Below, in pieces: positions 1 to 64,000 of a stretch of DNA of 64,000 bases; positions within the stretch are counted from its first letter, which is position 1, and every line of letters starts with the position of its first letter. This DNA comes from Pseudoips prasinana (Eukaryota > Arthropoda > Insecta > Lepidoptera > Nolidae). Location of the stretch: NCBI GenBank assembly GCA_951640165.1, contig OX621263.1, forward strand, positions 5,416,501-5,480,500, written 5' to 3'. A program made the position numbers and the translations under genes. Under the pieces are notes generated by a model, which worked only from the letters and a program-made list of their open reading frames with translations, had not been told where the DNA came from and ran no database searches.

Positions 1-547
1 GTTATGTCTGTCTGTCTGTCTGTCTGTCCGTATGTCACAGCCACTTTTTTCCGAAACTATAAGAGCTGTACTACTGAAACTTGGTAAGTAGATGTATTCT
101 GTGAACCGCATTAAGATTTTTACACAAAAATAGAAAAAGAACAATTATTTTGGGGGGTCGCCATACATAGAACTGAAACTCAAATTTTTTTTTTCATCGT
201 ACCCATAAATGGGGGGTGTCTATGGATAGGTCTTCAAAAATGATATTGAGGTTTCTAATATCATTTTTTTCTTAACTGAATAGTTTGCGCGAGAGACACT
301 TCCAAAGTGGTAAAATGGTTGTCCCCCCCTCTAACTTCTAAAATAAGAGAATAATAAAACTAAAAAAAATATATGATGTATATTACCATGTAAACTAACA
401 ACGAAAATTGGTTTGAACGAGATCTAGCAAGTAGTTTTTTTTTAATACGTCATAAACCGCAATTTTCATTCATTTAATCAACTGAAATACTTGCTGCTAT
501 GGAATCCTACATGTGCGAGTCCGACTCGCACTTGGCCGGTTTTTTTT
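1..547 (+). repeat. Family-A dispersed repeat, copy 1 (5' end outside window)
   Basis: Begins within a run of GTCT units and ends in the palindrome GTGCGAGTCCGACTCGCAC (513-531) followed by TTGGCCGG and a T-run. Nearly the same sequence recurs at 4313-4903 and 35970-36482, with a reverse-strand tail at 15980-16226. No coding capacity is seen. This is a non-coding interspersed repeat common in lepidopteran DNA; I do not assign a class. Confidence 0.75.
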
Positions 548-2040
548 TATTATTCCGTCCTTCAATCCGAGGATATACACTCCTGTATACAAAGAATATC
601 TGACAGTTTCTTTCATGCTCAATCCTTTGACTAAGAACAACAAAGAACTCCAGTATTTCCATAAAACGGCAAAATAAACATGTTTATTTAAATATAACTT
701 GATTATGCAGCCAGCATAATGCATGGTACGACTACAAACATAACACGTTTTGTATTTTATCATTGAGACATGACAAAATACAACACAGGTGAATATTAAT
801 TGCGAAGCCTTCATAGTTCATGCCGCCATTTTATATATGTAAACAATGACTCATAACAACATCAGCGACGAGCGGAAACAACAATTAGTTGTTTTATTTT
901 ATAACCTGACGTTTCATTGTATCAGCTGACAGTCGTCAACTGCCGGACGTAAGGATCTTGGTGGGATATTACTTTTTTTTAGGGACTAGAGCCTCCATCT
1001 TACCTACTGCAACTCCTGGAAGCCAAAAGTAACAAGAGAGGCGGAAAAAAAAATAGAAGTAAATAGTATTTTTCATTTCTCATACTCGGAAAGTAGTGTA
1101 TATTTGATCTGAGTAGAGAGTGGAGGATACTTCTTCCCACCTTTGAGTTGTAAAGACTCATAGTAATAGCTTCCCTCTCTATGGTGGGAATACATTTTAA
1201 AAATATAACTAAATTTGGTTAGCAATTGACTGTAAAAAAGTGCACAACGCCGCTAAAGAGCTTGTCACCGCAAAACGGCCAGTGTGAAATAAAAAAATTA
1301 AGACCCTTTATCTTACGAATATTCGATCAGGTCACGTGACGTGAGTTGAACATTTTTTGCCCATCACAAAAAAGTGCACAACGCCGCAAAAGAAGTTTTC
1401 ACTTCAATAACACTGAGCGGTGACGGTCTGGCTTATCCCGGGGAATCGCTATCTTCCACCCCGCAATGAGTTTAATAAGAAAGAAACGAGGAGTTAAAAG
1501 ATGTATAAAATTTAGTACAGTATAATAGTTAGTATAGTATCATATAGAGATATAATACAATACACATAAAACTCGTTTCAGTTTTGGATGATGGTTTTGC
1601 CTCGATTTTAACCCCTCATTTTAACGGTTCCTATTCACTCTATTGTAACCTGAACTTGTTATAATTATAATTATAAACGAGCGAAATTTGCGTGAAACAA
1701 AAATGAAATGGAAATAACAACGAGGTACAAAACCAAAGCTATCTATTCAGTATGTTTTATTACGATAAAGTCTCTGTATTTAGTAGATATTTTTGTTTAA
1801 TATTGTTATCTTCTCCACACTTCTGCGAAGCGAGCGAGACAGAATAGGTAGCAGAGAACCCTCTTAAATCGCTGTAATACTCGCTTCCGCTTCCACAAAT
1901 TAAGGAGTCTTTACCCGCATACATGACATACCTTATCTCAAGGTTCCCGAATCTTCCAGAAACGAAATGACTTTTATATTTATATTGTTATTAAAAGATT
2001 CCTTTCGTCCTTATATAATTAAATATATTTTTATAATAAG
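548..2040. other. No gene recognised; AT-rich spacer
   Basis: No coherent reading frame is seen. The only internal structure is a short repeated motif, AAAGTGCACAACGCCGC, at about 1237 and 1371, probably remnants of one old element. Confidence 0.5.
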
Positions 2041-2092
2041 TGTTCGGCGAAGTTAAGCATATAGGCACACGGTCAGACTATAGATGGGTGAT
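2041..2092 (+). repeat. 5S-rRNA-derived SINE fragment
   Basis: Contains CGGCGAAGTTAAGCA, then GGTCAGACTATAGATGGGTGA. This is the 3' half of 5S rRNA (internal control region, box C), diverged. It matches better copies at 3785, 21495, 29648 and 62109 (-). Confidence 0.55.
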
Positions 2093-2120
2093 GAACAATA
2101 AACTGTTACAAGCTTGCTAT

Positions 2121-2220
2121 TGTAAGCATCACATAATAATTCAGAACCCAACGTTTATTTACTAATTATTTAATTCTAGATTTGAATAGTATAGATATTT
2201 GGTATTGATACAAATATATA
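2121..2220 (+). mobile_element. Truncated LTR related to the LTRs at 43465 and 47573
   Basis: Starts with the same TGTAAGCATCACATAATAAT as the two intact LTRs and follows them through GATTTGAATAGTAT and GATATTTGGTATT. It has a small internal deletion and loses similarity about 115 LTR bases in. It is an old, 3'-truncated LTR of the same or a sister family. Confidence 0.8.
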
Positions 2221-2441
2221 TTATTACTTTTACAAAATAATGTCGATGTTTCACATCTGCCAGGCGTCCCGTGACGGCTCACATTTTAGTGGCCCAGAAC
2301 GTGACACATTTGGGGTGCATGAAAGGAGCCACCCCGGGTGACTTACCACCACACAAACTCATAAGTGCGGCGCACCCTGGGCAACGGTTAGCGAGAGCCA
2401 ACGCTGACTTGCCAATTCATTCACCACGATGGCAAATTATA

Positions 2442-2498
2442 ATAGGCTATAATTTATAAAGTTTAAATCAAGGTAAACCGCAGGGTACAGCTAGCTAG
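2442..2498 (+). mobile_element. Hel (Helitron-like) 3' end fragment
   Basis: Keeps the subterminal TATAATTTATAAAGTTTAA, a decayed CCGC hairpin and the terminal CTAG (followed by T) seen in complete copies such as 35177-35345. The 5' part is missing. Confidence 0.55.
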
Positions 2499-2510
2499 TA
2501 GATAATAATA

Positions 2511-2795
2511 ATAATACCTTAATATAGACAGAACCGTTGACAATATATAGTAAAAATATTAGACTTAAACTAGATAATTAAACATAATCTCTTGACAATA
2601 ACTTGATACGAGCTGGCTAAATATCAATGCTATAATAAAATAAATTTTATAAATGTTTTCATACAATGTGTACCTAAATATCTGTGTTACTAGAAATAAT
2701 ATATATATGTATACAACTATATTACTACAAACATGTTCTGACTATTTACAAGCCCTTCTTTAAAGTCTACGTGAATAAAAACCTTTTTTATTTTA
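2511..2795 (-). repeat. Dispersed repeat, inverted relative to 62787-63070
   Basis: The reverse complement of 62787-63070 over about 285 bp. Shared landmarks include TTTTTATTCACGTAGACTTT, TAAATAGTCAGAACATG and GTATCAAGTTATTGTCAAGA. No coding capacity; class unknown. Confidence 0.8.
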
Positions 2796-2798
2796 TTT

Positions 2799-2977
2799 TT
2801 TATAATATTATAGAGGCGAAAGTTTATGACTGTGTGAGTGTATATGTTTGTACTTCACGTCTAAACAGCTGTAGCGATTTTAATAAAATTTGGTATGGAG
2901 TTAGCTGACACCCTGGATTAACACATAGGCTATAATTTATAAAGTTTAAAGCGGGCAAAACCGCGGGGCACAGCTAG
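2799..2977 (+). mobile_element. Hel (Helitron-like) element, 'AGGCGAAAGTTT' subfamily
   Basis: Ends with GCGGGCAAAACCGCGGGGCA and CAGCTAG followed by T, i.e. a short hairpin plus CTAG, as in Helitron 3' ends. The interior, AGGCGAAAGTTTATGACTGTGTGAG, is shared with 34640-34866 and (-) 4005-4147. A second partial 3' end follows at 2981-3034. Confidence 0.7.
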
Positions 2978-3044
2978 TAAGCTATAATTTAAAAAGTTTA
3001 AAGATGTTTACTCCGCGGGGCACTGCCAGTTATAGATACTGATA

Positions 3045-3170
3045 ATCGTGTTCATCACACAAATATATCCTGGGTTTCCTAGTAGAGGATCGCACCCACG
3101 ACCTTTGGCGTAGCAATCATGCCAGTCAGAAGTTCAGAACACTATGTCTACGATTAAGTTTAAAAGAATT
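3045..3170 (-). repeat. tRNA-headed SINE fragment
   Basis: Reads on the minus strand as a diverged SINE: the box-B-like segment appears as GAGGATCGCACCCACGACCT on the plus strand, with the shared ATCACACAAATAT motif beside it. Family uncertain (C or E). Confidence 0.5.
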
Positions 3171-3784
3171 ATAAAAGCCTACAATACTTCTGATTATTTA
3201 AGTGACAAAACAGCTTGGGATTGAGTCGCTCTAAATTAACACATTTAAATACAATATAATTTTATGTTAGGAAATAAATATTTAAATAAAAAAAGGATTA
3301 CTACTGAGTTTTCTGGCTGTGTTTCTCAGTAGCTGCCACGTCATGCACTGCACGGTAGGGTAAAAAATATTGACGATTCCACACAAATGTAATATTTTAT
3401 GGAATAAATAAATTTTGAGAAGGTATCCGAGCTGCAATTCTTTTCATACATTTTATCTGCCAACCTTCCCGCTTGCCAGCCTTGACCGCTGGCTCTCACG
3501 ACTTCACCAAAACAACGATGAGTCACTAAGTTATAAGTGCGACAATTTTAGCAGCGCTTTAGTAGGGCTTCAAGACCTTCAAACCGTCAATGGATATTGG
3601 GCAGAATTAACGGAAGACCTTGCTAATGTAATCGCCTTTTGTTGATTAAATTCGTATGATATAAATATATTTGACCTAGTTTGTAAAGATTTATTTAAGT
3701 TAAAGTGATAATAAACTATTTGATTTAAAATTTCTTTAGGCAAGTTTTACTTGGGGAGTTAGCCCACCACTGTACCATTGTAGA
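3171..3784. other. No gene recognised
   Basis: AT-rich. Short open frames around 3341-3645 lack recognisable composition or motifs, and I treat them as chance. Confidence 0.5.
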
Positions 3785-3900
3785 GTTGATGCTCTCAACG
3801 GTCCGTAAGTAATCCGCTAGGTTAAGCAACTAGGCTCGCGGTCAGTCCATAGATGGGTAACCGCCAAAGTGGTTTAATAGTGTGTAGGATGTGTAATTCT
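3785..3900 (+). repeat. 5S-rRNA-derived SINE
   Basis: GGTTAAGCAACTAGGCTCG then CGGTCAGTCCATAGATGGGT and AACCGCC follow the order of the 5S rRNA internal promoter region. The element seems to consist of the 5S 3' half plus an unrelated flank shared with the 21495, 29648 and 62109 copies. Confidence 0.7.
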
Positions 3901-4004
3901 AGCGGTTTTGGCAGTGCACGCCGGAATAGCTCGCAGATGGTAGATTTTTTCCTACTTACTTGACACTTATCGCCATATTTTGGACAATTCACACAATATC
4001 TTTA

Positions 4005-4147
4005 TAACTTGTAGCCTATGTGTTAATCTGAGGTATAAGCTATGTTATTGTAAAGTTTTATTAAAATCCATTGTGTACTTTTTACATAAAAGAGTAACAA
4101 ACATCCATCTATACTTACAAACTTTCGCGTTTATAATATTAGTAGGA
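4005..4147 (-). mobile_element. Hel (Helitron-like) 5' part, 3'-truncated
   Basis: On the minus strand it begins TCCTACTAATATTATAAACG and GCGAAAGTTTG, a 5' TC terminus of the subfamily seen at 55086. Similarity fades before the 3' hairpin. Confidence 0.5.
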
Positions 4148-4312
4148 TTTATAATAAAGGTTAAATTTCTTTCGATGTCGTGTTTTTTCCAACATATACA
4201 TACGTGTTTACGCTTAAATGAATAAGCCAGAACGCCATCAGCGCGCATTTCCCGCCACAAGCGGAAAACTCTTGGCGGAAACAGACCATTATGGCGGGCG
4301 ATGATTCGAGAT

Positions 4313-4903
4313 GTTTTTAGGGTTCCGTAGCCAAATGGCAAAAAACGGAACCCTTATAGATTCGTCATGTCTGTCTGTCCGTCCGTATATCACAGCCACT
4401 TTTTTCCGAAACTATAAGAGCTGTACCTACTTGGTAAGTTGGTGTATTCTTTGAACCGCATTAAGATTTTGACACAAAAATAGAAAAAGAACAATAATTT
4501 TGGGGGGTCGCCATACATACTACTGAAACTCAAAAAAATTTTTTCATCGTACCCATACATGTGGGGTGTCGATGGATAGGTCTTTAAAAATCATATTGAG
4601 GTTTCTAATATCAATTTTGTCTAAACTGAATAGTTTGCGCGAGAAACACTTCCAAAGTGGTAAAATGAGTGCCCCCCCCCCCCCCCCTGTAACTTCTAAA
4701 ATAAGAGAATGATAGAACTAAAAAAAATATATGATGTACATTACCATAGAAACTAACAACGAAAATTGGTTTGAACGAGATCTAGCAAGTAGTTTTTTTT
4801 TAATACGTTATAAACCGCAATTTGCTTTCATTTAATAAACTGAAATACTTGCCGATACGGAACCCTTCATGTGCGAGTCCGACTCGCACTTGGCCGGTTT
4901 TAA
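4313..4903 (+). repeat. Family-A dispersed repeat, copy 2 (most complete)
   Basis: Starts TTTTTAGGGTTCCGTAGCC and ends with the perfect palindrome around GTGCGAGTCCGACTCGCAC (4871-4889), then TTGGCCGGTTTT. The interior matches copies 1 and 3, with a 16-bp C-run at about 4672-4687. Non-coding. Confidence 0.8.
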
Positions 4904-5034
4904 TGTATGTTAATTTGTTCATTCATTGAATTAAAAAGCTTGCGTTTTGCGCAGCAAGTGTTCTAAGGTCGGATATATTACGGGTTTTATGAGATAATTA
5001 TTATATTAATCGAGGGACACTAAGTGGTGTGGCC

Positions 5035-5275
5035 TCGCGCCAAATGTCGATACTAATAAGTGGGGGTATCCCACAAATACGTGGGGGGCGTAAAGGTCGA
5101 CACTAAGGAACGATATCTACCAGAGGTCGGGCAGCAGCTTTCTTCTGAGTACTATGACCATCAAACTGCGATCGCCAACCCGTCTGCCAAGCGTGGCGAT
5201 AATGGCATATCCCCCATGATGATTCTTGGGGGAGGTTTTTGTCTAGCAGTGGATTTCTTATAGCTGTTATGACGA
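5035..5275 (+). mobile_element. RTE-tail: LINE 3' UTR fragment
   Basis: Contains CTATGACCATCAAACTGCGA, CGTCTGCCAAGCGTGGCGAT and GGGGGAGG near the 3' end. The same string of motifs recurs at 6140, 6385, 24105, and on the minus strand at 11592, 15632 and 29930. In better copies it ends in GGCTGATATGATGATG, as in RTE-type LINEs of Lepidoptera. Confidence 0.6.
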
Positions 5276-5357
5276 TATATAATAATTATTATATTATATA
5301 TCACGACTCGCTCGAGAAATTAAAATAAAAAAATATGAACTGTCTGCCAGATAATTA

Positions 5358-5610
5358 TGATAATATCCTCCTAGCCGAATTTCGGCCACAGTGGCGGACA
5401 TATTATAGTGCACAAGTGTGTGCGCAAACACAGGGGCACTTTCTATTCCATCACTCTCATAAGACGATGGGACGACTATCGACACGATCTGAAAGAGGTC
5501 AGGTACAGGACCGACGGCTTAACGTGCTCTCCGAGGCACGGGAGGGGGGATTTAAACCAAGGACCTCGTTATCTGTGGTTGAACACGCTGCCGCTAGACC
5601 AACGAGGTAT
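5358..5610 (-). repeat. SINE-B, internally deleted
   Basis: The minus strand starts with a tRNA-like head (ACCTCGTTGGTCTAGCGGCA) with a decayed box B. It continues through the body (GTGCGCAAACACAGG on plus) to CGGCTAGGAGGA. Compared with the full copy at 7530-7909 it lacks about 100 bp of the middle. Confidence 0.75.
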
Positions 5611-5627
5611 AGCCAGATATATTTTTA

Positions 5628-5878
5628 ATAATAATAATATCTGGGGACAATGTCACACAGATCATCCTAGCCCCAAACTAAGCAAAGCTTGTACTATGGG
5701 TACCAGGCGACGATATACATACTTATATAGATAGATAAATACTTAAATACATAGAAAACATCCATGACTCAGAAACAAATATTCGTGCTCATCACACAAA
5801 TATTTGCACTTACCGGGATTCGAACCCAGGACCACCAGCTTCGTAGGCAGGAGCACTACCAACTAGGCTATGGTAACC
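5628..5878 (-). repeat. SINE-A, full length
   Basis: The minus strand opens with GGTTACCATAGCCTAGTTGG (box A) and has box B as GGTTCGAATCCCGG. It ends with the shared tail CTTTGCTTAGTTTGGGGCTA and a TATTATTATT run. One of six near-complete SINE-A copies in the window. Confidence 0.85.
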
Positions 5879-6139
5879 TTGTATCTATCCTGCGGTTTTC
5901 TCTTTCTTTTTGTAGTATTCTTTTATGTTTACCAACTGTTCTCTTCTCTACATAAATGTTTGTAATGCAGTCTTAGGTTTAGCTTACTAATTAATCTCTT
6001 TGTTAATTACCTATGTGGTGTTTACCTATAAGTGATTGTTACACTGCTACTTGTATCATACTATTAATTGTTATTTATTTTATTTTAAAATCTAGAAAAC
6101 TTTCAGCTAATTAAACTATTATAAGGTTTACATACATGT

Positions 6140-6362
6140 TTAAAAACTGTATGGTGACGGCTAAGAATATCCCGTGGGGAGCGTAGAAATTGTCCCGAGG
6201 GAATACCTACCAGAGAACGGGCAGCAGCGTTTTTCTGTAAACTATGACCATTAAACTGCGATCGCCAAGCCGTCTGCCAAGCGAGGCGATTATGGCATAT
6301 CCCCCTATTCTTGAGGGAGGCTTTTGTCCAGCAGTTGACGTCTTTCGGCTGATATGATGATG
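6140..6362 (+). mobile_element. RTE-tail, first of two adjacent copies
   Basis: ACTATGACCATTAAACTGCG, GCCGTCTGCCAAGCGAGGCG, then GTCCAGCAGTTGACGTCTTT and CGGCTGATATGATGATG. 5'-truncated and non-coding. Confidence 0.65.
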
Positions 6363-6384
6363 ATGATGATGAAAAGGTTGTATG

Positions 6385-6622
6385 TTTAAAAACTGTGTGG
6401 TGACGGCGAAGAATAGCATCACCCCATCTAATCACGTGGGGGGCGTAGAAATCGTTGCAAGGGAATACTTACCAGAGAACAGGCAGCAGCGTTTTTCTGA
6501 GTACTATGATCATTAAACTGCGATCTCCAACCCGTCTGCCAAGCGTGGCGATTATGGCATATCCCCTCATTCTTGAGGGAGGCTTTTGTCTGGCAGTGGA
6601 CGTAATTTGGCTGACATGATAA
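6385..6622 (+). mobile_element. RTE-tail, second adjacent copy
   Basis: Repeats the order of the 6140-6362 copy, with GTGTGGTGACGGCGAAGAAT at its start. Both copies are preceded by GTTTAAAAACTG, so this is a local tandem duplication rather than two independent insertions. Confidence 0.65.
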
Positions 6623-6809
6623 TGTTTATGTTAAGGCCAGTTACAAGTTGTTTAAGGCAGTACAGGCAGACATTAAAATGGTGACGATTAATCGATACAA
6701 TGGTGGTTAACCCTTAATTACGGCAATTTTAATCATGTGACGTTATAATAAGGTCCAAAATCAATGAAACAAAATATGTCAAAGCCTGGTTAAGGGTTAA
6801 TAGTCATAA

Positions 6810-7415
6810 ATAATAATATCCTGGGACATTATTTACACACGGCCTTTTGATTCCAAACTAAGTAAAGCTTGTACTATGGAAATCAGGTAACTGATATATT
6901 ACATACTAGCTGTGTCCCGCGATTTCATCCGCGTTTAACTTTATAAATTGTCACAGCTCCTCCCCCGTAGGTGATAGCGTGATAATACATATGTAGCCTA
7001 TATGTTGACCCGACCTTTTAGTAATATTCATGCAAAATTTGAAGTAAATCCATCCAGTACTTTTTGAGATTAGCCCATACATTAGATTAGATTAGATTAG
7101 GACATACATTCAGACAAACAGATAAACAGACAAAAATTCAAAAAACTATATTTTTGGCTTCGATGTCGATTAAAGATCACACCTCGAGTATCCTTTTAAA
7201 AAAATATTCAATGTACAGTTTTGACTTTCCTACGATTTTATTATATTAATACATATTATACTACTTTTCTTTTGTAAATACATACTTATATAGATAATTA
7301 CACCCAGACTTAGGACAAACAGACATGTTCATGCACACAAATATTTGTTTTGTGTGGGAATCCAACCCACGACTTCTGGCGTGAAAAGCAAGCATTTGCC
7401 AACCACGCTAACAGT
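6810..7415 (-). repeat. SINE-C split by a Hel insertion
   Basis: The 3' tail is at 6810-6905 (CCTGGGACATT, AAACTAAGTAAAGCTTGTAC) and the tRNA-like head at 7246-7415 (AACCCACGACTTCTGGCGTG, reverse of box B). The Helitron-like element at 6906-7245 separates them. Confidence 0.75.
6906..7245 (-). mobile_element. Hel (Helitron-like) element inside SINE-C
   Basis: The minus-strand 3' end is CTAG followed by T, preceded by a decayed CGCG hairpin (CCGCGATTTCATCCGCG on plus). It shares ATTCATGCAAAATTTGAAGT and CAATGTACAGTTTTGACTTT with 31661-31955 and 53726-54042. It contains four ATTAG units at 7078-7099. Confidence 0.7.
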
Positions 7416-7529
7416 AAATAAATTTAAGAAAAGTATTTTTTACACAAGATCTTTTTCACATGTGGAGCGCTCATATTAAAGGGGTCAATGCCAACCCTCT
7501 GGCACGCACTTTGTACATATGGCATGACT

Positions 7530-7909
7530 GCCTCGGTGGTCTAGCGGTAGCGTGTTCACCCGCAGAAAACGAGGTCCTGGGTTCAAATCCCGGGTCGGGC
7601 CAAAAAGTGATTTTGGGACTTTTCTGTAAAAAGAAAAAATTCTCAGCATCAGCCCGAAGTCTGGGAGTTGGCGGTATTATACCCCCGTGCCTCGGAGAGC
7701 ACGTAAAGCCGTCGGTCCTGTACCTGACCTCTTTCCGGTCGTGTCGCATAGGCGTCCCATCGGATCATGAGAGTGATGGAATAGAAAGTGCTCCTGTGTT
7801 TGCGCACACACTTGAGCACTATAATATGTCCCGCGGAGATGGCTAATCTCTGTTGAGACTGGCCGCCGTGGCCGAAATTCGGCTAGGAGGACATTATTAT
7901 TATTATTAC
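7530..7909 (+). repeat. SINE-B, full-length reference copy
   Basis: The tRNA-like head GCCTCGGTGGTCTAGCGGTA includes box A, and box B is GGGTTCAAATCCCGG (7577-7591). The head cannot close a good acceptor stem, so it is not a functional tRNA. The body runs through CTCCGAGGCAC-type sequence to GCCGAAATTCGGCTAGGAGG and an ATT run. About 380 bp, long for a SINE. Confidence 0.85.
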
Positions 7910-7952
7910 ATATGGCAAGCCCTAAACAACTGGTGGGATTTTGTGTTCTGTT

Positions 7953-8139
7953 GGTGTCAACAATTGTTGGTAAACCAAATAAATAAATAAATATCATAAT
8001 TGATTTTGAGCAACCAATTCTGAACAAGTAATCCAACACTTAACTATTCAGTGTGTTGGAAAACTTGTTCAGAATTGGTTGCTCAAAATCAATCATGATA
8101 TTAATTTATTTGTTTGGTTCACCAACAATTGTTGACACC
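7953..8139. mobile_element. Foldback MITE, 187 bp
   Basis: Terminal inverted repeats GGTGTCAACAATTGTTGGT / ACCAACAATTGTTGACACC. The arms stay about 90% complementary for roughly 85 bp (ATTGATTTTGAGCAACCAAT is shared), so almost the whole element is one hairpin. No clear target duplication. Confidence 0.8.
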
Positions 8140-8429
8140 TAGAATCAGAATCAGATTTTTTTGTGAAAGATAGGTATATACCTAAAGAGGTCATAGATAT
8201 AAAATAGTTCGCTATGTTTTGTCTGAGGACAAAAAACAAACGGTCAAACAAACACACACTCACAAATTCTCACTTGCACACACTCACAAACACACACACA
8301 CCCTCACACTACACAAACATTGTAATTAGTAAGCTTCATTTTTACTATATTCATTATTTCATAAAGTTACGTATATATTATATAGTATATTTAGATTAAG
8401 TACATAGTATTGTCAATAATTTGTAATTA

Positions 8430-8618
8430 TCGCCAAGATGTGACCCAGAGGTGAGAGCCTGGTGATCTGTAACACAGGTCTTACCTACTATAGACGCCAG
8501 TCTCTCACAAAGGTATGATAGTTTCTGTATTTCTAGCTCTGTATTTCTTTACATAATACTTGTATGATCACCAAACCTTCGTGAAAGAGATAAATAAATA
8601 CATTATTATTATTATGAT
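8430..8618 (+). mobile_element. Probable LINE 3' end
   Basis: Contains GTGAGAGCCTGGTGATCTGT and ends GAAAGAGATAAATAAATACA plus an ATT run, the tail style of insect non-LTR elements. No coding part. The surrounding 8140-8730 is otherwise featureless. Confidence 0.4.
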
Positions 8619-8730
8619 TAAATTTATACATTATAATATTCATAGAAAATTAACAATACAAATGTCAAAAATTACAAGAACACAACTCTAATAACTATAA
8701 TTTTGTATCGTTTAAAAACTAGTCTATTGT

Positions 8731-8831
8731 ATAGTAGCATTTGTCAATAAGGAGTTTCTGTAGTGCTATTTTAAATTTTATTTAAATTTAAAATAGCACT
8801 ACAGAAACTCCTTATTGACAAATGCTACTAT
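8731..8831. repeat. Perfect 47-bp inverted repeat (7-nt loop)
   Basis: Arms 8731-8777 and 8785-8831 are exact reverse complements (for example ATTTGTCAATAAGGAGTTTC versus GAAACTCCTTATTGACAAAT). The loop is 7 nt. There is no ORF and no obvious TIR-element hallmark; it is young or maintained, since no mismatch has accumulated. Confidence 0.9.
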
Positions 8832-8924
8832 AGTATATCAGTGGCATTATTTGTATATAATCAGGAATTTTATTATATATTCCAGGAGCAATTCGGAAAA
8901 ATCTTTATATGTAATAGTATTTAC

Positions 8925-8982
8925 CTGACAGGCAGCTCTTTTCGCAGGAACATGTACGATTTCCTTTCGCACGCATTGAGAC
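8925..8982 (-). other. Candidate 58-bp exon of an unknown gene
   Basis: On the minus strand a pyrimidine-rich stretch ending TTTTTTCCAG precedes the segment, and CAG followed by GTAAATA closes it: a good acceptor and donor around 58 bp. One frame gives a short Cys-rich peptide with the pattern C-x-C-x3-C. The flanks show none of the repeats catalogued here. It could be chance; no neighbouring exon was found. Confidence 0.25.
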
Positions 8983-9069
8983 CTGGAAAAAAGAAAAATT
9001 AAATTAGAAAAATAAATAAAAGCACCTGTTGTCACGGTCATGTATAGGTGACAAAGAAAAATGTGCCCA

Positions 9070-9298
9070 AGGGGGCTACCGGTTAAGTCGCCATACATCG
9101 TGATAGGAATCGGCGTTCAAATAAACAAAGGTTGAAAATGACTTAATCAATTGTTAAATCGGCTTCGACGTTGTAAATCGATTCCGGAGCATTTATGACG
9201 TCACATGTGCTCATAGAAGCCGATTTAACGAATTATTCATTATTTATTTGAAAGCCGACCACTATCACGATTCTCGGCGACTTAGCCGGTAGCCCCCC
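9070..9298. mobile_element. CRE-MITE copy 1
   Basis: TIRs GGGGGCTACCGGTTAAGTCG and its complement at 9271-9298. The interior has AATCGGCTTC arms around the centre TGACGTCACATGTG (9196-9209). Four copies share this layout (also 15398, 23652, 37219). Confidence 0.85.
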
Positions 9299-9312
9299 AG
9301 CACGCCACAGTC

Positions 9313-9380
9313 ATGCTGGTCAAAGGCCTCCATCAAGAATATCCATAGCTGATGGTATTGAACTGCCCGCATCCAGAACC
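9313..9380 (-). mobile_element. Short RTE-tail fragment
   Basis: ATGCTGGTCAAAGGCCTCCA and CTGCCCGCATCCAG match, in reverse, the coding end and 3' UTR of the RTE-type copies at 54775 and 57050. Confidence 0.45.
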
Positions 9381-9394
9381 ATCTGTCTACAACA

Positions 9395-9645
9395 ATTTAA
9401 TCGCATAAAATAGGAGCCGCTTGTTTTTTTTTTAAGACAACACCCGCACTCCATGGTACCGTCCCAACCATCCAGCGCAAAAGGAGGTCACCGGAGCAGC
9501 ATACCCGCGTTCCCGGAGCTTCCCCATCAGGCACCAAGAGAAGTCCACGGCAGGTAGGTTTAGTCGGTGCAAGTCCGACATACCCACCCGCATACACTTT
9601 TTGCGGGTGGCATGCGTAGGCATTCACCGTGCCTAATCAAAAAAA
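9395..9645 (-). mobile_element. LINE-like fragment, same family as 59290-59510
   Basis: Shares GGAGCAGCATACCCGCGTTC, GGCAGGTAGGTTTAG and CGACATACCCACCCG-type sequence with 59290-59510. Both give short related minus-strand peptides (M-P-x-H-A-x-R-K-K-C), suggesting an old coding end. Class unclear. Confidence 0.5.
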
Positions 9646-9684
9646 AGGGTAGCGTATCCCTGGGTGGTCCCCGCCAATACTTTA

Positions 9685-9833
9685 CAAACATATAACTGAC
9701 TGACACAAATTACATCCAGATTCAGAACAGCTATTTATGGGTATCACAAATAGTTGACCTACGCGGGAATCGAACTCGGGACACGAAGTGGCGAGGCGAC
9801 TATCTTAACCGCTGCGCCACACGTGTTTCGTGA
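9685..9833 (-). repeat. SINE-D
   Basis: The minus strand starts ACACGTGTGGCGCAGCGGTT (tRNA-like, box A), with box B within GAGTTCGATTCCCGCG. It continues to TGTGATACCCATAAATAG and TGGATGTAATTTGTG. The better copy is 57309-57460. Confidence 0.75.
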
Positions 9834-10109
9834 GTTCAGGTAGAGTGGAGATGCTCTGTCTCTCTTGCAGAATTACATCGCCTAGAACTGATATCGCTAC
9901 AGGTTTGTGACCTCACAACAACAACATGACGTCACAACAACAACAAACTGCGTACTCTGTCAGAGTAAATTAACAACTTAGTTAACATGATTTTTATATA
10001 ATAATAATACTTTATTGAGTTTTATTATTTGTTTATTTATTCATTCATACGTACAGCTACCGTTACAGGTTAAACCCAATTCGATAGTGACGGATTAAAA
10101 AAAGAACTA

Positions 10110-10175
10110 TCTTATATCTCGGGACATTAACACACAGATCATCCTAGCCCCAAACTAAGCAAAGCTTGTACTAAA
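10110..10175 (-). repeat. SINE-A 3' tail fragment
   Basis: ACACACAGATCATCCTAGCC and AAACTAAGCAAAGCTTGTAC on plus are the reverse complement of the SINE-A tail. The head is missing. Confidence 0.6.
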
Positions 10176-10212
10176 TATACATAACATTATCAAAATTATT
10201 AAAACTATCAAC

Positions 10213-10870
10213 GGTTTGTTCCGCGTTCGCCTCGCGAAGTTTTGCCCCACATAAAAAATTCCGCATTCGCCATACATTTTGTTCCTTTTTAGCCTCAAAT
10301 GTAATATATATTTTAAATTTATTCCTGTTTCCTATTGTCCTATTTTCCTTTCTTTATTCGCCTCGAATACTTTTTGTGTCCAAATTAATAGAATTTTAGT
10401 ACAGACAGCATGCAAAGTTTTTGAAGACAATAATTATTCAATCATAAACTAGGTAGGATACTATGGTAGACTTAGTGGTGGCCTACTTGTTATTGGAATA
10501 ACAGAGGTTGAAAACTATGATAAATATTATGATTAAAATATGGTATTAAAAATTGACAAAGATACTTAAACATTTCTAACTTCCTGCATATAATAGATCA
10601 GTTCCACCCGTACAACAAAATACCGCCTTACCCGTTTAATATTTGACTTGAATGGAAACCAAAACCACATATTTTGGCCTAGCTTTGTATATTATCTAAC
10701 CAAAGCACCAACAGGTCTTTCATAATAATATTATAACACGTTTTAATTTGCTAACCATACTTTGGTTGGTACTATAAAGTAGGGCGAAACAGGAATCAAA
10801 TTTAATATGGGGCTAAAGAAGAATTCTTTGGAATGTAGGACGAAAAAGTGGGGCAAATGTGGAACAAACC
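10213..10870. mobile_element. hAT-like non-autonomous transposon, 658 bp
   Basis: The exact 8-bp direct repeat CTATCAAC lies immediately outside both ends (10205-10212 and 10871-10878). The ends are inverted GGTTTGTTCC, with looser complementarity continuing about 120 bp inward (TTTTGCCCCAC / GTGGGGCAAA; TTTATTCCTGTTTC / GAAACAGGAATCAAA). No transposase frame. An 8-bp duplication with short TIRs points to the hAT superfamily, to be mobilised in trans. Confidence 0.8.
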
Positions 10871-10878
10871 CTATCAAC

Positions 10879-11224
10879 ATTATTACAATTATCAACATTA
10901 TTAAAAAACTAAATTTTCTTTTAAATTATTAGATTAGCCTTAACAAGCTAGTAACATAATGTATACAGAGTTACTCTTGCGAACTGGCTCAGTGAACAAG
11001 AAAATAGATCAATTTGACCCGCTACAGAATTAAGAACCACCATAGTTCGAGTGAGAGAAGTGTTCTCCAGTACATTTGTTAGCTATGGTATTTGCACAAA
11101 TAAATGTGTACTTACTAATCATTATCTAGATTGAAAATATCACTGGTTCATAATATGTAAGGTCCAGAAATGTGTAATGGGATCTAAACTAGGCCGAATA
11201 TGTATTTTACTAAACTATGATCTA
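10879..11224. other. No gene recognised
   Basis: AT-rich single-copy-looking sequence with no repeat hallmark. Confidence 0.45.
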
Positions 11225-11479
11225 TAGCTATGCCCCGCGGTTTTACCCGCGTTAAATTTTATAAATTATCACAGCTCCTCCCCCGTAGAAGATAGCGTGA
11301 TAAGTAGCCTAGTACTTTTTGAGTTCAGCCCGGACATACATACTGACAAACAGACAATAATTCTAAATCTATATTTTTGGCTTCGAAATCAATAGTAGAT
11401 CACGCCCCAAGTATCCTTAAAAAAAAATTCAATGTACAGTTTTGACTTTTCTACGATTTTATTATATGTAATAAGTATG
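11225..11479 (-). mobile_element. Hel (Helitron-like) element, decayed end
   Basis: GCCCCGCGGTTTTACCCGCG on plus is the reverse of the 3' hairpin. The terminal CTAG is mutated to ATAG. It shares CAATGTACAGTTTTGACTTT and CTACGATTTTATTATATGTA with other Hel copies. Confidence 0.65.
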
Positions 11480-11590
11480 TATTTACAATATAAAAGCAGT
11501 ATAGCAGTTATCTGGTTTCCATAGTATAAACTCTTTTTAGTTTGGGATCAAATGGCCGTGTGTGAATAATGTCCCAGGATATTATTATCA
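11480..11590 (+). repeat. SINE-C 3' half
   Basis: AAGTATGTATTTACAATATA, CAGTTATCTGGTTTCCATAG and GTCCCAGGATATTATTA form the shared tail. The head is absent; the Hel copy abuts it. Confidence 0.65.
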
Positions 11591-11591
11591 T

Positions 11592-11875
11592 CATGTCAGC
11601 TAAAGTACGTCCACTGCTGGACTAAAGCCTCCACAAAGGACGGGGTTATATGCCATAATCGCCACGCTTGGCAGACGGGTTAGAGATCGCAGTTTGATGG
11701 TCATAGTTCACAGAATAACGCTGCTGCCCGTTCTATGGTACTGTATTATTTCCATCAATCTATTTCGTCTATCTATCTATCAATCCATCTTTTCACTCGA
11801 TCGATTTCTACGCCCCCCACGGGATGGGATGGGGTGATGATTCTCTATGCCATCACCACACAGCGGATATTATTA
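11592..11875 (-). mobile_element. RTE-tail
   Basis: TCATCATGTCAGC then CGTCCACTGCTGGACTAAAG and CCACGCTTGGCAGACGGGTT: the reverse of the RTE-type 3' UTR, ending near CACCACACAGCG. No coding sequence. Confidence 0.65.
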
Positions 11876-12233
11876 CGCGCCGTGTGCGGGACAGTCCCAA
11901 GTGTCCCAACACTATTCTTAAGTGTATTGCCGGTAGACTAGACTGCTTGTACCTATGTGGGCCGCTGTTGTAAGTTGTTAACGTCGCACTAAGGTATAAT
12001 TTCTTAAAAAGTTGCCCAAAAATATTTATTTGCTTTAATTAGTTAAAAAGGTGTATTTGAAAGGAAATATACATTAATTTAGTGATTTAAAGTATTAATT
12101 GAAAAAATATGGATTCTTTTTGTTTTTTTTTTAAATATTAATCCAAAAAAAAATATTTTCTTATTTATTTATTGATTTGTGACATAAGCTTAAATATCAA
12201 TTTTAACTACAAGACATAGAATAATTTCCGTCA
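11876..12233. other. No gene recognised
   Basis: Spacer rich in A and T runs. It lies just downstream (minus strand) of the coding remnant at 12234. Confidence 0.4.
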
Positions 12234-13082
12234 TTAGACTTCGTCATCAATGTCGGTTTCGTGACTACAATCGTCATAATGTGTTTCATCTGATTGGTTT
12301 CCCTCTATTACATCATACGTTTCATTTAAGTTTTCAGAAGCCAATAGCTTTAAAGCTTCTGATGTCAGGGGTTTTCTTTTTCTGTGTTTCACCAATCGTA
12401 AACAAGAAAGAAACGGATCTGAGGAAAGCAATACTCTGCACAGTACATCGTAATTGCAATCTTCTCTTGTAAATTTGCGAGCGAAATTTAGTCTATATTG
12501 CCGGAAGTGTTTATTCATGGTCTCCGCTGCTTCCTCAGACAGGAATTGGAATAATTGCGTGTTCGATTACTGTAGGACCGTGTATTAAAATTTTGTGAAC
12601 TGTGGGAGATATCGGAAGCCAGGAATACAGAGAAACGTATAATTCGGCAGTTTCATAAGTATAGGCCGCAAATTTATCGACATCAACAGGGAGAGCACAT
12701 GATATAACTTCTAGGATAGTTGCAAACCTTTTGATTATATTGATATCAACCTGCAGTATTTCTGCAATTACTTCGGGCGTAGCAAAAAATCTCCGTGACG
12801 TATTTCCATTATTACAATTGCCGTAGCCTGGTTTGGCAAAGTCAACTCTTAATCCTATGCGTTCTTTGAATTTTTGCTGTATTTCTTTCTTCCTGTCTTT
12901 AACTATTCTTTTTTCTGCTTGACCTCGTACTTGCCATTTTTTAACGGTAATTTAAAAGAAAGGTGGAGAAGAAATTCATAGAACCTTTCCAACCAGCTAG
13001 AGCGAAGACCTGAATCTATATTTTTTATCAGTGACAGTTTTATTACGTAAAATAATTCAGTTCTAGTATAAATTTTCATCCC
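12234..13082 (-). pseudogene. Broken coding exon, possibly of a DDE-type (RAG1/Transib-like) transposase
   Basis: The minus strand holds one coherent but broken protein of about 270 residues. It opens after an acceptor-like TTTTTCTACCTTCCAG at about 13080. A first block (ends HLSFKLP) is followed by a frame change in an A-run near 12945, and then a long block with KKWQVRG, PGYGN, GNTSRRFF, TAELYVSLYSW and HKILIHG. A second frame change near 12545 leads to LSEEAAE, NKHFRQYR and FARK, then an acidic C-terminus ending at 12234. The order H-K-x-L...S-E-E-x3-E-x2-N-K-x2-R recalls the last catalytic-glutamate region of RAG1/Transib transposases. That is my inference; the block pattern is what is directly visible. 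The two frame changes make it a pseudogene here. Confidence 0.5.
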
Positions 13083-13719
13083 TGGAAGGTAGAAAAATAA
13101 ATAAGTCGCTTAAAACTTTTTTTTACGTTAAAGAGATTTTTCACCCATTGTCTTAAAATGGGTTATAATAAACGGATTAGCAAAAATTAGCAATATTTTA
13201 TTTTAAGACCATATAGTAGACAATTAAACCTATAGAATGACATTAAACTTATAGCCGCACTTTGCCGTACTCATAAACATAAACCTTCGAGAATGTTGAT
13301 AATACGATTATTTCTAGTCTGCCAAACAGGCAAGTAATATATTTATATATCTGGGCCAAATGTAAGATAATGAATGTTAAAACATATTAATACAACACTT
13401 CTTACCTTCATTCCCACTATCCATTATTCAAACAAATCGGTTTCAAACAAAAATAAGCGAAGAATAAATCACAAAGGTTACGTTAATTTTATGCGTAAAC
13501 AAGTAACAGTATCAACCGCATACAATATTGAACTTTACTGAGATATTACTAATAAATAAAGTGATAATACGTACATTTGAGGGTAGTTTCATATGAAGAA
13601 TTTATCTGGCTATCAAGTAGTGTGAATATCTAAGTGGTTTCGTCATTTTTTAAATTTGGACTTATGGGCACCTTTTTAAGAAATTATACCTATGTGCGCG
13701 TCGGTAATTAGTTTATAGC
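13083..13719. other. No gene recognised
   Basis: AT-rich. If 12234-13082 was an exon, this would be its upstream intron on the minus strand. No further coding block was found. Confidence 0.4.
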
Positions 13720-14298
13720 AGGGATTTTACGGAGCTTCGACTCCGACTCTGTTAAGTCGGAACTTCCGATTATTATTACTCCTTCGGTTCTGACTTCGGC
13801 TCCGACACTTGTAAATCGGAGGTCGAAGCACATAGTACCGGCGGCGGCGGCCTGCGTCGACTGTTATGAACAGGTTCATACATGTCGCGCGGGGAATCCC
13901 CCTGACTCCCACTACGTGCCCTCTCTATCGTCAATTTTGTTTTCACTTGCAATTAGTTTGTTACGCAATACGCACATAAGAAGAAATAGATTGAACGGAG
14001 ACAAAGCTTCAAAGCTTTTGTTCGTGAAGTATTTATACACTCATTTGTATTCAATTCATTTAATTGAATTTCTTGTTTATTTGGAAACATGCCAATTTTT
14101 CATTGTTTTATTTTCTATTAATAAAAATGAATAAAATTGATGAAATAAGGTTTTATTTGTCCTTAAATAAAAAAACTCTCCGCTGCCATCACTTCTAACT
14201 CTGCCTCCGCCTCCGGTTCTGACTCCAATAAATCAAATTTAAAAACTCCGACTCCGCCTTCGGTTCCGATAAAATTACCTCCACTAAATCCCTGGGAT
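13720..14298. mobile_element. TIR element with CTCCGACTCC-type ends
   Basis: Outer ends CAGGGATTT / AAATCCCTG, with subterminal clusters of TCCGACTCC and TTCGGTTC on both sides (13737-13830, 14200-14270). About 580 bp with no transposase. The flanking 8 bp on the two sides do not match, so the superfamily (hAT-like by end sequence) is uncertain. Confidence 0.5.
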
Positions 14299-14740
14299 AC
14301 GCATGTGAGGAGTCGCTCCCTGTGTAAATATATGTATTAGTCTGTGTACTACATACCTATTTGTTTTTAGAATTACTAACATAGATTTACTAACTAAATG
14401 AGTCCTGTTACTTTACTAAATAAATGTATTTAATCAACCAAAAAAACAAAATGAGCCAAATACCAAGTTATGCCAATTTCGACCACAACGTAGAACAAAA
14501 AGATACAAATTTATTTATAGCTATTTACATCAAACCTACTAAAACACTGTTATCATATCATTGTGCACTTATCAAATAGTTATTGTTGGAAAACAATCGC
14601 GTGGCAAAAGGTCGTTGTATTATTTAATGTTTAATTTAATCTCTAGTATTTATTACTAAAGCCTGTTATAAAAATTGATAATATTGTTTTTGTTACACTA
14701 TCAAATCTTGACAGAAACAAAACAATGTGAGACCCACAGC
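14299..14740. other. No gene recognised
   Basis: AT-rich spacer with no recognisable repeat. Confidence 0.4.
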
Positions 14741-15225
14741 GGTGTCTCAGTATACATATGAACAGTACGGAAACTGTGTGTGTTCTTCCCAGCCGATTTC
14801 GGCTATGGTGACTGCTACTGATTAGTTAAGGGGCAAGGGAGATCATTTCTCACATGCGCCCTTAGATGACTACAGTATCCAATCTTGTGAGTGAACGTGC
14901 GCAAACATTGGCTGCACGTGAGGACACCGTCGACATAGTTGTAAAATATGACTGCTGGTGGTTTAGTCTTAAGAGCATCGCGTTTCGCATCCAGCTCGGA
15001 TTTTCTCTGCTCTTCAAAGTCATGAACCTTTTTGTTTACCAAGCGCCTCCACTCAGGGCGGCAACTAGCCTTTTCCTCCCATTTTGGGGGATTAATAATG
15101 CACCTCTTCATGTGTCTTTTCTGAACATCTTTATATCGTAAGATATGACCAGTACGGAAACTACATTACAAGCGGTCGAAACGGCACACTCACACAAACA
15201 TGCGCATCGACAAGGCCCCTTTTTT
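14741..15225 (-). pseudogene. LINE ORF2 C-terminal fragment with a C2H2 zinc finger
   Basis: A minus-strand frame through 14815-15135 reads LRYKDVQKRHMKRC, then WEEKA...WRRLVNK, then a single finger C-S-Q-C-x12-H-x3-H near its end. This order (RFKDVxKRDxK, a W-rich stretch, a lone C2H2 finger) is the tail of a widespread insect endonuclease-reverse transcriptase LINE family. Upstream catalytic domains are missing. The 5' flank CAGTACGGAAACTAC...GTGCGCATCGACAAG recurs at 58986-59075. Confidence 0.6.
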
Positions 15226-15397
15226 ACAGCCTAGCCTATAGATGCTTATAGTGATGGCTCCGGAAACTCGAAACGATTGCCATCAGGAACCACCACCGTT
15301 GCAGATTTTATGCGTGGACGACTTGCAGCTGCCACAAATCGCCTCTTCCCAGGCCCACCACCTTAAGGACAAGGGCGGCCGGAGTCCCCACCATCAA

Positions 15398-15623
15398 ATA
15401 AATAAAGGTTAAAAATTATTTAATCAATCGTTGAATCGGCTTCAACGTTGACAATCGATTCCGGACAATTTATGACGTCACATGTGCTCATGGAAGCCGA
15501 TTTAACGATTGATTATGTAATTTTTAATAAAGTTATTTGAACTGAATAAATAAAAAAAATAAATAAAGTTATTTGAACGCCATTTAAGAAATCGATGTTC
15601 GGCGACCTAGCCGGTAGAGGCCC
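15398..15623. mobile_element. CRE-MITE copy 2 (left end truncated)
   Basis: The right TIR TTCGGCGACCTAGCCGGTAG is intact. The centre TGACGTCACATGTG lies at about 15474-15487. The left outer TIR is lost, starting directly at ATAAATAAAGGTTAAAAATT. Confidence 0.8.
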
Positions 15624-15631
15624 AGGTTGGC

Positions 15632-15848
15632 ATCATCATCGTCATATCAGCCGAAAGTCGTCCACTTCTGGACAAGAGCGTCCGCCGACACGGAAGGTGC
15701 ATGCCCTAAACCCCACGTTTGGCAAATGGGTTGGTGAGGCATAGATGCTGCTGTCTGTTCTCTGGTAAATGTTCCCTGGGGTCTACTTTACGCACCCACG
15801 GGATGAGATGCGGGGGTGATATTCTTTGCCGGTAGCCACACAGCAATT
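15632..15848 (-). mobile_element. RTE-tail, decayed
   Basis: CATCATCGTCATATCAGCCG and CGTCCACTTCTGGACAAGAG, then degenerate 3' UTR up to GTAGCCACACAGC. Confidence 0.6.
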
Positions 15849-15849
15849 A

Positions 15850-15978
15850 TTTATCTATTATATGTATGTATTTAGAAATATATAAGCATGTTTATCAGTA
15901 ATTATCAGTTTTCTGGTGGCCATAGAGATTCTACCTAGTTTGGGATCAGATGGCAGTGTGTTAGTTGTGCCAAGATAA
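15850..15978 (+). repeat. SINE-E 3' half
   Basis: TATGTATGTATTTAGAAATA, GTGGCCATAGAGATT, CTAGTTTGGGATCAGATGGC and GTGTGTTAGTTGTGCCAAGA: the shared SINE tail without a head. Confidence 0.55.
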
Positions 15979-15979
15979 A

Positions 15980-16226
15980 AAACCGGCCAAGTGCGAGTCG
16001 GACTCGCCTACGAAGAGTTCCGTACATTCCCTATAAAAACGAGCAAAAAATTCACGATTTTTGTATAGGAGTCCCCTTAAATATCTATTTTATTATGTTT
16101 TTTTTTGTATTTGTTGTTATAGCGGCAACAAAAAATACAAAACAATAGTCTAAAGACAGACAGACAGACAGCGAAGTCTTAGTAATAGGGTCCCGTTTTA
16201 CCCTTTGGGTAGGGAACCCTAAAAAA
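15980..16226 (-). repeat. Family-A terminal portion
   Basis: AACCGGCCAAGTGCGAGTCG and GACTCGCC is the reverse of the palindromic terminus, with one arm decayed. It ends at TTTACCCTTTGGGTAGGG and AACCCTAAAA. The interior differs from copies 1-3. Confidence 0.6.
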
Positions 16227-16251
16227 GTAAGCGTTGCTAATATCGATAATT

Positions 16252-16900
16252 GAATACAATACAATAATCTTTATTTGCAAATATAGGTGGATACAGGTGT
16301 TCTAATCTATACAATGTGCTGTCTATATTTCACCATTTCGGCATGCAAATCTTAAAATTAATTCAATTATAAATTAAGTTTATTATAATACAAAGAGATA
16401 GGAATAATACAATAATAATTGGGATAACATAATTAGTACATATAAGCTACGGAACATTATTATCCTTTAAAAACTCATTAACCGAGTAATACGCTTTCTC
16501 TTGAAGATAGGTGTTAAGTTTATTTTTAAACATATCTGAATTATTAATTGATCTGATTTGTGACGGTAATTTATTATATATTATAGGCGCCATACAAAAT
16601 ACACTGCCTCGTAGCAACTGTGTTCTGCTAGATAATTGTCGGAGGCGACTTTCACGTCGACCTCCACCTGGGAAAGTAGGATATAAGTGCAAGTTGGTTT
16701 TTACAAAAAATGCAACTTCGCTTATGTACAAAGAATCCCCAGCCTTATGGAAGACTGGCCTTATGAAGCATGGATCTGGAAGCATATTGATGCAATTGAG
16801 TACGCTATCACCAAGACACAATAGGCTATTTCACCGTACAATGGTTTACAATCATCTGAGCCATCGGATTGGAATAGAACTGAAATTTACCCGCAGCCTT
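16252..16900 (-). pseudogene. 5'-truncated LINE: ORF C-terminus plus 3' UTR
   Basis: The minus frame 16821-16447 ends with GSVFCMAPIIYNKLPSQIR, FKNKLNTYL and YYSVNEFL, then a stop. The N-[SL]-P-x2-[IV]-R...FK..L..YL...YYSVNEFL ending marks a CR1/Crack/Daphne-type LINE C-terminus. The 3' UTR continues to 16252 and ends (minus) AATAAAGATTATTGTATTGT. RT and endonuclease are absent. Confidence 0.6.
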
Positions 16901-16983
16901 ATTGATTGGTAATCCAAAAATAGATTGGCTTTTACAGCTGCTACGCTTAAATTGAAAGTTTAAGGACAGCTAGGGAAAAGAAT

Positions 16984-17640
16984 AAGGCCTGGCGCGCACT
17001 ATCGGTGGGCATCGGTGCGGCTCGGTACAGCTCGGGCGGCTTCGGGCGCCTGAGAGCTGCGTCGGGCGGCTTCGGGCACCTGAGAGCTGCGTCGGGCGAC
17101 TTCGGGCTGCCTCGGCAGCCGTAAGCAACCAAAATATTGTTCTTTGCCTTAGGGTCAGCGCAGACAGAGAGGAGCGCAGCGGAGAGAAAATAGAAAATCA
17201 ACTTTAATATTATTTAAATAAAGTGCATGTATGCTTGAACATTATAATGCGCGAGCATTTTCTCAGGTTCAAGCATATATGCACTTTACTCCTATAGCTC
17301 TAGTTGATTTTCTAGTGCCTTAATAAAATCCTCTCCGCTGCGCTCCTCTCTGTCTGCGCTGACCCTTAACGATCCAAGTTTCTCTTCTTCTTCAGCAATG
17401 AGAACTAAGTTCCAATCCACCGTTATAAATACACACGCACAATTGTTTTCACGTAACGTTACGACTGCTCCCCGATGTTTCTGCCACCCGAACTATTCTG
17501 TGGCTACCCAAAATCAGCCACGGCGTCCTTAGGCGTGCTAACGATTACCGAGGCAGCTCTCAGGCGCCCAAAGCCGCCGTAAGGCGCCCGAGCTCTACCG
17601 AGCCGGACCGATGCCATCCGTTAGTGGGCGCCGGGCCTAA
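16984..17640. mobile_element. GC-rich long-TIR element, host of a nested MITE
   Basis: The left end (GGCCTGGCGCGCACTATCGG, GGCTCGGTACAGCTCGGGCG) and right end (CCGAGCCGGACCGATGCCAT, TTAGTGGGCGCCGGGCC) are about 100-bp inverted repeats of much higher GC than the surroundings. The left arm contains an extra internal duplication (GGGCGGCTTCGGGC). No transposase. Confidence 0.65.
17149..17369. mobile_element. Foldback MITE (TTAGGGTCAGCGCAGAC family), copy 1
   Basis: Inverted ends TTAGGGTCAGCGCAGAC / GTCTGCGCTGACCCTTAA plus inner arms AGTGCATGTATGCTTGAAC / GTTCAAGCATATATGCACTT. It sits inside the GC-rich TIR element. The second copy is 20474-20722. Confidence 0.85.
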
Positions 17641-17659
17641 AGAGAATACTTCACTAGTA

Positions 17660-17800
17660 TAGACGCCAGCACATCCAGCTACCCCAATCTGACACATTTC
17701 TTTTATAGATTTTCAACTTTATCACAAAAGCATAAGGTTCACTTTCAATTGGGGAAATTTGACAGATTGGGGTAGCTTGATGTGCTGGCGTCTGTCTGTA
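17660..17800. mobile_element. TA-flanked MITE (CAGACGCCAGCAC family), copy 1
   Basis: Ends AGACGCCAGCACATC / GATGTGCTGGCGTCTG and inner AGCTACCCCAATCTG / CAGATTGGGGTAGCT. The second copy at 33661-33798 is flanked by TA on both sides, as expected of a Tc1/mariner-type MITE. Confidence 0.85.
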
Positions 17801-17809
17801 CATAGGCTT

Positions 17810-17890
17810 AGCAGTGCGGACATGTGTTCATGGGCGACGGTGATCATTTACCACCAGATGACCCACTTGCACGTTTGTCTCGCTCATAAA
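17810..17890 (+). mobile_element. LINE/SINE 3' tail
   Basis: GGGCGACGGTGATCATTTAC and CACCAGATGACCCACTTGC, then GTTTGTCTCGCTCATAAAAA: the same tail type as 40527 and 56745. Confidence 0.5.
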
Positions 17891-18189
17891 AAAAAGTTTA
17901 AAAACAAATGACAGGCCGTTAAAAGAATCATTTATAAATACTGCCCCATTTAGTGGGCACTGTGTCTCTTCCAAGCTACCTACCAGTGGACACGTTTAAC
18001 GTCCGTTACGTAACAGGAGCGGTCAATAAAGACGGATTACTTCGCATACTAATAACGCGCGACCTCGACCTGCAATGAATTTAATTAAAATTCCTATCAA
18101 ATGTATTGGAAATTTGTGGAATTTTCTTGTTATTTTATTCTAAGCGAAGTAATTAAGAAATACCGTACTTTCGTTCTTGGAGCAGTTCC

Positions 18190-18560
18190 GTCTGGGGAAC
18201 GTCTTCCACCTAGGTTGCAACCGTTTTATGCTGGATTGGTTTGCGCTTGACCACGATCACACCTGATGGTAAGTGAAGATGTGATCGAAGGTGGACCGCG
18301 CGTACCCATAAGATGCCTGTACACTCTAGCTTTGAATAAACCCATGTTGTATGAGTCTGGAAACACGGTTTTCGGGAGGGTGTTCCACTGCTTAGCCGTG
18401 CGTATGATGAAGAAGGAAGCAAAGCGCTTCGTACGCCAGAATGGGATGTCAACAACAAAGCGGTGTCAACCGTTCTACCTTCAGTCTGTCTTTTACAATT
18501 TTTTTTAGAAGACCGTCCGTATTCAAAATGAACCTTGTGTCGCGTCGCGGGATACATTAC
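18190..18560 (-). pseudogene. LINE ORF2 C-terminal fragment
   Basis: The minus strand shows, with frame changes, KRFASFFIIRTAKQWNTLP, VFPDSYNMG, FKARV and PPS...R near its end. The pattern R-T-x-x-x-W-N-x-L-P...V-F-P-x-x-Y-N...F-K-x-R-V is the standard ending of jockey-type and related LINE ORF2 proteins. Catalytic domains are missing. Confidence 0.55.
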
Positions 18561-18574
18561 AAACGTATAGACGG

Positions 18575-18840
18575 GCCTGTTGTCAGTGGGGCCTGTGGTT
18601 GGCAAATGCTTGCTTTTCACGCTGGAGGTCGGGGCTTCGATTCCCACCCAGGACAAATATTTGTGTGCATGAACATGTCTGTTTGTCCTGAGTCTGGGTG
18701 TAATTATCTATATAAGTATGTATTAACAATAGAAAAGAAGTATATGGAGTATACCAGCTATCTGGTTTCCATAGTACAAACTCTGCTTAGTTTGGGATCA
18801 GATGGCCGTATGTAAATGATGTCCCAGGATATTATTACTA
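18575..18840 (+). repeat. SINE-C, near full length
   Basis: Head GGTTGGCAAATGCTTGCTTT, box B GGCTTCGATTCCCACC, then GAACATGTCTGTTTGTCCTG and the shared tail ending GTCCCAGGATATTATTA. Confidence 0.8.
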
Positions 18841-18842
18841 TA

Positions 18843-18942
18843 TTATTGACTCAGAACAACTACTAATGGGTCATGTGAGGTCCTGTCCAGGATACGAAGT
18901 GGCGAGGCGACTGTCTTAACCAGTGAGCCACACGTGAAGTCA
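18843..18942 (-). repeat. SINE-D fragment
   Basis: ACGAAGTGGCGAGGCGACTG and GAGCCACACGTG on plus are the reversed head. The tail is short. Confidence 0.6.
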
Positions 18943-19112
18943 AAAAGTTTCTGATTTTCCACTACGTTACTGTTGTGGTTTGCATGTTAGTAACGTTCTG
19001 CTGCTCATCGGGAACTAGGAGAGCGGCATGGCGTGTTGGAAGCATCATAGATTACGGTAACTGATAACGCCACACGCCAACTGGCCCTCATATTCTGTGA
19101 GGTGGAGATTGA

Positions 19113-19350
19113 CGGTCACCGTAGCCTAGTTGGTACTGCTCCTACCTACGAAGCTGGTGGTCCTGGGTTCGGATCCCGGTAAGTGCAAATATTTGTGTGA
19201 TGAGCATGAATATTTGTTTCTGAGTTATGGATGTTTTCTATATATTTAGGTATTTATCTATCTATATAAGTATGTATATCGTCGGCTGGTACCCATAGTA
19301 CAAGCTTTGCTTAGTTTGGGGCTAGGATGATCTGTGTAACAAAGCCCCGT
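19113..19350 (+). repeat. SINE-A
   Basis: GGTCACCGTAGCCTAGTTGG, box B GGGTTCGGATCCCGG, tail GCTTTGCTTAGTTTGGGGCT, ending in an A-run at about 19353. Confidence 0.85.
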
Positions 19351-19365
19351 GATAAAAAAAAAAAA

Positions 19366-19550
19366 GATACTTTCCCAGGAGAGCCGCTGTGAAACTTTTA
19401 CGCTTGCGATTGCTTGCGGTGACTCTTCGACTTGATGTCTGGGGTTTCAATAAATATTTTTCGCTATGTAGACGTCGTCTCTGGTAGACAGAGTTGGTTT
19501 GTGAGTTATTAATTTGTAATTGTGCGCGGATACACCCACTGTTCAAAACC
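19366..19550 (+). repeat. Left arm of a 2.4-kb-spaced inverted repeat
   Basis: About 180 bp (TGAAACTTTTACGCTTGCG, GCTTGCGGTGACTCTTCGA, GTGAGTTATTAATTTGT, TTGTGCGCGGAT) reappears inverted at 21965-22135 at roughly 85% identity. Either two dispersed copies or the ends of one large element. Confidence 0.7.
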
Positions 19551-19584
19551 TTGATTTTTAAACCTCTATGTAGCTGGGTCCATG

Positions 19585-19860
19585 GTGGAAATCACTAACC
19601 TCCGCATCAAACCACCGTTCGGAAAATATCATTTCTCATTCACCTATCACGAACCGTCACAACAAAGTGAAAGAGGAATACATCGTAGAACATTCTTTGA
19701 CCAAATCGGAGACGTTCGCAAGAAAAGCCAGGTCAAAAGTATACTAAACCGGCGAGCATGTATGAAGAATATAATGACAGTGAAGATCATGACAAATGGA
19801 AATCCGTTGTCTCTGCCTATCTCTCTGGGAAAAAGCCGTGAGTCTATGTATGTATGTACA
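19585..19860 (+). mobile_element. LINE 3' coding end and tail
   Basis: A frame with FFDQIGDV, NRRACMKNIMT and VSAYLSGK, followed by GTCTATGTATGTATGTA. The same segment is at 55270 (+), 22610 (-) and 31222 (-). It is the C-terminal end of a LINE ORF ending in a VSAYPSGK-like motif with an ATGT-repeat tail. Confidence 0.6.
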
Positions 19861-20144
19861 ACAGAGTGGATGGGAGAGTTTCCACTCCAAGTCTAATTTG
19901 AGTGGCAGTGTCATTGAATGTTATTGTGGCCGTTTGAAGTACCTTCAAGAGGACTTGTTTTCAGGCAGAATACTCAAGAAACTCGAGGATTTTAGTGTCA
20001 ATATTATTATCCACAGAGATTGTGTAATAAGATTTTCTGAAATGGAAAGTGCCTACTGTAGCCTATGAGTCTCGTAACAAATGTGACTCACTCGTTGCCC
20101 ATCTTTACCATGGGACTAATATATTTATAATCATATCAGCATAC

Positions 20145-20275
20145 GCGCCTCGCGTCTCGGATTAGATTCCCGCGCAGGACAACTATTTGTATGAAGCCTA
20201 AGAAGTTGTTCTGAGTCTGGGTGTATTTTGTGTCCGTCTATTTTATGTTTGTAAAGTAGTTAGTACCCCGCGACA
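20145..20275 (+). repeat. SINE-D fragment, decayed
   Basis: GCGCCTCGCGTCTCGGATTA, GATTCCCGCGCAGGACAACT, then GAGTCTGGGTGTATTTTGTG. Box A is lost. Confidence 0.45.
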
Positions 20276-20473
20276 CAGCGATTCAAATCCCTAGTGCAGG
20301 TGTTGTCATTTAAAAAAAGTATCGTCAACTGCTAGATACAGGAATAACCCAAAGGCCTCCATAAAGTTGCCATTTGAAGGGTTTTGCTGTAGTCACCGCC
20401 CCTGGCATACGATTTGACGACCGCAGTTAGGTGGTAGTAAGTTTCCAGGCGAGGCTGCTGCCCTGGTGTGTCC

Positions 20474-20722
20474 CTTAGGGTCAGCGCAGACCGAGAGGAG
20501 CGCAACGGAGAGGATTTTATTAAGGCACTAGAAAATCAACTTTTTAATTATTGAAATAAAGTGCATATATGCTTGAACATTATAATGCGCGAGCATTTTG
20601 TCAGGTACAAGCATATATGCACTTTATTCCTATAGCTCTAAAGTTGATTTTCTAGTGCCTTAACAAAATCCTCTCCGCTGCTCTCCTCCTCGGTCCTCCT
20701 CTCGGTCTGCGCTGACCCTCAA
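20474..20722. mobile_element. Foldback MITE (TTAGGGTCAGCGCAGAC family), copy 2
   Basis: The same ends and inner arms as 17149-17369, slightly longer. ATTTTATTAAGGCACTAGAA is present in both arms, so the inverted repeats reach about 100 bp. A short duplication (CCTCGGTCCTCCTC) lies in the right arm. Confidence 0.85.
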
Positions 20723-20952
20723 AGGCATTTTACAACACCCACGGGATGTGGTATGGGGTAATCCTGTTATTCTTTCTGAGCCGCAAACCACGCGGCTAAT
20801 ATTTTTTATTTAACATGATTATGATTATTGAAATTTAATTTTGATTGCATCGGTCCTTCCACTATATAACATCTCGAGAGAGTTGTAAAATTCGACTAAG
20901 GGCCGCCACCTGAATGCGGTCACCAACTCGCATGCCAAGCACGGCAAACGCG

Positions 20953-21383
20953 TCCTAATGAGGGCTACCGCGTATCAATTTGCCGCTAGAGGCGCAAGCA
21001 TCGCGGCAGGTCTACGAAACGTCAAAATACACTGTTTTTGTTCGGGTTACGCTGTTTATTAATAAAAACTGCGATTATAACTAAACATTTGGGTTTAAAA
21101 CTAAATAAAAAACAAAATGAGTAACAGCTCGATGACTGTAATAAATATTTGAATAAAAAAATTAAAATCCTGTTAAAGTGTTTCATAAATAGCATGCCGC
21201 AGTGTTGTGCGGGGACTGCACAACACTGCGGCATGCTATTTATGAAACACTTTAACAGGATTTTAAATATTTTTCGTAAAAACATTCGTCGCGTCCACAA
21301 TAACAATGATTTTGATCAGCTATAGTGGACCTTCCGCGACAGTGGCGCCGACTGGTGAGCACAAAAACGGTAGCCCTCATTGC
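20953..21383. mobile_element. TIR element (AATGAGGGCTACCG ends) carrying a long hairpin
   Basis: Ends AATGAGGGCTACCG / CGGTAGCCCTCATT. Subterminal GCCGCTAGAGGCGC and AGTGGCGCCGACTGG are further palindromic motifs. The perfect hairpin 21162-21266 lies inside. No coding sequence. Confidence 0.65.
21162..21266. repeat. Perfect 49-bp inverted repeat (7-nt loop)
   Basis: Arms 21162-21210 and 21218-21266 are exact complements (for example AGCATGCCGCAGTGTTGTGC / GCACAACACTGCGGCATGCT), with loop GGGGACT. Similar in geometry, not in sequence, to 8731-8831. Confidence 0.9.
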
Positions 21384-21494
21384 AACGTTATGGAAACTTT
21401 TGAGGAGGCCTATGTCCGGTAGGAGCCGACATCTAGCTAATGGTTATACAAACAACTTATCTAAATTGATCTACACAGAACACACTCTTAGCCA

Positions 21495-21735
21495 GATGCT
21501 CTCACCAGTCCGTAAGTGATTGGCGAGGTCAAGCAACTAGGCTCGCGGTCAGTCCATAGATGGATGACCGCCAAAGAGGTTTAATTTGTGTGTCTCCGTG
21601 CTTCGGAGGGCACGTTAAGCCCTCGGTCCCGGTTGTAGCCATTAGGCAACAGTCGTTAAGCCATGTCAGAGGCCTACTGGGCGGCTTGAACAACTCTGAC
21701 ACCAGGGTAACCACTGCCCATACGATAAGTAAGTA
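21495..21735 (+). repeat. 5S-rRNA-derived SINE, best copy
   Basis: The 5S-like block GAGGTCAAGCAACTAGGCTC, GCGGTCAGTCCATAGATGGA and TGACCGCC corresponds in order to the 5S rRNA 3' half, including the pol III box C. It is followed by a conserved body (GAGGGCACGTTAAGCC, GGTCCCGGTTGTAGCCATTA, GTCAGAGGCCTACTGGGCGG) and a GTAAGTAAGTA tail. Confidence 0.75.
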
Positions 21736-21964
21736 AGTACACAGAATACTGTACGCCCCATTTTGTCAGTTATAGCGCATATTTTCGCGCTCACCGTAGT
21801 CTCGTGATCCACCGCCGCGCTGTCTGGCGGAAAATATCTATTCATTATCATCTTATTTCATTCACTTCAACTAACATATGAGTGCCGGTGGCATTGATTC
21901 TAAATCTAGTCCTTTGAAGTGACTTCAAGTGGACCTACTTACAGAAAGGTCTTATAAAACTCAA

Positions 21965-22135
21965 GGTTGTCAACGGGGGCTGCATCCGCGCACAATGACA
22001 AATTAATAACTCACGCACCAACTCTGTCAACCAGAGACGTCTACATAGCTAAAAATATTCTATGAAGCCCCCCGACAGCAATTCGAAGAGTCACCGCAAG
22101 CAAGCGCAAGCGTAAAAGTTTCATTCAAACCAGTT
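21965..22135 (-). repeat. Right arm of the inverted repeat with 19366-19550
   Basis: CCGCGCACAATGACAAATTA, CAGAGACGTCTACATAGC and CGAAGAGTCACCGCAAGC are the reverse complement of the left arm. Confidence 0.7.
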
Positions 22136-22609
22136 AAATACTTTTGTGTAATGCTCTATAAAACAGAGAAGCAAGCCAAAAAAAGTCCAATAATACATTA
22201 TTTGGAGTCAGGGACACATTGTATACATTCCACACCTTGAACTTTCTTATGTAAATACATATTATATGACTAGTTTTATTAGATTAGTTTCGTTCAGAAA
22301 AGTGTTTGGGCAAAACCATTTCAACAATGCTAATAGCCAACCTCAATGTCTTAACGATATTAAGACCACAGTATAAGAAAAACATATAGAAGGTAATCTT
22401 CGAACTGAAAGCATGCTGGGGATCTAACTAAGACAACATTTTTGTAAACTAAAATCAACATTTAGTGATGAGAGAATACATAAATACGCAATTATTATTA
22501 TATTATTATATCGCACAAAACGCAACTCAATACGTTCTCCTTAATTCTTTAAAAGTGAAAGCAGTATGCTGAAAGAAACGAAGAAACTAATATATTTAAC
22601 ATCATTTAT
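22136..22609. other. No gene recognised
   Basis: AT-rich spacer. Confidence 0.4.
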
Positions 22610-22740
22610 AGTACATACATACATAGACTCACGCCTGTTTCCCAGAGGGGTAGGCAGAGACAACGGATTTCCATTAGTCACGATCTTTGCACACGTCTTT
22701 TGCCTCGATTACTGTCATTATATTCTTCATACATTTATAG
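22610..22740 (-). mobile_element. LINE 3' end (VSAYPSGK family)
   Basis: ACATACATAGACTCACGCCT, TTCCCAGAGGGGTAGGCAGA, GACAACGGATTTCCATTAGT: the reverse of 55270-55505, truncated after about 130 bp. Confidence 0.6.
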
Positions 22741-22974
22741 TAGCTTTGTATAATTGGATCAGGTACTGTATTGACAAGTCAAACATTAACCAAACCTGGC
22801 TTTGGTTAAAGCCACTATGGTGGCTGTTATTTATGGTTGTAATCCTTTAGTTAAACAACTAATATCTTGAAGGTTTTGTCAAAATTATTTATGATTATTT
22901 AATACTAATAGTCAACACTTACTAGTTTTAGATATAATTTACTAATACATCTTGTCTGAATAATAATATAATAA

Positions 22975-23165
22975 TAATAAGAGCAGGCGAGGATACAGAA
23001 GGCGGCAATTATGGGAACGGCACGCATCGTGAGGAGGTTCCTCACTCTGTCGCCCTGACCACCGGCGGCCTAGGGCGTATAACCCCGCCGCCGGGGAGCT
23101 CTGTTTTTTACGTATTTATTTGTGTATTATTGTTTTATATATCGATTTTATAAGAATAAATATGT
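22975..23165 (+). mobile_element. LINE 3' tail with proline/glycine-rich end
   Basis: GGAACGGCACGCATCGTGAG and GAGGTTCCTCACTCTGTCGC, then ACCGGCGGCCTAGGG and CCGCCGCCGGGGAGCTCTG: a GC-rich 3' UTR type of lepidopteran non-LTR elements. One frame reads AAIMGTARIVRRFLTL before a stop. Confidence 0.45.
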
Positions 23166-23194
23166 ATTAAATATGAAAATAAATAAATAAGTTG

Positions 23195-23448
23195 GAATAA
23201 TAATAATATCTGGGGACAATGTCACACAGATCAGCCTAGCCCCAAACTAAGCAAAGCTTGTACTATGGGTACCAGGCGACGATATACATACTTATATAGA
23301 TAGATAAATACTTATATACATAGAAAACATCCATGACTCAGAAACAAATATTCGTGCTCATCACACAAATATTTGCACTTACCGGGATTCGAACCCAGGA
23401 CCACCAGCTTCGTAGGCAGGATCACTACCAACTAAGCTACGGTGACCG
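23195..23448 (-). repeat. SINE-A, full length
   Basis: AATATCTGGGGACAATGTCA through GGATTCGAACCCAGGACCAC to AGCTACGGTGACC: the complete reverse copy with an ATT-type tail. Confidence 0.85.
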
Positions 23449-23489
23449 TCTTCGAATAGTTCTGTCTATATCGAGGTAAGAATTCAATT

Positions 23490-23620
23490 GAACCTTTTGA
23501 GGACAGCTACGATCGCGCTTTATTGCTACCTCCGGATCCCCAACTGAGAAGATCCAGCGAAACAAACTCAGCGGGTTCATCTACGACATCTACCGCTTTG
23601 AACACAGTCCAGGGCGACTG
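23490..23620 (+). repeat. Dispersed repeat paired with 63080-63235
   Basis: Shares TCGCGCTTTATTGCTACC, CCCCAACTGAGAAGA and CCAGCGAAACAAACTCAG with the copy near the window end. Probably a LINE 3' fragment; class unknown. Confidence 0.55.
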
Positions 23621-23651
23621 AACGATCCGCCGATTACGATAATCGGCGAAT

Positions 23652-23874
23652 TAGGCTAAGTCACCGAACATCGATTTCTTAAATGGCGTTCTAATAAATA
23701 AAGATTAAAAATGACTTAATCGGCTTCCATCAGCACATGTGACGTCATAAATGGTCCGGAATCAATTGTCAACGTTGAAGCCGATTTAATGATTGATTAA
23801 GTCATTTTTAACCTTTATTTATTTGAACACCATTTAAGAAATCGATGTTCGGCGACTTAGCCCGTAGAGGCCCT
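23652..23874. mobile_element. CRE-MITE copy 3 (inverted orientation)
   Basis: TAGGCTAAGTCACCGAACAT and GTTCGGCGACTTAGCCCGTA ends. The centre reads CACATGTGACGTCA, i.e. the same TGACGTCACATGTG on the other strand. Confidence 0.8.
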
Positions 23875-24104
23875 GTTGCTAACTAGAAAACACGTTGCTA
23901 CGCTGCTACGCTAGCGCTGCACGCTACGGTATTCTGCTACGACGAGATTAATAGCTGTGTACAATTATTCTATTTTACTACTAAGTGGGTGTGTCATGTG
24001 ATTCATTTATGTACAGCTGTTATTAAACTTGTTTTCGAATGTCACGAAACATGATGTTATCTCAACTAGATTTGTTGACTTTTATTATCAACTCGTACCT
24101 ATTA

Positions 24105-24435
24105 TTTGCTGTGTGGTGACGGCGGCGAATATTCAATTCAATTTATTCATGAATAATTTACATTGTGTGTGAATATTATATAAACATGAAACAATACAAA
24201 TGAAATAATTAATTAATAGAATATCATCACCCCATCTCATCCCGTGGGCGGCGAAATAGACCCGAGGTAATATCTTCCAGAGGAAGGGCAGCAGCTTCTT
24301 TCTGTGTACTATGACCATCCACTGCGATCGCCAACCTGTCTGCCAAGCGTGGCGATTACGGCATATCCCTCCAAGATGATTCTTGGGGGAGGGTTTTGTT
24401 CACCAGTAGACTTATATGGTGTTATGATGATGACC
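24105..24435 (+). mobile_element. RTE-tail interrupted by a short AT-rich insert
   Basis: GCTGTGTGGTGACGGCGGCG, then about 95 bp of AT-rich sequence (24131-24225), then ATCATCACCCCATCTCATCC, the 3' UTR motifs and a GATGATGA end. Confidence 0.6.
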
Positions 24436-24584
24436 TTTAAATTACTCTGTTATGAATTGTAGAGACAAAATTAAACTTGCCGAGGTGAAGACTGTCTTCA
24501 TTCTATTGGAGTCTTGCGCACACGTCATCGTGTAAAACGTAAAGCAAAAGACTTTTTTTTTGTTTTGGGCATATTAACATTATC

Positions 24585-24712
24585 ATATTCGCCGAAAGTC
24601 ATCCATTGCTGAACAAAGGCCAAACCCACAACTGCCGGTGTTGGGGTACTCGCATCCAGCGGCTTCCATCGACTCTCATAAGATCATCGGTCTATCTTCA
24701 CTTCCTATAGAC
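24585..24712 (-). mobile_element. RTE-tail fragment
   Basis: TCGCCGAAAGTCATCCATTG, CTGAACAAAGGCC and CGCATCCAGCGGCTTCC, in the reverse orientation. Confidence 0.55.
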
Positions 24713-24724
24713 TTGTAGGGAGCG

Positions 24725-24925
24725 TTCAGGGCTATGTTGGGACTACCTCGCTACTGCAGTGCCTCAGTTTGTTCGCCGAGGCGCGAAATGATTGTTTGAT
24801 ACAACATTGCGCAAGCGCGGCACATCTATGGTGCGCAGGGTGCGGGCTAGTTCCTACATAGTGCTGAAAGTGATCGCGGACAGGATAGACTGTCCGTTTA
24901 TAAGAAGACGCTGCGACATGCATGT
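24725..24925 (+). pseudogene. Decayed LINE-like coding remnant
   Basis: Two overlapping frames give peptide-like stretches (YVGTTSLLQCLSLFAEARND; RVRASSYIVLKVIADRIDCP). The second resembles a recurring insect LINE segment. No intact domain. Confidence 0.3.
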
Positions 24926-25679
24926 CGTTATCAAACTCGTTTTAATATGTTACGTAAACATGTTGTTATGTTATGTTATCTTAAGTTGACTACGCATGTT
25001 CACTTTCACTGTTTATAACTGTTTATTGCTTTGTTTTTAATTAGTGTTTTAAAATGTATCTTACGCCAAACGGCTCACGCAGTTTGTAGGCGATTCGTTC
25101 ATTTTCTAAAAGGTTTATTTTATTATAATTAAACAATTTATTTTAAGTATCTTACACCCTACTTACTAACAAATTTCATATCACAAGACGTCTTTAGAAA
25201 GTAGAGTACACTTTAGTGCACCAAAAGAAACAATACATGTCTTACAAATAAGCAAATACAGGTACAACCGGCGCGCGGCGGTCTTATTGCTTTGTAGCAA
25301 TCGCTTCCAGACAACCGTTGGGTGGACAAGGAAAACAGTAAGTTAGAAAAGGCAGTAGCTGTAGGTGTACAGTCAAATATTCAACGTTATGTACTTATAT
25401 ACAATTTACATAAACATTTTTATATTTTAAATACTAATAATACTATACTATAATAATATACTAATTTAAATTAAATTTTCTTTTTTTACCTCATTTAATA
25501 AATAATCTTTGTATCATCACTATATTTATTAAAGAACCTAAGTAGTATATATTTTCCTGTTCTTTCCCCATAATAATTATTTCCCCGCAATTCTTCCAGC
25601 TTTCGCTTATATTTGGACCTCACACTGTATTTAGGTACAGGTTTGTAACTTATCCCAGCCTTAGCCTTAGCTTAGCTTA
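24926..25679. other. No gene recognised
   Basis: AT-rich. Short local duplications of GTTATGTTATG near 24964; otherwise plain. Confidence 0.4.
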
Positions 25680-25775
25680 TGCCGATAGAGCAAGATCGGC
25701 AATTGTGGAGATCTTTGGGGGAGGTCTTTGTCCTGCAGTTGACGTATTTCGGTGATATGACGATGACGATGATAA
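25680..25775 (+). mobile_element. RTE-tail fragment
   Basis: CAATTGTGGAGATCTTTGGG, GGAGGTCTTTGTCCTGCAGT, then GATATGACGATGACGATG. Confidence 0.6.
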
Positions 25776-25871
25776 CGCCACAATCCAATACCTAATCTTA
25801 AATTACAGTTTTAAAATACAGAAACGACTTCAACTTAAATTTAAAAATTTTAATAATAATTTCGAATTTGA

Positions 25872-26136
25872 CGATCACCGTAGCCTAGTTGATAGTGCTC
25901 CTGTCTACGAAGCTGGTGGTCCTGGGTTCGAATCCCGGTAAGTGCAAATATTTGTGTGATGAGCACGAATATTTGTTTCTGAGTCGTGGATGTTTTCTAT
26001 GTGTATAAGTATATATCTATCTATATAAGTATGTATATCGTCGCCTGGTACCCATAGCACAAGCTTTGCTTAGTTTGGAGCTAGGATGATCTGTGTGACA
26101 TTATCCCTAGATATTATTATTATTATTTTTTTTTTA
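25872..26136 (+). repeat. SINE-A, full length
   Basis: GATCACCGTAGCCTAGTTGA, box B GGGTTCGAATCCCGG, the shared tail, ATT then T-run ending. Confidence 0.85.
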
Positions 26137-27239
26137 TTATATTATAATATTTTACTTCAACCTGTCTATAAAACAAACGATTTGAACACAACTTGTATGA
26201 GATAATTCTGAAAGCATCTACCACCAAATAAAAAATGAGAAAACGAGCCTTACAGCAGTCGCATATGAATTGTAAAGAAGTCCAAGGAAGTTTTCACTTC
26301 AAAAACATAAAATCGAAATAATAATCTCCTTTGAAATCATTTAAAAATAAAATCATTACAAAATTGACGACGCGATGCAGCCAAGTCTTCGTTGTTTGAT
26401 CGAACTTTAATGATCCATCAAATATGGATGGTGTATAATAATCTTCAAGGCAATCAAGTTGTTCAGAAGCCACTGAGATAATAAACCGCTTGTTATGTAA
26501 CAAATAATTATACTTATTGTATTCAAAACAACATAGTGTTACAATACAGACATGTTTCTCATAATAAAGAACTCGACAGACATAGCAATAATGCTCCTAG
26601 CCGAATTATAGCCGATATGATAGAACCGTAAACCTGGGGATCTTGCGGAGTAAGCGGAGTGACCTCTGAATGCGTGACGAGAGCGTTACGAAAAGTGTGA
26701 TCGGTATAATTAGTGAAGATAGAAAGAGAGAGAGAGAGAGAGTTACGTTTGGCTTAATGTAGGGGCAAGAGAAAGAGGTGCGAAACATTTTCTTTCCTCT
26801 CATAATCTTTTATTATTGTTAGAGCCTGTCAGACTAACTGTTCGTTGTTTAAAATTCGTAAATAAGTATATAGTTTTTCGGTAATTCCTAAAGTTATGTT
26901 ATGTGGTTTTCACCTAACACTTGATTGAATCTAGGTGATTTATGGTTTGTTATTTTCCTTTAAATAGCCTTCTAAAAAAACAAACCTTTCGCTGCTTGGA
27001 CGAAATGCGAAAAGAATGAGAATAAGTAGGTCTCAGGAATCCCCGGAACCTTTGTGCATTTTCTACAGGTGAAGTGCATTTTGTACAAAGTTATAAGGCC
27101 TTATTTCACAATTTCTTTATTACTCCGTGGCTTCCATTAGGTACCCTCTTTTAGCTTTCTTACTCTTATCTAAAATACGAGGTTTAGTTTTAGAGTCTTA
27201 TTTTGTCAGATCTTGTATATTTTTAAATACATACATATA
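26137..27239. other. No gene recognised; GA microsatellite
   Basis: AT-rich. A GA dinucleotide run at 26725-26742 and a short SINE-B tail piece at 26590-26620. No coherent frame. Confidence 0.4.
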
Positions 27240-27620
27240 ATACTTATGTATGTATTTAGAAATATACAAGGTGTAACAAAAAAGAAGAAATAACAACCAG
27301 ACACAGAACAAAATATGGTGCTCATCACAAAAAAAAACTTGTGTGTACTTATGTACACGCGTTAGAAGTTATACTTCTTAATATACAACTTGAACATAGT
27401 TATCAATTTTCATACCACCTAGAACTAACGTCATGTTGTTATTTTTACGATGCGCGCGCATCGTAAAAATTCACTCTCATACATTTTCATACCACCTAGA
27501 ACTAACTTCATGCTGTTAAATTTTTTGGTGTCGGTGTGCGCGCGCATCGTAAAAATTCACTCTCATCATTTTTCTCCATCGCGCCAAAAGAAGTATAACT
27601 TCAAAAAGATTTGATCTGTG
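27240..27620. repeat. Repeat with a perfect 30-bp palindrome and internal duplication
   Basis: ATTTTTACGATGCGC / GCGCATCGTAAAAAT at 27441-27470 is a perfect palindrome. TTTCATACCACCTAGAACTA occurs at 27408 and 27486. The outer motifs GTTAGAAGTTATACTTCTT and AAGAAGTATAACTTC face each other. Confidence 0.65.
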
Positions 27621-27692
27621 TGGTGACCGAACCTACGACTTCTGGCTCAGTAGTCAGAGTCACTTACCACTACACCAACAGGCCAGTCAATT
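27612..27692 (-). repeat. SINE-E head fragment
   Basis: GGTGACCGAACCTACGACTT and CACTACACCAACAGGCCAGT are the reversed tRNA-like head. Confidence 0.6.
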
Positions 27693-28215
27693 TGTAGTCT
27701 CCAGCAAAAAAAAAACAACTTCCACTGCGCAATAGACAAACAACTTCCTTTTGGATTCAACAGGACGTAACTACATTTAAGTTTTTATTTACCCAGTCCA
27801 ATTATCTTTTTGTTCGAATTCAAAATTCAAATAAAAAATATATCTATCTATCTCTTTCTAGCAACGAACATAAGTGCAACGCACTTTGTACCATAAACAA
27901 GCTTGTCCTTCGCGTCTAGACGCAAGATGGCGGCACAAAGTCCATTTATTTTGGCGCTCAAAAGTTGGCTTGTGTATGAGTAACAGTATTTCCGCGGCAA
28001 CTCCGGATATTATTATGTCGTTTCGTTACTAATGTAAATATAATTGGTACTTTTACGTGTCAGTTTCCATGGTCATGGGATGACTGTCGTTTTTAAAAGA
28101 AATCAGCTGATGCCAAAACGCCTCGTGTTTTAGCGGAGATTCAAATGTCATGATGTTACCAAGGACCATTACTACTAATGCTGGCGATACTTTTTTGTTA
28201 CACCACTAAACTAAT
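27693..28215. other. No gene recognised
   Basis: Mixed-composition spacer; no repeat match within the window. Confidence 0.4.
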
Positions 28216-28471
28216 TTAAATATCACCATAGCCTAGTTGGTAGTGCTCCTGCCTACGAAGCTGGTGGTCCTGGGTTCGAATCCCGGTAAGTGCAAATATT
28301 TGTGTGATGAGCACGAATATTTGTTTCTGAGTCATGGATGTTTTCTATGTATATAAGTATTTATCTACCTATATAAGTATGTATATCGTCGCCTGGTACC
28401 CATAGTACAAGCTTTGTTTATTTTGGGGCTAGGATGATCTGTGTGTCATTGTCCCGAGATATTATTATTAT
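28216..28471 (+). repeat. SINE-A, full length
   Basis: TATCACCATAGCCTAGTTGG, box B GGGTTCGAATCCCGG, tail with ATTATTATTATC. Confidence 0.85.
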
Positions 28472-28674
28472 CTCTCTTTTCTTATCTTCTTCTCTTTCTC
28501 CTAGGTATGACGTTAAACTGCCTTGCATTCGACAAGTATATTCGAATGTATTAATGCGGTTCTCTCCCGTACTGTACAAAAGACTGTTTCAACAGGTCTG
28601 GCGGACTTGGCGGAACAGCAGGGCAATGATGGATGGCCAAAGTAAACGGTAGAGAGCATACAGTTACCGTTGGT

Positions 28675-28880
28675 TAAACATATCATCCGATCTCTCCTCT
28701 GGTCGTAGCGGTTCTCCACTCCACTGGAGTTAGGAGGGGGAGAGGGAGTGCGTGCATCTGTGTCTGCGCGAACACTTATGCACCTCGATATCTCCTGCGC
28801 ACCGGACGGCTTCTGAAAAATATCTGATGAGAGTTAGGAGCCGTCGCCGTGATCGAATTCGGTCTGGAGTGATCATCATC
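28675..28880 (+). repeat. SINE-B 3' part, diverged
   Basis: GTGTCTGCGCGAACACTTAT, GCACCTCGATATCTCC and GCCGTGATCGAATTCGGTCT follow the SINE-B body order, with many changes. Confidence 0.45.
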
Positions 28881-29094
28881 AAATCTCTCTTTATTATATC
28901 TCGTAGAAAGGGACGGAGCATTACATAGGACCGACAAACTATTTCAACTGCTTATAATATGCGTGTGTATGACACCTCTATATCCCCCCTCCCCTTACTA
29001 TTGCAAGGCATACGAGCATGTCAAAAAATAACTACATCAAATATTTTATGATACTAATTGACAGAGGCAGCAATTGATGCATTCACTTATTGCC

Positions 29095-29190
29095 TGTGTC
29101 AATATGCCTACCTGCTCTACATGTCCCGGGACGATGGTTAATCTCCATAAACACTGATCGCCGTGGCCGAAATTTTACCAGGAGGACATA
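29095..29190 (+). repeat. SINE-B 3' end
   Basis: ATGTCCCGGGACGATGGTTA, ATCTCCATAAACACTGATCG, CCGTGGCCGAAATTTTACCA then GGAGGACATA. Confidence 0.55.
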
Positions 29191-29647
29191 AATAGTATCT
29201 CTCTTACAAGAAAACCAGTCAGAATCCTATTAATAAAAACTAAAATAACATCATTAACAGTGCTCAATTGGCAGTAAAAACGTTAGTAGGTAACTGATTG
29301 CAAAACAAAATATTCCACTACTAACCCAGTTGCTCGAACAAACTTAACAATCACCTAGAATTTCTAAACAATCATTCTAAATAGTCACAATAATTCAATT
29401 GTCATGAGAAAAACATAGCAATTAGCCAGGCTATTACGAGAATTGAGATGCCAAACGTGTATTTTGAAGCAGTCATTTTCATTCAGCTGTTTTTAAGTTT
29501 GCTAAAGTTTGACGAAAGATTCAGTTAACTGTTATTCATGGCACAACTCATGTCATGAATGTTATTAATTCATAATATTAATAACTTATTTTTATTAAAG
29601 ATTAAATTCCGATTTAATAGATCAATTATTATTGACTTAATAACAAA
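29191..29647. other. No gene recognised
   Basis: AT-rich spacer. Confidence 0.4.
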
Positions 29648-29885
29648 AACATCGGTCCGTAAGTAATCGACTACGTAAAACACCTATCTACACACGCGGA
29701 CAATCGATAGACGGGTGACAGTTAGTGGTTTTATCTATGAGGCTTAGAAGATTCCGTGCTTCGGAAGGAACGTTAAGCTTTCGGACCCGGTTGTTTAATA
29801 ACAACCGGTACCTACAGCTTGACGTGCCCGACAATAATTGATAAACCATGTCTGAGGCCTACAGGGGGCTTGATCAATTCTGATA
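29648..29885 (+). repeat. 5S-rRNA-derived SINE, diverged head
   Basis: GGTCCGTAAGTAATCGACTA start, then a weak 5S block (GGACAATCGATAGACGGGTG), then the body (GTGCTTCGGAAGGAACGTTA, GGACCCGGTTGTTTAATAAC, CATGTCTGAGGCCTACAGGG) matching 21495. Confidence 0.6.
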
Positions 29886-29929
29886 AATATGAGTTTGCCA
29901 GAAATGAAAGTCTTCTAAATGCCACTTTC

Positions 29930-30183
29930 ATCATCATCATCTTCATTTCAGCTGATTGAAGTACACTGCTGGACAAGCCTCCCCCAAGAATCAACCTGGG
30001 GAGATATGCCATAATCGCCACGCTTGGCAGACGGGTTGGCGATCGCAGTAAGATGGTCATAGTACTCAGAAACAAGCTGCTGGCCGTCCTCTGGTAGATA
30101 TTCCCTCGGGTCGACTTCTGCGCCCCCACGGGATGAGATAGGGTGATCATATTCTGATATTCGCCGTCGTCACAACACAGCCC
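29930..30183 (-). mobile_element. RTE-tail
   Basis: TCATCATCATCTTCATTTCA, ACACTGCTGGACAAGCCTCC, GCCACGCTTGGCAGACGGGT, then CGCCCCCACGGGATGAGATA. Confidence 0.65.
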
Positions 30184-30559
30184 TTTAGAAGATCCTTATT
30201 ACCCTGTGTTATCTACATTATTTATATAAATAAAGTATACTAAGATGTAGGTTATGATAGCCTTGACAACAACATGTTTATTGCACTCGACATGTTCATT
30301 CCGAAGTGTGTAGGAGTTTCGTTGAAGTTTGATGACTGGCTCCTTTGACCGAATTGCGTAATAGCTGAGTAATTCACACACAACAAAAAGGAATAAGATC
30401 TTCTCCAGAATTTGTAGGAGTTAACCAATATTTTTTTCTTATTTTATTGAAAATGGTATACATTTACATCTTCACATTTTTGAAAAACTACATATTAGTC
30501 TGTCTGCAGCGTTCTCGCTCTCTGTTATAAGTTTATTACTTAATTGTTATTATATTCAA
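30184..30559. other. No gene recognised
   Basis: AT-rich spacer. Confidence 0.4.
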
Positions 30560-31125
<566 letters not shown>

Positions 31126-31221
31126 TAAAATGGTACTTATGACATTTCTCAATACAAAGTACCTACAGTACAAAATATCTTTGCTTTTTGTTTTAAAAAA
31201 TACTAATTATCTTAATCAAGA

Positions 31222-31415
31222 ATTTACATACATACATACATACATAGACTCACGCCTCTTTCCCAGAGAGGTAGACAGAGACAACGGATTTACATTTGTC
31301 AAGATCTTTGCATACTTCTTTTGCCTCGATTACTGTCATTATATTCTTCATACATGCTCGCCGGTTTAGGGTACTTCTGACCTGCCCTTTCTTGAGAACA
31401 TCTCCAATTTGGAGA
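31222..31415 (-). mobile_element. LINE 3' end (VSAYPSGK family)
   Basis: ACATACATACATAGACTCAC, TCCCAGAGAGGTAGACAGAG, TTCATACATGCTCGCCGGTT: the reverse of 55270-55505, longer than the 22610 copy. Confidence 0.65.
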
Positions 31416-31660
31416 AGAATTGGAATTAATCAAGAATTTATTATATTAATTTGTAAGTGTAGTTAATATACCTACCTAATTTATAAGCGAGCATAACTAC
31501 TTGTAATGTTTAAAATCATGTTTCCGGTTAGCAGCTGGAATAGTAATGGCAATGACACTAAACAAAGGAAAACCTAGAAGCGGCAAACAAAGGGAAATTG
31601 CAAAATTGTGGCAAAGGCAGACTGCATGTATGACGAGACAGTCCAAACCTATAATAAGAA

Positions 31661-31955
31661 CTAGCTGTGCCCCGCGGTTTTACCCGCGTTAAGTTTTTAT
31701 AAATTATCACAGCCCCCGTAGGTGGTAGCGTAATAATATGTAGCCGACCTCTTAGTAATATTCATGCAAAATTTGAAGTAAATCCATGCAGTACTTTTGT
31801 GTTTAGCCCGGACATACATACAGACAAACACACAAAAATTCTAATAACTATATTTTTGGCTTTGATATTGATAGTCGTGCACGCCCCTAGTATCCTTTTA
31901 AAAAAAATTTCAATGTACAGTTTTGACATTCCTACGATTTTATTATATGTATAGA
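31661..31955 (-). mobile_element. Hel-300 element, complete
   Basis: Minus strand A|TCTATACATATAATAAAATC ... GGTAAAACCGCGGGGCACAG then CTAG|T, 295 bp. Shares its body with 6906, 53726, 54332 (+) and 33057 (+). Confidence 0.8.
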
Positions 31956-32428
31956 TAATCTGTAGTCTATGGCGAGATTTTTTTTAAATAATATCTCCCG
32001 CTCCTTTGAAATAAATGACTGTAACGCGGGAAACTTTACAAAACATGTCACCTTCATAAATCACACCTTGTTTTCAATGTCGTTCTCATTTCAAATTTCA
32101 GCTAGCTGCCAATGAGTCAGCAAATATAATGTTCGGTGCCGGATTGGCGCGTGGGAATCACCTGGACTTTAGAACTCTCTCAACATGGCCGCCGCACTGT
32201 TTATAAATATTGCGATGCTGCGTTTATATTTTGGCCGAATTGGACTTCGGAAGATATGCACGTGGACTAATATTTTGATCAATGCCCAAGCGATGCAATG
32301 TTACAGATTTTATGAAAACTTTACTTTTGGCGCAAAATAGTGAGGTAAAATAAGCGACACGTTAGAAGCTGCCGAAGAAAAATATGCGCGGCGCGGCGTT
32401 ATTCAAAACAGACAGTTATTATGACTTA
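31956..32428. other. No gene recognised
   Basis: AT-rich spacer. Confidence 0.4.
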
Positions 32429-32990
32429 CTAGCTATGCCCGCGACTTCGTCTGCACATTTTGTTATGACTCCGTAATTTTTACATCAGAATATCTCCAAT
32501 ATTCTCTTCTTATAACTGAACTAGCATTTGCCCGCGGCTTCGCTCGCGTTAAGAATCCGCTTGATATATTATCTATGCACTATGCACAAAAAATATTAAT
32601 TCAAATTTCTCTCCCAAATAACTCAATGTAGATGGCGCTAGCATACAGAAATTCGTATATTTTAAACTGAAAACTTACTAATCTTATTTCGCCTGCATCC
32701 CAAAATCCTTTCTTAGGGGATGCCTACGTCATAGTAGCTTTATGCATGCAAAGTCTCAGCCCGATCGGTTTATAATTGACAAAGTTTCATACAAACTTTC
32801 ATCCCCACTTTCATCCCCTATTTTATCCCCTCGGGGGTAGAATTAATCAAAATCCTTTCTTAGCGGATGCCTACGTCATAACATCTACCTGCATGCCGAA
32901 TTTCAGCCCGATCCGTCCAGTGGTTTGGGCTGTGCGTTGATAGATCACTATGTCAGTCAGTCAGTCACCTTTGGGTTATATATATTTAGA
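32429..32990 (-). mobile_element. Two adjacent Hel copies (one truncated, one 470 bp)
   Basis: A first 3' end CTAGCTATGCCCGCGACTTC starts at 32429 and breaks off near 32518. A second, CTAGCATTTGCCCGCGGCTT at 32521, continues to TTTAGA|T at 32990 (5' TCTAAATATATATAACCC on minus). The second has two copies of a TCCTTTCTTAG..GGATGCCTACGTCATA segment. Confidence 0.7.
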
Positions 32991-33056
32991 TGAGATTTTT
33001 CTAGTTAATGAGCTTGACAAAACAAACCCAACAAATAATACCGCAGGGCTCAGCTA

Positions 33057-33384
33057 TCTACACATATAATAAAATCGTAGGAAAGTCAAAACTGTACTTT
33101 GAATATTTTTATAAAAGGATATTTGGGGCGTGAATCGTGATCTACAATCGATATCGAAGCCATAAATATAGTTTTAAGAATTTTTGTCTGTGTGTCTGTT
33201 TCTCTGTATGTATGTTCGGGCGAAACTCAAAAAGTACTGCATGGATTTACTGCAAATTTTGCAAGAATATTACTAAGAGGCCGGGTCAACATATAGGCTA
33301 CATATTGTCACGCTATCACCGACGGGGGAGGAGCTGTGATAAATTATAAAATTTAACGCGGGTAAAACCGCGGGGCGCAGCTAT
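33057..33384 (+). mobile_element. Hel-300 element with mutated 3' terminus
   Basis: A|TCTACACATATAATAAAATC start. The 3' hairpin CGGGTAAAACCGCGGGGCGC is present, but the terminal CTAG reads CTAT. Confidence 0.75.
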
Positions 33385-33660
33385 TTAAATATAAGACATT
33401 ACCTAGTCTACTAAGCCAGAAGTGAAAATGATTACAAAGCAAACTAATGAACTAACACAAAAAGAAACTGTGTTACAAATGACTCGTGAAGTCATTCATA
33501 TAACATTGTTGGTCATTCACACGAACAGCTGTTTGCGAATACATTTCGCCTGAAATATATTAAGAGAGCAAAACTTTCCTTTCGTCTTACCGATAGACAG
33601 AATAGACTTCCACAGACAATATAATATCAGAGAGTCAGTTGTCGTCAAAATGTGAAAACT

Positions 33661-33798
33661 ACAGACGCCAGCACTCCCAGCTACCCCAATCCGTCGAATT
33701 TCTTTTATAGATTTTCAACTTCATCACATAAGCATAAGGTTCACTTTCCGTTGGGGAAATTTGACAGATTGGGGTAGCTTGATGTGCTGGCGTCTGTA
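33661..33798. mobile_element. TA-flanked MITE (CAGACGCCAGCAC family), copy 2
   Basis: TA|CAGACGCCAGCAC ... GTGCTGGCGTCTG|TA, with inner AGCTACCCCAATC / GATTGGGGTAGCT. 138 bp; TA duplication as for Tc1/mariner-type elements. Confidence 0.85.
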
Positions 33799-33799
33799 C

Positions 33800-34635
33800 T
33801 TTCCTGCAAGAGATCGAAAATTCTATACCTAAAATTCCTTATTTGTATCCATTGTTTTATTTTGTATTTCTAGTTTTTAATGCGATGTTTTTAAACTTTA
33901 GTAAATGTAACCTGTGGCCCAAAACCTTTTTAGTTTGGTTTTAAGTTCTTGGTCCGCCTCGTGGTATAGATAGCTAAATTACGGTCGCGGTACATGAAGA
34001 ATTTTTCACAAACGTTTTTGTATTGTGAGTTTATATGACGAATTTAAAGGAGAAAAAAAACAGACTTTAATATGGTTGGTAAAAGGTTCGCTATCCGTAA
34101 AGACGGCGGTTATTGCAACTGTGTAACCTTGACGCAATACAAGTTAATGTACCAAATTCTACCTGCTCCGCGACTGCACTTTATCAAGCCATGTGTACCA
34201 GATCCTTATACGAGTACTAATCTGGACTTTGTTCCCTTTCGAAGAAGTTTGTATTACACACACACACACACATATATTCATCGCCGTCTTCAGAGTAGAA
34301 AACAAATCTTCGTTCTTCTAATCACGCCGTTTTCACTCTCTTTATTCATTCCTGTCTGTGGTTCTGTTGACTGAGTGCCAAGATTCCCGACGCTTCCCTG
34401 TGACGACATGCAACGTAACGAATGTCATATTACGTAGTTATGTGCCTAGGAATGTATAACGTACAGAGCGTAAGCCGCTAATACAGTGAGATATCATCAC
34501 ACTAATATTGTGAAGATGAAGAAGAAACGGGAGATCGTGCGGAAAGCAGTGTCCACCTTTCCCATCAACGACAACGTGGATGCCTCGATGTGACCACAAC
34601 CGCACTGCCAAGAGTGTAACGAAAGCGATGAGAAT
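33800..34635. other. No gene recognised
   Basis: One open frame at 34072-34374 has no motif and ends through a CA repeat (34256-34271). Treated as chance. Confidence 0.4.
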
Positions 34636-34639
34636 ATTA

Positions 34640-34866
34640 TAAAGGCGAAAGTTTGTGAGTGTGCATGTTTGTTACTTCTGCACGTCTAAATGGCTGGAGC
34701 TGATACCCTGGATTAACACATCTCACGAATATTATAAAGGCGAAAGTTTGCGAGTGTGTGACTGTGTGAGTGTGTATGTTTGGAGTTAGCTGCCACCCTG
34801 GATTAACACATAGGCTATAATTTATAAAGTTTAACGCAATTAAAACCCCGGGGCACAGCTGCTAGT
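34640..34866 (+). mobile_element. Two nested or duplicated Hel copies ('AGGCGAAAGTTT' subfamily)
   Basis: AATATTATAAAGGCGAAAGT occurs at about 34633 and 34731, followed by a single 3' end TTAAAACCCCGGGGCACAGC then TGCTAG|T. Confidence 0.65.
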
Positions 34867-35176
34867 ATAGCATAAGCGTCACACACACTACTCAAATTGT
34901 TGTCTTTTACGCAGTGATTGATATGTCTTCGTCTTTCCCTCTGGTTAACTACCACCTTGAGTAACTTATATCTTTATATTTGTTAGTAACAATTAAAATT
35001 ACAAATTAATTTTACTGTTACACCTACAAATTATTTCTCAACAAGTTTCTATGGTGTAGTATGAATAGACGTCCAATGCCTGCGATTCTACCGTCAACCA
35101 TTCCTGATAACGTCTTCAGAACATTTATGGAGCTGGCGCGGACCCTTTGTCACAGAGATGCTACGCGCTTGCGCTA
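34867..35176. other. No gene recognised
   Basis: Spacer without repeat matches. Confidence 0.4.
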
Positions 35177-35345
35177 TCTACTATATAAAAATAAGTCGGG
35201 CTTTCCTTCCTGACGCTGTAACTCCTGAACGCACGAACCGATTTCCACGGTTTTGCATTCGTTGGAAAGGTCTCGGGCTCCGTGAGGTTTATAGCAAAGA
35301 AAATTTATAAATTTTGACGCGGATAACACCGCGGGGCACAGCTAG
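35177..35345 (+). mobile_element. Hel-169: complete short Helitron-like element
   Basis: A|TCTACTATATAAAAATAAGT ... GGATAACACCGCGGGGCACA then GCTAG|T, exactly 169 bp, almost identical to 30560-30728 on the other strand. Confidence 0.85.
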
Positions 35346-35534
35346 TATCCTATAAAAATCATCAACAGGCTCTTCATCGTGCTTCCCTGAAGCGCAGAAG
35401 TATCTCGGCAGCACCATCAATGCCCTGAATGCATTATTCTATTAGACACTTATGACGCTGTAAGTCTTCTTGTTGATCCACAGGTTGCAAGTGATAAATG
35501 TCCCCTTTCCTCATGCACTGGCTTTTTTTATATA

Positions 35535-35705
35535 TCTTGGAACAACTAACGAACTGCCATCAGATCCAAACTAGGCAGAGCCTGTTACTATGGCAACTAG
35601 ACAAATGATTCTCGTGCTCATCACATATATATTTGTCCTCGGTGAGGATCGAACCCACGATCTCTGGCTTAGCAGTCATTGTCACTAGGCCAACAGGCCA
35701 GTCAA
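35535..35705 (-). repeat. SINE-E
   Basis: CATCAGATCCAAACTAGGCA tail. The reversed head is GAGGATCGAACCCACGATCT, CACTAGGCCAACAGGCCAG. Confidence 0.75.
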
Positions 35706-35969
35706 AGGCTTTCTATCTGGTTGAATATTTATCTTGTGTTAAACAGGTCGAAGTTCATTGGTACCACTCGAATCAAAATTCGAGGGCATGATTGTGGTGG
35801 ACATTGCCATTCCTTCTGATTGTTTACCTCTGTGGTAACAGGTTCACTTATCGGCTACGTGATTTGTGTATTCACGGAATTGGCAGGGTACCAGGTAAAT
35901 GTTTGGTTCTGGAATATTTGTCACAAATAAGTATGGTCTAGTAGTTACTATGTCTCATATGAATATGTT

Positions 35970-36482
35970 TTTTAGGGTTACGTAGCCAAATGGCAAAAAA
36001 CGAAACCCTTATAGATTCGTCATGTCTGTCTGTCTGTCCGTCCGTCTGTCACAGCCACTTTTTCCGAAAGTATAAGAGCTGTAGGTACTGTTGAAACTTG
36101 GTAAGTAGATGTATTCTGTGAACCGCATTAAGATTTTCATACAAAAATAGAAAAGAACAATAATTTTGGGGGTTCCCCATACATAGAACTGACACTCGAC
36201 ATTTTTTTTTCATCGTACCCATACATGTGGGTATCTATGGATAGGTCTTCAAAAATGATATTGAGGTTTCTAATATATTTTTTTTCTAAACTGAATAGTT
36301 TGCGCGAGAGACACTTCCAAAAAGTAAAATGAGTGTGCACCCCCCCCCCCTGTAATTTCGAAAAAATGAGAATTATAAAACTAAAAAAATTATATGATGT
36401 ACATTACCATGCAAACTAACAACGAAAATTGGTTTGAACGAGATCTAGTAAGTAGTTTTTTTTAATACGTCATAAATCGTAA
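35970..36482 (+). repeat. Family-A dispersed repeat, copy 3 (3' end lost)
   Basis: TTTTTAGGGTTACGTAGCC start. It follows copies 1 and 2 to AATACGTCATAAATCGTAAA, then stops before the palindromic terminus. Confidence 0.8.
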
Positions 36483-36596
36483 ACCTGGAAGAGATCCCAT
36501 TACAAATAGTACCCATAAAAATAAAATTAAAAAAGAAAATATATAAACATAGGTACATATTACAAATGATAGGTGTACCTATCAATGTAATAAATT

Positions 36597-36630
<34 letters not shown>

Positions 36631-36770
36631 ATATATATATTAAAATATACGCAAACAAAAAATAGGCATGTAAAAACTACATTCTTTACATGCCTATTTT
36701 AATATCCTTGATAGGTACACCTATCAAGGAGTATAAATAAGCATTATTTATAATAATTTATATTAATACA
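36483..36770. repeat. AT microsatellite bounded by an inverted repeat
   Basis: AT run at about 36592-36645. GATAGGTGTACCTATCA on the left and TGATAGGTACACCTATCA on the right are self-palindromic, and ATAGGCATGTAAA / TTTACATGCCTAT forms another stem. Possibly a small foldback element expanded by slippage. Confidence 0.6.
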
Positions 36771-36859
36771 CTTCTAATTACCCCTACATGTTAAGAGCAA
36801 GGAAACAATAATTGATTTTACAAAACTTGTTTGTATACGATGTTCCTTACAGTTTTAGC

Positions 36860-37145
36860 AGGTGTCGTAGGTACCAGAACTACCAGACTGTGGAGTGAAC
36901 TCACATGTGAGCACGCCACGTGAACCTTTCTGCCTTCCTCAAGTCAATTCCAGCGAACTTGAGTTTGACCTTGCGATGATGTTGGCAAATAGGAACAAAA
37001 TATTATGTTCCTATTTGTGTTGTGAGACTTGCAGTGACAGATAGTGATTCTTGACAAGTCTTTGAAATTCTTGTAGACTATGTGCACGTCTCACTATAAG
37101 AGGCAGCGTATTCCAAAATCGAACTCTTTGTACCGAAAAATATTA
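36860..37145 (-). pseudogene. Probable LINE C-terminal remnant, related to 55556-55760
   Basis: TTCCTATTTGTGTTGTGAG, then CTTTGAAATTCTTGTAGACT and AAGAGGCAGCGTATTCCA. The 55556 copy shares all three. Minus-strand peptide pieces resemble a LINE tail, but no frame is intact. Confidence 0.4.
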
Positions 37146-37218
37146 GAACCAGAACCTTATTATTAACCGCTACCGCTTGACCAACGAGGCAGAGAATAGT
37201 CAGAACAAATAGGCAACT

Positions 37219-37461
37219 GAGGCTCTACCGGCTAAGACGCCGAATATCGATTTCTTAAATGGCGTTCAAATAAATAAAGGTTAAAAATTACTTAATCAAT
37301 CGCTAAATCGGATTCAACGTTGACAATCGATTCCGGACCATTTATGACGTCACATGTACTCATGGAAGCCGATTTAACGATTAATTAAGTCATTTTTTAC
37401 CTATATTTATTTGAACGCCATTTAAGAAATCGATGTTCGGCGACTTAGCCGGTAGAGCCCC
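37219..37461. mobile_element. CRE-MITE copy 4 (most complete)
   Basis: GGCTCTACCGGCTAAGACGC / GGCGACTTAGCCGGTAGAGC ends. ATCGATTTCTTAAATGGCGT is present in both arms. The centre is TGACGTCACATGTA. Confidence 0.85.
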
Positions 37462-37884
37462 TGTTAATGATATCAGCTTACGCAACCGTCTCCGACATAA
37501 AACGATTGTGTTTCAGTGCCCTTATTACAGACCGCCGTATTACCTAATGTTAGTGTAATTAAATATACATACGCTAGTATTACTTGGACGTGAGGAAATG
37601 CGGTTTAAAACATGTTACTTACACAATAGAGGGCGTCTAGAGTTTCTCGAACTAGGCACTAAACGGTGGTAAAGTAGAGTCGACTTGGAAATCAGATTCT
37701 TAGGACTGACATTTCATATGTTTTTTTAACTTTGTAGTTTTAACCTTATATTTTGGCTGCGTCTGTTAATCTCAACGGTACAAAGGAAACAGCTTCTTTG
37801 TCGTAAACACAAATGTAAGTATTATCGTTCCCTTATAATCCAATGTCACAATCTGATAGACTGGGGAGATCATGTGAACTTCCA
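37462..37884. other. No gene recognised
   Basis: Spacer without repeat matches. Confidence 0.4.
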
Positions 37885-38025
37885 GTTATCTTTTATCTTG
37901 GTACAACTAACACTCTGTCATCTGATCCCAAACTAGGCAGATCCTGTGCAATGGCAACCAGACAACTGATAAATATACTTATACATAATAAAATACTCCT
38001 TAAAAGACACAGAACAAAAAATCGT
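37885..38025 (-). repeat. SINE-E fragment
   Basis: TCATCTGATCCCAAACTAGG, CAACCAGACAACTGATAAAT, then AAAAGACACAGAACAAAAAA. No head. Confidence 0.5.
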
Positions 38026-38384
38026 GCTCTTTACCGTGCGCCTTGTCTCTATGTCTCCAAAACATTTTCTTTTGCATATGCGAAGGTCTGAAAAATCTGA
38101 AACCCCCAATTGCATAAGCGAGGGTCTAAAATATCCAATTATGTAAGCAAAAGTTTGAATTTCCCTTTTACATAACCTATGGTTAATTCTTTTTAGACAA
38201 CGCGGCAACGTCCACTCTCGGTCAACAAATCTAAATCTAGTTTCGTCAATTGGTATATTTTTCCTTGTTTTTATCTTGTTTGTTGTGTTCAAGTTAAGTT
38301 AAAATACCAAACCTTGTATTTTGGCTACTAAAAAACCATTTATTTATTAAAATAAAGGGGAACAACTATTTATATATAATAATA

Positions 38385-38600
38385 TAAATATCTTAGGATT
38401 ATTAACACACTGCCATATAATCCCAAACTAGTCAGAGCCTGTACTATGTCAACCAGACAACTGATATACATACTTATATATTTGTAAATACATACATATT
38501 ATAGATAGATTACACCCAGACACAGAACAAATAATCGTGAGCATCACACTATTAGCAGTCACGGACACAAACCACTAGACCAGCAGGCGAAAGCAAGTAT
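38385..38600 (-). repeat. SINE-E, head decayed
   Basis: AATCCCAAACTAGTCAGAGC tail, ATTACACCCAGACACAGAAC, then GACACAAACCACTAGACCAG. Confidence 0.6.
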
Positions 38601-38809
38601 AATTATATAATTGGAGTGAGTGACCAACAGGAATACCAGTTGAGAAAAGAGATGGATGTAACTATTTAATTAAAAATAAGATAACATTAACAAATAATAC
38701 AGCGTGACGTGACGATGATGCTAATTCCATGATTTTTGTTCCACCCAAACGCGCCCAAAGAAGTTTTCATTTTAAAACATACTTACGTCGCATATAAAGT
38801 TCTGAGATT

Positions 38810-39058
38810 AATAATAATAATATCTAGGGACAATGTCACACAGATCATCCTAGCCCCAAACTAAGCAAAGCTTGTACTATGGGTACCAGGCGACGATATA
38901 CATACTTATATAGATAAATACTTATATACATAGAAAACATCCATGACTCAGAAACAAATATTCGTGCTCATCACACAAATATTTGCACTTACCAGGATTC
39001 GAACCCAGGACCACCAGCTTCGTAGGCAGGAGCACTACCAATTTGGCTACGGTGACCG
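38810..39058 (-). repeat. SINE-A, full length
   Basis: ATAATATCTAGGGACAATGT through GATTCGAACCCAGGACCACC to GCTACGGTGACC. Confidence 0.85.
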
Positions 39059-39227
39059 TCTAATTATATATGACATATTAAAGTGAAATGAAAGGGCCGA
39101 GGGCAGCGAATAAAAACACGACGATATTTACGTCAATGAAGATAACAATATCCAACATATTACGTAAACAAGTCTCACTATAAACGCATTATGTCGTTAA
39201 CAACAAAACGTGAGAACTTCTAATGGA

Positions 39228-39291
39228 GTGAGCAATAACTAAACGTAGTTTGTTTACAGATTTAACAAACACTACGTTTAGTTATTGCTCA
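39228..39291. repeat. Hairpin, about 27-bp stem
   Basis: GAGCAATAACTAAACGTAGT faces ACTACGTTTAGTTATTGCTC across a loop of about 20 nt that pairs further, with a 2-nt bulge (TTGTT / AACAA). Confidence 0.75.
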
Positions 39292-39345
39292 TTGCTCTAT
39301 TATTGATGTCTTTTGACACTTATTTTATTATATCTGCACCACTTG

Positions 39346-39478
39346 TACACACGGCTACACAGCCAGCTACACATTTCCAGTATAAGCTCTCGCACCTCGC
39401 ATTGTATAGAATTTCCATACAATGACAGGTCAGCTTATATTGGAAATGTATAACTTGATATGTAGCCGTGTGTGTACT
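39346..39478. repeat. Foldback sequence of about 130 bp
   Basis: GTACACACGGCTACA faces TGTAGCCGTGTGTGTAC, and CATTTCCAGTATAAGCT faces AGCTTATATTGGAAATG. It overlaps the first bases of the 342-bp direct repeat. Confidence 0.6.
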
Positions 39479-39807
39479 ATGGAAACTGTTTTTTACGCGA
39501 GAAATGATTTTAAGGATAGATTTGTGGTTATTTATGATGTTGATGTTAGCTGTGCCCCCGACTTTGTCTGCGTCGTAGTTGATAATTTCAGACGGTAACT
39601 TCTGGAATTCGGAATAGCGCGCAAATATATTATGCGTGTGGCACAAATTCTAGATAGCGATAAAACAGTACTCTTTTTTATCGTGTCTCACTTGTGTAGG
39701 TACTGTTCCGGTTTTCCAATAGATTACAGCATAGGACCCTTCAAAAATGGAGTTATAAGGTTTCTAAAGGGTCGGCAACGCGCTCATGATGACCCTGGTG
39801 TTGCAAG
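39466..39807 (+). repeat. 342-bp direct repeat, copy 1
   Basis: Begins CCGTGTGTGTACTATGGAAA and ends CCTGGTGTTGCAAG. Nearly identical to 40184-40526 (a few substitutions and one extra T). The last 80 bp are a LINE-tail motif (GTCGGCAACGCGCTCATGAT). Confidence 0.9.
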
Positions 39808-40183
39808 AGTACACCTTCAGTGGTTCTCTCGTGTTGTAACGAAAAACAATACGCTGAAGGTGGCGTTAAGTAGGCACAATTGCAACAGCCCTATACATTT
39901 TCTTAGTGTTTAGTGCCGTTGACACCACGCACTCTCACCAACGCTGTGGAAAGTAATACAAAAGCAGATGAATTATTATGTTCGAAATTTGTAGAAAAAG
40001 CAACATTATCGTTGCTTGGTAGGGGGTTTGTAGGTGGTTTACGCTCAGTTTCCATGTGTAACAAGGTGTTATGCCGTGTTTTGCAATATTTGCAATGTGA
40101 CAACTTACATGTCTTATCAGCGTGGCCTGGACGTATACAATTCATACAAACCTTGAATTGTTTCACCTTTTCAATGCGGGCTT
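39808..40183 (-). pseudogene. BEL/Pao retrotransposon gag fragment
   Basis: The minus frame 40166-39903 contains C-M-N-C-x4-H-x4-C (GHADKTC) and C-K-Y-C-x3-H-x4-H, then LLSTALVRV. This is the zinc-knuckle plus protease-start order typical of BEL/Pao Gag-Pol. It covers only about 87 residues, with no protease active site, RT or LTR. It lies exactly between the two 342-bp repeats. Confidence 0.65.
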
Positions 40184-40526
40184 CCGTGTGTGTACTATGG
40201 AAACTGTTTTTTACGCGAGAAATGATTTTAAGGATAGATTTGTGGTTATTTATGATGTTGATGTTAGCTGTGCCCCCGACTTTGTCTGCGTCGTAGTTGA
40301 TAATTTCAGACGGTCACTTCTGGAATTCGGAATAGCGCGCAAATATATTATGCGTGTGGCACAAATTCTAGATAGCGATAAAACAGTACTCTTTTTTATC
40401 GTGTCTCACTTGTGTAGGTACTGTTCCGGTTTTTCCAATAGATTACAGCATAGGGCCCTTCAAAAATGGAGTTATAAGGTTTCTAAAGGGTCGGCAACGC
40501 GCTCATGATGACCCTGGTGTTGCAAG
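40184..40526 (+). repeat. 342-bp direct repeat, copy 2
   Basis: As copy 1. It continues without a break into a normal LINE tail at 40527, so this copy has the original 3' context. Confidence 0.9.
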
Positions 40527-40577
40527 TTTTCATAAGCTACGGTGGCCACTTACCATCAGGTAGGCCGTATGCTTGTT
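40527..40577 (+). mobile_element. LINE 3' tail
   Basis: GGTGGCCACTTACCATCAGG, TAGGCCGTATGCTTGTTTGC: the tail type shared with 17810 and 56745. Confidence 0.55.
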
Positions 40578-41140
40578 TGCCAACTAAGTTAGACCTTAGT
40601 AGACATTGCTGTTGAACTTGTTTTGTTTACTAACAAAATATTTTTTTGTATCTCTTTTTTAACATTATGTTTACAGCTAGCCCGGAGGTTTTCACTGCTT
40701 CGCCAGACACTAAAGGCGAACGAGGGGAAAGGCTGATAAGGTGGGATTAGTAAGGCAGAATCCATACCTAAAATATGCAACTACCAAAGTTTGTAAGATA
40801 AGATACTTAAAGTCTTTTAGAATACCAATTTTGTATATAAGTTTCTTCTGCTACAGTGAGGTAAAATCCAGGTACTCGAAACATAAATGAAATAAAAATA
40901 TAATTATTTACTATGCGGTAACTCCACAACAACCGAAAGATTTTCGCGCACGCGCACGAATTTTCTTGTTACATGAAAATATATTTGGCAAGTGTATGAC
41001 GCAAGTCCGTGATCGCGTGCGCCGGTGCCAAACGATGAAAATTTCCATAATTACGTCTTACGGGAACAGATTTTGATATTTAGCTTAAAATAAATGAGAT
41101 AATCGAGTCCTCGGCCTTTGCGCAAACATGCTTTCGATTC
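40578..41140. other. No gene recognised
   Basis: Spacer without repeat matches. Confidence 0.4.
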
Positions 41141-41149
41141 CTGCACCAA

Positions 41150-41790
41150 ACTAGACCGAAACGTCGTCGGGCTAGTTAAATAAAGATTGATCGCGTTATA
41201 CGGGATCTCGTGGCAACAATAAAGAAAAACTTAGTCGCAATAATACGTAGTCACGTTCAATACAACTTATCGAAACGTCGGTACAATACGGAATGCGATC
41301 TCATGGCCACAATCCATGATACTTGATTTAACGGCTCGTCAAGACAATAATAAAGTGAGTGTGCTTGAGACCACACGACTGAAGTATAACTTGGATGTAC
41401 GAAACGTAACAGGCTATGAGAGAAAGTGAGAAAGAAAATGTGTGCTCGCACCTCTCTTTCTTGTCCCTACAGAACACCAGCTTTAATCCCATGGCAAGCG
41501 TGTTTCAAGTTATAACTCAATAAACAAAATTAGCTTTAGCTAAAATTAGCTTAGCGTTAATATCGGACGTTATCGCGGTCACGATCAATGCCACTAGAAA
41601 CGTCGGGACAGTAAAATTAATACCGGACTTTATCCAGTGGTCACTATCAATGTCACTAAATCGAAACGTCGTAGAGAGAATTAAATGAAGGTTAAGCGTG
41701 TAAAATGCTCCGACGATTAATGATTAATGACACTTAAACGAAACGTCGAGGAAATTAAATAAAAGCTAGTCGCGCTTCTTAGCGACAAAA
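41150..41790. repeat. Degenerate array of GAAACGTCG-containing units
   Basis: GAAACGTCG occurs at about 41159, 41272, 41599, 41662 and 41740, each near ATCAATGCCACTA-, TTAAATAAA- or TCGCG-like neighbours. Spacing is uneven and the units are strongly diverged. No coding. Confidence 0.5.
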
Positions 41791-41904
41791 ATGTAGAAGT
41801 GCGGTTTTAGTATAAAAGAAATCTACTTAATCGAATCGGCAATTTAAAGTAAAAAATTAACGATATTTGTATTTGTAAAGTAGTAACGCTAGTGACTGCT
41901 CCAA

Positions 41905-42565
41905 CAATAGGGTTGCCATTATTGTTGAGAACTGTTGCGGGACTTATTCATCATCATCATCATTATCATCATATCAGCCGAAAGACGTTCACTGCTGGAC
42001 AAAGGCCTCCCCCAAGGATCTCCACAATGACCGGTCTTGCGCTGCCCGCATCTAGCGGCTTCCCGCGACTCTTGCAAGATCATCGGTCCACCTTAAAGGG
42101 GGCTGCGTCTTCCGGTGCGTGGTCGTCACTCGAGGGCCTTTCTGGCCCAGCGGCAGTCGGTTCTACGAGCTATGTGCCCCACCCACTGCCACTTCAGTTT
42201 GGCAATTCTTTGGGCTATGTGGGCTACTTTGGTTCGCCTTCGGATTTCGACGTTTAGTGGCAAATAAATAAAAACTGATAACAACGTCAACGGTTTATTA
42301 AAATAAAAATCAATGGACATCAACGATAGCAAAACAATTCACTCCAACGATGATAAATTCATCGAAAACCATAAAACTGTTGAGAAGAACCACCAGGAAA
42401 AGGTTCCTGTTTCTTCGCCCAGTCATATTTTGACGTAGATTTTACTTTATATTGAAATATTGATAAACGGGACCAGTAACGACACAGGACGTGATACTTA
42501 AATACGGGGATAGTCCGGTATATACGGGGATAGTCCCATATATACGGGACGTATGGCAACCCTAT
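41905..42565. mobile_element. TIR element (ATAGGGTTGCCAT ends) hosting an RTE fragment
   Basis: ATAGGGTTGCCAT at the left faces ATGGCAACCCTAT at the right. The right arm has two GTATATACGGGGATAGTCC-like units. The RTE fragment 41943-42258 interrupts it. No transposase. Confidence 0.55.
41943..42258 (-). pseudogene. RTE-type LINE ORF2 C-terminus and tail
   Basis: The minus strand starts near 42258 with VEIRRRTKVAHIAQRIAKLK and GHIARRTDCRWARKALE. After frame changes it reaches the AGSRWMRAAQ-like end and GTCCAGCAGTGAACGTCTTT, then a GATGATGATGATG tail at 41943. A typical 5'-truncated RTE copy. Confidence 0.65.
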
Positions 42566-42996
42566 TCAACAGACATGTAAACAAACAACTCGGAGGCTTA
42601 AAATATCAATTCACGATACGATAAAGAGGAAATAAAACAGTTTTCTCACGAATTTCGTTTATCTTTTCTGACCGTGACAGTAAGTATTACCATGAAAATC
42701 TAACAGGTTTTTTAGCACTTTATTTAAGGAAGTTGGTAAATAATATTTATACCAATATACGTAATACCAATATTTATTTGTATACCAATAAATTCTGCAA
42801 CTTAGAGTAGCTCATTATACCCAAGTTCACGGGACAATCTGACGCACACCGTAGTTTAGGTGCGAGGCTACAAGTACAGTCAACCCCACGTACGTCGCGG
42901 CGTCGGTGGAATACAATGATTTTATATGCAGTTTTATAATTATTGAGAATCCCTTTCCTCAGCAGCAATATCTTCCTCAATAGGGAACTTCTTTAA
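42566..42996. other. No gene recognised; left flank of the central LINE
   Basis: AT-rich spacer ending in the first target duplication. Confidence 0.4.
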
Positions 42997-43006
42997 TGGG
43001 CAACCA
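42997..43006. repeat. Target-site duplication of the LINE (left)
   Basis: TGGGCAACCA, identical to 52445-52454 directly after the poly(A) tail. Confidence 0.9.
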
Positions 43007-43326
43007 CACTTCCCTTCCCGCTACGCTACGGCTCAGTGCGTCGGAGGTTCGCTGTGAAATAATATTATTTTTCTGCTATTTCGTAATTGTTTTGTGACCT
43101 GTGTTTTGTTTCTAGCTTTAGTGTTAGTGCTAAATACTACAATCTGTAAGTTTTTTAAGTGTTTTAATAAGTAATATCTGGATTTTAGTTCAAATTATCG
43201 TTCGGTGAGTAAGTTTAACTTTTTTCTTGTGAGGGTACCGCGTCATAGTCACAGTTACTTGTTATCGTGCTAAATTAGTTATCGTGCTGTTTACATTAAA
43301 GCGCTTGCTTATTTCGTGTGAATAAC

Positions 43327-43464
43327 ATGTCAAAAATGAATGATGTCCCCCCCGATAGAGGGCGAAACGCGTTTGGGAGAAGTAAACAGACTCCCAGAAC
43401 GCCCCCTTCAGGCTTCAACAAACGAGTGTTAGACGATGCGTCACCGACGTTTTGTACTCCCGAT
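43327..43464 (+). pseudogene. LINE ORF1, 5' part (46 codons), cut by LTR insertion
   Basis: Start ATG at 43327 (a GTG 9 bp upstream is not needed). The peptide begins MSKMNDVPPDRGRN and runs to TFCTPD, where the last codon GAT is part of the target duplication CGAT of the inserted LTR element. The frame carries straight on at 47852. Basic, Pro/Arg-rich N-terminus, as in many LINE ORF1 proteins. In the present locus translation would run into the LTR and stop shortly after. Confidence 0.85.
43461..43464. repeat. Target-site duplication of the LTR element (left)
   Basis: CGAT, repeated at 47848-47851 right after the 3' LTR. Confidence 0.9.
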
Positions 43465-43739
43465 TGTAAGCATCACATAATAATTCAGAACCCAATGTTT
43501 ATTTCATCATTTAGTTAATCATTTAATTCTAGATTTGAATAGTATCGATATTTGGTATTAATACAAATATCGATACCTCCATATTTCTTGTATTATGAGT
43601 GGCAACACACAGAAACTGTCAGTGGAGGAGAAATATGTTTGTGAGTTGTCAAGAAGTTATAATAAGTTGGTGTGACAATAAATCCATAATTATTCGTGTA
43701 ATCTAATTGTTTTACTGAGTTTAAGACCTTGATCTAACA
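43465..43739 (+). repeat. 5' LTR
   Basis: TGTAAGCATCACATAATAAT ... GACCTTGATCTAACA, 275 bp. It contains an inner near-palindrome ATCGATATTTGGTATTAATA facing CAAATATCGAT. Differs from the 3' LTR at one base (ATTTGG versus ATTTTG). Expected to hold promoter and polyadenylation signals; CAATAAATC near 43675 is a candidate region. Confidence 0.95.
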
Positions 43740-43747
43740 ACTCAGAA

Positions 43748-45343
43748 GTGGGATTCACATGGACTACTGATTATTTCGTAAAAATTGGCCGTCAGATTTA
43801 TTTTTATTTTCGTTTTGTATACGTCGGTACCGACATTGTGGCAATACATTTTTATTCTTTTAAAATAAATACGATAGGATCGAAAACGGAGAGAACCACT
43901 ACGCCGTCTATTCAGAGCGAGACGATTAATATTCAAAAGCAGTTGACGAAAAGGAAATGTAATGACAACAAACATGAACGAGTGCAAAAGAGTCGGAAGA
44001 GACATTGTGCTAGTTATAGTGATTCTTCGGACGAGAGCCCTCATAGCAAGATGACTCAAGTTAGCGGTTCTCTCAAGCGCCGGAATTGTTATTCTCGTGA
44101 TCGTCGAACTGGCCGTGTTCGCAAGAAGCAAATGCGTCAGTACAGCCGTTCTTCATCTCAACCTCGACGCAGTCGTTCTAGAGAGAGGAGCAGCCGTTCC
44201 AGAGAAGTGAGGAGCAACCGTTCCCGAGGGAGGAGGAGCATTCGTCATTCACGAAAGAGGAGCAGCGGCCGTTCCGAAGAGAAAAGGAGCAACTATTCTA
44301 GTGATCGTCAGAGGAATCGCCCCAGAGAGCATCGAAGAAGCCGTCCCCGTGAGCGTCGAAGCAGCCGAAACCGCAGACGGATTCGATGTGATCGGAGTCG
44401 ACAAAGTAAACGGTGTAACGAACAGAGGTATAGTCCGACTAATTATTTAAGCGACGAGGGCTGTTCAAGACAAGGGGTAAGTCTCAATAATAATAATGAT
44501 ACTTTAATATTGTTATCCAAATTATTGCAGTCATTAGTGAGTGGTCGTCCTGAGAGCAATAAATTCCCCATGCTAGGTAACGTTATACCAGAATTTGACC
44601 CAATGGTTAAAGGACAAACCAATCACACATGGCTCAGTAAAGTTGATGAATGTTCGAGATTGTACAAGTGGGGTGATGATCAGGTAATACATTACGCATT
44701 ACCAAAGTTATCAGGTGTCGCGAGACCTGGTATCAAGCTTTACCAACCATGTCATTTTCTTGGGCTGAGTGGAAAAACAAACTTACGGAATCGTTTCCTA
44801 GCAGCGATGACTATGCGGAGTTGTTAACAGAAAGCGTGTAAAATATAACGAGTCACTAAAACTTTATTATTACGAGAAAATTAATTTACTGAATCGGTGC
44901 GAAATAGTAGGTAAACGGGCAGTTGACTGCTTGCTTAACGGTATTGATGACAGATCATTGAGGCTAGGTGCAAAAGCTTCCAAATGTCAAGAGCCCGAAC
45001 ATGTACTGGAGTATTTACAGTCGATTAAACAGCAGCCCCGGGACTTAGCAAATCTTATAGGCAGTGAAAAATGTACATTTGTAACTAGTGGTAATAGTAC
45101 CAATAAATATTTAAATAACGATTTAAATATGAGGGTGCAGTCAAATAATTCCGTGGTTTGTTACATTGTAACGAACCGGGTCATTTTAGTTTTAGGTGTA
45201 CCAAGAAAATATTAAAATGTACTTTATGTAATAAGTTAGGACACACATCTATAAATTGTTCAAGGTTACCTTCCGAGAATAATACAAAAATGGACAAAAC
45301 GAGTGAAAAGAACGTTTTGCGAGTTGACATGAGTGATCATTAA
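43748..45343 (+). pseudogene. LTR-element gag with an Arg/Ser-rich segment, frameshifted
   Basis: An open frame from 43748 (no early ATG; the first in-frame ATG is about 44051) encodes a basic region. From about codon 125 to 225 it is dense in RS, SR and RR pairs (SRSRERSSRSRE; RPREHRRSRPRERR). Next comes a mag-type capsid-like block (FPMLGNVIPEFDP, VIHYALPKLSGVA). A frame change near 44722 moves the WYQ...EWKNKL portion out of frame. Gag resumes (YYYEKINLLNRC; GIDDRSLRLGA) to 45160, then shifts again into zinc knuckles C-x2-C-x4-H-x4-C (GHFSFRC; CTLCNKLGHTSINC, 45158-45280). Nucleocapsid-type RNA binding is expected of the family. Confidence 0.75.
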
Positions 45344-45360
45344 TATATGCTATTATTAAT

Positions 45361-46861
45361 ACTTAATGGAAATATTTTGACTGGTTACGTCGATCTACTC
45401 AGTAGCCAATGTACCCTGATACGACACAGTGATGCTCAACGTTTGGGAATCACGTGTAACACTAACGATACCTGCCACTTATTACCACTACTCATAGGAT
45501 AAGCAAGCAAGCATTGATACAAAATGTATCTGATAATTTAATTCGCTTAGTAAAGGGCACACTTCTAACACGAATTCATCGACCAAATCGTTTTATGAAT
45601 GTACACAAGTTACATTTAGACTAACAATTCGGGTGACATTCTCGATTTTGACAACACATTAACGGATGATGAGGTCGATCAATTAAAGATATTGCTCAAG
45701 CATAGGACATGTAGATGCTCTGTGATGCTCTATGATGCTCTATGATGATGATTTTTATAATTTATTTATTTTTTTATAGATGCTCTAAGTCATGCTCCTG
45801 TAGCCGAATCTGAACTTGGTGATGAAGATTGTCAAGTACTTGATGTCTTAAGTTTAGAACTAAAATATTGGATTTCTGCCGTACAGGGCAACGATAAAGA
45901 AATTACAAGAATTAGAAACATTTTGCAGGATACCGAAACTAAACAAGTGGCTGACATGCACAAAAACTATTTATTAAAGGGAGGTTATGTTTATAAAATG
46001 ATTGAGAACGGGATACGATGGGTCGTGCCACGCGCAGTTAGATGGCAGGTTCTAAAGATGAAACATGATGACGTGTACATTTCGATTTTGAGAAAATTTT
46101 AGGTCATTTACAAAGTGTGTTATGGTTTCCCGAAATGCGTCGCTTTACGAAAAAAGTATGTAACCGCTTGTTTAGAGTGTGCTACCACAAGGTTCCCAGT
46201 GGCCGTAAAGTAGGCATGATGCATTCCATTCCTAAACTTGAGGTTTCCTTACACACATTACATGCGGACCATTTAGGCCCTTTCGTTCGTTAAAAAAAAG
46301 GTAATACTTATCTACTGGTAATCATCGATTCGTTTACAAAATTTATCAATATTCGACCGGTAAGGGACACTAAAAGTACGACGGCAATCAGGGTTTTCGA
46401 AGAATACTTTAGTTTCTTTGGCACACCGTCCCGCCTAATAACTGATCGCGGAACTTGTTTTGCCAGTGGCAAGTTTAAATCTTTTGTAAATTAGGCTTAG
46501 GCTATGAGCGGTCAGTGTTGAGGTGTAGATGGTCGTAGATCATAGTAGACTGTGTTCATTACAAGTCGGTGACATAGGCTATGAGCGGCCAGCACTACAA
46601 CATAGATGACCGTAGATTGTAGCAGACTGAGCAAAGTTAGCTGTGTTCATGAGCTAGGTGCGATCAGCGTGAGTATTCACGTAGATGGTCGCAAATTAAA
46701 AAAAAAAAAAAAAATATGTGATAAGTATAAGTAAGTTTCTTGAGGAATATGAAAATGTTGTTGCACTGGACAAAATACATTCTTGGCTAGCTTTTAAAAG
46801 TATCGCAAGTGATGCTTGTAATAGCGACAATACTGCTAGTGATTTGGAAGGCACTGATTGA
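45361..46861 (+). pseudogene. LTR-element pol remnants (protease start, pre-integrase, integrase core, C-terminus)
   Basis: 45379-45450 reads GYVDLLSSQCTLIR, close to the aspartic protease G-x-V-D-x-G-S region but without an intact D-S/T-G. 45650-45712 ends LKILLKHRTC, the beginning of RT. RT and RNase H are gone; the junction has TAGATGCTCT on both sides (45709, 45776). 45780-46110 is the pre-integrase (YLLKGGYVYKMI). 46235-46490 holds LHADHLGPF and LITDRGTCF (first two catalytic Asp), with an in-frame stop between them. The distal core with the third acidic residue is missing. About 46740-46861 is a plausible pol C-terminus (HSWLAFKSIASDA) ending at TGA. Confidence 0.7.
46501..46697 (+). 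repeat. 197-bp repeat of the LTR element, upstream copy (inside integrase)
   Basis: GCTATGAGCGGTCAGTGTTG ... ACGTAGATGGTCGCAAATTA. Almost identical to 47197-47393. Followed directly by a run of A (about 46696-46713). It replaces the distal integrase core. Confidence 0.9.
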
Positions 46862-47028
46862 CTGACAGTATAATAAGTATATAAAATATTTGTACATACA
46901 TTTAATTATTAGTAATTATAAGTTGGCTTGGTATGATATGTTCGATTAAGATCAGTACTATGTAATTGCATTATTATTTATTGTTCCAAGATTTGTAATT
47001 AAGGATATGGCAAAGCAAGAAAGGCATA

Positions 47029-47393
47029 GGCTATGAACGGTTTTCTGAAGCATAGATGGTCGTAGATCATATCAGACTGTGTTCATGGATGGTTTAATCA
47101 TGACATGGGGTATGAGCGGCCAGTGCTGAAATGCATATTACCGCAGATCATAGCAGACTATGTCCTATTGTGAAATGAATTGTAAAGTAAGCTTGGGCTA
47201 TGAGCGGTCAGTGTTGAGGTGTAGATGGTCGTAGATCATAGTAGACTGTGTTCATTACAAGTCGGTGACATAGGCTATGAGCGGCCAGCACTACAACATA
47301 GATGACCGTAGATTGTAGCAGACTGAGCAAAGTTAGCTGTGTTCATGAGCTAGGTGCGATCAGCGTGAGTATTCACGTAGATGGTTGTAAATT
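47029..47393 (+). repeat. 3' region of about 75-80-bp degenerate tandem units
   Basis: Units starting TATGAGCGGCCAG or similar and containing TAGATGGTCGTAGATCATAG recur at about 47034, 47110, 47198, 47273 and 47345. The 47197-47393 part is the 3' copy of the 197-bp repeat. Non-coding, just before the 3' LTR. Confidence 0.85.
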
Positions 47394-47572
47394 ATAGCAG
47401 ATCATGATAGATAAATGTGTTATATTGAAAAGTTGATGTGAAAATATTGATAATGATTTGTTAGTGCTTACCTTTCATTGTATAATTTTACCTTATTGTT
47501 TCTTTTTATATTTGGTTTTATTTATGCTTTATTTTTATGTGAGAGGACTCACTAGAATAAGGATGGCCGAGC

Positions 47573-47847
47573 TGTAAGCATCACATAATAATTCAGAACC
47601 CAATGTTTATTTCATCATTTAGTTAATCATTTAATTCTAGATTTGAATAGTATCGATATTTTGTATTAATACAAATATCGATACCTCCATATTTCTTGTA
47701 TTATGAGTGGCAACACACAGAAACTGTCAGTGGAGGAGAAATATGTTTGTGAGTTGTCAAGAAGTTATAATAAGTTGGTGTGACAATAAATCCATAATTA
47801 TTCGTGTAATCTAATTGTTTTACTGAGTTTAAGACCTTGATCTAACA
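47573..47847 (+). repeat. 3' LTR
   Basis: 275 bp, one substitution from the 5' LTR; begins TGTAAGCATC, ends GATCTAACA, followed by CGAT. The polypurine tract should lie just upstream; GAATAAGGATGGCCGAGC (47555-47572) is not a strong one. Confidence 0.95.
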
Positions 47848-47851
47848 CGAT

Positions 47852-49024
47852 GGTCAACAGGAATCGGAAATAAAACGTTTTCGGGGATCTCAATCCGATT
47901 ATTCGTCTTCATTAAATATTAGCGATACAAACAGTGCGGAATATAATTATTGCGATATTGTGACACAAGCTTCCGTTTATCTGTCAAAGGTTAACGAATT
48001 AGTCAGTAATTCCAACTCGGGTATGAATATTGCGAATAAGCTATCGGTGATGGATTGTACGCAGCGCCTTACCAGTATTATTTCATTACTTGCGCTTAAA
48101 TCTTCATGCAATGAAACTAAATTGGCGAACGCAGAACGTCAGTTAGATCTTTGCGTAAATAAAACCAATTCTGAGATTCCTACGTACGCGGAACAATTAA
48201 AACTGCGTTTACCGAAAAAAACCGCCGCCCCCATAGTACAGACGCGAAAACCGGTTCCTTCAATTATTGCGTATCCCACCGCTGAGCGATCAGCGGAGTA
48301 CGCGACTTCGTCGGCGACCAAGGAAGCGCTTATGAAGGCTATAAAACCCGCGGACGACGGTTTTCAAATAGTAGGCGTTAAAAAAACTTCCAATTCTGGC
48401 GTTGTACTCCGAGTGGCAAATGAAACCCAACTCAATAAAATTCGCTCTGTCGAGGCCATTCGTTCGGCGGGTTTAAAACTTCAAACTCCATCCGGGCGAC
48501 GACCGCGCATACTTATAAAAGATATACCGTCGTCAATGGACGACCAGGTCTTTTTAACGGCGTTATACAGGCAAAATATCAAAGATAGTGATCTTAAAGT
48601 CAGCGAAGACGATTTTACGTCTAAAACTAAAATTGTGCGCAAGCGTAACGTAGCTAATGGGCGCAAGTGGGTGGGAATTGAGCTCGAACCGGAGATTAGA
48701 AAACATTTAGTCAGCACTAAAGAAAAACTTTTCATCGACTGGGCTACATGCCGCTTTATTGATGATTTAGAGGTAGTTCGGTGTTTAAACTGCCAGCAAT
48801 ATGGGCGTGTTGTCAAGTACTGTAGTAATAAATTACCTACCTGTGCCTTATGCGCAGAAGCACATCCCACAAAATCATGTAAGCACCACAATGACCCAGA
48901 ATTTAAACCAGTTTGTGCATCGTGTAAAACATATAAAAAACCTCACGACCACAAATGCGGCTCGGACAACTGCCCCACATTTAAGCATAAACTTGAGCAG
49001 TTAGTGCTAAATACCAAATATTAA
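47852..49024 (+). pseudogene. LINE ORF1, 3' part (390 residues, zinc knuckles), cut off from its start
   Basis: Continues the frame of 43327-43464 and is open to TAA at 49022. Together the two parts correspond to a 436-residue gag-like RNA-binding protein. Near the C-terminus are three Cys-rich units. Unit 1 (from 48782) is C-x2-C-x4-R-x4-C, where the usual His is Arg (CGT, one transition from CAT). Unit 2 is C-A-L-C-x3-H-x4-C. Unit 3 is C-A-S-C...H-D-H-K-C. A middle region (RPRILIKDIPSSM) resembles the domain preceding knuckles in R1/jockey-type ORF1 proteins. Two lesions therefore affect it: the LTR insertion and the knuckle His loss. Confidence 0.85.
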
Positions 49025-49025
49025 T

Positions 49026-52000
49026 ATGGCTTACTTAAAAATAGGGCAGCTAAATCTTCACAACGATAGGGTTGCGACATCAGAGTTGGAAACTTTAGTC
49101 AATGAATACAACTTAGATATAGTGCTTGTACAAGAACAATATCAATATGCGCGTTTAAAAAATAAATTGGTGCAGCTAGACAACAAATCACGGGCTGCTA
49201 TTTACGTAACGCGTACTAATTTTACGGTAAGCGCTATGCGAAACCTCATGACGTCACACTGTGCTGTCGCTGAAATATCATCCCCATCCTGGAAAGTTTA
49301 CGTAGTGAGCTGTTATTTTCAGTATTCAGATCCTGTCGGTCCCCATTTACATCACTTGCGCCATGTTTTGATGTCCCTCAAAGGACACAAAATTATTATT
49401 GGCGCAGATGTTAACGCATCCTCTACATTATGGTATGGCAAATACCGTTCAAGCGATACAGAACGGCGGAACGCCGTCGAAGATTTCGTCGCTGAGATGA
49501 ATCTATCAATACATAACACTCCTGATGCACCGCCTACTTATTGTAGCCCTACTGGCGAATCTTTTATTGACGTCACTTTTTCAAGCTCAGACGTCCGAAT
49601 AGATGGATGGCGTGTTTTGCCTGACGCTTCATCCAGTGATCACCGCTTAATCGTGTACGAGTTTGTTCCTCGGTTGGCACAAAGACCTACGGCTATTTAC
49701 GGTAACTATAGATATCGGCTCAAAGGGGCCGATTGGGATTTTTTCAGAGCTCTTTTTGCCGCGCATGCCAGGGATTTCACCCGGGATGAACTAACAACAG
49801 AGGAATGTGCTGTAATGATGTCGGACACTTTTACCTACTGTGCCGATATTGCCATAGGCCGCGTCCCTATCACTAATATTCGAAGATGCGATTGGTGGAA
49901 TAACTACTTAATTAAAGTTCGATGTGAATTTCGGAGAGCACGTAAAAAATATAATAAACTAAAAAAACGTAAAATTGTAGGCGATGTTTTAAATAATGCA
50001 TATATAAATCTCAAAATAGCTCGTTCACGTTACCGCTCGTCAATAGAGAAATCCAAAGGCAATCTTATTAGAAAAATAGTCGATAAATTAGATAAAGAAG
50101 GCCCGTGGTCGCCCCTATACCATGAGTTTAAAGCAAATAGGTCTATAGATTTAGCTTATATTCAAAACATAAAAATCAATAATACCTACACCAGTGGCAT
50201 AGAGGAGACCACGGAATCCTTACTTAATTCGCTCATACCTGATGATAGTTCCTTGAACGATAATGACTACTATAAGCAGATTAGACAGTGGGCAAACAAT
50301 CCACCCGCTACCTATATGTCAAGTCTTCCTACAATTAATGAGTTTATGAATACTGTGAAATCGCTACCTGTTAACAAAGCTTCAGGTGAAGATAAAATAT
50401 CCAACAAAATGATAATAGAAGCCACAAAACAATCCGGTGATTCAATACTAAAAGTTTTTAATCGTTGCATATCTGAAGGGACTTTTCCGCGTTCTTGGCG
50501 CAGCGGTTTTATTCGTATTATACCAAAAAATGGCGATAAACTGCCTGAAGACCCTAAGTCATACCGACCAATAACGTTACTGCCTTCCTTAGGCAAGCTT
50601 CTAGAACGACTTATTGTACCGCGATTGCTGCCGGGAGGACCAAAATTTCACGGAAATCAATTTGGTTTTACTGCGGGTAAATCGACAGTGGACGCAGCTA
50701 TCTCAGTGAGGAAAGCTGTAAACTCGTCCGAATGTAAATACGTTTTGGCCATATTCCTAGATATTTCAGGGGCGTTTGATAATACTTGGTGGCCAATTTT
50801 GTTACAAAAACTTAAGTTACGCGGTTGTTACAGTAATATATATTCAATAATCACATCTTATTTCGTACATGGCTCTGCAACTCTTAAGCTTGGTCACTTC
50901 AGAGTCACTAAATCGTTAACCATGGGTTGCCCCCAGGGCTCAGTGCTCGCGCCGTATCTCTGGAACTTGGGTTTTGATGACTTCTTGACATTACCCTTGC
51001 CATCACGCTGCTCTCTAACGGCATATGCTGACGATGGCCTCTTACTTATACAGGGTAACTCCAGGAGAGAGTTGGAAAATCTGGCTCAAACTTGCTTAAG
51101 TATGATAAGTGAATGGGGTAAAAGAAATCGCCTTACATTTGCTCCTCATAAAACCTACCAACTCCTTCTTAAAGGTGAACTAAAATCCCCCCCGGGCGTA
51201 AAACTTAATAATGTTACTGTAAAACGCAAAATATCAACCTGTTATTTGGGTTTAGTTTTAGAAAAGAATTTCTCGTTTATAGAACATATTAAATCAGTTG
51301 GGGAAAAAGCTAAGCGAAACTTTTTTGCACTTACAAGGATATCGACGGCAACCTGGGGCCTCTCTTTTAATACTCTTAAAATCATTTACGGGGCAACCTA
51401 TCTCGGGTGTATATGCTACGGCTCGCCTGTGTGGGCTGATAGGGCTACCATCGGAGCTGCTCGCCGTAAATTACTACAAAGCCAGAGGTTGGCGTTGATA
51501 TTTCTGTGTAAAGCCTATAGAACAGTGAGCACAGAGGCCCTACCTGTCCTAGCGGGTGTACTACCGGTTGATCTTGAAGTACAAAGACGAGCAGCAATGT
51601 ATTATTCTACGCGCGATAATTTAGAAAATGATTTCTTATCATTACGCGACCGTGCGAAAATAACCAGGCTATTTATGCCAATAGCTGACTTAAATAACGA
51701 ACTACTAAATGAATGGCAATGTAGATGGAATACGTCAACCAAGGGTCGCCATCTGCACCAGTTCTTTCCGGACGTACGCGAACGGTTAAATAAAACTTGG
51801 CTAATCATAGACCATTGTGTTGCACAATTTCTTACCGGACACGGCAATTTTAAAAGTAAATTGTATAGTTTCAAATTAGTATCTTCACCAATCTGTCTGT
51901 GCTCAACATCCAGTAACGAATATGAACAAACTGCTCACCACATCCTGTGGGAGTGTGATCTCTGGCAAAATCAGCGTGATATTATGTTAAACAACTTGCA

Positions 52001-52103
52001 ACCAATATCTGGAGTAGTTTATTATACGGATCTTGTAGCAACAAGGAACAACTTCCGTGCGTTTAAGCGTTTTTGCCATACCTACTATTGGAATCAAATA
52101 TAA
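49026..52103 (+). CDS. LINE ORF2: AP-endonuclease and reverse transcriptase (R1 clade), 1025 aa
   Basis: The enzyme would nick target DNA and copy the element RNA there (target-primed reverse transcription). Residues 1-220 are an APE-type endonuclease: QLNL at 8-11, Glu37 in LVQEQY, GADVNAS from 126, and the end motif S-S-D205-H206. The reverse transcriptase spans about 450-750: LDISGAFD with Asp579, GCPQGSVLAP at 634-643 and YADD at 667-670. A C-terminal Cys/His unit C957-x-C959...H971/H972...C977 (CCHC-like) follows. No RNase H domain was seen. Start ATG 49026 lies one base after the ORF1 stop (TAATATG), suggesting translation coupled to ORF1 termination. The motif wording (VNASSTLW; GCPQGS; YADD) fits the R1 clade. 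No stop or frameshift in 1025 codons and no missing catalytic residue; supply of ORF1 would have to come from another copy. Confidence 0.95.
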   Translation: MAYLKIGQLNLHNDRVATSELETLVNEYNLDIVLVQEQYQYARLKNKLVQLDNKSRAAIYVTRTNFTVSAMRNLMTSHCAVAEISSPSWKVYVVSCYFQYSDPVGPHLHHLRHVLMSLKGHKIIIGADVNASSTLWYGKYRSSDTERRNAVEDFVAEMNLSIHNTPDAPPTYCSPTGESFIDVTFSSSDVRIDGWRVLPDASSSDHRLIVYEFVPRLAQRPTAIYGNYRYRLKGADWDFFRALFAAHARDFTRDELTTEECAVMMSDTFTYCADIAIGRVPITNIRRCDWWNNYLIKVRCEFRRARKKYNKLKKRKIVGDVLNNAYINLKIARSRYRSSIEKSKGNLIRKIVDKLDKEGPWSPLYHEFKANRSIDLAYIQNIKINNTYTSGIEETTESLLNSLIPDDSSLNDNDYYKQIRQWANNPPATYMSSLPTINEFMNTVKSLPVNKASGEDKISNKMIIEATKQSGDSILKVFNRCISEGTFPRSWRSGFIRIIPKNGDKLPEDPKSYRPITLLPSLGKLLERLIVPRLLPGGPKFHGNQFGFTAGKSTVDAAISVRKAVNSSECKYVLAIFLDISGAFDNTWWPILLQKLKLRGCYSNIYSIITSYFVHGSATLKLGHFRVTKSLTMGCPQGSVLAPYLWNLGFDDFLTLPLPSRCSLTAYADDGLLLIQGNSRRELENLAQTCLSMISEWGKRNRLTFAPHKTYQLLLKGELKSPPGVKLNNVTVKRKISTCYLGLVLEKNFSFIEHIKSVGEKAKRNFFALTRISTATWGLSFNTLKIIYGATYLGCICYGSPVWADRATIGAARRKLLQSQRLALIFLCKAYRTVSTEALPVLAGVLPVDLEVQRRAAMYYSTRDNLENDFLSLRDRAKITRLFMPIADLNNELLNEWQCRWNTSTKGRHLHQFFPDVRERLNKTWLIIDHCVAQFLTGHGNFKSKLYSFKLVSSPICLCSTSSNEYEQTAHHILWECDLWQNQRDIMLNNLQPISGVVYYTDLVATRNNFRAFKRFCHTYYWNQI

Positions 52104-52443
52104 CAGCTCACTTAGGACCCTTAAATTGATCCTCGGTGCTTTTGCAGCTGGCTTCTCTAGTTGCAAATCTCTCATTTTATGAGGCTATAGCCTCTTTACA
52201 TCATTCTGTCTCCCGCTTTGCTCTGGAGGGAAGTGGAACTATTCATTTTCTAACTCCTCCTTTTTTCTGTTTCTGATTAAATTCGTTGCGGGATCCAAGA
52301 CAGTTAAAGCTATTCCCCGGGACATGCCTGAGCTTCACCGCTCAGTGTCATTTCATTGTGTGCCACTGTTGATCCTGGCTTACAGGAGTTGCAGTGGTGG
52401 GTAAGAGGGAGGGACTAGTCCCGTTAAAAAAAAAAAAAAAAAA
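52104..52443 (+). other. LINE 3' UTR and poly(A)
   Basis: About 320 bp with a pyrimidine-rich stretch near 52240-52275. It ends CCGTT then 18-19 A residues, with no AATAAA close to the tail. Confidence 0.8.
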
Positions 52444-52444
52444 G

Positions 52445-52454
52445 TGGGCAACCA
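52445..52454. repeat. Target-site duplication of the LINE (right)
   Basis: TGGGCAACCA, as at 42997-43006. Confidence 0.9.
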
Positions 52455-52584
52455 TTAAATAATATCCCACCCAAATTTGTATTTAAATTGTACCTACTAC
52501 AGATTTTATGGTAGATAGATATGAAGAAAAACTCTTTATTGTACACCAAAACGAAACTAAAAAAGAAAAATCGACGGAAAAATT

Positions 52585-53392
52585 AGACGATGAGAAAATT
52601 ATTTGCATGGTTGGTAGATGCTTGCCTTTAACGCAGGTCGTGGGTTCGATTCCCACCCGGGACAGATATTTGTATGAAATAAAAGTAGTATATGTAATAT
52701 ATACATACAGTCTATTTTTCCTTACTTGTCTTATTTGGTAAACAAATATGGCGTACTGGTAATCAAAGACAATTGATAGAGTTGGGAATTTATTGAATGA
52801 AGGACTGAACTCAAAAAATTTCACTTGTCAAATAATACTTTTAGTCTACGACCAGTTACAACAAAGACTTTAGTTTTTAAAAATAATGCCTTACATTACC
52901 ATACACACATAACTTGAGATATATATAAACATTCTGCTTTATTATTTAGTTTTTTACATTAAAATTATACAGTTCACACTGGTCAGAATCATTCATTCAC
53001 TTTTCCCTTCTCTAAGTTCCAAAGACAAACTAGCATTTTGAAATGTCAAATTGCCAATATAATTTTTAATCTGTGGAAATGGATTCTGATATTATTTTGA
53101 TTTTAAGAGAATTAATGTGTTTGGATGGTTAATTTGAAGCAGTTTTTGGTGTTATTTATATAGTATGTGTTTCTTCCAACAATCAAGATGTTCATACCTA
53201 ACTAAAAGTGCGTGATTGATGACGAAACTAGTGATTTTCGTACCGAGTAGTGTTTGTTTACCAAATAAGACAAGTAAGGAAAAATAGACTGTACATATAT
53301 CAGTTATCTGGTTTCCATAGTACAAGCTCTGCTTATTTTGAGATCAGATGGTCATGTGCAAGTAATGTCCCAGAATATTATTATATTTAAGG
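52585..53392 (+). repeat. SINE-C interrupted by a MITE
   Basis: The head (GGTTGGTAGATGCTTGCCTT, box B GGGTTCGATTCCCACC) runs to 52707. It resumes at 53292 with ACATATATCAGTTATCTGG and GTCCCAGAATATTATTA. The MITE 52708-53291 separates the halves. Confidence 0.8.
52708..53291. mobile_element. 584-bp MITE with perfect 39-bp TIRs, TA target
   Basis: CAGTCTATTTTTCCTTACTT continuing through GTCTTATTTGGTAAACAAA is repeated exactly in inverse at the right end, with TA outside both ends (52706-52707 and 53292-53293). The CAGT start and TA duplication fit Tc1/mariner-type mobilisation. No transposase frame. Confidence 0.9.
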
Positions 53393-53490
53393 AAATAAAT
53401 AAATTCTTTTATTTACTTATAATACACAATCGATTTAAATTATAGTTCCCACTTAAAACTAAACAGATATTCTAAATGAATAGACTTTAA

Positions 53491-53545
53491 ATAATTTCAT
53501 ATTTATATGTTATACTCAGAATATAACATATAAATATGAAATTAT
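53491..53545. repeat. Hairpin, 23-bp perfect stem
   Basis: ATAATTTCATATTTATATGT then TAT, facing its exact complement across a 9-nt loop. Confidence 0.85.
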
Positions 53546-53574
53546 GTAAATGGCTAAAATAAATGTTTAATACT

Positions 53575-53725
53575 CGAGGGGTTGGGCGCTGATAGCCGAA
53601 ATACAGGCTCTGCCTATTTCGGCTACAGGTGACTATACCATTTAATCTGACCTAAATTAGCCTGTTAAAATATTTTGTAACTTACGCTTAAGTTTTTTTG
53701 AACAATAAACATTATTATTATTATA
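53575..53725 (+). mobile_element. LINE 3' tail
   Basis: GCTGATAGCCGAAATACAGG, TATTTCGGCTACAGG, then TTTTTTTGAACAATAAACAT and an ATT run, cut by the Hel insertion at 53726. Confidence 0.45.
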
Positions 53726-54042
53726 CTAGCTGTGCCCCGCGGTTTTACCCGCGTTAAATTTTATAAATTATCACAGCAGCTCCTCCCCCGTAGGTACAAT
53801 ATGTAGCGTACATGTTGATCCGACCTCTTAGTAATATTCATGCAAAATTCGAAGTAAATCCATGCAGTACTTTTTGAGTTTAGCCCGGACATACATACAG
53901 ACAAACAGACACACAGACAAAAATCTAAAAACTATATTTTTGGCTTTGATATCGATTGTAGATCACGCCCCAAGTAACTTTTTTTAAAAATATTCCATGT
54001 ACAGTTTTGACTTTCCTACGATTTTATTATAATATGTATAGA
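53726..54042 (-). mobile_element. Hel-300 element
   Basis: The CTAGCTGTGCCCCGCGGTTT left end (reverse of the 3' hairpin plus CTAG) is preceded by A. The right end is TATGTATAGA|T. It landed in the ATT tail of a LINE. Confidence 0.8.
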
Positions 54043-54169
54043 TTATACTTAAACGTTAAGAGTATAGAATGGGCGGCATTATCACAAGATGTTATCTATC
54101 TCTTCTAGACAACCACAGTATAGACTGAACAGAGGAGACATTGTTGTCGGTGTACAGATACGTTGTAAA

Positions 54170-54331
54170 TAATATCTATAGGTACACAACATATATAAAT
54201 ATATCACGGGCCTGTTGGTCTAGTGTTGAGAGACGCAGAGCTAAAGGCAGAGGTCGTGGGTTCGAGCCCCTCTCCAAATATCGTTATAATGAGCACGATC
54301 ATTTGTTCTAAGTCTAGAACTCTGGGTGTAA
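54170..54331 (+). repeat. 162-bp direct repeat left of a Hel element; contains a SINE-E head
   Basis: TAATATCTATAGGTACACAA ... the SINE-E head GGCCTGTTGGTCTAGTGTTG, box B GGGTTCGAGCCCC, ending ACTCTGGGTGTAA. The same sequence restarts at 54637 immediately after the Hel 3' end. Confidence 0.85.
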
Positions 54332-54636
54332 TCTATACATATAATAAAATCGTAGGAAAGTCAAAACTGTACATTGAATATTTTTTAAAAAGGATACTTG
54401 GGACGTGATCTACATTCAATATGGAAGCCAAAATTATAGTTTTTAGAATTTTTGTCTGTATGTATGTTCGGGCTAAACTCAAAAAGTACCGCATGGATTT
54501 ACTTAAAATTTTGCATGAATATTACTAAGAGATCGGGTCAACATATAGGCTACATATTATCACGCTACCACCTACGGGGGAGGAGCTATGATAATTTATA
54601 AAATTTAACACGGGTAAAACCGCGGGGCACAGCTAG
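54332..54636 (+). mobile_element. Hel-300 element flanked by the 162-bp direct repeat
   Basis: A|TCTATACATATAATAAAATC ... GGTAAAACCGCGGGGCACAG then CTAG|T, 305 bp. Both termini coincide with the repeat borders. Confidence 0.85.
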
Positions 54637-54960
54637 TAATATCTATAGGTACACAACATATATAAATATATCACGCGCCTTTTGGTCTAGTGTTGAGAGA
54701 CGCAGACTGCTAAAGGCAGAGGTCGTGGGTTCGAACCCTACTCCAAATATTGTTATGATGAGCACGATCATAACAACGGCCTCCTACACGGTGGACGGCG
54801 GGTCGCGGGAAGCCGCTGGATGCGGGCAGCATATATATAATAGCCGGTCCTGGCTATTGTGGAGATCCTTGGGGGAGGCCTTTGTCCAGCAGTGGACGTC
54901 TTTCGGCTGATATGATGATGATGAGCACGACCAATTGTTCTATGTCTGGAACTCTGGGTG
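54637..54960 (+). repeat. Second copy of the 162-bp repeat with a SINE-E, split by an RTE insertion
   Basis: TAATATCTATAGGTACACAA to ATGATGAGCACGATC (54756-54770), then the RTE fragment, then ATGATGAGCACGACCAATTG, TTCTATGTCTGGAACTCTGG. Confidence 0.8.
54771..54918 (+). mobile_element. 5'-truncated RTE-type LINE end inserted in SINE-E
   Basis: A frame with GGSREAAGCG-type remnants and LWRSLGEAFVQQWTSFG, then CGGCTGATATGATGATG. The SINE sequence ATGATGAGCACGA[T/C]C stands on both sides, a 15-bp target duplication. Confidence 0.8.
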
Positions 54961-55085
54961 TAATCTTCAATATATATGTATAAAGAAATGTATAAGTATG
55001 TTTGCCAGTTGTTTGGTTGCCAAAGAACAGACTGCCGAGTTTGGGATCAAATGGCAGTATGTTAGGCCAAGCAAGATATTTATTA

Positions 55086-55233
55086 TCCTACTAATTTTAT
55101 ACATGTGAAAGTTTATGAGTACAGAACTACCTAACGGATTTTGATGAAACTTTGTAGTAATATAGCTTAAATATCCGAATAACACATAGGCTATTATTTA
55201 TAAAGTTTAACGCGGGTAAAACCAACTATATAT
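55086..55233 (+). mobile_element. Hel element, 3'-truncated
   Basis: A|TCCTACTAATTTTATACATG start, GGATTTTGATGAAACTTTGT body, CGCGGGTAAAACC, then loss of the CCGCGGGG part. Confidence 0.65.
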
Positions 55234-55269
55234 AAGGATGATTGAAAGAAGATTTACAAAAAAAGTATA

Positions 55270-55505
55270 CCTGGCTGTGTGAATGTAACAACCGGAAGGG
55301 GAAGACTTCGAAGAACATTCTGTGACCAAATCGGAGACGTTCTCAAAAAAGGCCAGGTCAGAAGTACCCTAAACCGGCGAGCATGTATGAAGAATATAAT
55401 GACAATAAACGAGGCAAAAGAGGTGTGCAAAGATCGTGACAAATGGAAATCCGTTGTCTCTGCCTATCCTTCTGGGAAACTGGCGTAAGTCTATGCATGT
55501 ATGTA
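55270..55505 (+). pseudogene. LINE ORF C-terminus and ATGT-repeat tail (VSAYPSGK family)
   Basis: A frame with RRTFCDQIGDVLKKGQVRS, NRRACMKNIMT, EVCKDRDKWKSVVSAYPSGK then stop, then GTCTATGCATGTATGTATGT. The best copy of the family in this window. Only about 65 codons remain, so the 5' truncation is severe. Confidence 0.65.
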
Positions 55506-55555
55506 TGTAAAACCAGCTAGTATTCAAATACACAAACAATATATATTATTATATA

Positions 55556-55760
55556 TTCCTATTTGTGTTGTGAGTCTTGTAGTGAGGCTAGATAAGACTT
55601 TGAAACTCTTGCAGACTTTTGGACGCTATTAAAAGAGGCAGCGCATTCCACAATCGAATACGTATAACGTACAAGATTTTCAAGGAAATTAGAAGAATGT
55701 ACTGGCATTCTTAAGTTGAGGTATATACCACATACATAGTACCTTATACATATCAAATTA
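55556..55760 (-). pseudogene. Probable LINE remnant, related to 36860-37145
   Basis: ATTCCTATTTGTGTTGTGAG, AGACTTTGAAACTCTTGCAG, AAGAGGCAGCGCATTCCACA. The minus frame reads VECAASFNSVQKSARVSKSY. Confidence 0.4.
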
Positions 55761-56034
55761 ACAATGTTACGATTTATCACCTTAGAATTGACTTGGAACT
55801 ACCATAAATAGATCTATTATACGTTTATGTCTGTACTCATATTAACAAAGTACTGCGATTTAACGTCACAGGTGATAAATATTAAACAAATAGTAACATG
55901 CTATTTTCACACCTATTATAACAGTTACTTTAAAGTAAACTGTTAGTTATCATGAACAATATACAAGTATTTTACTAAGTACTAATAAATTAATAATAAA
56001 CATTTAATCAACAAAAAAAAATAAAAAAAGGTGA

Positions 56035-56222
56035 AAGATTCTCGAGTGGCGACCACGAACCGGACGACGCAGCGTGGGCAGGCCCCCTACAAGACGGACC
56101 GATGATCTTGTGCGGGACGCTGGAAATCGCTGGATGCAGATAGCGCAGGACCGGCAATTGTGGAGATCTTTGGGGAGGCCTTTGTCCAGCAGTGGACGTC
56201 TTTCGGCTGATATGATGATGAT
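56035..56222 (+). pseudogene. RTE-type LINE ORF2 C-terminus and tail
   Basis: A plus frame with RRTDDLVRDAGNRWMQIAQD then RQLWRSLGRP and GTCCAGCAGTGGACGTCTTT, ending GATGATGATG. The WxDDLxRxAGxRWM...DRxxWRSLG pattern is the usual end of this LINE family. Confidence 0.7.
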
Positions 56223-56259
56223 GATCATTTAATCAACAACAAGTCAATGTTACTTTAAG

Positions 56260-56943
<684 letters not shown>

Positions 56944-57049
56944 TTATTTATAAAAAAAGACTCTCATGACACTACAAGCGTATGCGCCGCCACTAACATC
57001 GCTGTCTCTTAACATGTATTATATGTATATTCTTTTCCAAAATTGCCAC

Positions 57050-57280
57050 CATAACCAAAAGATTTGCCAAACTGTAGTGGCAGTGGGTGTAGCACATAGC
57101 TCATAGAACCGACGGCCGCTGGGGCAGAAAGGAACCGGAATACTCAGCGTGGGTAGGCCCCCTAAAAGGTGGACCGACGACCTTCCAAGGGTCGCAGGAA
57201 GCCGCTGGATGCGGGCCTCGTGGAAATCATTGGGGGAGGCCTTTGTCGAGCAGTGGACGTCTTTCGGCTGATATGATGTT
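57050..57280 (+). pseudogene. RTE-type LINE end
   Basis: ACTGTAGTGGCAGTGGGTGT, GTAGGCCCCCTAAAAGGTGG, CGACGACCTTCCAAGGGTCG, CAGGAAGCCGCTGGATGCGG, then GAGCAGTGGACGTCTTTCGG and CTGATATGATG. Confidence 0.65.
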
Positions 57281-57308
57281 GGTGAGAATTCTTTTATGCA
57301 CTGAATGC

Positions 57309-57460
57309 ACGTGTGGCGCAGCGGCTAAGACAGTCACCTCGCCGCTTCGTGTCACGGGTTCGAGCCCCGCGCCGGAGAACTATTTGTGTGACCCATAAAT
57401 AGTTGTTCTAAATCTGGATGTAATTTGTGCCTATTATATGTTTGTAAAGTACCATACATA
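57309..57460 (+). repeat. SINE-D, reference copy
   Basis: ACGTGTGGCGCAGCGGCTAA (box A region), box B GGGTTCGAGCCCCGC, then AACTATTTGTGTGACCCATA and TGGATGTAATTTGTGCCTAT. Confidence 0.8.
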
Positions 57461-57699
57461 CAGACATAGGGATTATATGCGCTCGCGCACACTTAAAAAA
57501 ATATCTTATAAAAATTCATACTTATAGAGAGATATAGATATAAATGCAAGCAAGTTAATTAACCCGTGTAACTAGCGGAAGCATAGAAATAAATATGTTT
57601 CCGGTAAATCAGCAATAAATAATTTGCAATTGGAACGGCTGCACTTGCGCAAGACCGGGAATTGTAGAGATCTTTAGGCCACCAGTAACTATAGTAGAC

Positions 57700-57834
57700 T
57701 AGAGATTATTTATTATGTACCTACTATCTGGGGGTGTAATTTATCTATCATATATATGTATGTATTTAGAAATATATAAGTATGTTTATCATTTGTCTGG
57801 TTGCCATAGTTTTTTTTATTATTAATATATTATA

Positions 57835-57898
<64 letters not shown>

Positions 57899-58115
57899 CA
57901 ATTGTATAACATATAAGTAATCTCGCCAAACTGTTACGTTTAATGGCGAGTAACGCACTCTTTTAGTCATTTTTAACACGAATTTTATAAGTCTCGCTAT
58001 AATAGTATTCTAAAGCTATCAAATGATTTAATTTAGTATCTACTGGCAACATAAATATAGTACAGGCTCTGCCTGGTTTGGGACCACATAGCAATGTGTT
58101 AGTCGTCCCTAGATA
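57700..58115 (+). repeat. SINE-E 3' half split by a TA expansion
   Basis: GGGGGTGTAATTTATCTATC, TGTCTGGTTGCCATAG, then a TA-rich block (57825-57897) and spacer, then TAGTACAGGCTCTGCCTGGT, GGGACCACATAGCAATGTGT. Confidence 0.6.
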
Positions 58116-58985
58116 TTGATTTCCCGACAGTATTATCTAAAGTTTTAAATAATTTAATGATGCATTGTAATGTACAACATTATTCGTATTTCCTTCTGGA
58201 GAGTTGGTAACTAAATAGTGCTGAAGAAACAACGACCAAAAAAGAAACCAATCACTGTCTTCCGTCTCATTCGCACACTCACTTTTCTGATAATTTTTGT
58301 CATACAAACCTTCTCTTTCTTTTCTTATCGTGTCAATGGTAAGAATTAAATTTTATCTGCCCAAGATTAGGCAACGCTGACCGGTTTGGCTGGAAGCGTC
58401 ATACAACTCATGAACGAAACTAGACTGGACACGACGGACAAGCAGATAAAGATAAATTAAGTATGTATTATATCTAATGACATGGTAGTATTACTATTAA
58501 GTAAATGCCGTTATTAGTTTGTAAGTATTTAGATTCCTACTTAAATTATTTTATGTTGCACTACCCTTATCGTGTTGTCTTTCTATATTTCGGCTTCATA
58601 TCCATCCAAAGGTTGTCTGGAAGAGATCGCTGACTGCGATAAGACCGCCTATTGTACAATTTCAATAGCTAATTAATATTTCCTATGTTTTTATCTGTAA
58701 TTGGTGTGCAATAAAGAGTATTTATCTTATAAATGGGCCAGACTTTGGGTGGACACGGCGCACCTTCTCCTAACAATAACGAACACATTAAAGAAAGATG
58801 TATCCAATTCGGTGCAGTCGTTTTGAAGATATGAGCGTACAAACATTTCGATGATTCTATTTTATTTAAATATATAGATTATATACGCACTCCAATGCTA
58901 TCACTATCGATAAAAATAATGGCTTAACGCCTTTATTGATACCTACTCGTATTCGCCATGTTTTTAGGTATTACCTCAGTATAGA
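58116..58985. other. No gene recognised
   Basis: AT-rich. A possible very decayed Hel piece near 58800-58880 (GTTTTGAAGATATGAGCGTA). No coherent frame. Confidence 0.4.
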
Positions 58986-59075
58986 AATAGACAGTACGGA
59001 AACTACCTACAAAAGGTCGAAACGACACACTCACACAAACGTGCGCATCGACAAGACCCCTAAGCGGTTGTCGCG
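58986..59075 (-). mobile_element. LINE fragment related to 15150-15225
   Basis: CAGTACGGAAACTACCTACA, AAGGTCGAAACGACACACTC, GTGCGCATCGACAAGACCCC, matching the flank of the LINE C-terminus at 14741-15225. Confidence 0.5.
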
Positions 59076-59289
59076 GTGCTGTCAGTTGTAAGTGCGGCGT
59101 CAAAACGAATGGTCGCGTATAAGTTTATCTCCACAACCTTTTTAATAATCCACTTGCGTATTGCGTAGTATGCGGCTGTTTGAACTCGGCTTCATCAAAA
59201 CAGGGACTTTCGTATATTAACCATCTTGCTGTTTTATAAAACAAATATGTGTTAATAAAAAACAATAATAGGTAACTAAAGCATTACCA

Positions 59290-59510
59290 ATTGAGCCCTC
59301 TCAGGGTACGTGTCCCGACCATCTGGGACATGGCGCAAAAAGGGGGGCACCGGAGCAGCATACCCGCGTTCCCGGGGCTCCCCCCATAAGGCGCCAAGAA
59401 AAGTCCATGGCAGGTAGGTTTAGCCGGTGCGAGTCCAACATACCCACCCGTAGACACTTTTTGCGGATGGCATGCGCAGGCATTCCCCCTGCCTACAACA
59501 CTACAGCTTC
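59290..59510 (-). mobile_element. LINE-like fragment, same family as 9395-9645
   Basis: GGAGCAGCATACCCGCGTTC, GGCAGGTAGGTTTAGCCGGT, CAACATACCCACCCG, GCATGCGCAGGCATTCCCCC. Minus peptide MPAHAIRKKCLRVGM. Confidence 0.5.
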
Positions 59511-59714
59511 AATAGAGCGTAGGTAATTATTTCATAAACTAGGCTTAGTTACCTTACTGTCCATATTTATACTGTGGTATTTATTGCCTTGAAATGACAG
59601 ATAAAACAGACCTCGTCAGATAACAATGAAACCACTATTTTAAATTGTAAACAATGAATAAGTATTAGTGTATAGATTTATTGGCGTGACGTACGTTTTA
59701 GAAGAGTCGCAAAT

Positions 59715-59900
59715 TAATAATGATAATATCCTGGAAGATTCATACACGGTCATCAGATCCCAAATTAAACAGAGCTTGTACTATGGAAACCAGGTAAATG
59801 ATATACTACATATACTACTTTTCCTTTGTAAATGCATAGATATATAGATAATTACATCCAGACTCATGTCAAAAAGACATGTTCATGCACACGAATATCT
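59715..59900 (-). repeat. SINE-C, head truncated, head-to-head with the next
   Basis: AATATCCTGGAAGATTCATA tail to CATGTTCATGCACACGAATA. It stops in the head region where the plus-strand copy begins. Confidence 0.65.
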
Positions 59901-59929
59901 GTGCTGGGTGGGAATGGCCTGTTCAATTT

Positions 59930-60165
59930 GGCGTGGTTGGCAAATGCTTGCTTTTCACATCGGAGGTCGTGAGTTCGATTCCCACCTAGGACAGATACTT
60001 GTGTGCATAAACATGTCTGTTTGGTGTAATTATCTATACAAGTATGTATACAAAATATAAGTAGGTAGTATGTGTAGTATATCAGTTATCTGGTTACCAT
60101 AGTAAAAGCTCTTCTTAGTTTGGGATCAGATGGCCGTGTTTAAATAATGTCCTAGAATATTTTTT
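59930..60165 (+). repeat. SINE-C, full length
   Basis: GGCGTGGTTGGCAAATGCTT, box B AGTTCGATTCCCACC, TGTGCATAAACATGTCTGTT, tail GATCAGATGGCCGTG and GTCCTAGAATATT. Confidence 0.8.
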
Positions 60166-60283
60166 TTATAAAAAATTCGACCAACTTAGAAATTAAACTT
60201 TATGATTGAAATTAATTTTGCCTCTTTCAAAGTAGACTCGTATATTGTGACGGGCGACTACGAAACCTTGCTCTGATCCCGAC

Positions 60284-60304
60284 ACGCACTTGGCCGGTTT
60301 TTTA
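60284..60304 (+). repeat. Family-A terminus fragment
   Basis: CACGCACTTGGCCGG then a T-run: one arm of the palindrome plus the invariant flank. Confidence 0.4.
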
Positions 60305-60494
60305 TCAAACATTTTGTTGCAAGTGTGTTTTGTTTCCTTTACTTTGAATGTTTTCATTACTTTGAAGATTGCCATTCATAGATTGCCAAATCAAATATTT
60401 AAGTATTGTATAGATGTTTACCACAATTTATTATCAATGTTATAACTGTTTACTCTTCAAAACAAATGACAAAAGATATCTTTAAATTAAATAT

Positions 60495-61135
60495 ATATTG
60501 GGACAACTAACAAACTGCCATCTGGAGCCAAACTAAGCAGAGCCTGTAGGCAACCATATAACTGTTAAACATACTTATATATTCTCAAAAATGGGAAATC
60601 ATAAATTTAATCGTCCGGCGGGTCTCGAACCTGCACCATCTACCAATCCGGGGTAGGCGCTCTGCGTTAAGCGAACGATACACGCTGGCAGATCAAATTT
60701 AGGATTCCCTTGCTAACACCCTTCCGGAGGATGTAGGTAGTATCTATCGGTTTTGTTTTTCTAGAAACATGGCCGACTGATATGTTCACAGTTGCATGTG
60801 AAAGATCATATTATATTGATAATACCTTCCAAATTATTTATATATATTATATTGGATTGGTAGAGTGCAGGTTAGAGACCCGCCGGACGATTAAATTTAT
60901 GATTTCCCATTATTGAGATTAGATAAACGCTTTGCATTGCGAATAATGCTATAAAACTAAAATTTAATACTTATATATTTCTAAATATATACATATAGTA
61001 GATAAATAACACCCAGACGTCTCAGACACAGAACAAATTATCATGACACAAAGATTTGGCCTGGGTGAGGATCGAACCCACGACCTCTGGTTTAGCAGTC
61101 AGGGCCACTAAACATTAGACCAACAGGCCAGTATG
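60495..61135 (-). repeat. SINE-E split by a foldback insertion
   Basis: The tail at 60495-60584 (GGGACAACTAACAAACTGCC, AAACTAAGCAGAGCCTG) and the rest at 60967-61135 (ACACCCAGACGTCTCAGACA, GAGGATCGAACCCACGACCT, GACCAACAGGCCAG). Confidence 0.75.
60585..60966. mobile_element. Foldback insertion with box-B-like motif
   Basis: AATGGGAAATCATAAATTTA, ATCGTCCGGCGGGTCTCGAA, CCTGCAC at the left face the complementary sequence at 60853-60911. The SINE segment ATACTTATATATT[T]CT stands on both sides (60571 and 60967), a target duplication of about 15 bp. The arm contains GTGCAGGTTCGAGACC on minus, close to a tRNA T-arm. Confidence 0.7.
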
Positions 61136-61164
61136 CATAATAATAGTATTTGTTCTGACTTCGT

Positions 61165-61265
61165 TCCCAAATTGAAAGTGAACCTTATGCTTTTGTGATA
61201 AAGTTAAAAATATATAAAAGAAATTTGTCAGATTGGGGTAGCTGGATGGCTGGCGTCTGTACTTG
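61165..61265 (-). mobile_element. TA-flanked MITE (CAGACGCCAGCAC family), copy 3, partial
   Basis: TTGAAAGTGAACCTTATGCT, AAATTTGTCAGATTGGGGTA, GCTGGATGGCTGGCGTCTG|TA. One end is intact; the other is lost. Confidence 0.65.
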
Positions 61266-61444
61266 TAGACGCGGATGAAGAGAAGCAGATGTCAGAATTT
61301 TTACGTCGTATTAATTCTTATCTTAATGACTAAGTTGTTAAGTACGATAAAATATATTTCAGGTGAACTCCAAATGTCGTCCAAATGTGAACAATTCGGG
61401 GAACCTCCAAATGTCCTCCAAAAGTGAATCAATCCTGGGAAGAC

Positions 61445-61855
61445 GAAGGGAAACCTGACTCTTAGCGTGTCACTTTAGAACTTAAATTGCCTTACTCTTT
61501 GCTCCGTATTAGGCTGGGAATCATACAAGAAGGGAAACCCGACTCTAACCTGTCACTTTAGAACTTAAATTGCCTTACTCTTTGCTCCGTATTAGGCTGG
61601 GAATCTAAGACGAAGGGAAACCCAACTCTAACTTGTCAGTTTAAAACTTAGACTGCCTTAATCTTTGCACCGTACTAGACTGGTAATAAAAAAAAGAAGG
61701 AAAACCCAACTCTATCCTGTTACTTTAGAACTGAAATTACTGTGCTCTTTGCACCGTACTAGGCCTGAGATTCTAAAACAAAGGGAAACCCAAACCTAAC
61801 CTATCACTTTAGAACTCAAATTGCCGTACACCTTGCACCTTAGTAGGCTATCACC
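61445..61855 (+). repeat. Minisatellite, five units of about 83-85 bp
   Basis: Units begin GAAGGGAAACC at about 61445, 61529, 61612, 61695 and 61780. Each contains CACTTTAGAACTTAAATTGC, CTCTTTGCTCCGTATTAGGC or variants. Units 1 and 2 are nearly identical; divergence grows to the right. Confidence 0.9.
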
Positions 61856-62108
61856 TAAGTTCACCCAATGCCATATACTCGTATAACTATATGTTTCCTA
61901 TAGCTACTACTCTAGATTTGAACCCTCAAAGACGTCCTCTAGCGCCACCATGCGGCCCGCCGGGCCTTTGTTGTTGACCTTGGTTATTTAGCTTTACAAT
62001 CAATCATTTAATTGCTAGAATGTGGTTACATCGGAAGTTACAATTTTTTTTATTAATAAAGTAACTACATCATTGAAATTATGTTTTAATTAGGACCTTA
62101 CTTAATTA

Positions 62109-62345
62109 TCGTATGGGCAGTGGTTGCCCTAGTGTCTGAGTTGTTCAAGCCGTCCAGTAGGCCTCTGACATGGCTTAACGACTGTTGTCCAATGACTACA
62201 ACCGGGACCGACAGCTTAACGTGCCCTCCGAAGCAGCCTTTCGCTCAGAAATTAAACATCTTTGGCGGTCACCCATCTATGGACTGACCGCGAGCCTAGT
62301 TGCTTAACCTCGCCGATCATTTACGGACCGGTGAGCGCATCTAGC
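62109..62345 (-). repeat. 5S-rRNA-derived SINE
   Basis: GGTTGCCCTAGTGTCTGAGT body, then GGCGGTCACCCATCTATGGA, CTGACCGCGAGCCTAGTTGC, TTAACCTCGCCGAT: the reverse of the 5S-like block. Confidence 0.75.
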
Positions 62346-62390
62346 TATGAGCGACTCAGTAAGTATAAGGACCTAAATAAGTTTTGATTG

Positions 62391-62831
62391 CGACCCTCGA
62401 CAACATGGCCGGAACGTGTTTGTAGCCCCTATTAAAAAGAAGGTTGATTATGGCTGCTCAAGCGGGTTTATTTATTCTGCTAGTTTTATTTGGCTAGACA
62501 GCATGAGCCCTTGCTCGCCACTATTGTACGGTGAAGCAGTGAAAGGGTTCTAGTAAATAATAAATAAATAAATAAAAAAGGTTTTTATTCACGTAGACTT
62601 TAAAAAAGCGCTTGTGACCCTCGACAACATGGCCGGAACGTGTTTGTAGCCCCCATTAAAAAGAAGGTTGATTATGGCTGCTCAAGCGGGTTAATTTATT
62701 CTGCTAGTTTTATTTGGCTAGACAGCATGAGCCCTTGCTCGCCACTATTGTACGGTGAAGCAGTGAAAGGGTTCTAGTAAATAATAAATAAAAAAGGTTT
62801 TTATTCACGTAGACTTTAAAAAAGCGCTTGT
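62391..62831 (+). repeat. Tandem duplication, two units of about 222 and 219 bp
   Basis: GACCCTCGACAACATGGCCG starts both units (62391 and 62613). Both run through GCATGAGCCCTTGCTCGCCA to CACGTAGACTTTAAAAAAGC and GCTTGT. They differ by a few substitutions and in the number of AAAT units. The second unit flows into the repeat at 62787. Confidence 0.9.
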
Positions 62832-63070
62832 AAATAGTCAGAACATGTTTGTAGTAATATAGTTGTATACATTAGATATTATTTCTAGTAACATAGATAT
62901 TGAGGTACATCTTGTATGAAAACATTTATAAAATTTATTTTATTACAGAAATGATATTTAGCTAGCTCGTATCAAGTTATTGTCAAGAGATTATGTTTAA
63001 TTATCTAGTTTAAGTCTAATATCTTTACTACATATTGTCAATGGTTGTGTCTATATTAAAGGTATTATTA
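62787..63070 (+). repeat. Dispersed repeat, inverted relative to 2511-2795
   Basis: AAAAAGGTTTTTATTCACGT ... GTGTCTATATTAAAGGTATT and ATTATT. The mirror copy is near the left end of the window. Confidence 0.8.
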
Positions 63071-63079
63071 TTGTGTTAA

Positions 63080-63235
63080 TAACGACGGTCGCGCTTTAAT
63101 GCTACCACCGGATCCAATGCGCCCCAACTGAGAAGACCCAGCGAAACAAACTCAGTGGGTTCATCTACTACCGGTTTCAACACGACCCAGTTGAGACGGT
63201 CCGGCGAAACATACTCAAGCGGGCATGAACACGGG
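63080..63235 (+). repeat. Dispersed repeat paired with 23490-23620
   Basis: CGACGGTCGCGCTTTAATGC, CCCCAACTGAGAAGACCCAG, CGAAACAAACTCAGTGGGTT, then a partial internal repeat (GACGGTCCGGCGAAACATAC). Confidence 0.55.
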
Positions 63236-63679
63236 ATTTGGTCCAATTAGAGTAATTATTTAGTAGGCAAACACAATATATGCTCGATCGGTTGTCTGAA
63301 TGCTTATTATTTTAGATTATATTTAGGTATACAAAAGAAAAACTTCGAAACAATAACATTATTCATTTTGAGACAGAGTCAATAATTTTAAATTAAGTAT
63401 ATGATAGCAATCATTTACAGATAGTTCACGTAACACAGCAGATCAGTCATGTCTATATGGCTACAAGATCTCCAGCGAGCAATGTGCAGGTAGGAAGTGA
63501 GAGCCAGACGTCTTTGTCATCGATGTACTCTTTAGTGGTGTAATAACCCCTAGCCATAAGTATACGTTTAATATGTGTTTTAAAACTTGTGTCAGGCAGA
63601 TCAGTAATTTAGTAATAGTTTGACAGTAAATGTCAATAAGTAATGGAATCAGGCGTTACTTTGCGGAAATCCATAACAA
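63236..63679. other. No gene recognised
   Basis: AT-rich spacer. Confidence 0.4.
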
Positions 63680-63950
63680 TCAAAATACAAAATCAGTATG
63701 TAGTGTTAATTCCGCTAATTGTCAGTTTAATCATGCCGGGATGTAATTTGCACCACCCTCCACGGACAATATAAAAAGCAAATTACATGCACCAGTACGA
63801 TTCCTTACTGGCGCATGTAATTTGCTTTTTTATATTGTCCTTCTTGCATGTGCACATTTTTGCGGGCGGGAGGGCGGTGCAAATTTCATCCCGGCATGAT
63901 TAAACTGACAATTAGCGGAATTAACACTATATATTGATTTTGTATTTTGA
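63680..63950. mobile_element. 271-bp foldback element
   Basis: TCAAAATACAAAATCA at the left end faces TGATTTTGTATTTTGA at the right. The arms continue nearly perfectly through GTTAATTCCGCTAATTGTCA, GTTTAATCATGCCGGGATG and an inner hairpin (AAAGCAAATTACATGC / GCATGTAATTTGCTTT). The right arm has about 40 extra bases. No ORF. Confidence 0.85.
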
Positions 63951-64000
63951 GTAAATGTCTAGTCAAAACCAGCATTATGGTAATAGTATATTTTATATTG

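What the first reader, a model, noticed from the sequence alone, without database searches (positions are those of the whole stretch)
43461..47851. LTR retrotransposon inserted in frame-preserving fashion into ORF1 of an otherwise intact LINE
The 275-bp LTRs differ at one base, CGAT stands on both sides, and the ORF1 frame continues exactly from 43464 to 47852. The host LINE has its own clean 10-bp duplication and an uninterrupted 1025-codon ORF2. The order of events is readable: LINE landed first, then the LTR element, both recently. ORF2 may still be expressed while its own ORF1 is destroyed, giving a natural test of trans-complementation.
Basis: seen in the sequence. Interest (0 to 1): 0.75.

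Follow-up and report, generated by a model that had tools for sequence, protein, structure and literature searches.

The report
RT-less LTR element inside a LINE
A young jumping element that has lost its own copying enzyme landed inside another young jumping element in an insect genome, and it belongs to a lineage that carries a leucine-tRNA look-alike where the start signal for the second DNA strand should be.

Summary
The nested insertion is real: a 4,383-bp LTR element (275-bp LTRs, one difference, CGAT duplication) sits in ORF1 of an R1-clade LINE with its own 10-bp duplication. "Frame-preserving" is trivial: the filled frame stops after 63 codons. "Otherwise intact" is too strong: ORF1 also carries a private His-to-Arg change at a zinc ligand (29 of 29 other copies examined have His). 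Sister copies with open ORF1 are plentiful, so this is no clean trans-complementation test.

The inserted element lacks RT and RNase H. Eight other two-LTR copies examined share that deletion, in different places with near-identical LTR pairs, so the defect predates the insertion: the family is mobilised in trans.

Unexpectedly, there is no polypurine tract. A sense copy of the tRNA-Leu 5' end abuts U3, while the PBS pairs with the tRNA-Leu 3' end: 11 of 11 copies, and 10 of 13 loci of related families. Genome-wide GGATGGCCGA-N0-2-TGTWA occurs 279 times (control 1); 46 of 55 listed PBS sites have one downstream. My paper searches found no description of it. That tRNA-Leu primes the plus strand is inference, untested.

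The parts
42997..43006 (.). 5' target-site duplication of the host LINE (TGGGCAACCA)
   Evidence: exact 10-bp repeat flanking the LINE
43007..43464 (+). host LINE, 5' part: 5' UTR and start of ORF1
   Evidence: 28 of 29 other LINE copies match this piece; most begin within 43007-43012
43327..43464 (+). ORF1 codons 1-46
   Evidence: ATG and frame
43461..43464 (.). CGAT, left copy of the LTR element's target duplication
43465..43739 (+). 5' LTR (TGT...ACA); AATAAA at 43677
43742..43756 (+). primer binding site, 15 nt complementary to tRNA-Leu near its 3' end (the last five tRNA nt are not matched)
   Evidence: tRNA-Leu(CAG) genes of the same genome; present in all 10 other two-LTR copies examined
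43733..45343 (+). gag remnant (Arg/Ser-rich N-terminus, capsid-like part, CCHC knuckles), frame broken in this copy
   Evidence: zf-CCHC E 6.3e-7
45467..45776 (+). 310 bp standing where RT-bearing copy L018 has about 1862 bp (end of protease, RT, RNase H)
   Evidence: BLAST coordinates; L018 domains
45761..46494 (+). integrase remnant in three short frames, truncated inside the core domain
   Evidence: Integrase_H2C2 E 0.006 (below cut-off), rve E 3e-10
46477..46698 (+). copy of the downstream 222-bp repeat, followed by an A run, interrupting the integrase core
   Evidence: D2, 96% to 47173-47394
47173..47394 (+). second copy of the 222-bp repeat, itself made of about 77-bp units
47539..47552 (+). 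hairpin GTGAG-AGGA-CTCAC
   Evidence: sequence; folds; hairpins of other sequence at the same place in related families
47560..47572 (+). tRNA-Leu 5'-end-like block AGGATGGCCGAGC (about tRNA nt 4-16), sense, directly abutting U3
47573..47847 (+). 3' LTR
47848..47851 (.). CGAT, right copy of the target duplication
47852..52444 (+). host LINE, 3' part, ending in an A run
47852..49024 (+). rest of ORF1 (three CCHC-type knuckles)
48806..48808 (+). ORF1 codon 365: Arg in place of the zinc-ligand His
49026..52103 (+). ORF2, 1025 aa: endonuclease and reverse transcriptase, R1 clade
   Evidence: Pfam Exo_endo_phos_2 E 4e-19 and RVT_1 E 1e-35; nearest PDB chain R1Bm endonuclease E 9e-43
52445..52454 (.). 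3' target-site duplication of the host LINE

Best explanation
A recently amplified R1-clade LINE (probably lepidopteran) inserted first. A non-autonomous Ty3/gypsy element, lacking RT and RNase H and with a truncated integrase, then integrated into its ORF1, making a 4-bp duplication. The incoming element was already defective: its RNA was packaged, reverse transcribed and integrated by proteins supplied by other elements. The likely helper is a related family, because the only RT of its own family among the scored matches lies in an older, broken copy. The insertion destroys ORF1 and probably silences ORF2 in cis, so this LINE copy is dead; it also has a private zinc-ligand substitution. Reverse transcription of the inserted element's lineage starts at a PBS for tRNA-Leu (shown by sequence); the site where the plus strand must start, next to U3, is not a polypurine tract but a copy of the tRNA-Leu 5' end behind a hairpin (shown by sequence; the priming role is inferred).
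For: Anatomy. Empty site in 28 of 29 other LINE copies. No RT hit in the window element's tested pieces, while copy L018 has RVT_1, RNase H and integrase domains. Eight other copies (L009-L015, L017, without L016) share the RT-less structure; all 10 fetched two-LTR copies have matching 4-bp duplications; LTR pairs show 0 substitutions in 9 of the 10, and 4 in the RT-bearing L018. RT search of the whole genome: 142 of 4137 candidates scored, none but L018 itself above 76% identity. tRNA-Leu edges.
Against: The duplication CGAT also occurs at L012 with other flanks, so it is not a unique signature. Only 142 of 4137 RT candidates were scored, so a closer autonomous partner may have been missed. 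No reads, expression or population data were available. L016 has its own rearrangement, so not every copy is of one type. Gag is open over 537 codons in L012, so some copies may contribute Gag and are not fully passive.
Confidence: 0.87

Rival explanations
1. The 3' edge is a polypurine-tract substitute acting purely in cis: the element's own RNA at the hairpin and GGATGGCCGA block survives RNase H cleavage and primes the plus strand. Its likeness to tRNA-Leu is a relic of an old template switch onto the primer tRNA, or is fortuitous, and no tRNA takes part.
For: Plus strands of LTR elements are described as starting from an element-encoded RNA next to U3, and the all-purine rule is not absolute (PMC3185511, passages; PMC5371799, passages). 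Three families deviate from the tRNA inside the block (L074-type, L078, L079), as a cis primer could tolerate. No co-variation with another tRNA was found.
Against: The families that deviate in the core or lack A4 (L074-type, L079, L075) still carry GTC, the first three tRNA nucleotides, at the right place. The motif is specific to the same tRNA that the PBS uses: 279 versus 1 control sites, but the related class II tRNA form CGTGGCCGA gives 20 versus 23. The block contains several pyrimidines; the longest purine run in the last 60 nt is 7 in the window element, 8 in L072 and 8 in L074.
Confidence: 0.5
2. One reading: an otherwise intact LINE whose ORF2 stays expressed, giving a natural trans-complementation test.
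For: ORF2 is open and its full-length relatives are conserved. A 3'-LTR transcript could read into ORF2 (inference).
Against: Near-identical copies with open ORF1 are common. A poly(A) signal stands in the 5' LTR. ORF2 translation depends on ORF1 in SART1 (PMC2881922 passage). His-to-Arg in ORF1. All four strictly private substitutions of this LINE copy change an amino acid, one of them in ORF2.
Confidence: 0.08
3. Assembly artefact joining two elements.
For: Both elements are repetitive with near-identical copies, the setting in which misassembly happens.
Against: Exact LTR ends, exact CGAT on both sides, LINE frame and sequence continuing across the junction exactly as in 28 of 29 other LINE copies, and outer LINE duplication intact. 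The contig is 25 Mb in an assembly of 56 contigs.
Confidence: 0.03

Closest known systems
Non-autonomous LTR retrotransposons: TR-GAG, LARD and TRIM types, and the tandem-repeat-bearing non-autonomous elements of Culex
   Same: LTRs, PBS and duplications intact, catalytic pol domains missing, multicopy, mobilised in trans; tandem repeats inside as in 38 Culex families (PMC3286476, passages). A long gag frame in some copies, as in TR-GAG (recalled, not looked up).
   Different: Still carries part of the integrase; polypurine tract replaced by a tRNA-Leu 5'-like block.
Ty3/gypsy elements of insects with a tRNA-Leu PBS (Mag lineage of Culex; gypsy/mdg3 group)
   Same: 4-bp duplication; gag-protease-RT-RNase H-integrase order in L018; PBS for tRNA-Leu or tRNA-Ser in Mag-like Culex elements (PMC3286476); PBS offset of 5-8 nt said to be typical for Ty3/gypsy (PMC10965091, passage).
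   Different: The passages seen describe no tRNA 5' end next to U3. The lineage was not placed on a tree with named elements here.
Ty3 of yeast with bipartite PBS; copia with half-tRNA primer
   Same: Use of more than one part of the primer tRNA, or of a tRNA fragment, in reverse transcription (PMC5371799, passages).
   Different: In Ty3 both PBS segments pair with the tRNA, and plus strands start from a real polypurine tract. Here the 3' block has tRNA sense and could pair only with minus-strand DNA. Copia's half-tRNA primes the minus strand.
R1-clade LINEs of Lepidoptera (R1Bm, SART1, TRAS1)
   Same: ORF1 with CCHC knuckles; ORF2 with AP-like endonuclease and RT; ORF1 stop one base before the ORF2 start; nearest solved endonuclease R1Bm.
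   Different: Among the copies examined, insertion sites differ and are neither rDNA nor telomere repeats by eye; 10-bp duplication and A tail.

Membership tests
Ty3/gypsy LTR retrotransposon | LTRs bounded by TG...CA with a short target duplication | tested here: met
   TGT...ACA; 4-bp duplications in the window copy and in 10 of 10 other two-LTR copies
Ty3/gypsy LTR retrotransposon | gag-protease-RT-RNase H-integrase order | tested here: met
   met in copy L018 (frame order; RVT_1, RNase H, Integrase_H2C2, partial rve; no Pfam hit for the protease frame); the window copy lacks RT and RNase H
Ty3/gypsy LTR retrotransposon | tRNA primer binding site just inside the 5' LTR | tested here: met
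   15-nt match to tRNA-Leu of the same genome
Ty3/gypsy LTR retrotransposon | polypurine tract abutting U3 | tested here: not met
   AGGATGGCCGAGC abuts U3; longest purine run in the last 60 nt is 7
Non-autonomous, trans-mobilised LTR family | shared internal deletion in copies with different insertion sites and near-identical LTR pairs | tested here: met
   window plus 8 other copies
TR-GAG type | gag open, pol absent | tested here: inconclusive
   gag open over 537 codons in L012 and 515 in L014, broken in the window copy; integrase remnants persist
mdg3 or Mag lineage | RT placement on a tree with named elements | not tested
   no named reference elements were available
R1-clade LINE | ORF2 endonuclease and RT closest to R1/TRAS | tested here: met
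   2ei9 (R1Bm) E 9e-43, 1wdu (TRAS1) E 3e-18; no tree was built
R1-clade LINE | fixed target site (rDNA, telomere) as in R1, SART, TRAS | tested here: not met
   5' flanks of other copies differ from one another; not a feature of the whole clade (recalled)
Bipartite PBS as in Ty3 | 3' segment complementary to the primer tRNA | tested here: not met
   the 3' segment has tRNA sense; the only antisense match of 13 nt or more in the element is the PBS

The most novel reading that the evidence does not exclude
In this insect Ty3/gypsy lineage one tRNA serves both strands. The 3' end of tRNA-Leu primes the minus strand at the PBS. Pairing there frees the 5' strand of its acceptor stem. The freed 5' end, or a 5' tRNA fragment cut at about nucleotide 14-16, then pairs with minus-strand DNA at its complement right behind U3 and primes the plus strand (or docks the ends for strand transfer), replacing the polypurine tract. 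The conserved upstream hairpin would set the RNase H cut or keep the site open.
Probability: 0.3. Interest if true: 0.9.

Novelty: new variant of a known kind. Interest (0 to 1): 0.6.

Why it matters
The nesting itself is ordinary for a repeat-rich genome. Two things around it matter. First, an RT-less family whose copies look as young as, or younger than, the only RT-bearing copy of its family that was scored in this genome: a clean case for asking which related family helps it. Second, a whole lineage in which the polypurine tract, treated in the reviews seen as the general plus-strand primer of LTR elements, is replaced by a copy of the 5' end of the same tRNA that primes the minus strand. 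If the tRNA really primes both strands, that is a new step in reverse transcription and would link these elements to 5' tRNA fragments. If not, it is still a conserved non-purine plus-strand site that annotation tools looking for a polypurine tract could miss.

Tried and rejected
Frame preservation as a special event: rejected. Dating the two events apart: the intervals overlap. Excess amino-acid outliers in ORF1 or ORF2 as a sign of decay: not clear. The window ORF1 part had 19 outliers (several of them N-terminal alignment gaps) against 1-21 in the other rows, and ORF2 12 against 1-17 in the 17 rows P0001-P0017; P0018 and P0019 had 34 and 57, and the partial rows P0020-P0025 138-270. The private zinc-ligand change was kept as a finding because it rests on DNA copies. 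Scans of viral contigs for a tRNA-Leu pattern, the LTR start and the RT alignment found nothing usable. Paper searches: with only the listed part of the longer lists seen. Searches are the ones on which 'not found in print' rests; one search returned only papers with tRNA or primer sequences where opened, and one search returned three papers on unrelated subjects that I did not open. Elements covered only in subscription journals or repeat databases would be missed.

Results against the tRNA reading. Of 13 loci of related families examined, 3 do not show the 3' block: L071 (no second LTR in the stretch), and L082 and L083 (not found even after extension as L084 and L085). LTR boundaries are confirmed by an LTR pair only in the window family, L072 and L074; elsewhere they rest on the TGT start. 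The rest of the window also holds matches of 13 nt or more to tRNA-Leu in both orientations, which I did not trace (T-arm or SINE sequence is my guess); the two edge motifs themselves occur once each with up to one mismatch. Hairpin z-scores are modest (-1.2 to -3.1, single-nucleotide shuffles) and in L072 the lowest-energy fold pairs otherwise. The shorter pattern TGGCCGAN{0,2}TGTWA gives 871 against 431. The pairing count used the 55 PBS sites that lie within the part of the genome covered by the first 100 of 279 listed 3' sites, and the PBS pattern used there (CA-TC-TCAGAAGTGG) is not that of the window family. The 35-nt invariant run at the 3' edge is not the longest invariant run in the aligned end (46 and 42 nt exist).


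Full report
1. What is there. An LTR element of 4,383 bp (43465-47847) lies inside ORF1 of a LINE (43007-52444). The frame statement says only that the empty site was coding. The filled allele reads 46 ORF1 codons and 17 LTR codons to a stop; downstream, the first in-frame Met would leave 333 residues.

2. The host LINE. ORF2 has Exo_endo_phos_2 and RVT_1 domains; its nearest solved relatives are the R1Bm and TRAS1 endonucleases; its nearest proteins are full-length at 75% identity, and the named ones among the 31 hits are lepidopteran. ORF1 relatives (37 hits) have the same pattern of names. In the window's own genome (1.126 Gb, 56 contigs) the search with a 425-bp ORF1 piece had 510 candidates, of which 40 were scored, all near-identical. 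I examined 29 others: 29 of 29 differ from ours at 48807 and carry the His codon there; 28 of 29 have the empty site, and the exception starts downstream of it. ORF1 is open in 21 of the 25 whose start lies in the fetched stretch. Over 3131 bp our copy has four strictly private substitutions, all amino-acid changing, plus one shared with a single other copy. This fits a copy that has drifted without constraint, and means the family supplies ORF1 from many places.

3. The inserted element. Tested pieces give zinc knuckles and integrase fragments but no RT. Copy L018 in the same genome has the missing parts: RT, RNase H and integrase domains. Against L018 the window copy has 310 bp in place of about 1862 bp (end of protease to RNase H) and about 251 bp in place of about 559 bp of integrase; the second replacement is a copy of the element's own 3' repeat followed by an A run. 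Of the 10 other two-LTR copies fetched, L009-L014, L015 and L017 share this structure (L015 and L017 with further insertions), L016 has another rearrangement, and L018 carries RT. All 10 have matching 4-bp duplications; nine have no LTR-LTR substitution (L013 and L017 have indels), L018 has four. Because the deletions are shared by copies in different places, they predate these insertions. The RT search of the genome found no match above 76% except L018 itself, among 142 scored of 4137 candidates. The element was therefore copied with proteins from elsewhere, most simply a related family. In some copies gag is open (537 codons in L012, with zinc knuckle and a weak Retrotrans_gag match); in the window copy it is broken.

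4. Dates. LTR pair 1/550 and LINE 4/3131 give overlapping intervals (with a recalled mutation rate). The order rests on nesting. The sister copy L009 matches our 5' LTR at 275 of 275 positions in both of its LTRs, so the single LTR difference arose in our 3' LTR.

5. The edges. The element has two exact matches of 13 nt or more to tRNA-Leu: 15 nt antisense at 43742-43756, the PBS, and 13 nt sense at 47560-47572, directly before the 3' LTR. The tRNA was identified in the same genome: GTCAGGATGGCCGAGC occurs at 17 places; of 12 loci looked at, ARAGORN tRNA-Leu(CAG), and the other 5 look like intron-bearing tRNA-Leu by eye. Published tRNA-Leu primers agree (fly; human; passages only). Both edges are the same in the window copy and in all 10 other copies, except one base after the PBS core in L014 and L017. 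No purine run longer than 7 lies in the last 60 nt.

6. The same edges in related families. Thirteen loci chosen by RT match (76% down to 49% identity to L018) were examined: ten carry, just before a TGT start, the tRNA-Leu 5' block in exact or slightly changed form (L072-L081), and three do not (L071, L082, L083). L074, L076 and L077 are one family by their edge, so with the window family this makes nine families. In the eight for which enough sequence was held, a hairpin of differing stem sequence, usually with an AGGA or AGGT loop, lies 3-7 nt upstream. Genome-wide the exact block followed within two bases by TGTWA occurs 279 times against 1 for the reversed pattern. A PBS pattern of the lineage occurs 138 times against 4. 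Of 55 PBS sites in the part of the genome covered by both lists, 46 have a 3' block 2-15 kb downstream on the same strand, most often near 6.1-6.6 kb, against a chance of 0.0016 per site, and 1 case lies on the wrong side or strand. The related form CGTGGCCGA gives 20 against 23, i.e. nothing. So the block is specific to the tRNA that the PBS uses.

7. Mechanism. Shown: position, sense orientation, conservation and specificity. Inferred: because the block has tRNA sense it can pair only with minus-strand DNA, at exactly the point where plus-strand synthesis must begin. When the 3' strand of the tRNA acceptor stem pairs with the PBS, the 5' strand is freed, and that is the part copied at the 3' edge. 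The bold reading is that tRNA-Leu, or a 5' fragment of it, primes the plus strand. The sober rival is a cis-acting, non-purine primer of tRNA origin. I put 0.3 on the first and 0.5 on the second; the rest covers other roles, such as strand transfer or packaging.

8. Novelty. Nested insertions and trans-mobilised LTR families are known kinds. A plus-strand site made of the primer tRNA's 5' end was not found in the papers searched; reviews seen in passages describe the polypurine tract as the general primer.

Noticed in passing
47539-47572; L072-L081; 279 genome sites: Hairpin plus tRNA-Leu 5'-end copy in place of the polypurine tract, paired with a tRNA-Leu PBS, across at least nine families.
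   Followed up: yes
2121-2217: Truncated second copy of the same LTR's 5' end in the window, 86% identical.
   Followed up: no
43542-43576 and 47650-47684: Near-perfect palindrome with two TATCGATA motifs in each LTR; the only LTR-LTR difference lies in it. TATCGATA recalls the fly DREF/BEAF site (recalled).
   Followed up: no
46477-46720: Copy of the element's own 3' repeat ending in an A run sits in the integrase core, as if an RNA-derived piece had been inserted.
   Followed up: partly
L013 and L017: The two LTRs of one copy have different lengths (266/275 and 261/263) with no substitutions, suggesting template exchange between RNAs.
   Followed up: no
L015, L017, L018: These LTR-element copies contain other insertions with LINE-type frames inside them, the reverse nesting.
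   Followed up: no
48812 in L054-L058: A second LINE variant (T for G) in 5 of 29 copies, a possible subfamily marker next to the zinc-ligand codon.
   Followed up: no
973-1025 and 1406-1507: Pieces similar to the 3' end of the host LINE, on the minus strand.
   Followed up: no
39466-39807 and 40184-40526: 343-bp direct repeat at 99% next to a minus-strand frame with a weak zinc-knuckle match, perhaps another young element.
   Followed up: no
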